DNA of 45,680 nt from Nitrospiraceae bacterium (GTDB lineage: Bacteria > Nitrospirota > Thermodesulfovibrionia > UBA6902): positions 1 to 45,680 of the forward strand of contig QZKO01000011.1 in the NCBI GenBank assembly GCA_003599505.1, in the 5' to 3' direction. The translations under genes and the position numbers were made by a program. The first letter of the stretch is position 1; each line of letters opens with the position of its first letter. Of this stretch, positions 1 to 45,680 are shown one piece after another. The notes beneath the pieces are model-generated. The model was not told the DNA's origin and did no database searches. It saw only the letters and a list, made by a program, of their open reading frames with translations.

Positions 1-190
<190 letters not shown>

Positions 191-218
191 TACACCCTAC
201 ACGCTATACGCTACACGC
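191..218. repeat. Degenerate heptamer array (TACACGC)
   Basis: Four consecutive 7-bp units read TACACCC, TACACGC, TATACGC, TACACGC, with one more TACACCC at 228-234. The array directly abuts the palindrome at 166-190. It has no coding sense and sits between amt and glnK. Confidence 0.6.
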
Positions 219-239
219 TGTTTTTACTACACCCTGTCT

Positions 240-1592
240 TTAAGACGTATACCCGCTTTCACCATGCAGTGAGTGGTCCAGTCCCATAAACTCCGATTCC
301 TCGTCAACCCTCAATCCCATTGTCGCATCGAGGACCTTCAATAATATAAGAGTAACCACAAAGGAGTAGACCCATGCGGCGCCTATGCTTATCAACTGGT
401 TCGTTAAAAGAGACGGGTTTCCGAAAAATAAACCGTCATTGCCTGCCGGGTTAATTGCCTTTGACGCGAACAAACCCGTAGCAATTGCGCCCCACGTCCC
501 TCCGACGCCGTGGACGCCTACGGCATCAAGTGAGTCGTCGTAACCAAATTTTGTCTTAAGGTTGACCGCCGTATAACATATAACTCCGGCCGCAAGTCCG
601 ATAACAATCGACGACATCGGCCCTACAAAACCGGACGCGGGGGTAATCGCCACAAGCCCTGCAACCGCGCCTGATACCGCGCCGAGGGCCGTAGGTTTCC
701 CTCTGTGCAACCACTCAGCGAACATCCAGGACAACGCAGCAGCCGCTGTCGCTATGTGAGTGACAACAAAGGCTGATGTTGCGAGCGAGCCTGACGCCAC
801 AGCGCTTCCGCCGTTAAACCCGAACCACCCAAACCACAACAGCGCCGCGCCCAGAAAGGTCATGGTAAGATTGTGAGGGGGCATCGGTTCCATGCCGTAA
901 CCTTTTCTTTTCCCGACGATAAACGCAGCGGCAAGGGCCGACACGCCGGAGCTGATATGAACGACCAGACCGCCGGCAAAATCAAGGGCGCCGAGTTCTC
1001 TTATCCATCCTCCTACACCCCATACCCAGTGCGCAAGCGGGGCATACACGACTGTAGCCCAGAGCACAAGAAACACAAGATATGTCTTAAACTTAAACCG
1101 TTCAGCAAACGCGCCTGTTATAAGCGCCGGGGTAATCACGGCAAACATCATCTGAAATATCATGAACGCCTGATGCGGGATAGTGGCTGAATAATCAGGA
1201 TTCGGCTCCAGCCCGACTCCCTTTAAACCCACCCAGTCAAGATTCCCTATGAAATGCCCTACATCGGGTCCAAAGGCCAGGCTGTATCCATAAAGCACCC
1301 ACACAATGGTAATGACGCCCAGCGCTACAAAGCTCTGCATTATGGTGCCCAGCACGTTTTTACGCCTGACCATCCCGCCGTAAAAGAGCGCAAGCCCGGG
1401 GGTCATCAGCATGACAAGGGCGGTAGAGATCAATACCCAGGAAGTGTCCCCGGTATCGACCGCCGGGGGCGGACTTGCCTCCGGCGCCGTCTGTTCAGCG
1501 GCAGCGGAAGGCTCCAGCGCCTCTTCCGCGAAAACGGGGTTTACAAGACCCAGTAAACCCAGGATCATCAATATGCCAAGTATTCGTTTCAT
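240..1592 (-). CDS. amtB: Ammonium transporter (Amt/AmtB)
   Basis: This 450-residue protein belongs to the Amt/Mep/Rh family, which conducts ammonium across the inner membrane. A cleavable signal (residues 1-22, ending VFAEE) and a Pro/Ala-rich linker precede about 11 membrane segments. The two pore histidines are present in their normal contexts: H212 (GGLVVHISSG) and H361 (AVGVHGVGG). HWVWGVGGW and LWFGWFGFNGGS are also family signatures. It lies between an outer-membrane barrel gene (33 bases upstream) and the P-II gene, the standard amt-glnK coupling. Expression under nitrogen limitation is inferred from the sigma-54-like promoter at 3026-3042. Confidence 0.97.
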   Translation of the reverse strand: MKRILGILMILGLLGLVNPVFAEEALEPSAAAEQTAPEASPPPAVDTGDTSWVLISTALVMLMTPGLALFYGGMVRRKNVLGTIMQSFVALGVITIVWVLYGYSLAFGPDVGHFIGNLDWVGLKGVGLEPNPDYSATIPHQAFMIFQMMFAVITPALITGAFAERFKFKTYLVFLVLWATVVYAPLAHWVWGVGGWIRELGALDFAGGLVVHISSGVSALAAAFIVGKRKGYGMEPMPPHNLTMTFLGAALLWFGWFGFNGGSAVASGSLATSAFVVTHIATAAAALSWMFAEWLHRGKPTALGAVSGAVAGLVAITPASGFVGPMSSIVIGLAAGVICYTAVNLKTKFGYDDSLDAVGVHGVGGTWGAIATGLFASKAINPAGNDGLFFGNPSLLTNQLISIGAAWVYSFVVTLILLKVLDATMGLRVDEESEFMGLDHSLHGESGYTS

Positions 1593-1624
1593 GTTTCCTC
1601 CTCTTTATAAATTTTACTCTCAAT

Positions 1625-2734
1625 CTACCAGGCGTACATCACGCCGAGAGCGATTGTATCCTGTTTCTTTTTACTGCCGGAATCAAACGCCTCTTCATCG
1701 GACCAGTCATGCCTGTACTCGGGCCTTATGATAAGCCCGTTTGCAAGCCTTATTTCGGGAGTTACGGTTATCTCCTTCAAGGCCTGCTCTGTCCCTGTCC
1801 GCACGCCGTCTTTATCCTTAAAATATTCCGCCCTGAGAGACAGACTGTGTAAGTCATTAAAATCATATTTCACAATACCTGCGAATCCATACCACTTTGC
1901 GGTATCACCGTCAGCGGCTGATTCTTCCTCTGTTGCGTAATCTGCATTGAGAATGAAGGATAAATTCTTTACAGGTTTTACAATGCCGACCCAGTCAAAG
2001 AGGAATCTGTTATCTGAATTGTTATCATCCTTTTCGGGCCCGTACATGAGGTTCAGTAACATAGATAGCTGCTCCATTGGCGCAAAGCCTGCGCTCAGAC
2101 CGACTGTCTTACCTTTATTGTTGTCATCCGTATTGTCCCAGCCGTTGACTACGTGAATACCTGCGGTTAAAGTATCTGTAAACGGGTAGCTGACTTTTAA
2201 TCCGGTGTGGGTAAAAGGTATCACAAAGTTAAAAAGAAGCGAACGTGAATAATTCGGATTATCCCTGGCCTCGATCACCTCTGCCCCGTGATACGTGACA
2301 AATTTACCGAAATCAAACTTCAGGCCTTTTCCCACAGGAGCAATATACCCCACGTACGCCTCGGTAAGGTCAAATGAATCGTCACTCTCGCCAAGGCCCC
2401 TTGAATGAATGAACTTCGCTGTTTCGCCGGCCGACAATTTCAGTTTAAAACCTATGCCGTTCATAGGCGCATCCTTGACAAAAACCAACTGCGCGAGGTC
2501 CAGACTGAAACTGTTTGCCTTGTGGTCAAATACCCGGAGTTCATTTTCCTGCGAATCAGGGTTCCTGAAGTTATAGGTATAGCCGCCCTGCAGATAAACG
2601 CTCATGCCGAGCGCTTTTTTGACTTCATCAAGAGTCATGCTTCCTGTTTTGGTCTCCTCGGCTTTTAAACTACTTACAAAACCGGACAACATCAACGCCA
2701 TTATCAAGATCATAATCTTTAAAACTTTCACCAC
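1625..2734 (-). CDS. Outer-membrane beta-barrel protein (OmpL/BBP2-like porin)
   Basis: The 369-residue product has a signal peptide (residues 1-25, ending SLKAEE). The rest is alternating amphipathic strands with aromatic girdles and an aromatic last residue (GVMYAW), as in outer-membrane barrels. The motif run LTEAYVGYIAP, DFGKFVTYHGAEVIEA and NFVIPFTHTGL matches the OmpL-like beta-barrel-2 family (PF07642). Its position between a Fis-type regulator and amt suggests that it helps ammonium or another small nitrogen source cross the outer membrane; that role is inference. Family assignment is fairly sure, substrate unknown. Confidence 0.8.
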   Translation of the reverse strand: MVKVLKIMILIMALMLSGFVSSLKAEETKTGSMTLDEVKKALGMSVYLQGGYTYNFRNPDSQENELRVFDHKANSFSLDLAQLVFVKDAPMNGIGFKLKLSAGETAKFIHSRGLGESDDSFDLTEAYVGYIAPVGKGLKFDFGKFVTYHGAEVIEARDNPNYSRSLLFNFVIPFTHTGLKVSYPFTDTLTAGIHVVNGWDNTDDNNKGKTVGLSAGFAPMEQLSMLLNLMYGPEKDDNNSDNRFLFDWVGIVKPVKNLSFILNADYATEEESAADGDTAKWYGFAGIVKYDFNDLHSLSLRAEYFKDKDGVRTGTEQALKEITVTPEIRLANGLIIRPEYRHDWSDEEAFDSGSKKKQDTIALGVMYAW

Positions 2735-2775
2735 GCACCTCCAGATTTTTATTCAGCAGGACCACGTCCCGCCGG

Positions 2776-2833
2776 CGGGCAGACACAGGGGTGTGCCCCT
2801 ACATGGACGGGCGGGTCCTAAACCCGCCCCTAC
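2776..2833. repeat. Two tandem GTAGGGGC-type palindromes
   Basis: The first copy pairs GGGCA-GA-CACA with TGTGCCC and ends in CCCCTAC (to 2802). The second has perfect 8-bp arms, GGGCGGGT (2809-2816) and ACCCGCCC (2822-2829), a CCTAA loop, then CTAC. On the minus strand each begins GTAGGGGC. They overlap the 3' end of the Fis-type gene and supply its stop codon. Confidence 0.7.
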
Positions 2834-2999
2834 TTTCGCCCTCCCTCCTTATCCCGTATTTTTTAATCTTGTATCCGATCATCCTTTCGGTAATGCCGAG
2901 CTTCCTCGCCGCCCTTGCCATCACCCAGTCGCATTCCCTGAGCGCCCTGATTATTTCTTCCTTCTCAATATCCCTGATCTGTTCCTTCAATGAGCTCAT
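2799..2999 (-). CDS. Stand-alone Fis-type helix-turn-helix protein (66 aa)
   Basis: Residues about 10-50 match the C-terminal DNA-binding domain of NtrC/NifA-class activators: EIIRALRECDWVMARAARKLG then ITERMIGYKIKKYGI, the helix-turn-helix. No AAA+ or receiver domain is attached, and an in-frame TAA upstream excludes a longer protein. AAGGA lies 7 bases before the ATG. It is the first gene of the nitrogen operon, 64 bases before the barrel gene. Alone it could bind DNA and compete with or assist a full activator, but could not itself engage sigma-54. The last 11 residues and the stop are encoded by palindromic repeats. It may instead be the remnant of a longer activator. Confidence 0.75.
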   Translation of the reverse strand: MSSLKEQIRDIEKEEIIRALRECDWVMARAARKLGITERMIGYKIKKYGIRREGESRGGFRTRPSM

Positions 3000-3025
3000 G
3001 TTCGCATCCTTCGGTTTCTGTATTT

Positions 3026-3042
3026 AGCCAGAATTATGCCAG
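3026..3042 (-). promoter_or_regulatory. Sigma-54-type promoter for the nitrogen operon
   Basis: The minus strand reads CTGGCATAATTCTGGCT: a GG and a GC separated by exactly 10 bases, close to the consensus TGGCAC-N5-TTGCA. The predicted start near 3015 leaves a short leader holding the AAGGA Shine-Dalgarno of the gene starting at 2999. This fits nitrogen-controlled amt/glnK genes. Confidence 0.6.
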
Positions 3043-3243
3043 CTCAAAACTCCTTGTATTTCAAGAATTCTTAGCCAACACAAGGTACAATTATGTTGTT
3101 TGAAGACAATATTGTAGCAACATTTTTGTTAGCTTGTGGCAGAAACATTAAGTAATTCTTCCTGACGGCCGTATAAATGAATAAATCAGTATGGTTACAC
3201 GGAGAGGCCGGAAAAACCGACGGCTTCTCCTGAAAGGGTTAAT

Positions 3244-4503
3244 ATGAAGCGCGTAGTTTCCGTCAATCTGGGGAATCTGGTCCTTTCGCTCTCTGACGCC
3301 ATGGACCTGGCAAGTCCGCTGTTATCACAGCACCAGCAGAGGACGGCATTTATCGTATGGGAACTGGGAAAGATCGCGAAATTGTCCGCTGAAAGGCAGG
3401 AGAAAAATTTCATAGCCGCTCTTCTTCATGACGTCGGGGCTCTTTCACTGGAAGAGAAAATTGCGATACGCAATGCGGAACTTGAAAATACCGACAGCCA
3501 TTGCATTGGCGGTGAGCGTTTACTTGACAAGGCGCCCTGGCTGGGCGGCTCCTCAAAGATTATCCGTTTTCATCACAGGAAATGGCGGGACTGGAATGAA
3601 TCCATCGACATACCCCTTGTCCTGGATTCTCAACTGCTTTCCCTTGGAGACCATATCGAGCGTTCCATTAACCGCAATCAATACATCCTTCATCAGCACG
3701 AAGATATTATTTCAAGGATAGTATCGCTTTCAGGTTCTTCATTGCACCCTCAGGTCGTTGAGTTGTTCTCAATCGCATCTAAACGTGAAGAGTTCTGGCT
3801 GGATATGGTCTCCCCAAGACTGTATTCTCTTTTACTCAACGACGGTCCTTTCAGGAAAACGGAAATCGAGCTCTCCAATATATTTTTCATATCCGAGCTG
3901 TTCAGGAATATAATTGATTTCCGTTCCCGTTTTACCGCGACCCATTCTTCCGGTGTTGCCGCCGCCGCGTCAATATTATCTAAAATATTCGGCCTTACGG
4001 AGATGGAGACAAGGCTGATGGAGGTCGCGGGCAACCTGCATGATATAGGAAAGCTTGCCATACCCAACAGCATCCTTGACAAACCCGGAAAGCTCACAAA
4101 AGAAGAAATGGCGGTCATGAAATCGCATACGTATTACACCTATTCAATAATCAATACAATCGGGGGGATCAAACAGATCGCCGAATGGGCGGCTTATCAT
4201 CATGAAAGGCTTGACGGCTCGGGCTATCCGTTTCATTGTACGGCAGACGACCTCAGCACGGGCGCGAGGATTTTAGGTGTAGCTGATATTTTCACTGCGC
4301 TGGCGGAAGACCGGCCCTACAGAAAAGGGATGTCCAGAGAAGGGATTGTCCAGGTCCTGAAGCAGTTCTCCGACGGACAGCTTCTGGACAGAAGGATAAT
4401 CGATGTCCTGTTTGAAAATTACGACGAGATATTTTCATACGTCGCCGGGAAACAGGCAGTTACCCGGGAGTTCTACGAAAATCAGTTCGTCCAACTGCCT
4501 TGA
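3244..4503 (+). CDS. HD domain plus HD-GYP domain protein (putative cyclic-di-GMP phosphodiesterase)
   Basis: This 419-residue cytoplasmic protein carries two HD modules. The first (residues about 30-140) has H62-D63 in ALLHDVGA and a later HH pair at 110-111. The second (about 228-400) has the full HD-GYP signature: H266-D267 in GNLHDIGKLAIP, HH 319-320, and GYP at 327-329 in RLDGSGYP. HD-GYP proteins hydrolyse cyclic-di-GMP. There is no receiver or membrane segment, so the N-terminal HD may be a sensory or regulatory module (inference). An AAAGGG Shine-Dalgarno precedes the ATG. It appears monocistronic. A PilZ receptor is encoded at 8794. Confidence 0.88.
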   Translation: MKRVVSVNLGNLVLSLSDAMDLASPLLSQHQQRTAFIVWELGKIAKLSAERQEKNFIAALLHDVGALSLEEKIAIRNAELENTDSHCIGGERLLDKAPWLGGSSKIIRFHHRKWRDWNESIDIPLVLDSQLLSLGDHIERSINRNQYILHQHEDIISRIVSLSGSSLHPQVVELFSIASKREEFWLDMVSPRLYSLLLNDGPFRKTEIELSNIFFISELFRNIIDFRSRFTATHSSGVAAAASILSKIFGLTEMETRLMEVAGNLHDIGKLAIPNSILDKPGKLTKEEMAVMKSHTYYTYSIINTIGGIKQIAEWAAYHHERLDGSGYPFHCTADDLSTGARILGVADIFTALAEDRPYRKGMSREGIVQVLKQFSDGQLLDRRIIDVLFENYDEIFSYVAGKQAVTREFYENQFVQLP

Positions 4504-4877
4504 TACCCGAAAAGGCATCATGCCGCGCTCCTCAATTATGGAGGACGTAAATAAATTTGCGATGCCCCGGCAGGTTTACCCTTAAGCTTTTCATGGTGAA
4601 CAGGGGTCCTGGCTTCTTCTGCATTTCAGAGGAAGTCCGCTTACCTTCCCTCCGCTCACAAGCCGTTTTGCCCGGTCTTGAGCTTAATCCACTCCAGGGT
4701 ATCGCAAGCTCTTCTTCTACTATTATTATAACTCAAACAACCCGGCCTGACAAATTATTACCTTTCAAGGACCCTGCTTCGGGAGCTTGGGGCGCTATGA
4801 AGCCTCCGGCAGGAATACGTCTTCCGAAAAAGGCGACTGCATAAGTATAATAGCTGTTAACTGACAGGAGATATTTT
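4504..4877. other. 374-base intergenic region without recognised gene
   Basis: No convincing reading frame or known RNA motif is visible. The short frames lack Shine-Dalgarno sites and have unlikely composition. Only the last part is interpretable: TATAAT at 4846-4851 as a -10 box, then ACAGGAG before the ATG at 4878. The GC-rich part at 4760-4835 could be a structured RNA but matches no family known to me. Confidence 0.4.
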
Positions 4878-5507
4878 ATGACTGAGCTTGCAAAGATCGA
4901 AAGACCCGGCATCGAAGAGTATAAAAACAAAAAAAAGATATATTTCGTGAGAAACCTTTATCTCCCGAAAAATGCTTCCGAGAAATACAGGGAAATTTTT
5001 TACAGGTACTGGCATGAAGTGGAAGAGCATCTGGAAAAAATTGAAGCCGCGGGAAAGGTATCAAAAGTTTTTTGCGAAAGCATATACATGCGCGGAGAGG
5101 AATCACTGGATGTGTTAAGCGCCATGAACGCGCGGCTGGAGCAGCTTGTGAAAAAAAAGACCGCGGCCGGAGCGGAATTTCTTCCCCTTGAAGACGAAGA
5201 TACCTTCGGGGCCTATATCGACTGGAGCAATTGTCTTATGATTACCAGGACGTCCAGGGTGCATGAAAGAGTCCACAAATTTCTGGATGACGCCGTTAAA
5301 GAGAGGTTTGAGCACATAAGGTCAGTCCTTGGGGAAAACATCGCGAACGGCGAAAGCGGGCTGCTCATCATGCGCGATGAAGACCGTGAACGCCTTGAAT
5401 TGCCTGATGATTTCGAGCTCTTCTTTGTTACGCCGCCCGCCTATGATGACCTTCTCAAATACATACGGGACCTTAATGAAATCGGAAAAGAATTCTGGAG
5501 GACCTGA
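4878..5507 (+). CDS. Conserved-looking hypothetical protein (209 aa)
   Basis: I do not recognise a family. The product is soluble and highly charged, without signal peptide or membrane segment. It is mostly helical in composition (EVEEHLEKIEAAGK, MNARLEQLVKKK, AVKERFEHIRSVLG) and ends in an acidic segment followed by DLLKYIRDLNEIGKEFW. A good Shine-Dalgarno (CAGGAG, 8 bases before ATG) and a TATAAT box at 4846 support real expression. Codon use matches its neighbours. It faces the small PepSY-like gene and appears to be transcribed alone. A role cannot be assigned from context. Confidence 0.75.
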   Translation: MTELAKIERPGIEEYKNKKKIYFVRNLYLPKNASEKYREIFYRYWHEVEEHLEKIEAAGKVSKVFCESIYMRGEESLDVLSAMNARLEQLVKKKTAAGAEFLPLEDEDTFGAYIDWSNCLMITRTSRVHERVHKFLDDAVKERFEHIRSVLGENIANGESGLLIMRDEDRERLELPDDFELFFVTPPAYDDLLKYIRDLNEIGKEFWRT

Positions 5508-5522
5508 AGGCGGACATCACTT

Positions 5523-5903
5523 TCAGTATACCGACCTTATCCTGCCGGTCCTTTTATCAATTATGACCCTGTCGACCACTTTGCCGTGCCTGTCTGTGAT
5601 ATCCGCCTCAAAATACATCTTTTTCTTTTTTATTTTCCCTATTTTTAAATTGTTGTCCGGAAAATACTCCCGCATTATCACCTGGGCTTCATCCTCGGTA
5701 TTTACCATCCTCCTCGCTCCGTATCTGCCTTTGCCGTAGCCGCCGTAAGGATATCTGCCGTCATCAGCATAGGCCCTTGAGTCAGAGAATACATAGGCAT
5801 CAAAGGGAGCGGGGGGCTTGCGCCTGTGATCAGCATACGCGCCGGAACAAAGAAGCAGGATTATTCCGGTTGTGAGTAAGCCTGTTACTGCTCTGTTAAT
5901 CAC
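5523..5903 (-). CDS. Small exported PepSY-like protein
   Basis: This 126-residue protein has a signal peptide (residues 1-24, ending GAYAD), a low-complexity Gly/Tyr/Arg linker and a C-terminal module. The module (EAQVIMREYFPDNNL, YFEADITDRHGKVVDRVIIDKRTGRIRSVY) has the strand pattern and terminal 'DKRTGRIRS' typical of PepSY-type domains. Such small periplasmic proteins are often encoded with two-component systems and may inhibit proteases or tune sensor kinases; for this one that is inference. It lies 94 bases downstream of another small exported protein and close to the sensor kinase and regulator genes on the same strand. Confidence 0.75.
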   Translation of the reverse strand: MINRAVTGLLTTGIILLLCSGAYADHRRKPPAPFDAYVFSDSRAYADDGRYPYGGYGKGRYGARRMVNTEDEAQVIMREYFPDNNLKIGKIKKKKMYFEADITDRHGKVVDRVIIDKRTGRIRSVY

Positions 5904-5997
5904 TGATGCAAGCCTCCATTCCCTTCGATGCCGCGGTTACTTCATTCTCAGGACATTATAAAATTTGAAGGCCTCCCGGTCAATGAGCCTTCTGCCG

Positions 5998-6405
5998 TCA
6001 GTCATTCCCGTCGCCTCGGTAATGGCGGTGGTCTCTCCTCGAGTCATCCCGTCCCTGAAGGTATTCATGACGGCACCACCCATCGCGATACCCTTTCCTG
6101 TAGGCCCATCCTCTATGCCTGTGTATCTTGTGCCTCGGTTCGACATAGATTATTTTCGTACTCTCGACATACCCGCGGGAAGGGGGACCATATCTGTAAT
6201 GCGCCGGGTACGCGTAGGCTTCATGCTGCCCGGGATAAACAATCTCCCGCGCTATCGCGTTCATGACAGGTTTCCCGAAAAGCACAATACCCGCTGTCAG
6301 CATCGCGGCTGACTCATTGTTCATCGCCTCCGCCCTGTTGTTTCCGGCGACAAGAAAGCCGGCGGCCAGCAGGGCAATCACCATTATTGAGATAAGTTTC
6401 TTCAT
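5998..6405 (-). CDS. Small exported His/Arg-rich protein
   Basis: The start is placed at the ATG behind AAAGGAGG, giving 135 residues: MKKLISIMVIALLAAGF, a signal peptide ending about AEA, then a short hydrophobic stretch (AAMLTAGIVLFGKPVMNAI), a Tyr/Pro-rich segment and a His/Arg/Asp-rich tail (KIHRHRGWAYRKGYRDG). I recognise no family, though such basic tails are common in small envelope proteins next to PepSY-like genes. A second frame over the tail (5937-6146) is also open but starts without a Shine-Dalgarno; a frameshift near 6150 cannot be ruled out. Confidence 0.65.
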   Translation of the reverse strand: MKKLISIMVIALLAAGFLVAGNNRAEAMNNESAAMLTAGIVLFGKPVMNAIAREIVYPGQHEAYAYPAHYRYGPPSRGYVESTKIIYVEPRHKIHRHRGWAYRKGYRDGWCRHEYLQGRDDSRRDHRHYRGDGND

Positions 6406-6507
6406 CTGTTGCCTCCTTTGTCTTTTGATAGTGTTCATACGTTGCTGCGGAGTAATCCACGCACCACCTCCTTTCCAATGCTCAAGGGAGTTTTCTCCGC
6501 GCTCTTC

Positions 6508-6543
6508 ATGATTAAATCATACAAACAAAGTATGAACTGACAG
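6508..6543 (-). promoter_or_regulatory. Promoter with two overlapping palindromes
   Basis: On the minus strand CTGTCA (6543-6538) and TATGAT (6521-6516) are 16 bases apart. They overlap TCATAC-N7-GTATGA (6517-6535) and ATGATT-A-AATCAT (6508-6520). This would drive the two small exported genes separately from the kinase gene. The palindromes are plausible regulator sites. Confidence 0.4.
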
Positions 6544-6572
6544 CGAAGGGATTATGAAGAATTGTGAAGGGA

Positions 6573-7919
6573 TTAAAGAGGAAGATATGTCGTGAATGAA
6601 GAGCCTTTGCCGTATTCACTGCTGACCTCTATCCTCCCGCCGTGGGATTCGATGAGCTCTTTCACAATGGTAAGCCCCAGCCCGAGGCCGCCGTCTTTGC
6701 CTTTATAAAACCGTTCAAAAATGAACGGCAGGTCTTCTTTTTTTATCCCGCGACCGTAGTCAAGGACTTCTATGGCAAGCTCCTTATTTTTCCGGACCGC
6801 GGTAATTATTACGCGCCCTCCCGGTTCTATGGCGTTTAACGCGTTGCTCAGGAGATTTATTATGATCTGGCTGAGCCTTTCAGGATCGGCATTGGCCGTA
6901 AGCCTGTCTTCACAGCGCATTTCGAGAACGGCCCCTTTGTCCTGAAACGTCTTCCCGAACCTTCCCGCGATGTTGTTCAGAAAAGGCTTCAGCTCAAAGC
7001 GCTGCTTCCTTAGCGTAAGGCTGCCGGCCTCTGCCTGGGCGAGGTCTTCAATTCTCTCTATGATGTTCCTTAATCTCCCGATCTCCGCGTAAAGGGATTC
7101 AAGGTGCTCTTTATCTATCGGGATAAACCCGTCCATCATGCCTTCGAGCTCTCCCCGGATGATGCTTAACGGCGTCCTGAGCTCATGCGCTATATTTGAT
7201 GTCAGCTTTTTCCTCAGGGATTCCTGTGCTTCAAGGGTCTGCGCCATTCTGTTGAAGGCATCGGAAAGGGCGGCGATTTCGTCTTTGCCGGAAATCGTCA
7301 CCCTCTTTTTAAGGTTGCCGCCGCTTATCGCCGCAACTCCGTCCGTAAGGCTTCTCAACGGTTTCGTGAGCTTCCGTGAAAATACAAGGCTCAGAAATAC
7401 CGCGCCTCCGCCCAGAAACAGGAGAGAAAGGAAGAGCATTTTGTTGGAGCGCTGTATGAAGACATCTTCTTTTTTGGGACGAAGGAAGCTGACCCCGATC
7501 CGGCCTATTTCCTTGCCGCCGAGAAAAAGGGTATAGGGGACAAACTCGTTATCGCGCCCGGGCCCCAGGAGCTCGGAAATCGCCGTCACCCTTTTCTTCA
7601 TCAGCGGCGAAAGCGTCCTGACGGCCTCTTCCGTGTCGGTCACAAAGGCGCCGTCGGCATTGTACAGTCTTACATGAAAGCCGAGCATAAGCGCCCATAC
7701 GATGTCTTCAGCGACCCCTTCTTTCTTCCATCCTGAATATTTCTCATAGGTGTTCTCCAGCGACGCGGTCACCCAATAGACCCTGTCTTCCATTTCCCCC
7801 TCCCGGTATTCCCTGAAATCCGCGAGCATCAGGTCCCTTAAAAGAAATGCTGATGAGAGCGCGATGAGAGAAACAGCGATAAGGAGGAGAAAAAACTTTA
7901 TCCAGAGGTTCTTAGCCAT
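6573..7919 (-). CDS. Sensor histidine kinase (HAMP, HisKA, HATPase)
   Basis: The 448-residue inner-membrane kinase has membrane segments at about 8-28 and 160-182 enclosing a sensor region of about 130 residues, a HAMP linker, then HisKA with the phospho-acceptor H245 in SNIAHELRTPLSII. The ATPase domain shows an N box (IIINLLSNALNAI), G1 (DYGRGI), an F box (FERFYKG) and G2 (GLGLGLTIVKEL). It partners the regulator gene immediately upstream, whose stop codon overlaps this ATG by 8 bases. A GTG ten codons earlier (7949) is an alternative start. Signal unknown; nearby small exported proteins may be targets or accessory sensors. Confidence 0.93.
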   Translation of the reverse strand: MAKNLWIKFFLLLIAVSLIALSSAFLLRDLMLADFREYREGEMEDRVYWVTASLENTYEKYSGWKKEGVAEDIVWALMLGFHVRLYNADGAFVTDTEEAVRTLSPLMKKRVTAISELLGPGRDNEFVPYTLFLGGKEIGRIGVSFLRPKKEDVFIQRSNKMLFLSLLFLGGGAVFLSLVFSRKLTKPLRSLTDGVAAISGGNLKKRVTISGKDEIAALSDAFNRMAQTLEAQESLRKKLTSNIAHELRTPLSIIRGELEGMMDGFIPIDKEHLESLYAEIGRLRNIIERIEDLAQAEAGSLTLRKQRFELKPFLNNIAGRFGKTFQDKGAVLEMRCEDRLTANADPERLSQIIINLLSNALNAIEPGGRVIITAVRKNKELAIEVLDYGRGIKKEDLPFIFERFYKGKDGGLGLGLTIVKELIESHGGRIEVSSEYGKGSSFTTYLPL

Positions 7920-8613
7920 CTTTTTTGCCCGAGAATCTGTACCCGACACCGTATATAGTGAGAATAAATAAGGGGTTCTTAGGATCGTCTTCTATCTTTT
8001 GCCTGAGGTTTTTGATATGGGCGTCTATACTCCTCTCATATCCCTCGAACTGATATCCCAGTGACTTTTCAATCAGCTCTTCTCTCGTGAAAACCCTGCC
8101 CGGGTATGACGCAAGGGTGTTCAGCAGCCTGAATTCAGTGGGGGTCATATTTAATAAAAGGCCATTCTTCTTCACTTCATAGGACCGGCCGTCAATAAGC
8201 AGGGCGCCGTTGTTGAAACTCATCGCGGCCGCTGAATCCATGTCCCCCTTGCCCGCCCTCTTCAATACAGCCCTGACCCTGTATACCAGTTCCCTGGGAC
8301 TGAACGGTTTGACAACGTAATCATCCGCGCCGAGCGCAAACCCCGCGACCCGTTCTTCCTCCGAGGATTTTGAGGTAAGCATGATGACCGGGAAATCGCC
8401 TATCTCCTTCAACTCCTGACACACCTCTTCACCGCTCATATCCGGCAGCATTAAATCCAGTATTACGGCCGAGGGGACCTCTTTTAATGCCGCGGCTACC
8501 GCGTCCCCGCCTTTCTCAGCATGAACAACCCGGTATCCGGCCCCCTCGAGGTAAGCCTTCACGACCCTGGCGATTTTCCTGTCGTCTTCAACAAGCAGGA
8601 TTAACTGAATCAA
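7912..8613 (-). CDS. OmpR/PhoB-family response regulator
   Basis: The 233-residue protein has a receiver domain (acidic pair at 10-11, phosphorylated D53 in AVILDLMLPDMSG, conserved Lys in DDYVVKPFSPREL). A winged-helix output domain follows (LLNMTPTEFRLLNTLA, SIDAHIKNLRQKIE, IYGVGYRF). It would be phosphorylated by the adjacent kinase and bind promoter DNA. The only in-frame start compatible with the receiver is TTG at 8613, preceded by GGGACGG. An ATG four bases upstream is in another frame and gives a nine-residue peptide. This weak start may keep regulator levels low. Confidence 0.93.
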   Translation of the reverse strand: MIQLILLVEDDRKIARVVKAYLEGAGYRVVHAEKGGDAVAAALKEVPSAVILDLMLPDMSGEEVCQELKEIGDFPVIMLTSKSSEEERVAGFALGADDYVVKPFSPRELVYRVRAVLKRAGKGDMDSAAAMSFNNGALLIDGRSYEVKKNGLLLNMTPTEFRLLNTLASYPGRVFTREELIEKSLGYQFEGYERSIDAHIKNLRQKIEDDPKNPLFILTIYGVGYRFSGKKDG

Positions 8614-8678
8614 GCATTCCGTCCCTTTTTAAAATAATCTTCATTGTAAACCATCTTGCACCGATTTTAAAGATTGGC

Positions 8679-8706
8679 AGGGGCGATTCGATGAATCGCC
8701 CTTTTT
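8679..8706. repeat. Palindrome with GCAGGGGC end and T-tract
   Basis: Perfect 9-bp arms GGGCGATTC (8681-8689) and GAATCGCCC (8693-8701) with loop GAT are followed by TTTTT. It resembles the GTAGGGGC palindromes elsewhere in the window. It looks like a terminator for plus-strand transcription, but no plus-strand gene precedes it, so it is better called a repeat. Confidence 0.6.
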
Positions 8707-8793
8707 GGCGAAGCTGCATCGGGCATTAATAATGCATATTCAATAAGATAAAAATATTTTAAAAAATCAAAAGCTAATATTGTAAAATACGGA

Positions 8794-9111
8794 ATGGGAG
8801 AAAGGCGGCATAAAAGAATAATCGTCAGCTTCCCCGCGGAGCTGATCTGTAATGATAAACACTATGCCGGCACGATTGAAAATCTTTCAGAAAACGGGGC
8901 CTATGTAATCACCGCCCCGCAGAGGGCCTTGGCGACTCCCGACACAATAATCGCGCTGAGATTTCAGTCCCCGTCCGGGGAGAAATATGACCTCAACTGC
9001 AGGCTAAAATGGTCTTATCAAACCCCCCCTCATGGTTTTACCAATAGCCTGGGAATGGAAATTATCGACCCGCCGCTGTTATATAAAGAACTACTGGATA
9101 CCCTGAGATAG
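8794..9111 (+). CDS. PilZ-domain protein (cyclic-di-GMP receptor)
   Basis: The 105-residue protein is essentially one PilZ domain. It has RRHKR at 4-8 (the RxxxR motif) and NLSENGAYV (the [D/N]xSxxG motif), the two elements that wrap cyclic-di-GMP. The tail LGMEIIDPP is also typical. No other domain is attached, so it presumably acts by binding a partner. It has no Shine-Dalgarno; TAAAAT (8783-8788) lies 5 bases before the ATG, suggesting a leaderless message. Its 3' end overlaps the convergent TPR gene by 21 bases. Confidence 0.9.
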   Translation: MGERRHKRIIVSFPAELICNDKHYAGTIENLSENGAYVITAPQRALATPDTIIALRFQSPSGEKYDLNCRLKWSYQTPPHGFTNSLGMEIIDPPLLYKELLDTLR

Positions 9112-9576
9112 CCCCCCGGCCCTTTTCAGACGGATTTTATCGAGCGTATCCTGAAAGTCTTTTGAATCAGGTGAAAGGGAGACAGCCTTTTCAGCCAGCT
9201 CCCCGGCCTTTTCCATTTGCCGGTCCGTGACGTAGTAAAGCCAGGCGAGGTTGTTGTACGCCCTCGCGTCCCCGGTCTTTTTAATGGCCTTGTTATACGC
9301 TGCTTCTGCGAGCCCGTATTCCCCTTTCTGGAAATGGAGGTTCCCGATAAAAATGTACGCTACAGGGAGCTTCTTCGCGGCAGTTTCATATTGTTCAAGG
9401 GCCGGGCCGGATTCGCCGCTGTTTTCGTAACTCCGTCCAAGGGCGATGTGCTCTTCCGGCGCAAGAGGGTCTTTAAGCACAATGATCCCCGGCATGCCGC
9501 ATGAATACATAAAAAAGACCAGGAGAATCAGTCCTGTGTTTTTACGATAAGTGTCCAGTTTCCGGTTTTTCGCCAT
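9091..9576 (-). CDS. TPR lipoprotein (second half of a PA2778-type protein)
   Basis: The 161-residue product starts with a basic n-region and a lipobox (VFFMYSCG, Cys at 26), so it is a predicted lipoprotein. Two to three tetratricopeptide repeats follow (residues 40-140, for example AYIFIGNLHFQKGEYGLAEA and ARAYNNLAWLYY). In PA2778-family proteins a C39-like domain and such repeats are one polypeptide. Here they are two overlapping genes, this one starting 49 bases before the upstream peptidase gene ends. Each half has its own lipoprotein signal, so this is a fission rather than a sequencing frameshift. Confidence 0.8.
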   Translation of the reverse strand: MAKNRKLDTYRKNTGLILLVFFMYSCGMPGIIVLKDPLAPEEHIALGRSYENSGESGPALEQYETAAKKLPVAYIFIGNLHFQKGEYGLAEAAYNKAIKKTGDARAYNNLAWLYYVTDRQMEKAGELAEKAVSLSPDSKDFQDTLDKIRLKRAGGLSQGIQ

Positions 9577-10079
9577 ATTTTTTCGAGTGCTGCAAATGAT
9601 ATATTTTTATTCTCGCGGCCTGAATGGACCATTATCCCGTCACCGCTGTAGCCGGTGACCACAAGGAAGTGATTCCTCTGATAAAATAAAATTCCATAAT
9701 CCACGAGGATAATAACAGGGATCCCTTTGAGGACGTTATCTTTGAGGTCATTTACGCTTCCTGAGTACTGCATCGTATGAAAGCCGTTTTTCTTCGCGTA
9801 AGATTCAAGGTCCGTCCCGAGGGTCCCCCGGGCGCCGCTGCTGTAAATCTCAGCGCTTATTTTTTCCGGGGATAAAAGACTTGACGAGCCGGTCCTTGAG
9901 CGCCAGTAATTCATGACCGCCGCAAGAGAGGCAGGCCCGCACTGGCGCCCTGTGTCGTCGTAAAAAGGGACGTCCTGGATGGTCCGGACATCTGCGGGAG
10001 GGTTTGCGCTGTTTAATGTTATTCCTGAACAGGAAACGAGAAAAGCAGCAAACAATAAAACACAGGAAGCCCTTTTCAT
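9528..10079 (-). CDS. C39-like cysteine peptidase lipoprotein (PA2778-type)
   Basis: The 183-residue protein has a lipobox (FLVSCSG, Cys at 17) and a C39-type papain fold: QCGPASLAAVMNYW carries the catalytic Cys at 47, and RNHFLVVTGY the His. The C-terminal strand WRKTGNWTLIV is typical of the PA2778 family. It probably acts in the periplasm or on the inner face of the outer membrane. The gene lies 25 bases after the PA2779-type gene, the known partner, and overlaps the TPR gene. The substrate is not known for the family. Confidence 0.85.
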   Translation of the reverse strand: MKRASCVLLFAAFLVSCSGITLNSANPPADVRTIQDVPFYDDTGRQCGPASLAAVMNYWRSRTGSSSLLSPEKISAEIYSSGARGTLGTDLESYAKKNGFHTMQYSGSVNDLKDNVLKGIPVIILVDYGILFYQRNHFLVVTGYSGDGIMVHSGRENKNISFAALEKIWRKTGNWTLIVKTQD

Positions 10080-10104
10080 ATTTTATAAACCACCGGGGCG
10101 ATAG

Positions 10105-10485
10105 TTATCTCACAATAACCTGGTGCCCGGTGAGATGCAGAATTACCAGGACGAGGATTATTATTATCAGGACGCCTATGACAGCCCCGATGCTGTCGCC
10201 CCCCGCTCTAATAGTATCAAGCTGCTGCGCGTAACTGTGAAGCTGAGTGTCGCTAAGAAGAGAAAGACGTTCTTTCGCCTCATCGGCATTAAAGCCGAGG
10301 TCAAGGAGTCTCTGCCTGACGAGTTTAGTCTCGAGGAGGTTCTGTATCTTGCCGAGGTCGGAGGCGCGCTGGTCTTTACTGAGCTCTATCGCGCCTGAAG
10401 GGATGAAAGCCCCCTCCGCGCGGGGCGCTGTCGCGATGGCAAACATTGCGAGCACGAGATACCATACAACCGATTTCTTTAACAT
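10105..10485 (-). CDS. PA2779-family small exported protein
   Basis: This 126-residue protein has a signal peptide (residues 1-25, ending EGAFI), a helical middle (RQRLLDLGFNADEAKERLSLLSDTQLHSYAQQLD) and a single C-terminal membrane helix (GAVIGVLIIIILVLVILHL). This layout and the LGFNADEAKERL segment match the PA2779 family, found directly upstream of PA2778-type C39 peptidases, exactly as here. It is probably an inner-membrane anchored partner or substrate of the peptidase; function is not established. AAAGGAGG precedes the ATG. Confidence 0.85.
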   Translation of the reverse strand: MLKKSVVWYLVLAMFAIATAPRAEGAFIPSGAIELSKDQRASDLGKIQNLLETKLVRQRLLDLGFNADEAKERLSLLSDTQLHSYAQQLDTIRAGGDSIGAVIGVLIIIILVLVILHLTGHQVIVR

Positions 10486-10553
10486 TACTTTCCTCCTTTG
10501 AAAATTAAGTTTTAATAAGGTATGTATTTTATAAAGTGAAAACAGAAAATGTA

Positions 10554-10582
10554 AAGACAGTTGTAAAAAATGCCGTTATAAT
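10554..10582 (+). promoter_or_regulatory. Promoter of the D,D-carboxypeptidase gene
   Basis: AAGACA (10554-10559) and a perfect TATAAT (10577-10582) are separated by 17 bases. The transcript would start near 10589, giving a leader of about 60 bases to the TTG start at 10649. Confidence 0.5.
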
Positions 10583-10648
10583 AAATATGATTTTTCATTG
10601 CATTTTATTTTTCTTATCATTTATAATTGCAGGGAGAAAGGGAGAAAT

Positions 10649-11599
10649 TTGAATTTAAAAAGCAGGACGGAAAAGAGACAGGATTGTGTCAGTCGTAATG
10701 CCGGTAATTTCCTGTTCACCTGCCTGTTTGCCCTGGTCCTCGCCCTTGTTTTTCCTTTATCTGATTCCCATGCATCCGGAATATCCGCCAGGGCCGCGAT
10801 TGTTATAGACAGCTCAAATGAAGAGGTCCTCTTCGCCAAGAACCCGGACCTCAGATTGCCTCCCGCAAGCACAACAAAACTTATCACCGCGATGGTCGCT
10901 CTCGACAAACTGGACCCGGATGCCGTAGTTAGAATAAGCCGGAAGGCGGCAGACACGCCCTCTGTTAATCCGAAACTTCACGCGGGCGAAAAACTCAATG
11001 TGAGGGACCTCCTTGACCTCGCCCTTATGAGGTCCATAAACGGGGCCGCTGTTGCGCTTGCCGAAGCCGCAGCCGGCTCTGAAAATTCTTTTGTCCCCTT
11101 CATGAACAAGAAAGCAAAATCCGCGGGAGCGGTAAACACCAAATTCATAAACGCATCGGGACTTCCCGGGAAAGGACAGCACACCACGGCCCGTGACCTC
11201 GCAAAAATCATGAAAGAAGCCCTCTCGTATCCTGTCATTTCAGATATTATCGATACGAGGGTCAAGACCCTGGAGTTTGACGGGAAGACCCTCTTTCTTA
11301 CAAACACCAATAACCTTCTCTGGGCCGACGAAGACCACCTCGGGGGCAAAACCGGATATACGCGGGCGGCGCGGCACTGCTTTGTCGGCGCCTCTGAAAA
11401 GGAGGAGGGCATTATCATTGTCGCCCTGCTCGGCGATTCCTCAAGGAATACGCTGTGGAATGACGCTGAAAAGCTTCTTGCAAAGGACTTTGAGAAAGGC
11501 ACCGTCATTATTGACGCAAAGGGAGACAGCCTGAATATAAAACGCAAGAAGCCGGTACGCCGCGCAAAAAGCAGGAGAAGCGGGACAAAACCCCTGTAG
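10649..11599 (+). CDS. D-alanyl-D-alanine carboxypeptidase (peptidase S11, DacF-like)
   Basis: This penicillin-binding protein trims the terminal D-Ala from peptidoglycan stem peptides in the periplasm. A signal region ending near SHASG precedes the catalytic domain with SxxK (S74-T-T-K77 in PPASTTKLITAM), SxN (RSINGAAVALAE) and KTG (GGKTGYTRAAR). The protein ends in a very basic tail instead of the beta-rich second domain of PBP5, as in short DacF-type enzymes. The TTG start is chosen because GGGAG lies just before it; an upstream ATG at 10598 lacks a Shine-Dalgarno and would bury the signal peptide. It is monocistronic. Confidence 0.9.
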   Translation: MNLKSRTEKRQDCVSRNAGNFLFTCLFALVLALVFPLSDSHASGISARAAIVIDSSNEEVLFAKNPDLRLPPASTTKLITAMVALDKLDPDAVVRISRKAADTPSVNPKLHAGEKLNVRDLLDLALMRSINGAAVALAEAAAGSENSFVPFMNKKAKSAGAVNTKFINASGLPGKGQHTTARDLAKIMKEALSYPVISDIIDTRVKTLEFDGKTLFLTNTNNLLWADEDHLGGKTGYTRAARHCFVGASEKEEGIIIVALLGDSSRNTLWNDAEKLLAKDFEKGTVIIDAKGDSLNIKRKKPVRRAKSRRSGTKPL

Positions 11600-11644
11600 T
11601 AAAACCAAACGCACCGGCAAGCTGAACAATCCCCAATTCCTTAA

Positions 11645-11674
11645 TTGAAAAATTATTTTTTTATCTGGTATAGT
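11645..11674 (+). promoter_or_regulatory. pyrE promoter overlapping the start region
   Basis: TTGAAA (11645-11650) and TATAGT (11669-11674) are 18 bases apart. The predicted transcript starts near 11681, at the second in-frame ATG of pyrE (11683), so the message would have no leader. Confidence 0.5.
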
Positions 11675-11676
11675 TC

Positions 11677-12252
11677 ATGGCAATGGAAGATTTAAAAGGC
11701 AGTCTTATCCAGATAATCCGGGAGCGGTCTTTTCAGTACAGCAGCGAGCCGGTATTCAGGCTGACGTCAGGAGCGGCCAGTAATTTTTATTTCAACATGA
11801 AGAAAACCACCCAGTCTCCTGACGGCATGTATCTTGTGGGCAGGCTTGTCTTTGAAAAGGTCAAAGAAATCGGTCTGAGCCCGGACGCGATAGGCGGTCT
11901 TACCCTTGGAGCCGACCCTATCGCGTACGCTGTCGCCATGTATTCATATACCGTCAAAGAGCCTGTCCAGGCCTTTGTAATAAGGAAAGAGCCGAAAGGG
12001 CACGGCCTTAAACTCCCCATAGAAGGAAATGTCAGGACCGGGGACCATGTGGTTATTGTAGACGACGTAGTCACAACAGGCGGTTCCACCATAAAAGCGA
12101 TAAATGTCGCAAAGGAAAACGGTTTAATCATAGACGCGGTGATAATCCTTCTGGACCGCTGCGAGCAAAACGGCAGACAGAATATAGAGGCCCTGGGATA
12201 TCCGGTCTACAATATTCTTACCCTGCACGATTTTGTCCCCACGCGCAATTGA
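11677..12252 (+). CDS. pyrE: Orotate phosphoribosyltransferase
   Basis: PyrE joins orotate to PRPP to give OMP in pyrimidine synthesis. The 191-residue length is normal. The PRPP loop VVIVDDVVTTGGST is at about 125-138; substrate contacts include SGAASNFYFNMKK near the N-terminus and KEPKGHG (flexible loop). No Shine-Dalgarno is visible. The -10 box TATAGT ends two bases before this ATG, so a second ATG at 11683 may be the true, leaderless start. It is the only pyrimidine gene in the window; genes downstream belong to other pathways. Confidence 0.95.
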   Translation: MAMEDLKGSLIQIIRERSFQYSSEPVFRLTSGAASNFYFNMKKTTQSPDGMYLVGRLVFEKVKEIGLSPDAIGGLTLGADPIAYAVAMYSYTVKEPVQAFVIRKEPKGHGLKLPIEGNVRTGDHVVIVDDVVTTGGSTIKAINVAKENGLIIDAVIILLDRCEQNGRQNIEALGYPVYNILTLHDFVPTRN

Positions 12253-12302
12253 GATCTTTTCTGAAAAGCTGAAATGGTCCCTTGTCCGGGTCGCCTTTCT
12301 GT

Positions 12303-12332
12303 TTGCAACTTCCCGCAATCATGCAGTATGAT
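12303..12332 (+). promoter_or_regulatory. Promoter of the MetE-like gene
   Basis: TTGCAA (12303-12308) and TATGAT (12327-12332) are 18 bases apart, with the ATG 8 bases after the -10 box. The leader would be only a few bases, again with no Shine-Dalgarno. Confidence 0.4.
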
Positions 12333-12340
12333 TAACTGTT

Positions 12341-13354
12341 ATGTTTCAGAGTCTGAGCACAACCGGCATCGGCAGTCTGCCGCACACTGATCCTGAAGAA
12401 GCCTGCGACATCATCCTGAGGTCGGTCGATATCCCGTTCTGGCCGCAGTTGCCTCACAGGAGCTTCCTTGAGCTCATGGTCCCCCAGTATTCAGAAGGCT
12501 TCCCTTTTGTAAAAATCGAGGGAGAGCATGTAAACATTGTCAAAGCGGAAGAGCAGGCTGTTTCAGCTTTTTACGAGGCAGTGGCGGACAAACGCGGATT
12601 CCCTATTTCAACAGAATATGCCGCCGGTCTGTACGCGTTTATTGATATTCTGAAAAAGGGGGGAAAAAGATTCAGCGCGGTAAAAGGGCACATCACCGGC
12701 CCTCTGACATTCACCCTGTCGCTCACCGACAACCAGAAGAGGCCTCTATATTTCGACGAGGAGCTGCGGGAGCTCGCGCTTGAATTGCTCAAGGGAAAGG
12801 CCGGCTGGCAGATCGGGATGCTCCGGCCGTATGCTGAAAAAGTCCTGATCTTTATTGATGAACCGATCCTCTCTGCTCTGGGAACTTCCGCCTACATAGG
12901 CGTGAACGCGGACGAGGCTTCACGGATGCTCCAGGAGATCGTCAGACATATCAAGAGCTGCGGCGGCATAGCGGGTATTCACTGCTGCGGCAAGGCTGAC
13001 TGGCCGCTTATCCTTTCTTCCGGAATCGATGTCTTTAATTTCGACTCCTATTTCTACTGGGACACCCTCGGGATATACCCGGAAGAAATAAAGGCGTTTA
13101 TCGACAACGGAGGTTTTATCGCATGGGGCGTGGTGCCTACTACCGATATCGTAAGGGAGGTAACCGTCGAAGGGTTAAGCGAGCAGCTCGAGCGCGGTTT
13201 GACTTCCCTGGAAAAGATCGGCGTCCCGCGCGACAAATTACTGCGGCAGTCGCTTTTGACCCCCTCATGCGGAACAGGGTCCCTGCGGACCGAAGACGCG
13301 GGGAAAGTTTTTTCCCTCCTGAAGGACTTGAGGAGCAGGTATGCCGGGGGTTAA
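12341..13354 (+). CDS. MetE-like (core-MetE type) methyltransferase
   Basis: This 337-residue protein matches the C-terminal catalytic barrel of cobalamin-independent methionine synthase and lacks the N-terminal half. Zinc ligands are recognisable: H214 and C216 in GIHCCGKADW and C310 in TPSCGTGSL. The third ligand position, normally Glu, is D235 in DVFNFDSY. FIDEP (171-175) matches the homocysteine-site segment, and TGIGSLPH opens the barrel. Core-MetE proteins elsewhere transfer methyl from methylcobalamin to homocysteine; whether this one does is inference. It overlaps tmk by 14 bases and heads the tmk-holB-ricT-metG run, which ends in methionyl-tRNA synthetase. Confidence 0.82.
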   Translation: MFQSLSTTGIGSLPHTDPEEACDIILRSVDIPFWPQLPHRSFLELMVPQYSEGFPFVKIEGEHVNIVKAEEQAVSAFYEAVADKRGFPISTEYAAGLYAFIDILKKGGKRFSAVKGHITGPLTFTLSLTDNQKRPLYFDEELRELALELLKGKAGWQIGMLRPYAEKVLIFIDEPILSALGTSAYIGVNADEASRMLQEIVRHIKSCGGIAGIHCCGKADWPLILSSGIDVFNFDSYFYWDTLGIYPEEIKAFIDNGGFIAWGVVPTTDIVREVTVEGLSEQLERGLTSLEKIGVPRDKLLRQSLLTPSCGTGSLRTEDAGKVFSLLKDLRSRYAGG

Positions 13355-13964
13355 GGGGTTTATTTCATTTGAAGGCATTGAGGGGGCCGGCAAAAGCACC
13401 CAGTCAAAACTCCTTGCAGAGTATCTTCGCCCAAGGGGGCATACTGTGATTACAACGGTTGAACCGGGCGGGACAGGCATAGGGCAACAGATCAGGGCGC
13501 TGCTCCTGGAGCCCGGGAACCATATGGACCCCCTCACCGAGCTGCTCCTCTATTACGCGTCGAGGGCGCAGCACGCGAGAGAGGTCATTTATCCGGCGCT
13601 CCTTAAAAATACGGTTGTCATCACCGACCGTTTTACCGACTCAACAACAGCATATCAGGGATATGCCCGGGGACTGGACCTTTCGATTATTGACGCCCTG
13701 AATGAGATCGTTGTGCCGGACCTGAAGCCGTTTCTGACTTTTTTGCTTGATCTGGATGTTGAGGAGGGACTAAGGAGGAACAGGCATGCCCGGAAAGAAG
13801 ACCGGTTCGAGCTGGAGACTATCGATTTCCATAACCGCGTGCGGCAGGGCTTTCTTCAGATTTCAGCGGAAGAGCCTGAACGGGTAAAGGTAATAGACGC
13901 CTCCCGCAACGCTGATGAAGTAAGCAAACATATAATAAAGGTACTGGAAGAATCATGGCGCTGA
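13341..13964 (+). CDS. tmk: Thymidylate kinase
   Basis: Tmk phosphorylates dTMP to dTDP. The 207-residue protein has the P-loop FEGIEGAGKST near the N-terminus, the DR(F/Y/H) motif in ITDRFTDST (about 94-97) and the YQGYARGLD substrate segment. RNRHARKEDRFE forms the lid region. A GGAG Shine-Dalgarno lies just before the ATG, inside the end of the MetE-like gene. It overlaps holB by 10 bases, a common tmk-holB arrangement, so the genes are translationally coupled. Confidence 0.97.
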   Translation: MPGVKGFISFEGIEGAGKSTQSKLLAEYLRPRGHTVITTVEPGGTGIGQQIRALLLEPGNHMDPLTELLLYYASRAQHAREVIYPALLKNTVVITDRFTDSTTAYQGYARGLDLSIIDALNEIVVPDLKPFLTFLLDLDVEEGLRRNRHARKEDRFELETIDFHNRVRQGFLQISAEEPERVKVIDASRNADEVSKHIIKVLEESWR

Positions 13965-15010
13965 AAGATATCACTGGACAGGACCGGGCCATAAATATTC
14001 TTCAGGGTTGTATCGTGAGAGACCGTATACCCCACGCCATGCTTTTTGCGGGTGATGAGGGCATCGGCAAGAGGCTTACGGCTGTAAACTTCGCAAAGGC
14101 AATCAACTGTCAGAGGACCGGAAGTCAGGAACCGGGAGTTGTGAATAACGGCCTGTTTGAAGATACCGAACTCCGAACTCCGAACTCTGAACTCCAAACC
14201 CTCCCTGACTCCTGCGACAGTTGTCCATCGTGCCTGAAAACAGATAAATCAGGCCACCCGGACGTCTTTTTCATTGAATCGGAAGGAGACGGCGACCAGA
14301 TAACGGTCTCGGCAATAAGAGGGCTTGAAAAATCACTGGCGTACAAGCCGTTCGAAGGCAATTACAAGATAGCAATTATAGACAATGCCGAGAGGATGAA
14401 CCCGGCCGCGTCCAACGCTTTTTTAGATACTCTTGAGGCGCCGCCGGACCAAAGCGTTTTAATCCTGGTTTCATCGAGGCCCGACATGCTTCTGCCGACG
14501 ATACGCTCAAGATGCCGGAGGATAAATTTTACTCCCTTGCCGCTTAACGTCATGGGAGACCTGCTCCGGGAAAAATTCAACAAGCATGATACCGGGCAGC
14601 CGCTGCTTTCAGGCGCGCTCTCCGGAGGAAGGCCAGGATACGCCCTGCGCGAAGACCTGATCGCGCAAAGGGACAGGTCTTTCAGCGCTTTGAAACACAT
14701 GTCCGGAGGCCTTGATGAAGAGGAAGGTGGAGATATGGAGGAACTGCTGGACTGGGCGCAGGTATGGCTGAGGGACCTGGCCGTTTTCAAGACAACAGGA
14801 CGCGCGGATTTGCTCATAAACAGAGACAGGGAAGGCGAGATAAAAGCGCTTATCAGGGGGACCGCGCTGGAGGGTATACTCAAATTGGCGCGGGAACTTT
14901 ATAATATAAGAGGGAACATGCGTTTCAACCTGAACGAAAAACTTACACGTAATTACATAGGTCTTTTAATACGGAAGAGACTGGGAAGGACAGATGCAGG
15001 AAAACAATAA
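13955..15010 (+). CDS. holB: DNA polymerase III delta-prime subunit
   Basis: Delta-prime is the stator of the clamp loader. The 351-residue protein has a degenerate P-loop (GDEGIGKR, 33-40), a zinc module with C52, C87, C90 and C93 (DSCDSCPSC), and an SRC motif (TIRSRCRRINF). The spacing between the first and second zinc cysteines is about 35 residues, longer than usual. The extra DNA includes four 7-bp repeats at 14168-14195, read as a Thr/Leu/Ser-rich loop. The frame stays open, so the protein is probably functional with an enlarged surface loop. It is overlapped at both ends by tmk and ricT. Confidence 0.95.
   Translation: MALKDITGQDRAINILQGCIVRDRIPHAMLFAGDEGIGKRLTAVNFAKAINCQRTGSQEPGVVNNGLFEDTELRTPNSELQTLPDSCDSCPSCLKTDKSGHPDVFFIESEGDGDQITVSAIRGLEKSLAYKPFEGNYKIAIIDNAERMNPAASNAFLDTLEAPPDQSVLILVSSRPDMLLPTIRSRCRRINFTPLPLNVMGDLLREKFNKHDTGQPLLSGALSGGRPGYALREDLIAQRDRSFSALKHMSGGLDEEEGGDMEELLDWAQVWLRDLAVFKTTGRADLLINRDREGEIKALIRGTALEGILKLARELYNIRGNMRFNLNEKLTRNYIGLLIRKRLGRTDAGKQ
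14168..14195. repeat. Heptamer array (GAACTCC) inside holB
   Basis: Four 7-bp units, GAACTCC, GAACTCC, GAACTCT, GAACTCC, lie inside the zinc-module loop of holB. A further AAACCCTCC follows. The flanking segment from about 14120 also reads unlike HolB, so the inserted stretch is probably longer than the array. Confidence 0.7.
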
Positions 15011-16070
15011 TTCTTTAGAGTCTCACGCCTCTGAGGAGACGACTGATAAACACACCGTGGTCGGGATACGGTTCAGGCCTTGCGGAAAAATCTACACATT
15101 CGAGACTGATGAAGATATGGAGCTGCTCCCTGGAACAAAGGTCATCGTAGAGTCTGAAATGGGATTAAGCGTCGGCGTCACGGCAACCCGGAAATATAAT
15201 ATCGGGAAAACCGGAGGACCGTTGAAAAAGGTCATCAGGGCCGCCTCTGAAAAAGATTTTGAAACCATCCAGGGCAACCGCGCCTTTCAGGATGAAGCAA
15301 GGGCCTTCTGCGTTAACCGGGTAAAAGAACTGGACCTTCCCATGAAGATTGTCAAGGCGGATACAACGCTCGACAGGAAACGACTGATCTTCTATTTTAC
15401 GGCCGACGGCAGGATCGATTTCAGAGAGCTCGTGAGGGACCTGGCGGCAAAATTCAAGACACGCATTGAAATGAGGCAGATAGGGGTGCGGGACGAAGTG
15501 AAACTGCTCGGCGGCATCGGGGTTTGCGGCAGGCAAGCCTGCTGCAGCCTGTTCCTGACGAATTTCGAGCCGGTGACCATAAAAATGGCCAAACAGCAGG
15601 AGCTTTCCATCAACCAGAGCAAGCTCTCGGGTATATGCGGCAGGCTTATGTGCTGCCTTGGATATGAATGCAGGGACGCGGCGGGTGAAAAAGAGGCTGC
15701 AGAAGCAACGGCTTCCGTCAAACCGCCGGAGACACGGTTTCAGCAGGCGGATTCTGACGCTGTATTAAAAGAAGAGCCCCCGGCCCGCGTTGAACCTTCA
15801 CCCGCTGAAAAAGAGAAGCCGGCCGCAGGCCGGGAAATCCCGCCTGGAGATAAAACCTCAGCTTCTCCGCAGGACAGGGACTCGCAAAGAAGGAGGCATT
15901 CAAGACGCGACCGCGGCAGACATAAAAAGCAGTTATCAGAAAAACACGCGCCGGACCAGCCTGTTCATGAGAAGCCTTCACAGGAAGGCGCGGCGCAAAA
16001 ACCCGAAGGCGATGATAAAAGCAAGGCCTTCAGCAGGCGCAGGAAGTTCTGGAAAAAGAAAAAGCATTGA
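14994..16070 (+). CDS. ricT: RicT/PSP1 domain protein (YaaT-like)
   Basis: The 358-residue protein has a PSP1 core (residues about 20-230) with the family cysteines C178, C183, C184, C215, C220, C221 and C226 in VCGRQACC and ICGRLMCCLGYEC. In Bacillus, RicT joins RicA and RicF around iron-sulfur clusters and guides RNase Y; here no partner is in the window. Residues about 230-358 are a Lys/Arg/Glu/Pro-rich disordered tail that may bind nucleic acid (inference). GGAAGGAC precedes the ATG inside holB, and the stop overlaps the metG ATG. The holB-ricT-metG order also occurs in Firmicutes-like neighbourhoods. Confidence 0.92.
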   Translation: MQENNNSLESHASEETTDKHTVVGIRFRPCGKIYTFETDEDMELLPGTKVIVESEMGLSVGVTATRKYNIGKTGGPLKKVIRAASEKDFETIQGNRAFQDEARAFCVNRVKELDLPMKIVKADTTLDRKRLIFYFTADGRIDFRELVRDLAAKFKTRIEMRQIGVRDEVKLLGGIGVCGRQACCSLFLTNFEPVTIKMAKQQELSINQSKLSGICGRLMCCLGYECRDAAGEKEAAEATASVKPPETRFQQADSDAVLKEEPPARVEPSPAEKEKPAAGREIPPGDKTSASPQDRDSQRRRHSRRDRGRHKKQLSEKHAPDQPVHEKPSQEGAAQKPEGDDKSKAFSRRRKFWKKKKH

Positions 16071-18082
16071 TGGCAGAAAAATTTTACATCACAACTCCTA
16101 TCTATTATGTCAACGATGTCCCGCACATAGGGCATGCCTATACGACCATTGCAGCCGATATCCTTGCGCGATACAACAGGTTGAAGGGCAAAAAGGTCTT
16201 CTTCCTTACCGGAACGGACGAGCATGGACAGAAAGTCGAAAAAGCCGCGCAGGGGAAGGGGCTTTCTCCAAAAGAGCATGCCGATATTATGGTAGAGAAT
16301 TTCAGGGCGCTCTGGAAGAAATTGAATATTACTAATGATGCCTTCATTCGCACCACCGACATGGAGCATATTAAAACAGTGCAGGGGCTTATCCAGCTTC
16401 TCTGGGACAATGGTGAGATAGAGAAGAGACAGTATTCGGGATGGTACTGCACGCCTGATGAAAGGTTCTGGACGGAGAAAGACCTTGTTGACGGAAACTG
16501 TCCCGACTGCGGACGCGCTGTCGAACAGATCCGGGAAGAGAACTATTTTTTCCTGATGTCAAAATATCAGGACAGGCTCATAAAATATATTGAAGACAAC
16601 CCCTCTTACATTTCGCCGGAGACACGCAGGAACGAGGTGCTTGGATTCTTAAAGAACAATACCCTCGGGGACCTTTGCATCTCAAGACCGAAAGCAAGGC
16701 TTGCGTGGGGAATCCCTTTCTCCTTTGACGAAACTTTTGTGACTTATGTCTGGTTTGACGCGCTGGTAAATTATTTTTCCGCAACGCGGTATCTTGCCCC
16801 GCATGCTGAGATGGCAAGACTGGGTGATTTCTGGTGGCCCGCGGACCATCACCTTGTGGGAAAGGACATCCTGACGACTCACGCCGTTTACTGGTCGACA
16901 ATGCTCATGGCGCTTAACCTCCCGCTGCCCAAAAATATATTTGCCCACGGCTGGTGGACAGTGGACGGGAAGAAGATGTCAAAGTCATTCGGCAACGTAG
17001 TGGACCCTAACGTTATGGCTGAAAAGTACGGAGCGGATGCCTTCAGATATTTTCTCTTCAGGGAAGTGCCGTTCGGACTCGACGGGAATTTCTCGGAAGA
17101 GGCCCTGATAAGCCGCACCAATACCGACCTTGCCAACGACCTCGGAAACCTCTTGAGCAGGTTTTTGACGATGGCGGAGAAGTATTTCAGCAGTATAATC
17201 GAAATTCCCGCCGGAAGCTCAACAGAACTCAATCCGTTTGCAGGGGAATGTATGTATGCAATGATTCCAGCGGTGGATGATACGCATTCTGCTGACTGGT
17301 CAAATCTTAGATTCAATATAATCCTTGATCATATATGGAGCATCATCAGGGCCGGGAATAATCATGTCGCTCAAAAAGAACCCTGGAAGCTTGCAAAAAC
17401 AGATGTTCAAGAACTGAAAAGTGTAATGTTCAATATCTGGAATGCGCTTAGGCTCTCGGCAGTTGCTCTTTATCCGTTCATGCCTGATACGGCAGAGAAG
17501 ATGTGGAAGCAACTTGGATTAAAATCTTTAGCAGATGAGACAAAACAAAGCCTGCCGGGAACATTACCGCCGGAAGCGAATAAGTATCCGAAGATTTATG
17601 AATGGGACTGGAAGCCGGGTTATGAAATAAAGGTTTCTAAAGGTGAACAACTATTCCCGAGGATAGAGGTAAAGAAAGAGACGGGAAAAGAAAAGGAAGG
17701 CAAAGGGCCGATGACTGAATCAGAACAAGTTTCTGCCGAACGGAAACCAGAAGAAATAAATTTAATTACTATTGAGGATTTTGCAAAAGTTCAATTAAAA
17801 ATAGGCGCGGTGCTGCAGGCGGAGCGTGTGCCCAAATCCGCCAAACTTATCAAACTGCAGGTCGACACAGGAGAAATGAGGCAGGTAGTAGCGGGAATCG
17901 GACAGGTTTATGCTCCTGAAGATCTGGTCGGTAAAAGCATTGTTGTTGTAACAAACTTGAAACCCGCGAAACTGATGGGGGTTGAGTCGCAGGGCATGCT
18001 CCTTGCAGCTACGGACAGTAATGGTATATTATCAATCGTGGCGCCTGAAAAAGAGGTAAAAGCGGGGGCTGTTATTAAGTAA
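16070..18082 (+). CDS. metG: Methionyl-tRNA synthetase
   Basis: MetRS charges tRNA-Met. The 670-residue protein has HIGH at 19-22 (PHIGHAYTT), a knuckle with WYCTPDERFW and NCPDCGR, and KMSKS near 302-306 (GKKMSKSFGN). An anticodon-binding helical domain follows, and a C-terminal tRNA-binding OB domain from about 565 (DFAKVQLKIGAVLQAERV) dimerises and aids tRNA capture. The ATG at 16070 shares its A with the ricT TGA stop; a TTG one codon earlier is less likely. A Lys/Glu-rich linker of about 35 residues joins the last two domains. Confidence 0.97.
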   Translation: MAEKFYITTPIYYVNDVPHIGHAYTTIAADILARYNRLKGKKVFFLTGTDEHGQKVEKAAQGKGLSPKEHADIMVENFRALWKKLNITNDAFIRTTDMEHIKTVQGLIQLLWDNGEIEKRQYSGWYCTPDERFWTEKDLVDGNCPDCGRAVEQIREENYFFLMSKYQDRLIKYIEDNPSYISPETRRNEVLGFLKNNTLGDLCISRPKARLAWGIPFSFDETFVTYVWFDALVNYFSATRYLAPHAEMARLGDFWWPADHHLVGKDILTTHAVYWSTMLMALNLPLPKNIFAHGWWTVDGKKMSKSFGNVVDPNVMAEKYGADAFRYFLFREVPFGLDGNFSEEALISRTNTDLANDLGNLLSRFLTMAEKYFSSIIEIPAGSSTELNPFAGECMYAMIPAVDDTHSADWSNLRFNIILDHIWSIIRAGNNHVAQKEPWKLAKTDVQELKSVMFNIWNALRLSAVALYPFMPDTAEKMWKQLGLKSLADETKQSLPGTLPPEANKYPKIYEWDWKPGYEIKVSKGEQLFPRIEVKKETGKEKEGKGPMTESEQVSAERKPEEINLITIEDFAKVQLKIGAVLQAERVPKSAKLIKLQVDTGEMRQVVAGIGQVYAPEDLVGKSIVVVTNLKPAKLMGVESQGMLLAATDSNGILSIVAPEKEVKAGAVIK

Positions 18083-18154
18083 TAAGACAATACCGGATAA
18101 TCAATAGCAGAAATGCCGGTAAATTTATTCAATAAAGAAAAGAGGACACATGAT

Positions 18155-18598
18155 ATGAACGCTTCAATAATTTCGATCAACATAAGCGCCAAAAAGGGTG
18201 AAAGAAAGAAGGCCGTGGCGGAAGCGGTATTGAGGGAAAACTACGGGATTGAAAGCGATGCCCACGCGTCGGAGACATGGCACAGACAGGTGAGCCTGCT
18301 GGCGCTTGAGAGTATAGACAAGATGCGCGCAAAGGGGTTGAAAGTAGGTCCCGGCGATTTCGCGGAGAATATCACTACGCAGGGCATTACCCTGCCTACC
18401 CTTCCTGTCGGCACAAAGATGACCATCGGTAAAGATGTGGAAGTCGAGGTAACCCAGATCGGCAAGCTGTGCCATGCGCGCTGCGCCATTTATGAGCAGG
18501 CAGGTGATTGTGTTATGCCGAGAGAGGGTATTTTTGTGAAAGTACTGAAAGGCGGGACAATAAAAACAGGAGACGAGGTAAGGTTAATCAGGGATTAG
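18155..18598 (+). CDS. MOSC domain protein
   Basis: This 147-residue single-domain protein matches the MOSC family (beta-strand domain of molybdenum-cofactor sulfurases and YiiM-like proteins). The conserved segment GKLCHARCAIYEQAGDCVM carries the reactive cysteine, and VGPGDFAENITTQGI is the usual MOSC stretch. The start is chosen for AGAGGA eight bases upstream; an ATG at 18113 lacks one. It lies 22 bases before the molybdopterin adenylyltransferase gene, so a role in molybdenum (or tungsten) cofactor sorting or sulfur transfer is likely. Confidence 0.9.
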   Translation: MNASIISINISAKKGERKKAVAEAVLRENYGIESDAHASETWHRQVSLLALESIDKMRAKGLKVGPGDFAENITTQGITLPTLPVGTKMTIGKDVEVEVTQIGKLCHARCAIYEQAGDCVMPREGIFVKVLKGGTIKTGDEVRLIRD

Positions 18599-18620
18599 GG
18601 ATAGGGGGTAGGGAGCTGTA

Positions 18621-19109
18621 ATGATCAAGGTTGCAATTCTGACATTAAGCGACAAGGGCTCAAAAGGCGAGCGGAAGGATACGAGCGGCCCCACGATTGA
18701 AAGAATGGTCAAAAAGATCGGCGCGGCGGTGGTAAGTTATGATATCATCCCTGATGAGAAGGCCCTGATCAGGAAAAAGCTCCTTTCGTTGTGCAACAAG
18801 GCCGATCTTATATTGACTACCGGCGGCACCGGAATGTCTCCGAGAGACGTGACGCCTGACGCGACACTTGAGGTAATTGAAAAGGAGATACCCGGGATCG
18901 CGGAAGTCATGCGCTATAACGGGTTGAAAAAAACCCCTTTTTCCATGCTTTCACGGGCTGTTGCGGGAATAAGGGGCAAGACTCTGATCATCAACCTCCC
19001 CGGCAGTCCGGCCGCTGTCAGAGAAAACCTTGCGGTCATCCTTGAATGCCTGCCTCACGCGATAGAGAAGATACAGGGTTGTCAAAAGGAATGCGCAAGG
19101 CACAGGTAG
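18621..19109 (+). CDS. mog: Molybdopterin adenylyltransferase (MogA/MoaB family)
   Basis: The enzyme adenylylates molybdopterin before metal insertion. The 162-residue protein has the MoCF motifs LILTTGGTGMSPRDVTPDAT and IINLPGSPAAVRENL, and a C-terminal helix typical of MogA/MoaB. It follows the MOSC gene closely and precedes ccdA by 7 bases. MogA and MoaB cannot be separated from sequence alone. No molybdoenzyme is encoded in the window. Confidence 0.92.
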   Translation: MIKVAILTLSDKGSKGERKDTSGPTIERMVKKIGAAVVSYDIIPDEKALIRKKLLSLCNKADLILTTGGTGMSPRDVTPDATLEVIEKEIPGIAEVMRYNGLKKTPFSMLSRAVAGIRGKTLIINLPGSPAAVRENLAVILECLPHAIEKIQGCQKECARHR

Positions 19110-19116
19110 ACATGCA

Positions 19117-19854
19117 ATGACAAGCGTCGGATACATAGGGGCCTTTCTCGGCGGCGTGCTCTCATTCCTTTCTCCGTGCGTGCTGCCTCTTATCCCGTCA
19201 TATGTTTCCTATATTACCGGGATTTCCTTCGAAGATTTCAAGTCAGGCGACAGGGCGTTGATAAGAAGGCTGACTATCGTCAATTCTTCAGCATTCGTTG
19301 CCGGTTTTTCCACGATCTTTATTCTGTTAGGCATATCTTCATCGTTTATAGGCTCTTTCTTTTCATATTATTATGATCAGCTCAGGATAATAGGCGGGAT
19401 AATTATCATCATCTTCGGGCTTTATGTAATGGGGGCGCTGAAACTGAACTTTCTGGCGTCTGACAGGAGGGTCCATCTCAAGTCAAAACCCAGGGGAGTT
19501 TTAGGTTCACTGGTTGTGGGACTTACGTTCGGCGCCGGATGGACCCCTTGCATAGGACCGATACTTGGTTCCATTCTGGTTATCGCGGGCACGTCCGGCT
19601 CAGCCATGTACGGGTTCAAACTCCTGCTCGTATATTCTCTGGGGCTCGCCATACCCTTTATCACCACGTCCCTTATCATCAACACATTCCTCAGTCACTT
19701 CAGCGTCATCCAGAAATACATGAGGCTGATAATGATACTTAGCGGCCTGCTGCTTATTTCCTTCGGTATCGTGCTGCTGACTGACTCAGTGCATCTTATT
19801 TTAGGGTTCGCCCCGGACCTGGGCGTTGAAGAGTTAATTACGCGCCCCAGGTAA
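19117..19854 (+). CDS. ccdA: Cytochrome c biogenesis protein CcdA
   Basis: CcdA carries electrons from cytoplasmic thioredoxin across the inner membrane to periplasmic thiol proteins. The 245-residue protein has six hydrophobic segments and the paired redox cysteines: SPCVLPLIPSYVSYI in segment 1 and GWTPCIGPILGSIL in segment 4. No periplasmic DsbD-type domain is attached. It is the last gene of the plus-strand run and its stop abuts the convergent recX stop with no gap, leaving no room for separate terminators. Confidence 0.95.
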   Translation: MTSVGYIGAFLGGVLSFLSPCVLPLIPSYVSYITGISFEDFKSGDRALIRRLTIVNSSAFVAGFSTIFILLGISSSFIGSFFSYYYDQLRIIGGIIIIIFGLYVMGALKLNFLASDRRVHLKSKPRGVLGSLVVGLTFGAGWTPCIGPILGSILVIAGTSGSAMYGFKLLLVYSLGLAIPFITTSLIINTFLSHFSVIQKYMRLIMILSGLLLISFGIVLLTDSVHLILGFAPDLGVEELITRPR

Positions 19855-20364
19855 CTATTTCCCGATAAGCCCGATTACCTTATGGATCACCCCGCTGGAA
19901 AAACCCCTGCGCCGGAGCATTCCCCACAGTCTGCGTTTTACAATGTCTTCAGGGTGATTTTTCAGGGTCCTGATTTTCTTTTCCACAAGCATCAATGCTG
20001 CTTTCTCCTCCATCTCCCCTGTGCGGGCTGAAAGCGTATTATCGATAAGTTCCTTGTCAATCCCCCGTCTTGCGAGCAGCGCACCGAGTCCCCTCTTCCC
20101 CAGGGGTTTCCTTTCCAGGGAATATCTGAAAAGCTCCTCTGCGAGGCCTTCGTCATTGATTAAACCGGCGCGCTCGAGAGACTTGACGGCATCGCTGATC
20201 TGCCCGTCGCTGAAGCCTTTCCTTTTAAGCCTGTCAAGGAGTTCTTTTCTGCTTCTGGAACGGTAACTGAGTAAATTGAGCGCGCAGGTCTTCGCGTCAG
20301 CGCGTGAACCTTTCAATATCGGGACCCTTTTTATTCTTATCTTTTGACGCGAATACCCCCGCAT
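19855..20364 (-). CDS. recX: Regulatory protein RecX
   Basis: RecX binds RecA filaments and inhibits them. The protein shows three three-helix repeats: SRSRKELLDRLKRKGFS, DEGLAEELFRYSLERKP and the final VKRRLWGMLRRRGFSSGVI. The ATG at 20364 has AAAGGA nearby and overlaps the pilus ATPase gene by 68 bases. A TTG at 20313 would give 152 residues and a shorter overlap, so the start is uncertain. It is separated from recA by the pilus ATPase gene but on the same strand, so co-expression is likely. Confidence 0.92.
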   Translation of the reverse strand: MRGYSRQKIRIKRVPILKGSRADAKTCALNLLSYRSRSRKELLDRLKRKGFSDGQISDAVKSLERAGLINDEGLAEELFRYSLERKPLGKRGLGALLARRGIDKELIDNTLSARTGEMEEKAALMLVEKKIRTLKNHPEDIVKRRLWGMLRRRGFSSGVIHKVIGLIGK

Positions 20365-21457
20365 CAAATGTATCCTTTGTGGACATTATCCCTTTTACCT
20401 TGAGGGCGAAGTCATCGGGATTGGTCGCCCTGCTCATCGCGTCATCATAAGTGATGATCCCACGGTTGTAAAGGCTCAGCAGGGACTGATCGAAGGTCTG
20501 CATGCCGTACTGGCTGAAGCCGTCCGCTATAAAGTCCGGGATCTGTTTCGTCTTGTCAGGGTCTTCAATGCAGCCCCTGATCGTGGCTGTCGCCACAAGC
20601 ACCTCAACGGCCGGCACGCGTCCTTTTTCATCAGCCCTCGGGACCAGCCTCATCGATATGATCGCCCTGAGAACAGAGGCAAGCTGCATCCTTACCTGCT
20701 TGTGCTGATAAGGAGGAAAAACGGAGACGATCCTGTTTATCGTCTCTACTGCGTCGGATGTATGGAGGGTGCTGAGGACCAGATGACCTGTTTCAGCGGC
20801 GACCAGGGCCGTCTGGATGGTCTCAAAATCGCGCATCTCACCGACGAGGATAACATCAGGGTCCTGTCTTAAAGCGGCCCTCAGGGCCTTGCTGAAGGAC
20901 TCTGTATCATGGCCGACTTCACGCTGGCTTATGATGCTCTTCTTGTCCCTGAACAGAAATTCGATCGGGTCTTCAATGGTAATGATGTTTTCAGTCTTGT
21001 GCAGATTTATATATTCGATCATGGACGCCAGTGATGTTGTTTTCCCGCTCCCTGTGGTCCCCGTAACAAGGATAAGACCCCTCGGTTCCAGGGCGATCTT
21101 CTTCAGTACCGGCGGCAGCAGCAGCTCCTCTATGTCCATGATTTCCATGGAGACAATCCTGAAAACAATGCCTGCCGTCCCCCTCTGCAGATAGCAATTG
21201 CACCTGAACCTGGCAAGCCCGGGCACGCCGTAGCCTATATCGATATCGTGGGTCTTTTCAAACTGTTCTCTCTGGTAATCCGACATGATCGAACGCGCAA
21301 GCTCCAATGTATCTTCCGCTGCCAGCCTTTTCTCGTCCTGCAGGGGCAGGATCTTCCCGTCAACCCGGACAATAGGCTGGTTCCCGGTCTTTATATGGAG
21401 GTCGGACGCCTTCATCTCGACAGCCCGCCTGAGGAGCGCGTTAATATCAATTGCCAT
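20297..21457 (-). CDS. Type IV pilus ATPase (PilT/PilU family)
   Basis: This 386-residue AAA+ motor powers pilus retraction or a related step. Walker A GTTGSGKTT is at 133-141, the Asp box IEDPIE at 161-166, Walker B DVILVGEMRD at 201-210 and the His box HLVLSTLHTSD at 225-235. The AIRNLIRE motif of true PilT is not seen. The C-terminal part (GFSQYGMQTFDQSLLSLY) and long tail look more like the PilU branch, so the exact type is left open. It sits between recA (47 bases upstream) and recX, with no other pilus gene in the window. Confidence 0.9.
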   Translation of the reverse strand: MAIDINALLRRAVEMKASDLHIKTGNQPIVRVDGKILPLQDEKRLAAEDTLELARSIMSDYQREQFEKTHDIDIGYGVPGLARFRCNCYLQRGTAGIVFRIVSMEIMDIEELLLPPVLKKIALEPRGLILVTGTTGSGKTTSLASMIEYINLHKTENIITIEDPIEFLFRDKKSIISQREVGHDTESFSKALRAALRQDPDVILVGEMRDFETIQTALVAAETGHLVLSTLHTSDAVETINRIVSVFPPYQHKQVRMQLASVLRAIISMRLVPRADEKGRVPAVEVLVATATIRGCIEDPDKTKQIPDFIADGFSQYGMQTFDQSLLSLYNRGIITYDDAMSRATNPDDFALKVKGIMSTKDTFDAGVFASKDKNKKGPDIERFTR

Positions 21458-21504
21458 AGGTTATCTCCTGTTGACCTGTTTATGTCCTTTTCGGCTTTCC
21501 TGCC

Positions 21505-22500
21505 CTATTTCTTGAAATTGAACGCCTCAAGTATCTTCGATTCGATCTCCAGGGCCACTTCGGGATGCGCCAGAAGATACTGCCTGGAGTTTTCTCTCCC
21601 CTGGCCAATACGGTTCCCGCTGTAAGAATACCACGCACCGGCTTTCTCTATTATATTTTTTTCAACCCCGAGGTCGATGATTTCGCCGGTCCTCGAAATG
21701 CCTTCATTGAAGTAAATATCGAATTCCGCCTGTTTGAAGGGCGGGGCGACCTTGTTTTTGACTACCTTTACCCTCACCCTGCTGCCCACCGATTCCTGCG
21801 CGTCCTTGAGGTTTTCAATCTTCCTGATATCAAGCCGTACCGAGGCATAGAACTTGAGCGCGTTGCCGCCTGTGGTAGTTTCGGGATTTCCGAACATGAC
21901 GCCGATCTTCATGCGTATCTGGTTAATGAATACGACGGTTGTTTGCCCTTTTGCGATCGCCCCGGTGAGTTTTCTCAGCGCCTGGCTCATGAGACGGGCC
22001 TGGAGCCCGGGAAGACTGTCTCCCATCTCGCCCTCGATCTCCGCCCGCGGGACAAGGGCCGCAACCGAATCAATGACAATGATGTCGAGGGCCCCGCTGC
22101 GTACCAGCGTCTCAGCCACTTCCAGCGCCTGCTCCCCGGTATCGGGCTGACTGATGAGAAGGTCGCTTATGTTTACCCCGAGTTTCGCCGCATACGATAC
22201 ATCAAGCGCATGTTCGGCATCAATAAAGGCCGCGTTGCCCCCGGCCTTTTGCGCCTGCGCCACTGCATTGAGCGCGAGGGTGGTTTTTCCCGAAGATTCG
22301 GGACCGTAAATCTCTATTACCCTTCCTCTCGGAAAACCGCCGACCCCTAACGCGACGTCAAGCCCGATAGACCCTGACGGTATAACGGATATCTCCGTCA
22401 CGCCTTCAGAGCCGAGGCGCATGATAGCGCCCTTGCCGAACTGCTTTTCTATCTGCGATATTGCAACATCAAGTGCCTTTAAACGGTCTTTGTCGGACAT
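21505..22500 (-). CDS. recA: Recombinase RecA
   Basis: RecA forms the filament for homologous recombination and triggers the SOS response. The 331-residue protein has Walker [10 protein letters not shown] at 66-74, the loop-2 region [20 protein letters not shown] and a C-terminal domain ending LEAFNFKK. The order thpR-recA is widespread. The ATG lies 19 bases after the thpR stop, with AGGGAGG-like sequence upstream. No LexA-type operator was recognised near it, though lineages differ in that motif. Confidence 0.98.
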
Positions 22501-22519
22501 TGATTATCCTCCCTTAATT

Positions 22520-23077
22520 TTATTTCCCCATCGCTATCTCCGCTATCCTCGTGTACTTCGCTCCAGCGGGACTTAACTCGCTTTTCATGAAAGATATTGT
22601 TCTGACATTTATAAATCCGAACTCTCTGTCTTTGTTCAGCTCGATCTCCTCCAGAAGCGGTCCCTTTCCGTATGAAGACCTGAACCTTCCAAGGGTAAGA
22701 TGGGGGGAGAATTTGCGGTCTTCTTTTTCAAATCCGAGCGACGCCATCCGGTCCTCAACTTCCTTCCGGAGCCCTTCGAGAATTGTGTTTTCTGAAACAC
22801 CGACCCATAATACGCGCGGGGCCTTCATGTTCGGAAAAACACCCGCGCCTTTGATTTGAAGATCAAAACACGGATATTTCCTGCAGGTCCCCTCTGTTGC
22901 CTCTATAATTCCGGCTGTATTTTCATCGGCAATATTGCCCAGGAATTTCAGCGTCAGGTGGATGCCCTGAGGTCTCGTCCATCTCACATCCGCCCCGCCC
23001 TTCTTAAGCTCCTGCTGAAACCCCGACAGGGCGGATATTACCGCTTCAGGCAATTCTATTGCAATAAAACTTCTCAA
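22520..23077 (-). CDS. thpR: RNA 2',3'-cyclic phosphodiesterase (LigT/ThpR)
   Basis: The 185-residue 2H-family enzyme opens RNA 2',3'-cyclic phosphates. Both HxTx motifs are present: IHLTLKFLG near 40-48 and PHLTLGRF near 124-131. MRSFIAIELPEAV is the usual N-terminus. It is the first gene of the thpR-recA-pilus ATPase-recX run. Its physiological substrate is generally not known. Upstream is the degraded region with the dndD fragment. Confidence 0.95.
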   Translation of the reverse strand: MRSFIAIELPEAVISALSGFQQELKKGGADVRWTRPQGIHLTLKFLGNIADENTAGIIEATEGTCRKYPCFDLQIKGAGVFPNMKAPRVLWVGVSENTILEGLRKEVEDRMASLGFEKEDRKFSPHLTLGRFRSSYGKGPLLEEIELNKDREFGFINVRTISFMKSELSPAGAKYTRIAEIAMGK

Positions 23078-23244
23078 TATTATTTAATCGTAAGCTGACT
23101 TTCCAGAATAGGATACCACAGAAGCAAAAAAATGTGCAGGGCTGTTACTGTTACGGCGACCATGTACGAACATCAACTGGTCTTATTGAATTCGGCAGAC
23201 GTGTTTTTGCTATGCCGGCTGAAAGCTGTGACATTAATTGCGGT
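23078..23244. other. Degraded intergenic stretch between thpR and the dndD fragment
   Basis: No intact gene. A short minus-strand frame continues from inside the dndD fragment in another register but has no start signal or recognisable motif. The promoter of thpR-recA should lie here; I see no strong consensus boxes. Confidence 0.35.
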
Positions 23245-23400
23245 TCAATATTGCCACCTAACTTGATGTCCTGCATGTGGAAGATATTTCTCAAACAGCG
23301 CCCAGCGATTCTTTTTATCAAGCCTCCCCACAGGGGTATCAATAACAATAGGGAATTCTCTGCCGGACGCTTTTGACAAAGTCCATAAAGGGGAAAGAGG
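23245..23400 (-). pseudogene. 3' fragment of dndD (DNA phosphorothioation ATPase)
   Basis: Fifty-two codons, starting immediately after the stop of the HNH enzyme gene, read LWTLSKASGREF, then PIVIDTPVGRLDKKNR, then FEKYLPHAGHQV before diverging and stopping. This is the end of the DndD family: the Walker B and D-loop region IDTPxGRLD followed by the (Y)FPxAxHQV strand. There is no start and no upstream coiled-coil or Walker A. It reads as a remnant after a deletion that joined the two genes. Homology is judged by eye on about 40 residues. Confidence 0.75.
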
Positions 23401-24363
23401 TTATTTTAGGAGTTTGTTTTTTCTGTGCCAAGCGAATGCTTCTACAGCAGGATAAGACGAGTCCTTATTGGGAAGCAAGATTGATTTTCCTACCAACTCT
23501 GTGAGTATCCATTCGGTCGGTCTTTTGGAACTCATAAGAGGGCTAACTAAAATGGAATAGTTTTCATCAACACTAATCAAACCCTCATCAAATGTCCAAT
23601 GATGTAATTTACACAAGGCGAAACCATTCCGTACGTCATCATTATACGAAACGCTGAAAGGAATTATATGTGCAGCATCAACAACTGATGCTCCTTCAAG
23701 GGTTAATATTCTGGTTTTACATATGGAGCATGTGTAATTATAAAGGGACATGATTGCGTGTCTGAAGCCAATCTCCCGGACAGCTTGTCTCAATATTTTT
23801 TTGCTTTTACTTTTTTCTGCCAAGAAGGGCAGGTTAGTATCGCTTAAAAGAAACTTTTCATATTTCATCGCCTTACGATTTAAATTGATGATGTCAACTA
23901 AATTTTTCTTTTTGTCAGAATCAAAATAGGTATTAATTATTGCCTGTCTAAAAGCAGTTCTGTTTTTATCTGATAAAAGAATGGCGAATAACTCTTCATT
24001 AAGATAAGCATATTTGATCATATCTCTGATTTGATAGCTCGATTTAATGTGCCGGATCAAGCTAAACGATTTCTCAAATCCAGCGTTTGGGACCAAGTGC
24101 CAAAAAAGATCGCTCTTTAAATGGAAAAAGGGTAATGCGACTATCCCCTTTTGATCGGGATAGAGAGCGTTCCAATAACTCAGAAAAGTTGACACTATCT
24201 CTGGAGTCAAAACAATTTCATTTGTGGAAATAATGCCTTGTTCGATCAGGTCAATTATTGAAAGAAGTAATATGGGCTTGTGCGGGGCAGGTCTGCCATG
24301 GCTTCTGTCTATCCGTAGATGTGCAAACTTCTCGATATAATAATCTAAGTTTTTCTCAGCCAT
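23401..24363 (-). CDS. SBD-HNH restriction endonuclease (phosphorothioate-DNA dependent type)
   Basis: The 320-residue protein has an N-terminal domain with GRPAPHKPILLLSIIDLI (23-40), the signature of sulfur-binding domains in ScoMcrA-like type IV enzymes, which bind phosphorothioated DNA. A C-terminal HNH nuclease follows: C212 and C215 (YTCSICKTR), DAAHIIPF (229-236), and NGFALCKLHH with C251 (246-255). All nuclease residues are present, so it looks active. Such enzymes cleave DNA modified by Dnd systems. The gene is AT-richer than its neighbours, is followed at once by a dndD fragment, and lies in a degraded island, suggesting acquisition by transfer. Confidence 0.82.
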   Translation of the reverse strand: MAEKNLDYYIEKFAHLRIDRSHGRPAPHKPILLLSIIDLIEQGIISTNEIVLTPEIVSTFLSYWNALYPDQKGIVALPFFHLKSDLFWHLVPNAGFEKSFSLIRHIKSSYQIRDMIKYAYLNEELFAILLSDKNRTAFRQAIINTYFDSDKKKNLVDIINLNRKAMKYEKFLLSDTNLPFLAEKSKSKKILRQAVREIGFRHAIMSLYNYTCSICKTRILTLEGASVVDAAHIIPFSVSYNDDVRNGFALCKLHHWTFDEGLISVDENYSILVSPLMSSKRPTEWILTELVGKSILLPNKDSSYPAVEAFAWHRKNKLLK

Positions 24364-24383
24364 CTAAATTGCCAGAGCATTTC

Positions 24384-24625
24384 TTACACTTTCACCTGTT
24401 CTATCCCTACACTTTTTTCATACAAAAATTCCGGGTCCATATCTATATGATTCGCCCACTCAATGGTGTCGAATCTGACTGTGATGGAGTTGAACATGGA
24501 AACGTCCCTCAACTCCGAGAACTTCCCCATGCTCAATATGGCGACATATCAAACACCCTTTCTGCGCCGTCACCGAAGGTTTGGAGTAATGTTCATTTAA
24601 ATCTCCGAGCGATACTTACGACCAT
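24384..24625 (-). pseudogene. Broken DUF2442 gene
   Basis: Two frames together spell a DUF2442 domain. The first reads LLQTFGDGAERVFDMSPY, the second LSMGKFSELRD, MFNSITVRFDTIEW and IDMDPEFLYEKSV. A single missing T near 24537 breaks the join, and an in-frame TGA (near 24593) separates the presumed start (ATG at 24625, AAGGA upstream) from the domain. DUF2442 proteins are small and often paired with DUF4160 in antitoxin-like modules. No partner is present. It ends 20 bases before the HNH gene. Confidence 0.65.
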
Positions 24626-24685
24626 AATATTTTATGTTCCTTTTTACAATTAAGTATCACAGTAATTGTCTAATACCCTATTTTC

Positions 24686-25087
24686 CTACCCGCCGGGAAT
24701 GCTTTTAAGGTATTCCTTCATCCGTCTTATAAATCTTTTTGAATTCTTAACAATCTTTTCAGCCGTTTCTTTTTCAATGACAATTTTAGCGTTATAATCA
24801 CACTCTTCTCTCTTCCTTCTGATATAATCAAATATCTTTCCGTATTCAACCTCAATAATTTTGTTCTTTATGAAATACTGATTGAATGCCGCTTCGACTC
24901 CAGAGTGTTTTGATCTGTCAAGTTTCTTCGTTAGCAAGACAGCAGTGGTAATGCTGAACAGTGAGTAATATGCACGATTTACCGCTGCTCTGTATCTCTT
25001 AAGTGATAACAGTTCTTTGGCGGTTTTAACATCCTCTTCAGCCCGTTCTAAGCGGACTTTAATAAGCTCTCTTGTTTTTTCGTCCAA
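24686..25087 (-). CDS. HEPN domain protein (MNT-HEPN toxin partner)
   Basis: The 133-residue all-helical protein matches HEPN: ERAEEDVKTAKELLSLKRY, then AAVNRAYYSLFSITTAVLL, then the RREECDY-type segment and a final helix. HEPN proteins paired with minimal nucleotidyltransferases are often RNase toxins silenced by AMPylation. The classic RxxxxH is not intact here (R-x4-D-Y instead), as in the PF05168 branch, so nuclease activity is uncertain. The start is a TTG overlapping the MNT gene by 40 bases; no better start exists. Low GC fits the island. Confidence 0.82.
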   Translation of the reverse strand: MDEKTRELIKVRLERAEEDVKTAKELLSLKRYRAAVNRAYYSLFSITTAVLLTKKLDRSKHSGVEAAFNQYFIKNKIIEVEYGKIFDYIRRKREECDYNAKIVIEKETAEKIVKNSKRFIRRMKEYLKSIPGG

Positions 25088-25407
25088 ATGTCAATTCCAT
25101 CCCTGCGGATATTATTGTAAAAAGGGTCCCGGTTTTTTCTGTACCAGTCAAACGTGCCCTCATCCATAACGATCGGTGAAAGCACTATATTATTTTTAAG
25201 CATTATTTCATAAGCAGACATACTTATCTCGTCTTTTATTTTTTGATTGCTGTCCGCAATTACTATTAAGATATCCGCATCGGATTCTTTATCGAATTCC
25301 CCTCTTGCGACAGAGCCAAACAGAATAACCTTTAATATCTTTGCGCCATAATGCTTCTTGAGTAATTTTAAGTAAGCGTTGATAGCTTTATTCAGGTTCT
25401 GTTTCAT
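25048..25407 (-). CDS. Minimal nucleotidyltransferase (MNT antitoxin type)
   Basis: The ATG at 25407 gives 119 residues with the pol-beta-fold signature LFGSVARGEFDKESDADILIV (GSx10DxD), the nucleotide and metal site. MNT proteins in this pairing AMPylate or otherwise restrain the HEPN partner encoded downstream with overlap. A TTG 19 codons upstream (25464) is an alternative start. Codons are A/T-ended, unlike pgpA next to it. It begins 66 bases after the pgpA stop on the same strand. Confidence 0.87.
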   Translation of the reverse strand: MKQNLNKAINAYLKLLKKHYGAKILKVILFGSVARGEFDKESDADILIVIADSNQKIKDEISMSAYEIMLKNNIVLSPIVMDEGTFDWYRKNRDPFYNNIRRDGIDIWTKKQESLLKSA

Positions 25408-25472
25408 GGAAAATTTGACCGGGTTTGATACTAAGATTATAAATATCTTATCCGGTTTAAGCAATTATTTTT

Positions 25473-25937
25473 TTAAACAAGATATCTCCACCCCTGCAGG
25501 CAAATATTCGCGTAAATCCCTGCCATTACATCGTCCAGCATAACACCCGCGCCTCCTGAGACGGCCCTTTCCACGTTTCTCACCGGAGGCGGTTTCAGGA
25601 TATCGAAAAGCCTGAACAGGAGAAACGCTGCAAGAAGATAGCCGGTACTTTTTGGGACAAATAAGACAGATATGAAATATCCGCATAATTCATCAATTAC
25701 GATATGCCCGCTGTCTTTGCCGAGAGATTTTTCCGCCTTGTGTGAAGCATACCAGCCGAGGGCAAATACAAATAATGACGTTATAAGAAGGCCGCTGTCT
25801 TCAGGCTTTAGGAATAATATAACCAGAAAGCCCGCTGCGGACCCGAAAGACCCCGGCGCGTAAGGCAGGTAGCCGATGAAGCCGAGGGTGGCGATATATT
25901 TGAACAAAAGAGGCCAGAGGCCGCTATTTTTTTTCAT
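25473..25937 (-). CDS. pgpA: Phosphatidylglycerophosphatase A
   Basis: PgpA dephosphorylates phosphatidylglycerol phosphate in the inner membrane. The 154-residue protein has the family motifs GYLPYAPGSFGS, VIDELCGYFIS, FRLFDILKPPP and GVMLDDVMAGIYAN, with about four membrane segments. Its ATG overlaps the osmC stop by 4 bases, so the two are translationally coupled. The MNT-HEPN island starts just after its stop. Confidence 0.95.
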   Translation of the reverse strand: MKKNSGLWPLLFKYIATLGFIGYLPYAPGSFGSAAGFLVILFLKPEDSGLLITSLFVFALGWYASHKAEKSLGKDSGHIVIDELCGYFISVLFVPKSTGYLLAAFLLFRLFDILKPPPVRNVERAVSGGAGVMLDDVMAGIYANICLQGWRYLV

Positions 25938-26353
25938 TCCTGCACAATCTTATACGAATGCGTAATCTTTGCCGCCTTGCCCAATGTCGCGCCGACCGAG
26001 CAATATGTTTCTAATGAAAGCTCAATTGAGCGCTTCACGGCATCCTCGGAGATATCTTTCCCTGTGATGACATATTCGATATGCATTGATGTATACATGT
26101 GAGGATGTTTATCAGCCATTTCCCCGCTTACATTAATCTCTAATTTGCCGACATTCTGTTTTTTCTTTCTCAGGATGGAAATTACATCCATACCCGAGCA
26201 TCCGCCGAATGCCATAAGAAGCATCTCAGACGGTTTCGACCCTGTATTTTTTCCGCCTGCTGAAGAAGGGGCGTCCATGACTACCGCGTGACCGGAATCC
26301 GCGGTGCCTAAAAACTGCATGTCTTCAACAAGGGTTACTCTTGCCTTTGGCAT
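25934..26353 (-). CDS. OsmC-family protein
   Basis: The 139-residue protein matches OsmC/Ohr-like peroxidases: EMLLMAFGGCSGMDVISILRKKK carries one redox cysteine and LETYCSVGATLGKAAKI the second. Such enzymes reduce organic peroxides. The lineage here (short N-terminus, GCSGMDV) is the general OsmC branch. The start is fixed by AGAGGAGG six bases before the ATG. An 8-bp tandem repeat ends at this Shine-Dalgarno. The promoter is at 26410-26438. Confidence 0.92.
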   Translation of the reverse strand: MPKARVTLVEDMQFLGTADSGHAVVMDAPSSAGGKNTGSKPSEMLLMAFGGCSGMDVISILRKKKQNVGKLEINVSGEMADKHPHMYTSMHIEYVITGKDISEDAVKRSIELSLETYCSVGATLGKAAKITHSYKIVQE

Positions 26354-26363
26354 AATCGACCTC

Positions 26364-26387
26364 CTCTGTGTCTCAGTGTCTCCGTGT
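26364..26387. repeat. Three 8-bp tandem units in the osmC leader
   Basis: The plus strand reads CTCTGTGT, CTCAGTGT, CTCCGTGT. On the transcript the last unit runs into the Shine-Dalgarno (ACACAGAGGAGG), so unit number would set the leader length and affect the context of the ribosome site. Confidence 0.6.
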
Positions 26388-26409
26388 TTTTGCATAAGTG
26401 ATTTTAAAC

Positions 26410-26438
26410 AATGTACGCAATCGCCCATGTTTTGTCAA
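26410..26438 (-). promoter_or_regulatory. Promoter of osmC-pgpA
   Basis: Perfect TTGACA (26438-26433) and TACATT (26415-26410), 17 bases apart, on the minus strand. Confidence 0.55.
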
Positions 26439-26475
26439 TAAACAGATATTTTATTAATAAATTTCACTCTGAAAA

Positions 26476-26504
26476 TTGACAAAAACCACATCTTTTGAAA
26501 TAAT
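26476..26504 (+). promoter_or_regulatory. Promoter of the ABC ATPase gene
   Basis: TTGACA (26476-26481) and AATAAT (26499-26504), 17 bases apart, divergent from the osmC promoter. It leaves a leader of about 55 bases. Confidence 0.5.
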
Positions 26505-26566
26505 AGTATTTGCCTTGTAACGCAAATAAATCCCTCTGGTAAGCTGTACAGGAGCGGTTTAACAGC

Positions 26567-27334
26567 TTGATTAAATTTATTAACGCCAACAAATGGTTTC
26601 ATAGCCGTCATATCCTGAAAAATATCACCCTCGAGATTGCAAAAGGCGAAGTAGTGGTAATATGCGGACCGAGCGGGGCCGGTAAAAGCACCCTCCTCAG
26701 GACCATTAACAAGCTCGAGCCGATAGACGACGGTGAAATTATTGTAGACGGCAAATACCTTTCAGACCCTAAAACAAACCTTACCGCCCTGCGTGCGGAA
26801 GTCGGCATGGTCTTTCAGCATTTCAACCTCTATCCCCATAAAAGTACCATGAAAAACATCACTCTCGCCCCCCAAAAGGTAAAGGGCTTAAACAAGCGGC
26901 AGTCAAGAGAACGGGCCTTAAAGCTCCTTGAAAGAGTAGGCCTCGCGCACAGGTGCGACGCTTTCCCGTCACAACTTTCAGGCGGGGAGCAGCAGCGTGT
27001 CGCCATAGCGCGAAGCCTCGCAATGGAGCCCAAGGTGATGCTCTTTGACGAGCCCACATCGGCGCTGGACCCCGAGCTCATAAACGATGTCCTTGACGTC
27101 ATGATATCGTTAGCCAGAGAGGGCATGACTATGGTCGTCATTACTCATGAAATAGGCTTTGCACAAAAGGTTGCCGACAGGGTGGTGTTCATGGACAACG
27201 GCGAAATCCTTGAAATCGGCAGCCCTCCCGACATATTCGTAAACCCCCGGCACTCCCGGACCAGAGAGTTTATGAGCAAGGTCTTCCACATCCCTATCTT
27301 TCCCGAAGGCAACGGAGAGGACAAACAGGAATAA
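26567..27334 (+). CDS. Amino-acid-type ABC transporter ATPase (GlnQ-like), orphan
   Basis: The 255-residue ATPase has Walker [10 protein letters not shown], the Q-loop [11 protein letters not shown], the signature [17 protein letters not shown], Walker [14 protein letters not shown] and the H-loop VVITHEIGF. Overall it matches polar amino-acid importers. Neither a permease nor a binding-protein gene lies on either side, so it must work with subunits encoded elsewhere or serve another role. The start is TTG with GGAG about 12 bases upstream. tRNA-Phe lies 9 bases after its end on the other strand. Confidence 0.9.
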
Positions 27335-27343
27335 AAAAATGGA

Positions 27344-27419
27344 TGGTGGGCAGTCGCAGAATCGAACTGCGGACACAGGGATTTTCAGTCCCTTGCTCTA
27401 CCGACTGAGCTAACTGCCC
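27344..27419 (-). tRNA. tRNA-Phe (GAA)
   Basis: Seventy-six bases including an encoded CCA form a full cloverleaf: acceptor GGGCAGT/ACTGCCC, D arm GCTC-GAGC, anticodon loop CTGAAAA (anticodon GAA), and a T arm with GTTCGATTC. Its own promoter precedes it. Confidence 0.97.
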
Positions 27420-27427
27420 GAAGTAGA

Positions 27428-27457
27428 AATATAACCGATAGTTTTTTTAATTGTCAA
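27428..27457 (-). promoter_or_regulatory. tRNA-Phe promoter
   Basis: TTGACA (27457-27452) and TATATT (27433-27428), 18 bases apart, with the predicted start about two bases before the tRNA 5' end. Confidence 0.6.
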
Positions 27458-27583
27458 TATCCCCGGACATTTCCTTTAGCCAGTCGCCGGGATTCTGTCG
27501 GCCTTACGCCCTTTTTCATTTGAAATTATACATTGGATTTGTATAGGATTGAGTGTTCCCCAAAGAGTCGGGCGGATCAGGCT

Positions 27584-29119
27584 ATGGTAAAAAAAACAGA
27601 CATTATGCTGTCCCTCTTCTCAGGCCTCCTGCTGGTCCTTTCGTTTCCTCCTTTCGATTATTACATGCTCGCGTGGACAGCGCTTGTCCCCCTGCTCACC
27701 GCCATATGGGAAAAAAACACAAAGGCGTCTTTCCTTCTCGGCGCGCTCGCCGGATTCGCGTACTTTCTCGGAACATTGTACTGGGTGTTCCATTCAATGT
27801 ATTATTACGGGTACATCCCGATGCCTTTCAGTATCCTGATGGTTATCCTGCTCTGTCTCTATCTGGCTCTTTATACCGGCATATTCTCCGTCCTGTTTAA
27901 TTATATTTCCCGATCCTCCGGACTTCCCGCTCTTTTCATCGCCCCGGTTTTATGGGTCTCCCTTGAATACCTGCGCACTTACGCGCTCACGGGTTTCCCG
28001 TGGTCTTCGCTCGGATATTCCCAGTACAGGTTTCTTTTTCTGGTCCAGGCCGCTGATGTGACAGGGGTCTACGGAATATCTTTCCTCGTAGCCGCGACAA
28101 ACAGCGCGGTCTTTGACGTCCTGGTTTCCTGGCCCCGGAGACTGCGGAAAGAGCCGCTCTATGCCCGCTGGCCGCTCACATTGGGTTTGCTGCTTTATGC
28201 CGTCATCATTATCAGCGCGCTGTTATACGGTTACGGGAGTCTCCAGAAAACAGCCGGGGGACAGACAATAAAGGTCAGTGTGGCGCAGGGGAACATCCCC
28301 CAGGATAAAAAATGGGACGCGAAATTCCAGAGGGAAGTGATCGACACATACAAAAGGCTTTCCCTTGCAGTTTCGGCAAACTCCCCTGAACTGGTTGTCT
28401 GGCCTGAAACAGCGGTGCCTTTTATATTCGGTTATGACAATGCCCTCACACAGGATATTATCGCATTTCAGAAACAGCTCGGCGCCTATCTGCTTCTGGG
28501 AGGAATGACCCCAAAGGACCGGGAGCGTCTGTCCAACAGCGCGGTGCTGTTGTCGCCTGACGGAGGGATATTATCGGCCTATGACAAAATACACCTCGTG
28601 CCGTACGGCGAATATGTGCCGTTGAGGCGGTTCTTCCCGTTTATTGAAAAAATAACAGTCGGCATCGGCGATTTTTCCGCCGGGAAAGAATATATCGTCA
28701 TGCAGACCCCGTTCGCGAAAATCGGGAACCTCATCTGCTACGAAATCATCTTCCCCGGACTTGTCAGAGAGTTCGTCGACAGAGGAGCAAATGTGCTGGT
28801 AACGATTACAAACGACGCCTGGTTCGGCCGCACTTCAGCGCCGTATCAGCATTTCTCAATGGCCGTGTTCAGGGCCGTGGAGAACAGGGTCCCGGTTGTC
28901 AGGGCCGCCAATACCGGAATATCAGGCTTCATTGACAGTCGGGGAAGGATAATAAATAAGAGCGATATTTTCGTAGAAGCGGCGTTGACTGAGGAGATAT
29001 CGGTCGGGAATGAAAAGAGTTTCTACACGAAATACGGCGACCTGTTCGCCTGGTTCTGCATAGGGTGCTCGGTATTGCTGTTTACAGGCAGGCTTTTTTC
29101 AGCTAAAAGAACTTTATAA
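27584..29119 (+). CDS. lnt: Apolipoprotein N-acyltransferase
   Basis: Lnt adds the third acyl chain to lipoproteins in the inner membrane of Gram-negative bacteria. The 511-residue protein has about six N-terminal membrane segments and a periplasmic nitrilase domain. The catalytic triad is visible as Glu in VVWPETAVPF, Lys in YDKIHLVPYGEYVPL and Cys in GNLICYEIIFPG. WFGRTSAPYQH is also conserved. The ATG at 27584 is preferred; a TTG at 27533 would add 17 residues. It faces the DUF507 genes, with stops 6 bases apart. Confidence 0.96.
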   Translation: MVKKTDIMLSLFSGLLLVLSFPPFDYYMLAWTALVPLLTAIWEKNTKASFLLGALAGFAYFLGTLYWVFHSMYYYGYIPMPFSILMVILLCLYLALYTGIFSVLFNYISRSSGLPALFIAPVLWVSLEYLRTYALTGFPWSSLGYSQYRFLFLVQAADVTGVYGISFLVAATNSAVFDVLVSWPRRLRKEPLYARWPLTLGLLLYAVIIISALLYGYGSLQKTAGGQTIKVSVAQGNIPQDKKWDAKFQREVIDTYKRLSLAVSANSPELVVWPETAVPFIFGYDNALTQDIIAFQKQLGAYLLLGGMTPKDRERLSNSAVLLSPDGGILSAYDKIHLVPYGEYVPLRRFFPFIEKITVGIGDFSAGKEYIVMQTPFAKIGNLICYEIIFPGLVREFVDRGANVLVTITNDAWFGRTSAPYQHFSMAVFRAVENRVPVVRAANTGISGFIDSRGRIINKSDIFVEAALTEEISVGNEKSFYTKYGDLFAWFCIGCSVLLFTGRLFSAKRTL

Positions 29120-29125
29120 TGCAGA

Positions 29126-29404
29126 CTACCCCCGGCCCTTTTTCGCTGACTCTTCCTGGAAAAACCTGTGGTAGAGGAGGTCCCATTCAGGGGAGCCTTC
29201 GGGGATTTTCTTTGCATAGGACTGGATTTTCTTTCTGACGGCTTCGTCGATTCCTTCGACTAATTTTAACTCCTTGACAATGACCCTTTTAATCTCTCGT
29301 CTTACAGCGCTGTCTTCAGCGAGAAGAAGCACCGCTTTTTTGTCAAGGAGCCCCTTCAGCGCGACATGCGTGAGATGGCTTACTTTATCATCAGACAGCC
29401 TCAT
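29126..29404 (-). CDS. DUF507 family protein (copy 2)
   Basis: This 92-residue soluble helical protein begins MRLSDDKVSHLTHVALKGLL and ends with a charged tail (WDLLYHRFFQEESAKKGRG), the pattern of DUF507. It overlaps the first DUF507 gene by 4 bases, so both are translated together at the end of the rpsF-ssb-rpsR operon. Function unknown. The two copies differ widely in sequence, so the duplication is old and they may form a heterodimer (inference). Confidence 0.85.
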   Translation of the reverse strand: MRLSDDKVSHLTHVALKGLLDKKAVLLLAEDSAVRREIKRVIVKELKLVEGIDEAVRKKIQSYAKKIPEGSPEWDLLYHRFFQEESAKKGRG

Positions 29405-29682
29405 AGGACCAGGTTCCTCTCCTTGACAAGCTTCTGTTTCGTCAGGTCAAAGAGCCTGCGATAGTCAAGGCGTCCCTTTTCTATTTCCGGCTCGAACTTT
29501 TTCAGCATTTCCCTGACTTCCTCGTTGAGCCGGTCCTCGACCATCAGCTCCCCGAGCATGAGCTCATGCAGTAATTCAGCAACCTTCTCTTTAGGCGCCA
29601 GCAGCTCGATCAGCTCCCTTTTCAGCAGCTCGTCCAGGACCTCTTTTGCTATCACAGACGCCCAGCCCTTCGGTATCCTCAT
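29401..29682 (-). CDS. DUF507 family protein (copy 1)
   Basis: The 93-residue product ([39 protein letters not shown]) is the more typical DUF507 member. It begins at the A of the rpsR stop codon (TAATG overlap) and overlaps the second copy by 4 bases, so translation is coupled to ribosomal protein S18. The family is unstudied as far as I know; operon position hints at a role near translation or single-stranded DNA handling. Confidence 0.87.
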   Translation of the reverse strand: MRIPKGWASVIAKEVLDELLKRELIELLAPKEKVAELLHELMLGELMVEDRLNEEVREMLKKFEPEIEKGRLDYRRLFDLTKQKLVKERNLVL

Positions 29683-29906
29683 TATTTCTCTACATACGGC
29701 AGGAGAGCTATGTTGCGCGCCCTTTTGATCGCCCGTGTAAGCTCCCTCTGATGTTTAGCGCAGTTGCCGTTCATCCTTCCAGCCAGCATCTTGCCCCGCT
29801 CGGTAAGATAACTCCTGAGGGTTTTGATGTCTTTATAGTCAATGAGCAACGCTTTGTCCGCGCAAAACCTGCAGAACCTTCTTCTCTGATATTTTCTGAA
29901 TTGCAA
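29682..29906 (-). CDS. rpsR: 30S ribosomal protein S18
   Basis: The 74-residue protein shows the S18 signature [25 protein letters not shown]. It keeps the zinc-type residues C12, C15, C49 and H52 ([15 protein letters not shown]), so this is the C+ form. S18 pairs with S6 on the platform of the small subunit. It is third in rpsF-ssb-rpsR, 64 bases after ssb, and followed by DUF507 genes in place of the frequent rplI. Confidence 0.97.
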
Positions 29907-29970
29907 TGTTCATCTCCTTCTTTGTTTAATTATAGACACTATTTATACTCATACCTGACTGAATGCCTCT

Positions 29971-30360
29971 TTAAAACGGCTCCAGCTCGGTTGTCTCATC
30001 AGGAGGGGGCGTTTCTGTCTCGAGGTCCGCGGCGCCCTGTTTCCTGGAAAGGAAACGGACGCTCTGCGCGACGACCTCGTGCCGGCTCCTCTTCTGCCCG
30101 TCTTCCGTCTCCCAGCGTCTTTCCTGCAGTCTGCCTTCAACAAGCACCGAGCTGCCCTTGTTTAAATATTGCCCGCAGGTATCGGCCTGTTTGCCGAAAG
30201 AAACCACATTTATAAAAGTGACCTCTTCTTTTGTTTCTTCGCCCTGTTTATACCTCCGGTTGACCGCGATCCCGAAATTGCACACTGATGTGCCTTGTGG
30301 AGTATACCTCAGCTCGGGGTCTCTCGTCAGATTGCCGATAAGTATTACTTTATTAAACAT
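29971..30360 (-). CDS. ssb: Single-stranded DNA-binding protein
   Basis: The 129-residue OB-fold protein starts MFNKVILIGNLTRDPELRYTPQG, with the aromatic DNA-stacking segments NVVSFGKQADTCGQYL and LVEGRLQERRWETEDGQ. The tail is short and acidic, ending ELEPF, a weak version of the DDDIPF tip that recruits repair proteins. It overlaps rpsF by 8 bases. The shared operon with S6 and S18 is the ancestral arrangement. Confidence 0.97.
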   Translation of the reverse strand: MFNKVILIGNLTRDPELRYTPQGTSVCNFGIAVNRRYKQGEETKEEVTFINVVSFGKQADTCGQYLNKGSSVLVEGRLQERRWETEDGQKRSRHEVVAQSVRFLSRKQGAADLETETPPPDETTELEPF

Positions 30361-30766
30361 CCTTCTTCTCCTCTGCCGCGGGTTCAGGCTGCCCGGCCTC
30401 TTCCGTCTTCTCGCGGCTTTGTTTTACGGCCTCTTTTGCCCCGCTCCTGGAAGCCGAGAGCGCGGCTTCTATCTGTTTCTTTTTCGTAAGCTTTACGACC
30501 ATGAATTTTATGACCTGATCAGTCACCTTGCACAATCTTTCAAGCTCTGAAATGGCTGCCGGGGGGGCCTTGAAAAGGAGGAAAATGTAATTGCCTTTCT
30601 GGTGTTTGTTAAGCTCGTAAGCCAGCTTGCGACGGCCCCAGTTTTCGGTCTTCAGTACCTCGCCGCCCTGCTTTGTGATAACTTCTCTGATTTTTCCGAC
30701 AGTGTCCTCTGCCGCGCTGTCGTCGACATTCGGGTCAATGATCATGACCTTTTCGTAATAATTCAT
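30353..30766 (-). CDS. rpsF: 30S ribosomal protein S6
   Basis: S6 is recognised from MNYYEKVMIIDPNVDD, WGRRKLAYELNKHQKGNYIFLLF and ELERLCKVTDQVIKFMVVKL. At 137 residues it has a C-terminal Lys/Glu/Ala-rich extension of about 40 residues beyond the core. GGAGG sits just upstream of the ATG. Upstream are two strong hairpins that may be an autoregulatory leader. Confidence 0.97.
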   Translation of the reverse strand: MNYYEKVMIIDPNVDDSAAEDTVGKIREVITKQGGEVLKTENWGRRKLAYELNKHQKGNYIFLLFKAPPAAISELERLCKVTDQVIKFMVVKLTKKKQIEAALSASRSGAKEAVKQSREKTEEAGQPEPAAEEKKDV

Positions 30767-30787
30767 GTAACCTCCTTGTGGTTTAGT

Positions 30788-30842
30788 TCTTTACGCGCCG
30801 ATGTCGCACGCGTAAAGACAAGCCCTTGCCATATACGGCAAG
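30788..30842 (-). promoter_or_regulatory. rpsF leader with two hairpins
   Basis: In transcript order: CTTGCC-GTATAT-GGCAAG (30842-30825), then a 10-bp perfect stem TCTTTACGCG / CGCGTAAAGA (818-809 and 797-788 of the 30 kb) with an 11-nt loop. The second ends about 20 bases before the rpsF ATG. S6:S18 leaders are known upstream of rpsF in many bacteria; the position fits, but the specific motif is not confirmed. Confidence 0.45.
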
Positions 30843-30901
30843 AGCAAAGAGAGTATTTTTATAGCACATTAACAGGAAAAAATTCAATGTTTACTCCGGT
30901 T

Positions 30902-32536
30902 TTATTTCTGCTGCGCCAGTTTCCCTGAAAGATAAGAGCCTGTGAGCGCGTCAATGTCGGCGGTAAGCTCCTGCAGCCGGATTTCCCTGTCGACCTTGCC
31001 TTTTATATCTCCAGGGGGCGAAAAAAGCATCTCCACCTGCGTCTTTCTTCTCTCAAAATAAAGCCGTGTGACCTCATTCAGCACATTATCTCTCAGCTCC
31101 ACCATGAGCTTTGACCTTGAGTCAATCGACGTCTGGTCGTTGTTCCAGATAAGCTCTCCAAGCTCCCAGTTAAGGGATATGGACCATTCCCTGTCCCTGT
31201 CCGAAGTAATATCATCATCCTTATATTTCTCAGATGAAGTGCTATAAAAATAAGTGCTTTTTTGCCAGTTCCTGTTTTTTTGGTACTCAAAACGAAGATC
31301 CGGCAGCAAAGCCTTCTTCGCAGCGGCCTTTCTCCATTTTTCTATCTTATCGGGCTGCACCTCCGCGTATTCTATGGCGGCCTTCCTGATTTCCTCTATG
31401 GTCGGTTCATAATCGAACCCCGACAGCACGTGCTGCGCTCCGATATTTATCCCATCGTAATTCGGATGTGTTCGCGGGACAGTCCTGAATATACCCCTGC
31501 CTGTGGCGGCCCACAGGATAGAGCTACGCTGGAGCTCATGAGAAAACGCAAGAAACCTGACATCCGGTGAGACCATGCCGTTATAAAGTTCATGCCAGTT
31601 GTCAGAAGCCCTGGAATATTGGAAAACCCCTTTTTTTGTAGCTGCGTATATGCTGTCCGTATCACCGGAGCTCATCGCGAGATGCCTTATGTTACGGCTG
31701 ATAAGGCCTGATCCGCCTGCCCTGGTCCAGCTCAGACCGCTGTCTTCCGTAATCAGGAGGCCCGATGAAGTGCCAAGATATATCTTCCTGTTATCGGATG
31801 CGTCTATAATAACGGCTGTTATCCCGGACCCGGTTTTTATTTCGTCAGAGTCTGTTTCTGTATCTTCAACCGGAATATCGCTTTCTTCACCGGCATCAGG
31901 TATCCCGAAGGTCCTCTGCCAGTCATTCCCACGGTTTATGCTTTTGTACAGTCCATTCCCTGCCGCGGCATATAGTGTGTCCGGTTCAGAGTTGTCTACC
32001 GCGATAGATGTTACAGGTGAACCGGCGGGCATGTTCCTTCCCCTGTCCCAGTCCCTTCCGTTATTTTCTGTCCGGTATACACCGGAAGCTGTGCCTACAA
32101 ATATCAATTCCGGATTCATCGGGTGAACAGCTATAGAAAGCACAGAGGTCTCCAGGCTGCCGGTTTCCCTGAAAATTATTCCCCAGTGCGTACCCCTGTC
32201 ATCGCTTCTGTAGAGCCCTTCCCGCGTTCCGGCGAAAACAGTCTCTTCCGCCGCTGTATCGAGAGCGTTTATTGTATTCCCGGTGCCGCCTAATGATAAA
32301 ACCTCCTTCCACGTGTCCCCTCCGTCATCTGTTCTGTAAACAGAGTCCGGGGAGCTCACATACACCGTATCCGGGTTGTCAGGCCTGACCGCCACCCTCT
32401 GCAGTTTAAAATCCCTGATGCCGCTGCTTACATCCTTCCAGACAGCCTGTTTTATGTCTGAATGTGACGCCGCGCCTGTTACAGGATAAAGAAGCAGACA
32501 GGCTGCTGCAATTGATAAAATGAAATGTCCCCTCAT
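30902..32536 (-). CDS. Exported beta-propeller (BNR/Ycf48-like) protein with C-terminal domain
   Basis: The 544-residue protein has a signal peptide (residues 1-24), then six or seven Asp-box blades up to about residue 310: YRTDDGGDTWKEV, YRSDDRGTHW, YRTENNGRDWDRG, YKSINRGNDWQRT and ITEDSGLSWTRAG. The rest is not propeller: HVLSGFDYEPTIEEIRKAA, then strand-like segments (WSISLNWELGELIWN) and a helical end. I do not recognise this part; it could be a small outer-membrane or adaptor domain. Start chosen for AAAGGAG 8 bases upstream. It follows no operon partner except a possible read-through to rpsF. Confidence 0.78.
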   Translation of the reverse strand: MRGHFILSIAAACLLLYPVTGAASHSDIKQAVWKDVSSGIRDFKLQRVAVRPDNPDTVYVSSPDSVYRTDDGGDTWKEVLSLGGTGNTINALDTAAEETVFAGTREGLYRSDDRGTHWGIIFRETGSLETSVLSIAVHPMNPELIFVGTASGVYRTENNGRDWDRGRNMPAGSPVTSIAVDNSEPDTLYAAAGNGLYKSINRGNDWQRTFGIPDAGEESDIPVEDTETDSDEIKTGSGITAVIIDASDNRKIYLGTSSGLLITEDSGLSWTRAGGSGLISRNIRHLAMSSGDTDSIYAATKKGVFQYSRASDNWHELYNGMVSPDVRFLAFSHELQRSSILWAATGRGIFRTVPRTHPNYDGINIGAQHVLSGFDYEPTIEEIRKAAIEYAEVQPDKIEKWRKAAAKKALLPDLRFEYQKNRNWQKSTYFYSTSSEKYKDDDITSDRDREWSISLNWELGELIWNNDQTSIDSRSKLMVELRDNVLNEVTRLYFERRKTQVEMLFSPPGDIKGKVDREIRLQELTADIDALTGSYLSGKLAQQK

Positions 32537-32628
32537 GAACAAATCTCCTTTCAATTTATATAGGTTTTATTTTTAAGTATGGACGCTGGACAGATGCCGC
32601 TATTTCATCCTCCTTTCCACCCGGGGCC

Positions 32629-32674
32629 GTCCCCCTGACCCCTTGTAACATGTGAAACATATTTTCCGGGGGAC
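32629..32674. repeat. REP-like palindrome with GTCCCCC/GGGGGAC ends
   Basis: GTCCCCC (32629-32635) and GGGGGAC (32668-32674) are perfect 7-bp arms. Between them lie TGACCCC and an imperfect inner palindrome TGTAACATGTGAAACA. Such GGGGTCAGGGGGAC ends are common in repeats associated with REP/RAYT (Y1 transposase) elements. No transposase is in the window. Confidence 0.5.
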
Positions 32675-32784
32675 TGGAATAAGGTGTAGTATTTGTTTTT
32701 TCTTTCAGGAATGCTTCTCAACCATGTCCCAAATGGCTGGGAATATTATATGAATCAGGCGCCGGGAGGTCAAGCAAAAAAACT

Positions 32785-33426
32785 TTAATCGGAATCCCGC
32801 ATCTTCTCCGCGAGGCTCTTCCAGTTGCACGAGTGAAGCTCCCTGACCATCCTGTGAAAGGCCCCGGTCTCTATAACCCTGACGCGCTCGGACTCTTTTT
32901 CCACTCCGTAAAAAGGGAGCATAATGAAGAACGCCTGGTCCACATGCTTTTTCACGGGGGAAAGCACGTCGCCGCGTCTCGTGTAATATGGGTCTTCACC
33001 CTCTTCGCAGGGGTTTCCGAAGACATTAAATTGCCTGCACGCCATCGGCCTCACAGGGTGTATGGAACACGCCTTTTCAATAAGAAAAGGACACGGGTCA
33101 TCCTTGCCGCTCTGTCTGAGGTTCTCCCTGAGAACTTCACGCTGCGGACCCGATATCTTTTCCGCGGCGTACCAGGAGATACCGGTCAGCTCCAGCGGAT
33201 AAACAGGAATGTCTTTATGGGTCTTGCAGCAGCTTGAACAACCCCTGCCGCAGGCAGGCTTCCTGCCGTTTTTTTGTTCTTTTTCAATTGCGGCGGCAAT
33301 CCCCTTGTCCACTATATAATAACCTTCAAGAAGCAGAGAGAGCCATGGATGTAATCTTTCATCGTCAGGGAAAGAAAGCCTTCCGGCGTTTGAAGGTCGT
33401 GAGTTATTGGTTTTTTTCTTCGGCAT
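32785..33426 (-). CDS. YkgJ-family cysteine cluster protein
   Basis: The 213-residue soluble protein carries C59, C63, C66 and C67 (CGRGCSSCC) and a second set in DDPCPFLIEKACSIHPVRPMACRQF, the YkgJ pattern thought to bind zinc or iron. Function is unknown. The N-terminus is basic. No Shine-Dalgarno is seen; TATACA lies about 10 bases before the ATG, so the message may have almost no leader. It diverges from the release-factor-like gene. Confidence 0.87.
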   Translation of the reverse strand: MPKKKTNNSRPSNAGRLSFPDDERLHPWLSLLLEGYYIVDKGIAAAIEKEQKNGRKPACGRGCSSCCKTHKDIPVYPLELTGISWYAAEKISGPQREVLRENLRQSGKDDPCPFLIEKACSIHPVRPMACRQFNVFGNPCEEGEDPYYTRRGDVLSPVKKHVDQAFFIMLPFYGVEKESERVRVIETGAFHRMVRELHSCNWKSLAEKMRDSD

Positions 33427-33527
33427 TTTTGACGGATGTATAGCCTCCCGCTGCCAGCGACAGAGTCTCTTTTGTTACTTTAAACTCAGGATGGTTTAAA
33501 TTGCAATCACACCCTAAAAGGCCCGGC

Positions 33528-33557
33528 CACGGATGACCGCGGATAAGCGCTGATGAA
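33528..33557. repeat. Three degenerate 10-bp units
   Basis: Consecutive units read CACGGATGAC, CGCGGATAAG, CGCTGATGAA. They lie between the divergent YkgJ-type and release-factor-like genes. Confidence 0.5.
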
Positions 33558-33597
33558 ATAAAGAGTAATAACGGCTTTAAATTAATTATAATTATAC

Positions 33598-34014
33598 ATG
33601 TTCCCCGTGAGTCCTGAAAAAGAAAAGGCCCTGCACGCCAAACTCGAAGGTCTCGGCATTTATGAAAAAGACCTTGAGGAATCTTTTGTCCGGTCACAGG
33701 GAAAAGGCGGACAGAACGTCAACAAGACTTCAACCTGCGTCTATCTCCGGCATATGCCGACAGGCGTTGAGGTCAAATGCCAGAAGGCCCGCACGCAGGG
33801 ATTAAACAGGTATTACGCGAGAGTTCTCCTTTTTGAGAAAATAGAACGCCTCATAAAGGGCAGAGAAAGCGAAGCGAGGCAGCGTATTGAAAAGATCAGG
33901 CGGCAAAAACGTAAACGCTCAAAGCGGGCAAAGGAAAAGATGCTCGCAGAAAAGCGGCTGCAGTCATTAAAAAAGACAGGGCGCTCCTTTAGTTATCCGG
34001 GAGAAACTGATTGA
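33598..34014 (+). CDS. Peptide chain release factor-like protein (GGQ domain)
   Basis: The 138-residue protein is a lone catalytic RF domain: SFVRSQGKGGQNVNKTSTCVYL carries the GGQ that hydrolyses peptidyl-tRNA, followed by a very basic tail (RIEKIRRQKRKRSKRAKEK). The stop-codon recognition domains are absent. It belongs to the RF-1-like family that includes ArfB and RfH-type proteins, so a ribosome-rescue role is likely but the tail differs from classical ArfB. TATAAT (33587-33592) ends 5 bases before the ATG with no Shine-Dalgarno, suggesting a leaderless transcript. Confidence 0.87.
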   Translation: MFPVSPEKEKALHAKLEGLGIYEKDLEESFVRSQGKGGQNVNKTSTCVYLRHMPTGVEVKCQKARTQGLNRYYARVLLFEKIERLIKGRESEARQRIEKIRRQKRKRSKRAKEKMLAEKRLQSLKKTGRSFSYPGETD

Positions 34015-34119
34015 CCCTTTTCAATATCAGTTTCTTAAATAGCGATATTTCAATTTTTTTCTTTTGCATATCCGCGACATATCCTTATAATAATGCAAGC
34101 ATCGCGAGAAAGAGGGGCT

Positions 34120-34590
34120 ATGTTCGAAATAGACATACCGGGTTTCGGTTCTGTCAGGCTGCAGCATCTCGTCACCGATTTCACCGGGACTTTGTCCTTT
34201 GACGGAAAACTCGTTCCCGGCGTCAGGGAGCGGCTGCTCAGGATAGCGGAATTCCTGAACATCCATGTATTGACATCAGATACATTCGGGACTGCCACAT
34301 CTGAATTAAAGGACATCCACTGCATAGCGTATGTCCTTGAAGGAGATTATCATGATTTGCAGAAAGAAGAATATGTGGAAAAGCTCGGGACCGGCTCCGT
34401 GATCGCGTTCGGCAACGGCAACAATGACAGAAAAATGCTGAGGGTGGCCCGCATCGGGGTCGCGGTCGCGGGAGGCGAAGGCTGCGCCGTTGATATCCTT
34501 ATGGCCGGCGACGTGCATGTGACAAGCATACTCGACGGGCTGGACCTGCTCCTGAACCCAAAACGGCTTAAGGCGACGCTCAGATACTAA
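34120..34590 (+). CDS. HAD-family soluble P-type ATPase-like phosphatase
   Basis: The 156-residue protein matches COG4087. The nucleophile loop DFTGTLSFDGKL (D20) has Thr rather than Asp at +2, like the DKTGT of P-type ATPases and unlike true phosphatases. FGNGNNDRKMLRVARIGVAV is the metal-binding motif. It is a free P-domain without membrane parts; substrate unknown. AGAGGGG precedes the chosen ATG; an ATG at 34093 lies only one base after a TATAAT box and is unlikely. The stop overlaps the TauE start (TAATG). Confidence 0.85.
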   Translation: MFEIDIPGFGSVRLQHLVTDFTGTLSFDGKLVPGVRERLLRIAEFLNIHVLTSDTFGTATSELKDIHCIAYVLEGDYHDLQKEEYVEKLGTGSVIAFGNGNNDRKMLRVARIGVAVAGGEGCAVDILMAGDVHVTSILDGLDLLLNPKRLKATLRY

Positions 34591-35567
34591 TGGACCTGGA
34601 TATTTTTGAGATCTTTTTCCCCGTATCAGGCGTGAAAACCTCAATCTTGCTTCCTCCTCTCGTGGCCCTCGTGATATCTTTTTTCACATCAATGGGCGGC
34701 GTGTCCGGCGCCTTCCTTCTGCTGCCTTTTCAGATGAGCTTCCTCAAATACACAAGCCCTTCGGTAAGCGCAACAAATTTCGTGTTCAATATAGTTGCCA
34801 TTCCAAGCGGCGTATACCGCTACATAAAAGAAGGCCGCATGGCATGGCCTTTGACATGGGTTGTCATCATCGGGACTTTGCCGGGTGTATTTATAGGGTA
34901 TTACCTCAGGGTGCTCTATCTGCCTGACCAGAGGGCGTTCAAACTTTTTGTCGGCTGTGTTTTGCTTTATATAGGGAGCCGCCTGCTTTATGAGGCCACA
35001 GGGAGGGCCGCGGCCGGGAAAAGCAGGATGAAAGCGCTGGAGGACAAATTCAGGCAGAGGACAACTGAACTGAAGACGCGGCAGAACGCCAGGATAGCGT
35101 CGGGACTCCCGAAAGAAGCGGTCGTTAAAACGGTTTCGTTCAGCCTCGCAAAAGTGGAATACGAGTTCTGGGGAGAGAGGTTTTCATTCAGCACGCCGGC
35201 GATGTTTGTCCTCGCCCTTGTCGTGGGGGTAATCGGGGGCACCTATGGCATAGGCGGCGGCGCTATCATAGCGCCTTTCTGCGTGGCGGTCTTTCACCTT
35301 CCTGTTTATACGGTTGCCGGGGCCGCGTTGATGGGGACCTTTCTGACATCTATTGCGGGAGTGACTTTCTACAGTATTATGCCCGCAAAAAACGGGTTCG
35401 CCACTTCTCCGGACTGGCTGCTGGGACTTCTTTTCGGAGCAGGCGGTTTTGCCGGCATGTATCTCGGCGCGAGGTTTCAGAAGTTTGTTCCGCAGAAATC
35501 CATAAAGCTCATGCTCGGAGCAGTGATTGTGTTTCTTGCAGTAAGATACATTATTCAGTTTTTTTAA
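34590..35567 (+). CDS. TauE/SafE-family sulfite or anion exporter
   Basis: The 325-residue inner-membrane protein has about eight membrane segments in two homologous halves, each with the glycine-rich family segment: FFTSMGGVSGAFLLLP near the N-terminus and GGTYGIGGGAIIAPF in the second half. A charged cytoplasmic loop of about 60 residues joins the halves. Family members move sulfite, sulfoacetate or similar organosulfur anions. Translation is coupled to the HAD gene, an unusual pairing. Confidence 0.92.
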   Translation: MDLDIFEIFFPVSGVKTSILLPPLVALVISFFTSMGGVSGAFLLLPFQMSFLKYTSPSVSATNFVFNIVAIPSGVYRYIKEGRMAWPLTWVVIIGTLPGVFIGYYLRVLYLPDQRAFKLFVGCVLLYIGSRLLYEATGRAAAGKSRMKALEDKFRQRTTELKTRQNARIASGLPKEAVVKTVSFSLAKVEYEFWGERFSFSTPAMFVLALVVGVIGGTYGIGGGAIIAPFCVAVFHLPVYTVAGAALMGTFLTSIAGVTFYSIMPAKNGFATSPDWLLGLLFGAGGFAGMYLGARFQKFVPQKSIKLMLGAVIVFLAVRYIIQFF

Positions 35568-35617
35568 CCTGTATTTTTAACCATATTGACGATCACTCAC
35601 TTCTTCAGTTTTGATGC

Positions 35618-35623
35618 TATACT
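35618..35623 (+). promoter_or_regulatory. -10 box of polX
   Basis: TATACT ends 6 bases before the polX ATG; there is no Shine-Dalgarno, so the transcript would start at the initiation codon. No good -35 is seen at 17 bases. Confidence 0.4.
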
Positions 35624-35629
35624 TTATTA

Positions 35630-37351
35630 ATGCGCAACCAGGAAGTGGCCAAAATCTTCAACGACATCGCAGACATCCTCGAGATCAAGGGAGACAACCC
35701 TTTCCGAATACGGGCGTACAGGAGGGCCGCGCAGAATATCGACAGCCTTGCAAAAGACGTTACCGAAATATCAGTTGAAGAATTGCAGATGATACCCGGC
35801 ATCGGCGCTGACCTTGCGGGCAAGGTCCATGAATATGTCGCGACAGGTAGTCTGAAATTTTATGAGGACCTGAAAAAGGAAGTGCCCTCCGGACTTGTCG
35901 ACCTGCTGTCTGTGCCCGGGCTCGGACCAAAAACCGCAAAGCTCTTTTTCGATAAACTTCACATAACAAATGTTGACGACCTTGAGAATCTCGCAAAAGA
36001 GGGCAAGCTGAAAGGGCTTCCCGGCATTCAGGCAAAGACAGAAGAAAATATACTCAAGGGAATAGCGATGATCAGGAGACGCACCGGGCGGTCCCCCATC
36101 GGCAGAGTGCTGCCTGTTGCAGAAGGGATTATGGGGAAGCTGAAGGAAAAAGCGCCGGTCGACAAACTGAGCATTGCCGGAAGTCTCAGGCGCTGGAAGG
36201 ACACCATAAAGGACATCGACATACTGGCAACCTCAAAGGACCCTCACAAGGTGATGAATGTATTCGTCCATCTCCCACAGGTAAAAGAAGCGCTTATGAA
36301 AGGGCCGACAAAATCGAGCCTCATCACCCAGGAAGGAATACAGGTGGATTTGCGGGTGGTGGACGAAGGTTCCTTCGGGGCCGCGCTTGCTTATTTTACC
36401 GGCAGCAAGGAGCATAACATAAGGCTCAGGGAAATGGCAGTGAGAAAAGGTTTGAAGATAAATGAATACGGTATATTCGATGTGAAAACGGACAAGAAAC
36501 TTGGCGGAGAACTTGAGAATGATGTTTATAAAATCCTTGGTATGCCGTACATAGCGCCGGAAATGAGAGAGGATACGGGAGAGATCGAAGCGGCCCTTGA
36601 AGGCAGGTTGCCGAGGCTTGTAGAGATGGAAGACATAAAGGGCGACCTCCATGTGCATACAAAATCCAGTGACGGAAGCCATGACATTCAAGAGCTTATT
36701 GATGCCGCAAAGGCCAGAGGCTACGAATACCTTGCGATAACCGACCACTCAAAAGGGCTCGCCGTTGCACGGGGATTAAGCATTGAGCAGGTTTTAGAAC
36801 AAAATACAAAGATAAAGACATTAAACAAAAAGCTGAAAGGGTTCAAACTCCTGTCAGGCACCGAGATGGATATCAAAAGCGATGGCTCCCTGGACTATCC
36901 CGACGAGGTTTTAAAACAACTCGATATCGTCGTGGCTTCCATACATTCAGGCTTCAGGCAGTCGAAAGAACAGATAACAAAACGGCTTGTTTCCGCCATG
37001 AAAAACCCCTATGTGTCGATCATCGCACATCCGTCCGGAAGACTTATCGGAGAAAGAGACGCTTATGAAATCGATATGGACGAAGTTTTAAAGACCGCAA
37101 GAGAGACCGGCACCGCGATAGAGATAAACGCGTACCCTCTCAGGCTTGACCTCACTGATATCTATGTCAGAAAGGCAAAGGAGATGGGTGTATCCCTAAC
37201 AATCAATACGGATACTCATGTCACGTTCCAGTTTGATTTCATGGCATACGGGGTCGGGACGGCAAGAAGGGGATGGGCGGAGAAGAAGGATGTTTTGAAT
37301 ACGCTTAGTTATAGTGCGCTGATGAAGAGGTTGAAGAGCAAAGCTTCTTAG
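35630..37351 (+). CDS. polX: DNA polymerase X with PHP domain
   Basis: The 573-residue protein has helix-hairpin-helix motifs (MIPGIGADLAGKV, VPGLGPKTAKLFF), a pol-beta catalytic region with SLRRWKDTIKDIDIL and VDLRVVD supplying the acidic residues, and a C-terminal PHP domain (GDLHVHTKSSDGSH, ITDHSKG, IEINAYPLRLD) that gives 3'-5' exonuclease or AP-site activity in bacterial PolX. It acts in base-excision repair. Its AT-rich downstream flank is the start of the toxin-antitoxin cluster. Confidence 0.96.
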   Translation: MRNQEVAKIFNDIADILEIKGDNPFRIRAYRRAAQNIDSLAKDVTEISVEELQMIPGIGADLAGKVHEYVATGSLKFYEDLKKEVPSGLVDLLSVPGLGPKTAKLFFDKLHITNVDDLENLAKEGKLKGLPGIQAKTEENILKGIAMIRRRTGRSPIGRVLPVAEGIMGKLKEKAPVDKLSIAGSLRRWKDTIKDIDILATSKDPHKVMNVFVHLPQVKEALMKGPTKSSLITQEGIQVDLRVVDEGSFGAALAYFTGSKEHNIRLREMAVRKGLKINEYGIFDVKTDKKLGGELENDVYKILGMPYIAPEMREDTGEIEAALEGRLPRLVEMEDIKGDLHVHTKSSDGSHDIQELIDAAKARGYEYLAITDHSKGLAVARGLSIEQVLEQNTKIKTLNKKLKGFKLLSGTEMDIKSDGSLDYPDEVLKQLDIVVASIHSGFRQSKEQITKRLVSAMKNPYVSIIAHPSGRLIGERDAYEIDMDEVLKTARETGTAIEINAYPLRLDLTDIYVRKAKEMGVSLTINTDTHVTFQFDFMAYGVGTARRGWAEKKDVLNTLSYSALMKRLKSKAS

Positions 37352-37480
37352 TATCTTATTGATAGTGGGTGAATTTGAAAAATTAGAGAACTTTTGAAAA
37401 TAGTTTTCAACTCTGATAAGGACGAATTGGCTTTATAACCTATTGATTGTTATCATGAATTAATATACAACTACTGCTAA

Positions 37481-37505
37481 ATACTATCTTATACATAATT
37501 AGTAT
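37481..37505. promoter_or_regulatory. Operator 1 upstream of fic
   Basis: A 25-bp inverted element with ATACTA and TAGTAT ends, about 20 of 25 positions identical to operator 2. Its centre lies 54 bases upstream of that of operator 2, near five helical turns, just upstream of the -35 box. Confidence 0.6.
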
Positions 37506-37510
37506 TTTGC

Positions 37511-37539
37511 TTGACAAGCATTAAATGCTATTTTATACT
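37511..37539 (+). promoter_or_regulatory. fic promoter
   Basis: Perfect TTGACA (37511-37516), 17-base spacer, TATACT (37534-37539). The -10 box lies inside operator 2, so a bound repressor would block RNA polymerase. Confidence 0.75.
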
Positions 37540-37559
37540 AATTTATGCAAAATTAGTAT
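37535..37559. promoter_or_regulatory. Operator 2 overlapping the fic -10 box
   Basis: Perfect 10-bp arms ATACTAATTT (37535-37544) and AAATTAGTAT (37550-37559) with a 5-base centre. It spans the -10 box and transcription start. Confidence 0.7.
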
Positions 37560-37574
37560 TTGGAGTAAATCAGT

Positions 37575-38924
37575 ATGAAAATGATAGAAACAGCTCCTGA
37601 TTGGAAAGAAATTATAAAAAATAATTTAGAAAAATATGTTGAGATATCATCAAACCCGGATTTTTTAGAAGTTATTAATAAATGTAATAAAGACTATTAC
37701 TATTGGGACAAGTTTAAATATGTATGTAAGTTAGATTCAATTTCTCCGGAGATTGCTTGGGCATTTTTAAGGATCAGTCGGAATTATCGAAAGAGAAAAA
37801 TACCTCTAATAGATACAAAAGGTAATTATTTTGGATATTGGTTGCCAGATTCACTTTTAAAAGAACTTCACTATTTAGACCAGCATGCTTCCGGAGAGAT
37901 TCTTGTAGACCATCCTGATATACCTTCAAGTGAGAAAGATCGCTTTCTGGTCAGTTCCATTATGGAGGAAGCTATTGCTTCAAGTCAATTAGAGGGAGCA
38001 GTAACAACAAGAAAGGTTGCAAAAGAAATGTTAAGATTTGGGCGAAAACCTGAAAATCATTCTCAACAAATGTGTTATAACAACTACTTAACTATAAGGC
38101 ACATTAAAGATACCATTGACAAACCATTATCCATTGAACTATTGAATTCATTTCAAGCCGCTATGACCAAAAACACACTTGATGATCCTGATACTTCGGG
38201 AAGATTCAGGACTAATAAAGACGATCCTATAGAAGTAGTAAGTCAGGAAGGTGAAACATTACATATACCACCACCGCCGGATGAACTGCAAAAAAGAATG
38301 GAGCAGCTTTGCAAATACGCAAACGAGAATGATAATGATGAATTTACTCATCCTGTTGTCAAAGCAATAATTTTGCATTTTTGGCTTGCTTACGTTCATC
38401 CTTATGTAGATGGCAATGGAAGAACCGCCAGAGCGTTGTTTTATTGGTATATGCTGAAAAATAAATATTGGCTTACCGAATATCTTTCAATATCAAGAAT
38501 TATCAAAAGAGCGCCTGCTCAATATTATAAAGCTTTTCTTTATTCTGAAAATGATGAACAAGATTTAACTTATTTTCTATCTTTTCATCTTCGCGCCATA
38601 CATTTATCAATTGAAGAGTTAAGAAAATATTTAGTCAGAAAAACAAAGGAGATAAAAGAAGCCACATCATCTTTAATTCATTATTCAGGACTAAATGATC
38701 GTCAATCAGGACTTATATATTACGCCTTAAGAAATGCAGATGTCATATATTCTATTGAATCTCATAAGAATACATGTTCAATAACGTATGAAACAGCAAG
38801 GAAAGATCTGCTTCTGCTTGAGAAAAAAGGTTTAGTTGACAAATTCAAAAAAGGAAAGACATTTTATTACGTTCCAGTTAAAAATTTAGATAAGAAATTA
38901 AAACTCTCCAAGCGGAACTCTTAA
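37575..38924 (+). CDS. Fic-family AMP-transferase with winged-helix C-terminus
   Basis: The 449-residue protein has a Fic/DUF4172-type N-terminus, the inhibitory helix motif SSQLEG (S136, E140, G141; [S/T]xxxE[G/N]) and the Fic core HPYVDGNGRTAR (H275 catalytic). This is a class II, self-inhibited Fic enzyme that AMPylates proteins. The C-terminal 90 residues form a winged helix (SITYETARKDLLLLEKKGLV), suggesting that it binds its own operators. GGAG precedes the ATG by 9 bases. Codons are strongly A/T-ended, unlike polX next to it, a sign of transfer. Confidence 0.92.
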   Translation: MKMIETAPDWKEIIKNNLEKYVEISSNPDFLEVINKCNKDYYYWDKFKYVCKLDSISPEIAWAFLRISRNYRKRKIPLIDTKGNYFGYWLPDSLLKELHYLDQHASGEILVDHPDIPSSEKDRFLVSSIMEEAIASSQLEGAVTTRKVAKEMLRFGRKPENHSQQMCYNNYLTIRHIKDTIDKPLSIELLNSFQAAMTKNTLDDPDTSGRFRTNKDDPIEVVSQEGETLHIPPPPDELQKRMEQLCKYANENDNDEFTHPVVKAIILHFWLAYVHPYVDGNGRTARALFYWYMLKNKYWLTEYLSISRIIKRAPAQYYKAFLYSENDEQDLTYFLSFHLRAIHLSIEELRKYLVRKTKEIKEATSSLIHYSGLNDRQSGLIYYALRNADVIYSIESHKNTCSITYETARKDLLLLEKKGLVDKFKKGKTFYYVPVKNLDKKLKLSKRNS

Positions 38925-39000
38925 ATAATACTTTGGAAATTATTTCAAATTAGGACACTACTGTCACGCCGAAATCCATCAGAATGCAAGGCGCGGGATT

Positions 39001-39020
39001 GTGTTATAATTGTGTTATAA
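39001..39020 (+). promoter_or_regulatory. Direct repeat and -10 of the AbrB gene
   Basis: GTGTTATAA occurs at 39001-39009 and 39012-39020, one helical turn apart, and contains the -10 box TATAAT (39005-39010). It is a likely autoregulation site for the AbrB-type antitoxin. Confidence 0.5.
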
Positions 39021-39039
39021 CGTTTTCTCGGAGGTCATA

Positions 39040-39288
39040 ATGCACAGGAAAATATGTTCAATAGGGAACAGCCGGGGGGTCTCCATACCCGTTGATGTCC
39101 TGGAAAAGCTTGACTTGTCAGTCGGCTCGGAGGTGGATATTAAACTTGATGAGGATAAATCAAGGATAATAGTTGAGCCCGTCAGAAAAAAGAAATATCC
39201 TAAAGGCCTTGACAGGGAATTTGTTTCACAGGTAAATGAATTTATAGAAAAGTACGAGCCTGCGCTTAAAGAGCTTGCAAAAAAGTGA
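39040..39288 (+). CDS. AbrB/MazE-type antitoxin
   Basis: The 82-residue protein starts MHRKICSIGNSRGVSIPVDVLEKLDL, the swapped-hairpin SpoVT-AbrB DNA-binding fold, followed by a short toxin-binding tail (DREFVSQVNEFIEKYEPALKEL). GGAGG fixes the ATG; an earlier ATG at 39010 falls inside the promoter repeat. Its stop overlaps the start of a broken doc gene, the usual antitoxin-toxin order, so the antitoxin survives without an active partner. Confidence 0.87.
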   Translation: MHRKICSIGNSRGVSIPVDVLEKLDLSVGSEVDIKLDEDKSRIIVEPVRKKKYPKGLDREFVSQVNEFIEKYEPALKELAKK

Positions 39289-39504
39289 TATACCTTTCAT
39301 CTGAACAGGTGCTGTTTATCCACAGCAGGCTTATTGATGAGACAGGAGGCGCCCACGGCGTCAGGGACCTGGGCCTTCTTCAATCCGGAAGCCCCGCAAA
39401 AAGAACTGGAGCAATTCACGCTCAGGATGGCTACCGGAAAAAACTCCTTTAAAGACGCTGTCATGTGGTTCAGGAAGAATTCCTTAAGACACCCTTCTCT
39501 CTAA
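39285..39504 (+). pseudogene. Broken doc (Fic/Doc toxin) gene
   Basis: From a GTG overlapping the antitoxin stop, the frame reads IYLSSEQVLFIHSRLIDETGG and HGVRDLGLL, the Doc N-terminus, then stops at TAA (39450-39452). The next frame continues SFKDAVMWFRKNSLRHPSL to a stop at 39502. That segment aligns roughly with the helix before the HPFxxGNKR catalytic motif, which is missing. The toxin is therefore dead. Confidence 0.75.
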
Positions 39505-39704
39505 CAATCGTCACACTCTTCAACCTCATATCTCCGATTCAGGAACCGCAACTTCTCCCCCTCACTTCGGACACCGATACCGCCCTGTCTGAAGGCCTCG
39601 TCAAAACTGATCGCAACGTCTTCTTCAATGATCTCGCCGAGGATACCTCTCTTATCGTAATATTCTTCATCTGTTATTTTCTTCTTTACCCTTTTAACCT
39701 TCAT
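39501..39704 (-). CDS. Small charged hypothetical protein (67 aa)
   Basis: I recognise no family. The ATG at 39704 has AAGGA eight bases upstream. The product starts MKVKRVKKKITDEEYYDK, continues ILGEIIEEDVAISFDEAF and ends EVEECDDC. Its size, charge and place between toxin-antitoxin genes suggest an orphan antitoxin or similar, but nothing proves it. It lies antisense to the end of the broken doc gene. Confidence 0.45.
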   Translation of the reverse strand: MKVKRVKKKITDEEYYDKRGILGEIIEEDVAISFDEAFRQGGIGVRSEGEKLRFLNRRYEVEECDDC

Positions 39705-39799
39705 AAAACATGTCCTTACGGACATTGTATTATTATTATTAAATGTCAAAAACCTGATATCCCGCAACCGCGCGGTTGATACAGCGGCATGATTCTGCT

Positions 39800-39814
39800 A
39801 ATATAGTCTATATT
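39800..39814. promoter_or_regulatory. Operator-like palindrome before phd-parE
   Basis: AATATAG-T-CTATATT is a perfect 15-bp palindrome. It contains -10-like TATAGT and lies 28 bases before the antitoxin ATG, with AAAGGAGG in between, a typical autorepression site. Confidence 0.65.
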
Positions 39815-39842
39815 CTGGTCAACCATAAAGGAGGTTTATTCA

Positions 39843-40103
39843 ATGAAAACATTATCCCTTTCCGAGGCAAAGATGAAGCTGAGCAGCCTCGTGGATTCAG
39901 TCTATAAGACCGACGAGGAGGTTGTTATAACAAAAAACGGCTCCCCCGCTGCCGTGCTGGTCAGCCCTGATGAGTTTGAGGGCTGGAAGGAGACTGTCGC
40001 CATACGCTCTGACCCCGCCTTTGTGGAGGAGATTAAAAAAGGCCTGACGGCTTTAAAAAAAGGCAAGGCAAAGCTCTATACGCTCGAGGAGCTGTTCAGA
40101 TAA
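39843..40103 (+). CDS. Phd/YefM-family antitoxin
   Basis: The 86-residue protein has the Phd/YefM DNA-binding N-terminus (LSLSEAKMKLSSLVDSVYKTDEEVVIT, then KNGSPAAVLVSPDEFE) and a charged tail that wraps the toxin. AAAGGAGG precedes the ATG. Its stop directly abuts the toxin ATG. The palindrome at 39800-39814 is its probable operator. Confidence 0.92.
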   Translation: MKTLSLSEAKMKLSSLVDSVYKTDEEVVITKNGSPAAVLVSPDEFEGWKETVAIRSDPAFVEEIKKGLTALKKGKAKLYTLEELFR

Positions 40104-40412
40104 ATGAGCAGACGCAGACTGAAAATGTCTGATGCGACCGCGGGCCTGGTCCGCACCCTGCACCCGGACCTGAAACGAAAAGTAAAGGCCGCGTTTCAGG
40201 CTGTCTTAAATGACCCACGGTCGGGCAAGGCGTTAAAGGATGAGCTTGAGGGGCTGCAAAGTTTTAAGGTAGGGAAATTCAGGATTATTTATAAGACCGT
40301 ATCAGTCAAGGGCATTATTGAAGTTGTGGCTATCGGACCCAGAAAGACTATATATGAAGAAACCCTGAGAATCTTGCAGAGAGAAAAATATGAAAAAACC
40401 CGGCACATTTAA
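40104..40412 (+). CDS. RelE/ParE-family toxin
   Basis: The 102-residue basic protein matches RelE/Par[26 protein letters not shown], then [16 protein letters not shown] and [15 protein letters not shown]. The IGPRKTIYE ending is close to RelE mRNA interferases but family-level activity (mRNA cleavage or gyrase inhibition) cannot be decided. It overlaps uvrB by 23 bases, so the DNA-repair gene is translated from the toxin operon. Confidence 0.92.
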
Positions 40413-42387
40413 ACTTACCTCGGACTTCAAACCCACAGGCGACCAGCCGAAGGCGATTGAAGCGCTTACGGAAGGTCTTGCCAGGGAGTTAAACCACCAG
40501 GTGCTCCTCGGAGTCACGGGTTCAGGCAAGACGTTCACAGTCGCCAATGTCATCGAGAATGTGAATAAGCCGACGCTTGTCATCGCCCACAACAAAACCC
40601 TTGCCGCGCAATTATATGGTGAATTCAAGTCCTTTTTCCCTGAAAACGCTGTGGAATATTTCGTGAGCTTCTATGATTACTATCAGCCGGAGGCGTACCT
40701 CCCTTCGACCGATACTTATATCGAAAAAGACTCCATGATAAACGAAGACATCGACAGGCTGAGACACGCGGCAACACGCTCTGTCCTGGAAAGAAACGAC
40801 ACCGTTGTCGTAGCTTCCGTATCATGTATTTACGGCATCGGCTCGCCTGAGGATTATCTCGGCATGCATCTCTTTATTGAAGAAGGCATGCGCACGGAGC
40901 GGGACGCGTTTTTGAGAAGGCTCGTTGATATGCTTTATGAGCGGAGCGAGGACTTCAAGAGGGGGACTTTCAGGGTGCGGGGGGATATTGTGGAAATCTT
41001 TCCTTCCTTTTCAGGCGATAACGCGATAAGGGTGGAATTCTTCGGTGATGATATCGACGGCGTCTATGAGTTTGACTCTCTTTCAGGAAAGGTCCTCAGG
41101 AAGCTGACAAAAGTCGCGCTTTATCCCAACAGCCACTGGATCACGCCGAGGCCGCGGATTGAGAAGGCGTTTAAAACGATCAACAAAGAGCTTGATGAAA
41201 GACTGACGTTCTTCCTCAGGCAGGACAAACATCTTGAGGCAAAAAGGCTTGAGCAGAAGACACGGTTTGATATGGAGATGCTCAAGGAATTCGGTTACTG
41301 CCATGGGATAGAAAATTATTCAAGGCATCTGAGCGGCAGGGCGCCGGGAGAGCCTCCTTTCTGCCTCATCGACTATTTCCCGGAAGATTTTCTCCTTGTC
41401 ATAGATGAATCACATGCGACCATTCCGCAGATAGGCGGGATGTATGAGGGAGACCGGTCGAGGAAGCAGACACTCGTGGATTACGGCTTCCGCCTGCCGT
41501 CAGCGCTTGATAACCGTCCGCTTAAATTCAATGAATTCGAGCACAGGGTAAATCAGGCGATTTATGTTTCCGCGACACCTTCCGGATATGAGGTCGACAA
41601 ATCAGACCGGCGCATTATAGAACAGATTGTCAGGCCTACAGGGTTGATAGACCCTGCCATCGAGGTGAGGCCTGTCGCGGGACAGCTTGACGACCTGCTT
41701 GGAGAAATCAGAGAGAGGGCTGAAAAGGGGGAAAGGGTGCTGGTTACGACACTCACAAAAAAGATGGCCGAGGATATCACGGAGTATTATTCGGAATTGG
41801 GGATAAGGGCGCGGTATCTCCACTCTGATATTGATACCCTGGAGAGGGTTGAGATACTGAGGGACCTGAGGCTCGGCAAGTTTGACGTCCTTATCGGCGT
41901 GAATTTGTTGAGGGAGGGACTGGACCTGCCGGAGGTGTCTCTTGTCGCGGTCTTCGACGCCGACAAAGAAGGGTTTTTGCGTTCAAGCCGCTCTCTTATT
42001 CAGACCTCGGGCAGGGCTGCAAGGAACGTCAACGGAATAGTCATATTCTACGCCGATACTGTAACAGGCTCCATGAAAATTGCCCTCGATGAAACACAAA
42101 GGAGAAGAAGAATCCAGGAGGCTTACAATAAAAAGCATAAGATAACGCCGACATCGATTAAAAAGGAGATAACGAATATCCTGAGCTCAATCTATGAGGC
42201 GGATTACTGGACCGTGCCGGCTGTGGCTGAAGAAAAGGTTGAATACGGTGACGAATCGGTTATTAAAAAGCTTGAGGAAGAGATGAAGCAGGCCGCTGCA
42301 AAACTCGATTTCGAAAAAGCCGCTGAATTACGCGACCGGATCAGGGCGATAAAGGACCGGCAGATCGAGCTTGGGGTGAAAGTATAG
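40390..42387 (+). CDS. uvrB: Excinuclease ABC subunit B
   Basis: UvrB verifies DNA damage and loads UvrC. The 665-residue protein has Walker [18 protein letters not shown], the beta-hairpin region [18 protein letters not shown], the helicase motifs [13 protein letters not shown] and [11 protein letters not shown], and a C-terminal UVR coiled coil ([23 protein letters not shown]). Length is normal. The ATG lies inside the toxin gene with only a weak GAGAG upstream, so coupling to toxin translation is likely. A GTAGGGGC palindrome begins at its stop codon. Confidence 0.97.
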
Positions 42388-42414
42388 TAGGGGCGGGGCC
42401 CGGGTTACCTGGGC
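42387..42414. repeat. GTAGGGGC palindrome between convergent stops
   Basis: GTAGGGGC (42387-42394) begins on the last base of the uvrB stop. GCCCGGG / CCTGGGC (one G-T pair) then form a 7-bp stem whose 3-base loop is the stop codon of the convergent glutaminyl cyclase gene. It may serve as a shared terminator in place of T-tracts. Confidence 0.6.
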
Positions 42415-43190
42415 TGAACAAGTTTTATTTCATACACATACGGCCATAATTTGCCTGTTACAAAAAGCCGGTCGTTCTTTTCATCATAGGCAATGCCGTT
42501 AAGAACCTTTATATTTTCATCTCTGCCGCTGAAAGGCGAAAGCCCTTTCAGGTCTATCCACCCGTTGACGCGGCCTGTCCCCGGATTGATTTTTGCAATC
42601 CGGTCTGTCAGCCATATATTTGCATATATTTCCCCGCGTATGTATTCCATCTCGTTAATCCTGCTCACGGGGCCATTGATATCACGCACTTCGACCCTCC
42701 TGACTTCCCTGAATGTTTCGGGCTCCAGAAAATACAGGTTCGCTGTGCCGTCGCTCAGGATTAAATATTTTCCATTATAAGTAATGCCCCAGCCCTCGGT
42801 TGGATATTTAAATGTCCTGAGTAAGTTAAAACTGTCTTTGTCATAAACAAATCCAATGCGGGACTTCCACGTTAACTGGATTATTTTATTCCCAACAACA
42901 GTAATGCCTTCACCAAAAAATTCCCTTGTCAGTTTATGGACCTTCACAACAGCGCCGGTTTGAAGTTTTACCTTTCGTAATGAAGACCGGCCGTTGAGAC
43001 CGGTCCCTTCATACAGCGCTCCGTCCTCAAAGAACAACCCCTGTGTGAACGACTCCGGATCATGAGGGTAAGTATTGACGACCCTGTATCCGTAAACAGG
43101 GACCGGTGTGAGGGAATTTGCTTCTGATTGCGAGACAGGCATCAACAATAGCAGAATGGAAACAATCAGGAAGATAATACTTTTTAACAT
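42405..43190 (-). CDS. Glutaminyl-peptide cyclotransferase (plant/bacterial type)
   Basis: This enzyme (PF05096) converts N-terminal Gln to pyroglutamate in exported proteins. The 261-residue protein has a signal peptide (residues 1-24), then the five-bladed propeller motifs NTYPHDPESFTQGLFF, YEGTGLNGRSSLRKV, LTWKSRIGFVYD, PTEGWGITYN and LNGIAYDEKNDRLFVTGKLWP. The last residues (QPR) and the stop lie in a palindromic repeat. It is convergent with uvrB and appears monocistronic. Confidence 0.93.
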   Translation of the reverse strand: MLKSIIFLIVSILLLLMPVSQSEANSLTPVPVYGYRVVNTYPHDPESFTQGLFFEDGALYEGTGLNGRSSLRKVKLQTGAVVKVHKLTREFFGEGITVVGNKIIQLTWKSRIGFVYDKDSFNLLRTFKYPTEGWGITYNGKYLILSDGTANLYFLEPETFREVRRVEVRDINGPVSRINEMEYIRGEIYANIWLTDRIAKINPGTGRVNGWIDLKGLSPFSGRDENIKVLNGIAYDEKNDRLFVTGKLWPYVYEIKLVQPR

Positions 43191-43262
43191 GAGGTTACTC
43201 GCATGTCTGTCCTGACAATCTTATATAGTTTGGGCCGATCCCGACTATGGAATGCTATTATG

Positions 43263-44057
43263 CTACCAGCCTCCCGAAGCCCCTCCTCCTCCGAATCCGC
43301 CCCCGCCGCCGCCGCCGAAACTGCCTCCTCCACCGCCAAAACCCCCGCCGCCGCCCCAGCCGCTTCTCCTGCCCCCTCCCAACATATTCATCGCGAGAAG
43401 GAAAAGAAGCAGCCGGGGATGCCGTATAAAGAGATACGCTATAACTATAAAAAACAATATCGGGAAAAGAAGCCCCGTGATCGTCGGTTTTTTCCCTCTC
43501 GCCTCTCGCCCCTCGCCCCTTGCCTTTATCTCCGGCATTCCTGTAATCTCAACTCCTGCATCGGCTGCAATTACATTGATAACAGCCAATGACGCGGCAA
43601 ATATCCCCTGGGAATAATCACCCTGCCGGAAATACGGCACAAGATACTGCCTGCCGATGCTGCCGGCAAGACTGTCGGGCAGTATGCCTTCAAGGCCGTA
43701 TCCTGTCTCAAACCTGTACTCCCTGTCCTGAAGCGAGACAAGAAGGAGGACGCCGTTATCTTTGCCTTTCTGCCCGAGTTTCCATTTATTGTGGGCTATA
43801 TTGATTGAGAATTCCTCAAGCGGCGCACCTTCAAGGCCCTGGACGGTCAGAACGACAAACTGGGCCGTGGTCTTCTGTTCAAGCTCCAGCAGATACTGAT
43901 TGAGGCCGGCTTCAATATCGTCATTGATAATTCCCGCAAGGTCGACAACATGATTATAAGGTTTGTCGGGGACCGCAACTTCGGCATGTGAAGGAACCGC
44001 AAGCGCAAAAGAAAATATCAATAAAATCAGAATGAATAACTTATATCTTGATTTCAT
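43263..44057 (-). CDS. TPM domain protein (YgcG family)
   Basis: The 264-residue protein has a signal peptide (ending PSHAEV), a periplasmic TPM domain (VVDLAGIINDDIEAGLNQYL, KDNGVLLLVSLQDREYRFETGYGLEG), a membrane helix (LLFPILFFIVIAYLFI) and an extreme glycine/phenylalanine tail (GGGGFGGGG repeats, ending GGW). The family is anchored in the inner membrane and may assist photosystem or envelope protein repair. The ATG is preferred to a TTG one codon earlier. It overlaps the upstream gene by 17 bases. Confidence 0.92.
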   Translation of the reverse strand: MKSRYKLFILILLIFSFALAVPSHAEVAVPDKPYNHVVDLAGIINDDIEAGLNQYLLELEQKTTAQFVVLTVQGLEGAPLEEFSINIAHNKWKLGQKGKDNGVLLLVSLQDREYRFETGYGLEGILPDSLAGSIGRQYLVPYFRQGDYSQGIFAASLAVINVIAADAGVEITGMPEIKARGEGREARGKKPTITGLLFPILFFIVIAYLFIRHPRLLLFLLAMNMLGGGRRSGWGGGGGFGGGGGSFGGGGGGGFGGGGASGGW

Positions 44058-44787
44058 CAACTATCTTCCCGAGCTTTTCAGTAGCTTCATAATAATTTTC
44101 AAATATGGTATTCAACTCGCCCACGGAGAGTCTTATCTTTTCCCTTTTTTCGCGCAGGACTTTCGCGAAAACCCCGGTGTCGACGCCGGCCGCTTTTGCG
44201 AGCGTGTTAATAACATCGTCCTGTCTTACCGGCGGCTCTTCCCCAAGCAGGGAAATGATGCCCCGGAAAAGGGGGATGTAGCCGGTAATTGAAGTTACGA
44301 ATTTTTCCGTCAGCATCTTCCTGTCCCCCAGTGACGACAGGTATCCCTGGCGCAGCCATATGAGTTTTACCTTCAGTTCACGTTCGCACTGATGCCTGAG
44401 GTCCTGCCTGCCGATCTCTATGGGACCGAGGATATCTTCTCCGAATACCGTAGAATGAAGGAGCTTAAAGTTCAGGAACTCGACAGGGAAGACGTCCAGG
44501 GAGTTTTTTATGTATTCAGGCGTCATGATGAGCGGAGCGCCAACGCGCTGCTTCGCATATTTTTTCCCGAAGTGTGCCAGCGCTTCAAGGAATTTCAGGT
44601 CCATTTTCTTCAAAACGATGATGGAATTGACATCGGACGTCTTTTCCTGGAAATCCTCTGTGACGGCAGAGCCTGTTATGTGGATCGAGTGAATACTCTC
44701 CTGATAACCGTTCAGTATATCTTGAAGAAAAGGCTTTATTTTTCCAGCCGCGGCCGGTTTCAGTCTTTCCAGTGAAAGATTAACCAT
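44041..44787 (-). CDS. Hypothetical protein with nucleotidyltransferase-like N-terminus
   Basis: The 248-residue soluble protein has IHITGSAVTEDFQEKTSDVN near residue 36-55, which mimics the GSx10DxD site of minimal nucleotidyltransferases, but with Asn in place of the second Asp, so activity is doubtful. The rest is helical (CERELKVKLIWLRQGYLS, VINTLAKAAGVDTG) and ends in a coiled-coil-like segment. GGAGG lies 9 bases before the ATG. Coupling to the TPM gene suggests a shared process, otherwise unknown. Confidence 0.65.
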   Translation of the reverse strand: MVNLSLERLKPAAAGKIKPFLQDILNGYQESIHSIHITGSAVTEDFQEKTSDVNSIIVLKKMDLKFLEALAHFGKKYAKQRVGAPLIMTPEYIKNSLDVFPVEFLNFKLLHSTVFGEDILGPIEIGRQDLRHQCERELKVKLIWLRQGYLSSLGDRKMLTEKFVTSITGYIPLFRGIISLLGEEPPVRQDDVINTLAKAAGVDTGVFAKVLREKREKIRLSVGELNTIFENYYEATEKLGKIVDEIKI

Positions 44788-44816
44788 TATAATATCCTCC
44801 GGATTTTGGTTTGCTG

Positions 44817-45257
44817 TTATTGTTCAAGTTTCTGTGCCTTGACAGAAAGATAATATGCCGCCATCAGGATTATGATGACCACCGCGCCCAGTCCAATCTC
44901 ATACAGTTTTTCCACCGGAGTATGTTCCATAAGAGAGGTCTTGGCTTCGATAAGCAGTATTCTCCTGATCGCGGCTATGATGCCGATGGCAAGGAAGGGT
45001 CCCAATGAAAACTGCTGTTTCTTTAAGAACCTGATGACAGTCCAGAGCAGCTCAAGGATTATGAGCGCGAGGAGCACGTCGTTAACAAGAGTTATAATGG
45101 AGGAAGGCGAAGGCTCCAGGATATTCAGAAAGGCGTAAAACAGTATAAAACCACACGCGACAAGAAGCAGCAAGGCCGCAACCACGTGGAAAACAATATC
45201 TATTTTCAGAAGGAATTTCCGGAATATTTCAGTCAGCGTCGATTTGTGCTGTTCCAT
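44817..45257 (-). CDS. PsiE-family membrane protein
   Basis: The 146-residue protein has four hydrophobic segments (about 20-45, 58-78, 85-103 and 122-142) with the PsiE-type stretch LLALIILELLWTVIRFLKKQQ and FLAIGIIAAIRRILLIE. PsiE is named for phosphate-starvation induction in E. coli; its activity is unknown. AGGAG lies 11 bases before the ATG. It probably starts a three-gene minus-strand operon with the unknown and TPM genes. Confidence 0.87.
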   Translation of the reverse strand: MEQHKSTLTEIFRKFLLKIDIVFHVVAALLLLVACGFILFYAFLNILEPSPSSIITLVNDVLLALIILELLWTVIRFLKKQQFSLGPFLAIGIIAAIRRILLIEAKTSLMEHTPVEKLYEIGLGAVVIIILMAAYYLSVKAQKLEQ

Positions 45258-45349
45258 GATAAGCCAGGCTCCTGTGCGTCAGATAATGAAACTAAGATAC
45301 CATTATCACAATATGTAACGGAAAATTCAACATATCCGGTCCGCCTCAA

Positions 45350-45379
45350 TTGACAATCAATCTTTTTTTAGGGTATTTT
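45350..45379 (+). promoter_or_regulatory. Promoter of the tRNA-Ile/tRNA-Ala unit
   Basis: Perfect TTGACA (45350-45355) and TATTTT (45374-45379), 18 bases apart. A start near 45386 would give about 30 bases before tRNA-Ile, so the tRNAs need no upstream 16S gene for expression. Confidence 0.5.
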
Positions 45380-45414
45380 TAATATCTCGTATTATACGTT
45401 TTTTTCTCAGTAGA

Positions 45415-45491
<77 letters not shown>

Positions 45492-45493
45492 TA

Positions 45494-45629
45494 CTAATTT
45501 GTCTCGGCCAAATTAGAAGCTATCAGCAGTCGGCTTACAGCGTTCAGTTTTTGATTTTTTATTTCGTTGTCCTTATACTAATAGCTGATCGCTGACAGCT
45601 AATTGCTAAAAAATTTGCTCAGCAAATTT
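45494..45629. repeat. tRNA spacer with hairpins and inverted heptamer arrays
   Basis: CTAATTTG (45494) pairs with CAAATTAG (45509). Heptamers AGCTATC, AGCAGTC, GGCTTAC, AGCGTTC (45518-45545) face inverted units AATAGCT, GATCGCT, GACAGCT, AATTGCT (45580-45607). A 9-bp palindrome AAATTTGCT-C-AGCAAATTT (45611-45629) ends just before tRNA-Ala. They could be folding or processing signals. Confidence 0.6.
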
Positions 45630-45632
45630 CTC

Positions 45633-45680
45633 GGGGGTGTAGCTCAGCTGGGAGAGCGCCTGCTTTGCAAGCAGGAGAGA
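45633..45680 (+). tRNA. tRNA-Ala (TGC), 5' part
   Basis: The first 48 bases match tRNA-Ala: GGGGGTGTAGCTCAGCTGGG, D arm GCTC/GAGC, anticodon loop TTTGCAA (anticodon TGC). The window ends before the T arm. The Ile-Ala order is that of rRNA spacers. Confidence 0.93.

Follow-up and report, generated by a model that had tools for sequence, protein, structure and literature searches.

The window, a stretch of 45,680 nucleotides from the genome of a Nitrospiraceae bacterium (G000), carries an intact gene for a predicted phosphorothioate (PT)-dependent restriction enzyme, here called the reader, lying among the remains of a dnd operon. It is probable that the reader was for a long time housed inside this operon, that successive deletions erased the PT writer and spared the reader, and that the enzyme would now restrict incoming PT-DNA. 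The locus thus gives a direct look at how a cutter of PT-DNA outlives its tagging system in a Nitrospirota bacterium. PT-cutting readers and PT-adding operons should not coexist, and the few adjacent cases were previously unexplained, dead writers having been suggested as one possibility (PMC7461809). The window and its relatives offer concrete examples of a dead writer with a reader under selection and with relics that date the loss, and broken Ssp and Pbe genes were also found beside unrelated readers, giving a simple and testable rule, that wherever a reader lies within a PT operon the writer is expected to be dead. The type of enzyme is already known; the interest is in its recurring setting, in the remains of the writer and in the selection acting on the reader.

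The reader enzyme

The original prediction of an HNH enzyme carrying the signature of a sulfur-binding domain (SBD) held up, as GRPAPHKPILLL was found at residues 23-34 of an HNH open reading frame of 320 codons, whose N-terminal domain is, by sequence and predicted fold, an SBD. The protein matched the NCBIfam model PT-DNA_restrict over its whole length (NF045808, E 4.2e-35) and Pfam HNH_2 (PF13391, E 2.9e-11); its NF045808 score of 121.3 bits does not reach the curated cut-off of 180, and it represents a divergent subfamily of this narrow "exception" model. The top sequence match in the PDB was SBDHga (8h0l, E 2.1e-18), and a profile built from ten relatives of the reader reached 8h0l (E 4.2e-25), ScoMcrA (5zmo, E 9e-7, and 5zmm) and SprMcrA (7cc9, E 3e-4, and 7ccd and 7ccj), with the nuclease part of the profile matching TagI. 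In an AlphaFold (AF2) model of the reader (pLDDT 87), Foldseek aligned the N-terminal half with 8h0l (TM 0.86, by target) and found the remainder to resemble modification-dependent HNH enzymes.

The sulfur-pocket residues H28, K29 and P78 of the reader align with H116, R117 and P165 of ScoMcrA, which have been shown to matter, and the position of R117 is a lysine in most homologues (PMC6224610). The lid position occupied by Y164 in ScoMcrA is L77 in the reader and is also a leucine in SBDHga, which was solved with PT-DNA, and Y164 is present in only 7 of the 23 homologues shown in PMC6224610. The HNH catalytic and zinc residues C212, C215, H232, N246, C251 and H255 were invariant in an alignment of the reader's relatives. 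In known enzymes the SBD holds the sulfur-modified site while the HNH domain cuts nearby (PMC6224610, PMC7461809), and the reader would act likewise, its SBD capturing a sulfur-modified backbone site and its C-terminal HNH domain cutting close to it.

SBD-HNH PT-dependent restriction enzymes comprise EcoWI, SprMcrA and their relatives, fewer than 3.6% of which are encoded near dnd genes (PMC7461809). Like these enzymes and SBDHga, the reader has an SBD followed by an HNH domain with no SRA domain and keeps the His, Lys and Pro of the pocket, but it forms a subfamily of its own and lies inside a broken dnd operon. With ScoMcrA, an SBD-SRA-HNH type IV enzyme (5zmm), it shares the SBD fold, the pocket and the HNH domain, differing in the missing SRA domain and in the leucine at the lid. 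The wHTH(SBD)-SAD-HNH proteins encoded in Dnd loci, which have been treated as partners of working writers (PMC10853773, Nucleic Acids Res 2024), are similarly SBD-HNH nucleases genetically tied to a dnd operon, whereas the reader lacks a SAD/SRA domain and the writer is broken or gone at all four loci described below. A search of the plasmid collection gave no hit of more than 43% identity, and most plasmid members of the family sit in unrelated surroundings, for example in Nostoc and Hymenobacter; a search of viral contigs gave no relatives of the reader and none of the DndD of genome G265.

Remains of the dnd operon and related loci

G265, which belongs to another family of the same class, has an intact operon of dndC, a 219-aa gene, a DndB-like gene, dndD (675 aa) and dndE::HerA, and differs from the window in having no reader in it. 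The operon type with DndE fused to HerA is known (PMC10853773) and is the source type of the relics in the window, where it is present as fragments only (Table 1).

Table 1. Features at the reader locus, in window coordinates unless another locus is named
Feature	Position	Strand	Remarks
thpR (2'-5' RNA ligase family)	22520-23077	(-)	chromosomal flank
dndE::HerA fusion relic, last ~35 codons	23262-23159	(-)	frame-shifted relative to dndD relic
dndD relic, 47 codons, C-terminal Walker-B region	23400-23260	(-)	PIVIDTPVGRLD...LPHAGHQV; TIGR03185, PADLOC
SBD-HNH endonuclease (reader), 320 aa, intact ORF	24363-23401	(-)	predicted phosphorothioate-dependent type IV restriction enzyme
Possible dndD-start scar	24382-24364	(-)	AAATGCTCTGGCAATTTAG; just before reader ATG; shortened against G006
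DUF2442 relic (partner of DUF4160/DhiT)	24589-24384	(-)	5' end lost, one-base frameshift
HEPN protein	24686-25087	(-)	PF05168, E 1.6e-18
MNT nucleotidyltransferase, antitoxin-like	25048-25464	(-)	island flank; PF01909, E 1.9e-10; same place in G001
pgpA	25937-25473		other chromosomal flank
Constrained dndC and dndE::HerA segments (G001 against G006)	L025 1808-2752, 4333-5802; L022 6670-7996, 9565-11049

Directly after the stop codon of the reader, the same register continues for 51 codons and then stops, and this stretch matched TIGR03185 (E 7.9e-16, model positions 563-607 of 650) and the PADLOC DndD model (E 7.1e-19). A remnant of 52 DndD codons, fused end to end with the reader, had been proposed here. 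The DndD match is borne out, but the homology covers only 47 codons, ending at 23260, and the RWQY and stop which close the stretch are out-of-frame DNA of the dndE::HerA relic. Likewise the fragment does adjoin the reader stop in the same register, but there is no protein fusion, as the fragment lacks a start codon and is cut off from the reader by a TAA; any meaning in the shared register was rejected, this being a one-in-three coincidence with a stop codon in between. The fragment also lacks the Walker A and coiled-coil features of full-length DndD, scores below the model cut-off, and is to be regarded from its sequence as a relic and not as a DndD gene. It is 87% identical over 46 amino acids to the full-length DndD of G265, with 7 amino acid differences in 47 and nucleotide differences by codon position of 9/3/33. 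The PADLOC scores for DndD (7e-19) and PbeC (3e-18) are close, and its assignment as DndD rather than PbeC follows from its being nearest to the DndD of a dndC-dndB-like-dndD-dndE::HerA operon and from the dndE::HerA relic next to it.

The relic is larger than was originally described, as it takes in dndE::HerA and DUF2442 relics and a possible scar of the dndD start. The dndE::HerA relic is 78% identical to residues 456-495 of the G265 DndE-HerA (E 1e-13), and its DNA is 80.6-83.7% identical to that of genomes G006 and G001. The DUF2442 relic gave tblastx matches of 86-89% over 56 amino acids to G001 and G006, with a one-base gap in the alignment, and the intact G001 copy of this gene matches PF10387. 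In G006 the 23 bp before the reader ATG agree with the opening codons of dndD from G265 at the collinear place (21 of 23 bases, E 0.003); the equivalent is present in G001 and G409 and is shorter in the window, and this match points to entry of the reader at the start of dndD.

Comparison with relatives made clear what has been lost, through a syntenic and fuller reader-plus-dnd island in G001 and the intact G265 operon elsewhere in the class. G001 has, at the same chromosomal site (pgpA-MNT-HEPN ... thpR-recA), a larger but also broken island of dndC, DUF4160, DUF2442, reader and dndE::HerA, in which dndC is without ~105 N-terminal residues and the end of the HEPN gene is joined by a deletion to this 5'-truncated dndC. 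G006 (L022) has the gene order of G001 at another site, with a frameshift in dndC and a stop in dndE::HerA, and in G409, from another family, DUF2442 and the reader are accompanied by a remnant of DUF4160 and a stub of dndE::HerA. The arrangement is common to four loci in two families, with dndD missing and the reader kept in 4/4; the four readers are 70-86% identical, and that of the window branches first in their tree. In G165, a congener of G409, the reader has been lost by an internal deletion except for its last ~19 codons, and the DUF4160-DUF2442 pair and a dndE::HerA stub are retained. The dndE::HerA relics of the window (23262) and of G409/G165 (L081, 8577; L110, 7406) share their first codon (GGN, residue ~461), even though the deletions in the window and in G409/G165 look independent from the tree.

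In G003, G004 and G009 pgpA adjoins thpR, which represents the empty site. In G006 the site of the window's island (L093, G006:C73, 3691-6827) has an MNT-HEPN pair and a 573-aa gene before thpR but lacks dnd genes, which shows that the presence of MNT-HEPN at this site does not depend on the island.

Selection on the reader and the timing of writer loss

The reader is under purifying selection, with pN/pS of 0.15-0.28 across the window, G001, G006 and G409 and dN/dS of 0.08-0.14 in unsaturated pairs, and the SBD and HNH domains are conserved while the linker is variable. The DUF2442 and dndE::HerA relics still look constrained (pN/pS 0.09-0.30). In a neutral-drift simulation the conservation seen in the dndD piece had a probability of at most 2% at 0.15 or more substitutions per site, so that neutral drift beyond 0.15 is rejected for this piece, and the synonymous divergence of the readers is ~0.9-1.7, with synonymous sites near saturation in several comparisons, which makes the dates rough. 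The death of the window's writer is therefore recent and falls long after the separation of its island from the others, which means that the reader and the writer were operon neighbours for a long time.

The genome of the window, a draft of 87 contigs, is 95% complete, and searching it for DndC, DndD, SspB and SspD gave nothing beyond the relic, in keeping with the proposal that the host has no modification of its own. Nor did any of 37 genomes from the family of the window carry a full DndD. Among 396 Nitrospirota genomes an SBD reader occurs in 9, DndD in 10 and both in 0, which is consistent with mutual exclusion but lacks power as only 0.2 overlaps would be expected by chance. In G000, G001, G006 and G409 the PT writer genes are absent or broken, leaving no working Ssp or Dnd system that the reader could partner in the manner of SspE.

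That a deletion had kept the reader of a locus once holding both writer and reader is largely supported by these relics, with the correction that there were several deletions and not one. The reader would have entered a dnd operon (dndC ... dndD - dndE::HerA) with or behind the DUF4160-DUF2442 pair and remained there. In the lineage of the window, successive deletions would then have taken dndC, DUF4160, most of DUF2442, dndD except for 47 codons and dndE::HerA except for ~35 codons, going up to the borders of the reader but no further. As far as the known routes found here go, the host would now be unable to make PT, and with no PT writer in the cell the reader may act without self-damage. 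If expressed and PT-dependent in its cutting, it would be of benefit in restricting PT-marked plasmids, phages and islands arriving from PT-positive neighbours, and protection of this kind against incoming phosphorothioated DNA is plausible.

Alternative histories and other broken PT operons

The reader may instead have inserted into dndD in place of the body of that gene, adopting its start region and at once disabling the writer, whose activity would have made the reader suicidal. The dndD-start match directly before the reader ATG in G006, with its equivalents at the other three loci, would fit such an event, as would the dndD C-terminus directly after the reader in the window and the readers found elsewhere right behind truncated ATPase genes (a 160-aa SspC stub in G003 and a 112-aa PbeC stub in Candidatus Chlorohelix) or, in G010, between an SspB stub and sspD. 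However, if dndD had already died in the ancestor that the four loci share, much more drift would be expected in the window's fragment, for which drift above 0.15 substitutions per site is rejected while the synonymous divergence of the readers is ~0.9-1.7, and in G013 a methyltransferase and a helicase fill the same ssp gap with no reader. Because dndD of the window died only recently, a dndD that was kept downstream and deleted later is favoured over one displaced immediately, and we consider immediate displacement unlikely, if not strongly so. It is more doubtful that the reader is carried along neutrally in a defence island of constant gene replacement, its survival being meaningless; the loss of the reader in G165, the varied defence genes filling broken PT operons (as in G013) and a synonymous divergence suggestive of cassette movement between families are as such turnover would predict, but a reader that is full-length in four genomes, with low pN/pS and conservation concentrated in the SBD and HNH domains, is not.

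The long residence of the reader in the operon followed by successive deletions, which we prefer, has several findings counting against it. The reader scores below the NF045808 cut-off, and synonymous sites are close to saturation. The reader is not always kept, being lost in G165, and simple decay leaves unexplained the constraint on dndC and dndE::HerA between G001 and G006 (dN/dS ~0.06), despite the absence of dndD from both with the same junction. This constraint and the common dndD-free junction could instead point to a DndD-less system in which DndC, the SBD-HNH protein and DndE-HerA cooperate, the nuclease replacing DndD, with the window holding its remains. We think this very improbable, as dndC is now broken in both genomes (by truncation and frameshift), dndE::HerA of G006 has a stop, only these two examples are known and dndD was constrained in the lineage of the window. 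The joining of unrelated pieces during metagenome assembly could be imagined for a draft genome in 87 contigs, but is hardly credible and was rejected by synteny, since the order MNT-HEPN-DUF2442-reader-dndE::HerA-thpR-recA was matched at the same site in the independent genome G001; similar relics also recur in G409 and G165.

Rather tentatively, and with more doubt than belief, we suggest that PT readers repeatedly replace the large ATPase gene of PT-linked operons (dndD here, sspC in G003 and G010, pbeC in Chlorohelix); if true, such a reader-for-writer swap would reuse an old operon and abolish the very modification that makes the reader lethal. G003 and G010, of the window's family, have an intact but distant reader (24-25% identical, and over the NF045808 cut-off) by a truncated ssp gene. 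In G003 (L084, G003:C20, 6897-10069) an intact sspB and the sspC stub precede the SBD-HNH reader, with sspD beyond, and in G010 (L085, G010:C61, 6794-8247) the sspB stub is of 101 aa and sspD starts at the contig end. G013 (L133, G013:C107, 575-5034) makes it less likely that only readers occupy broken PT operons, as the stubs of sspB and sspD there lie on either side of the methyltransferase and a 1043-aa helicase-like gene, and since many readers also lack such neighbours the pattern is suggestive and no law. The closest plasmid relative of the reader (43%) is that of Candidatus Chlorohelix (L112, NZ_CP128401.1, 4615-12913), where a 5'-truncated pbeA and the pbeC stub precede the reader and a dndBCDE set of normal length follows on the other strand, so that a reader and a writer may coexist on this plasmid. 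On plasmids of Picosynechococcus PCC 8807 and PCC 7117 (L119, L125) a reader lies near an unannotated dndC without its N-terminal part, and DUF2442 directly precedes dndD; in PCC 7117 dndD is reduced to 62 codons and the 298-aa reader ends just before an IS1 element.
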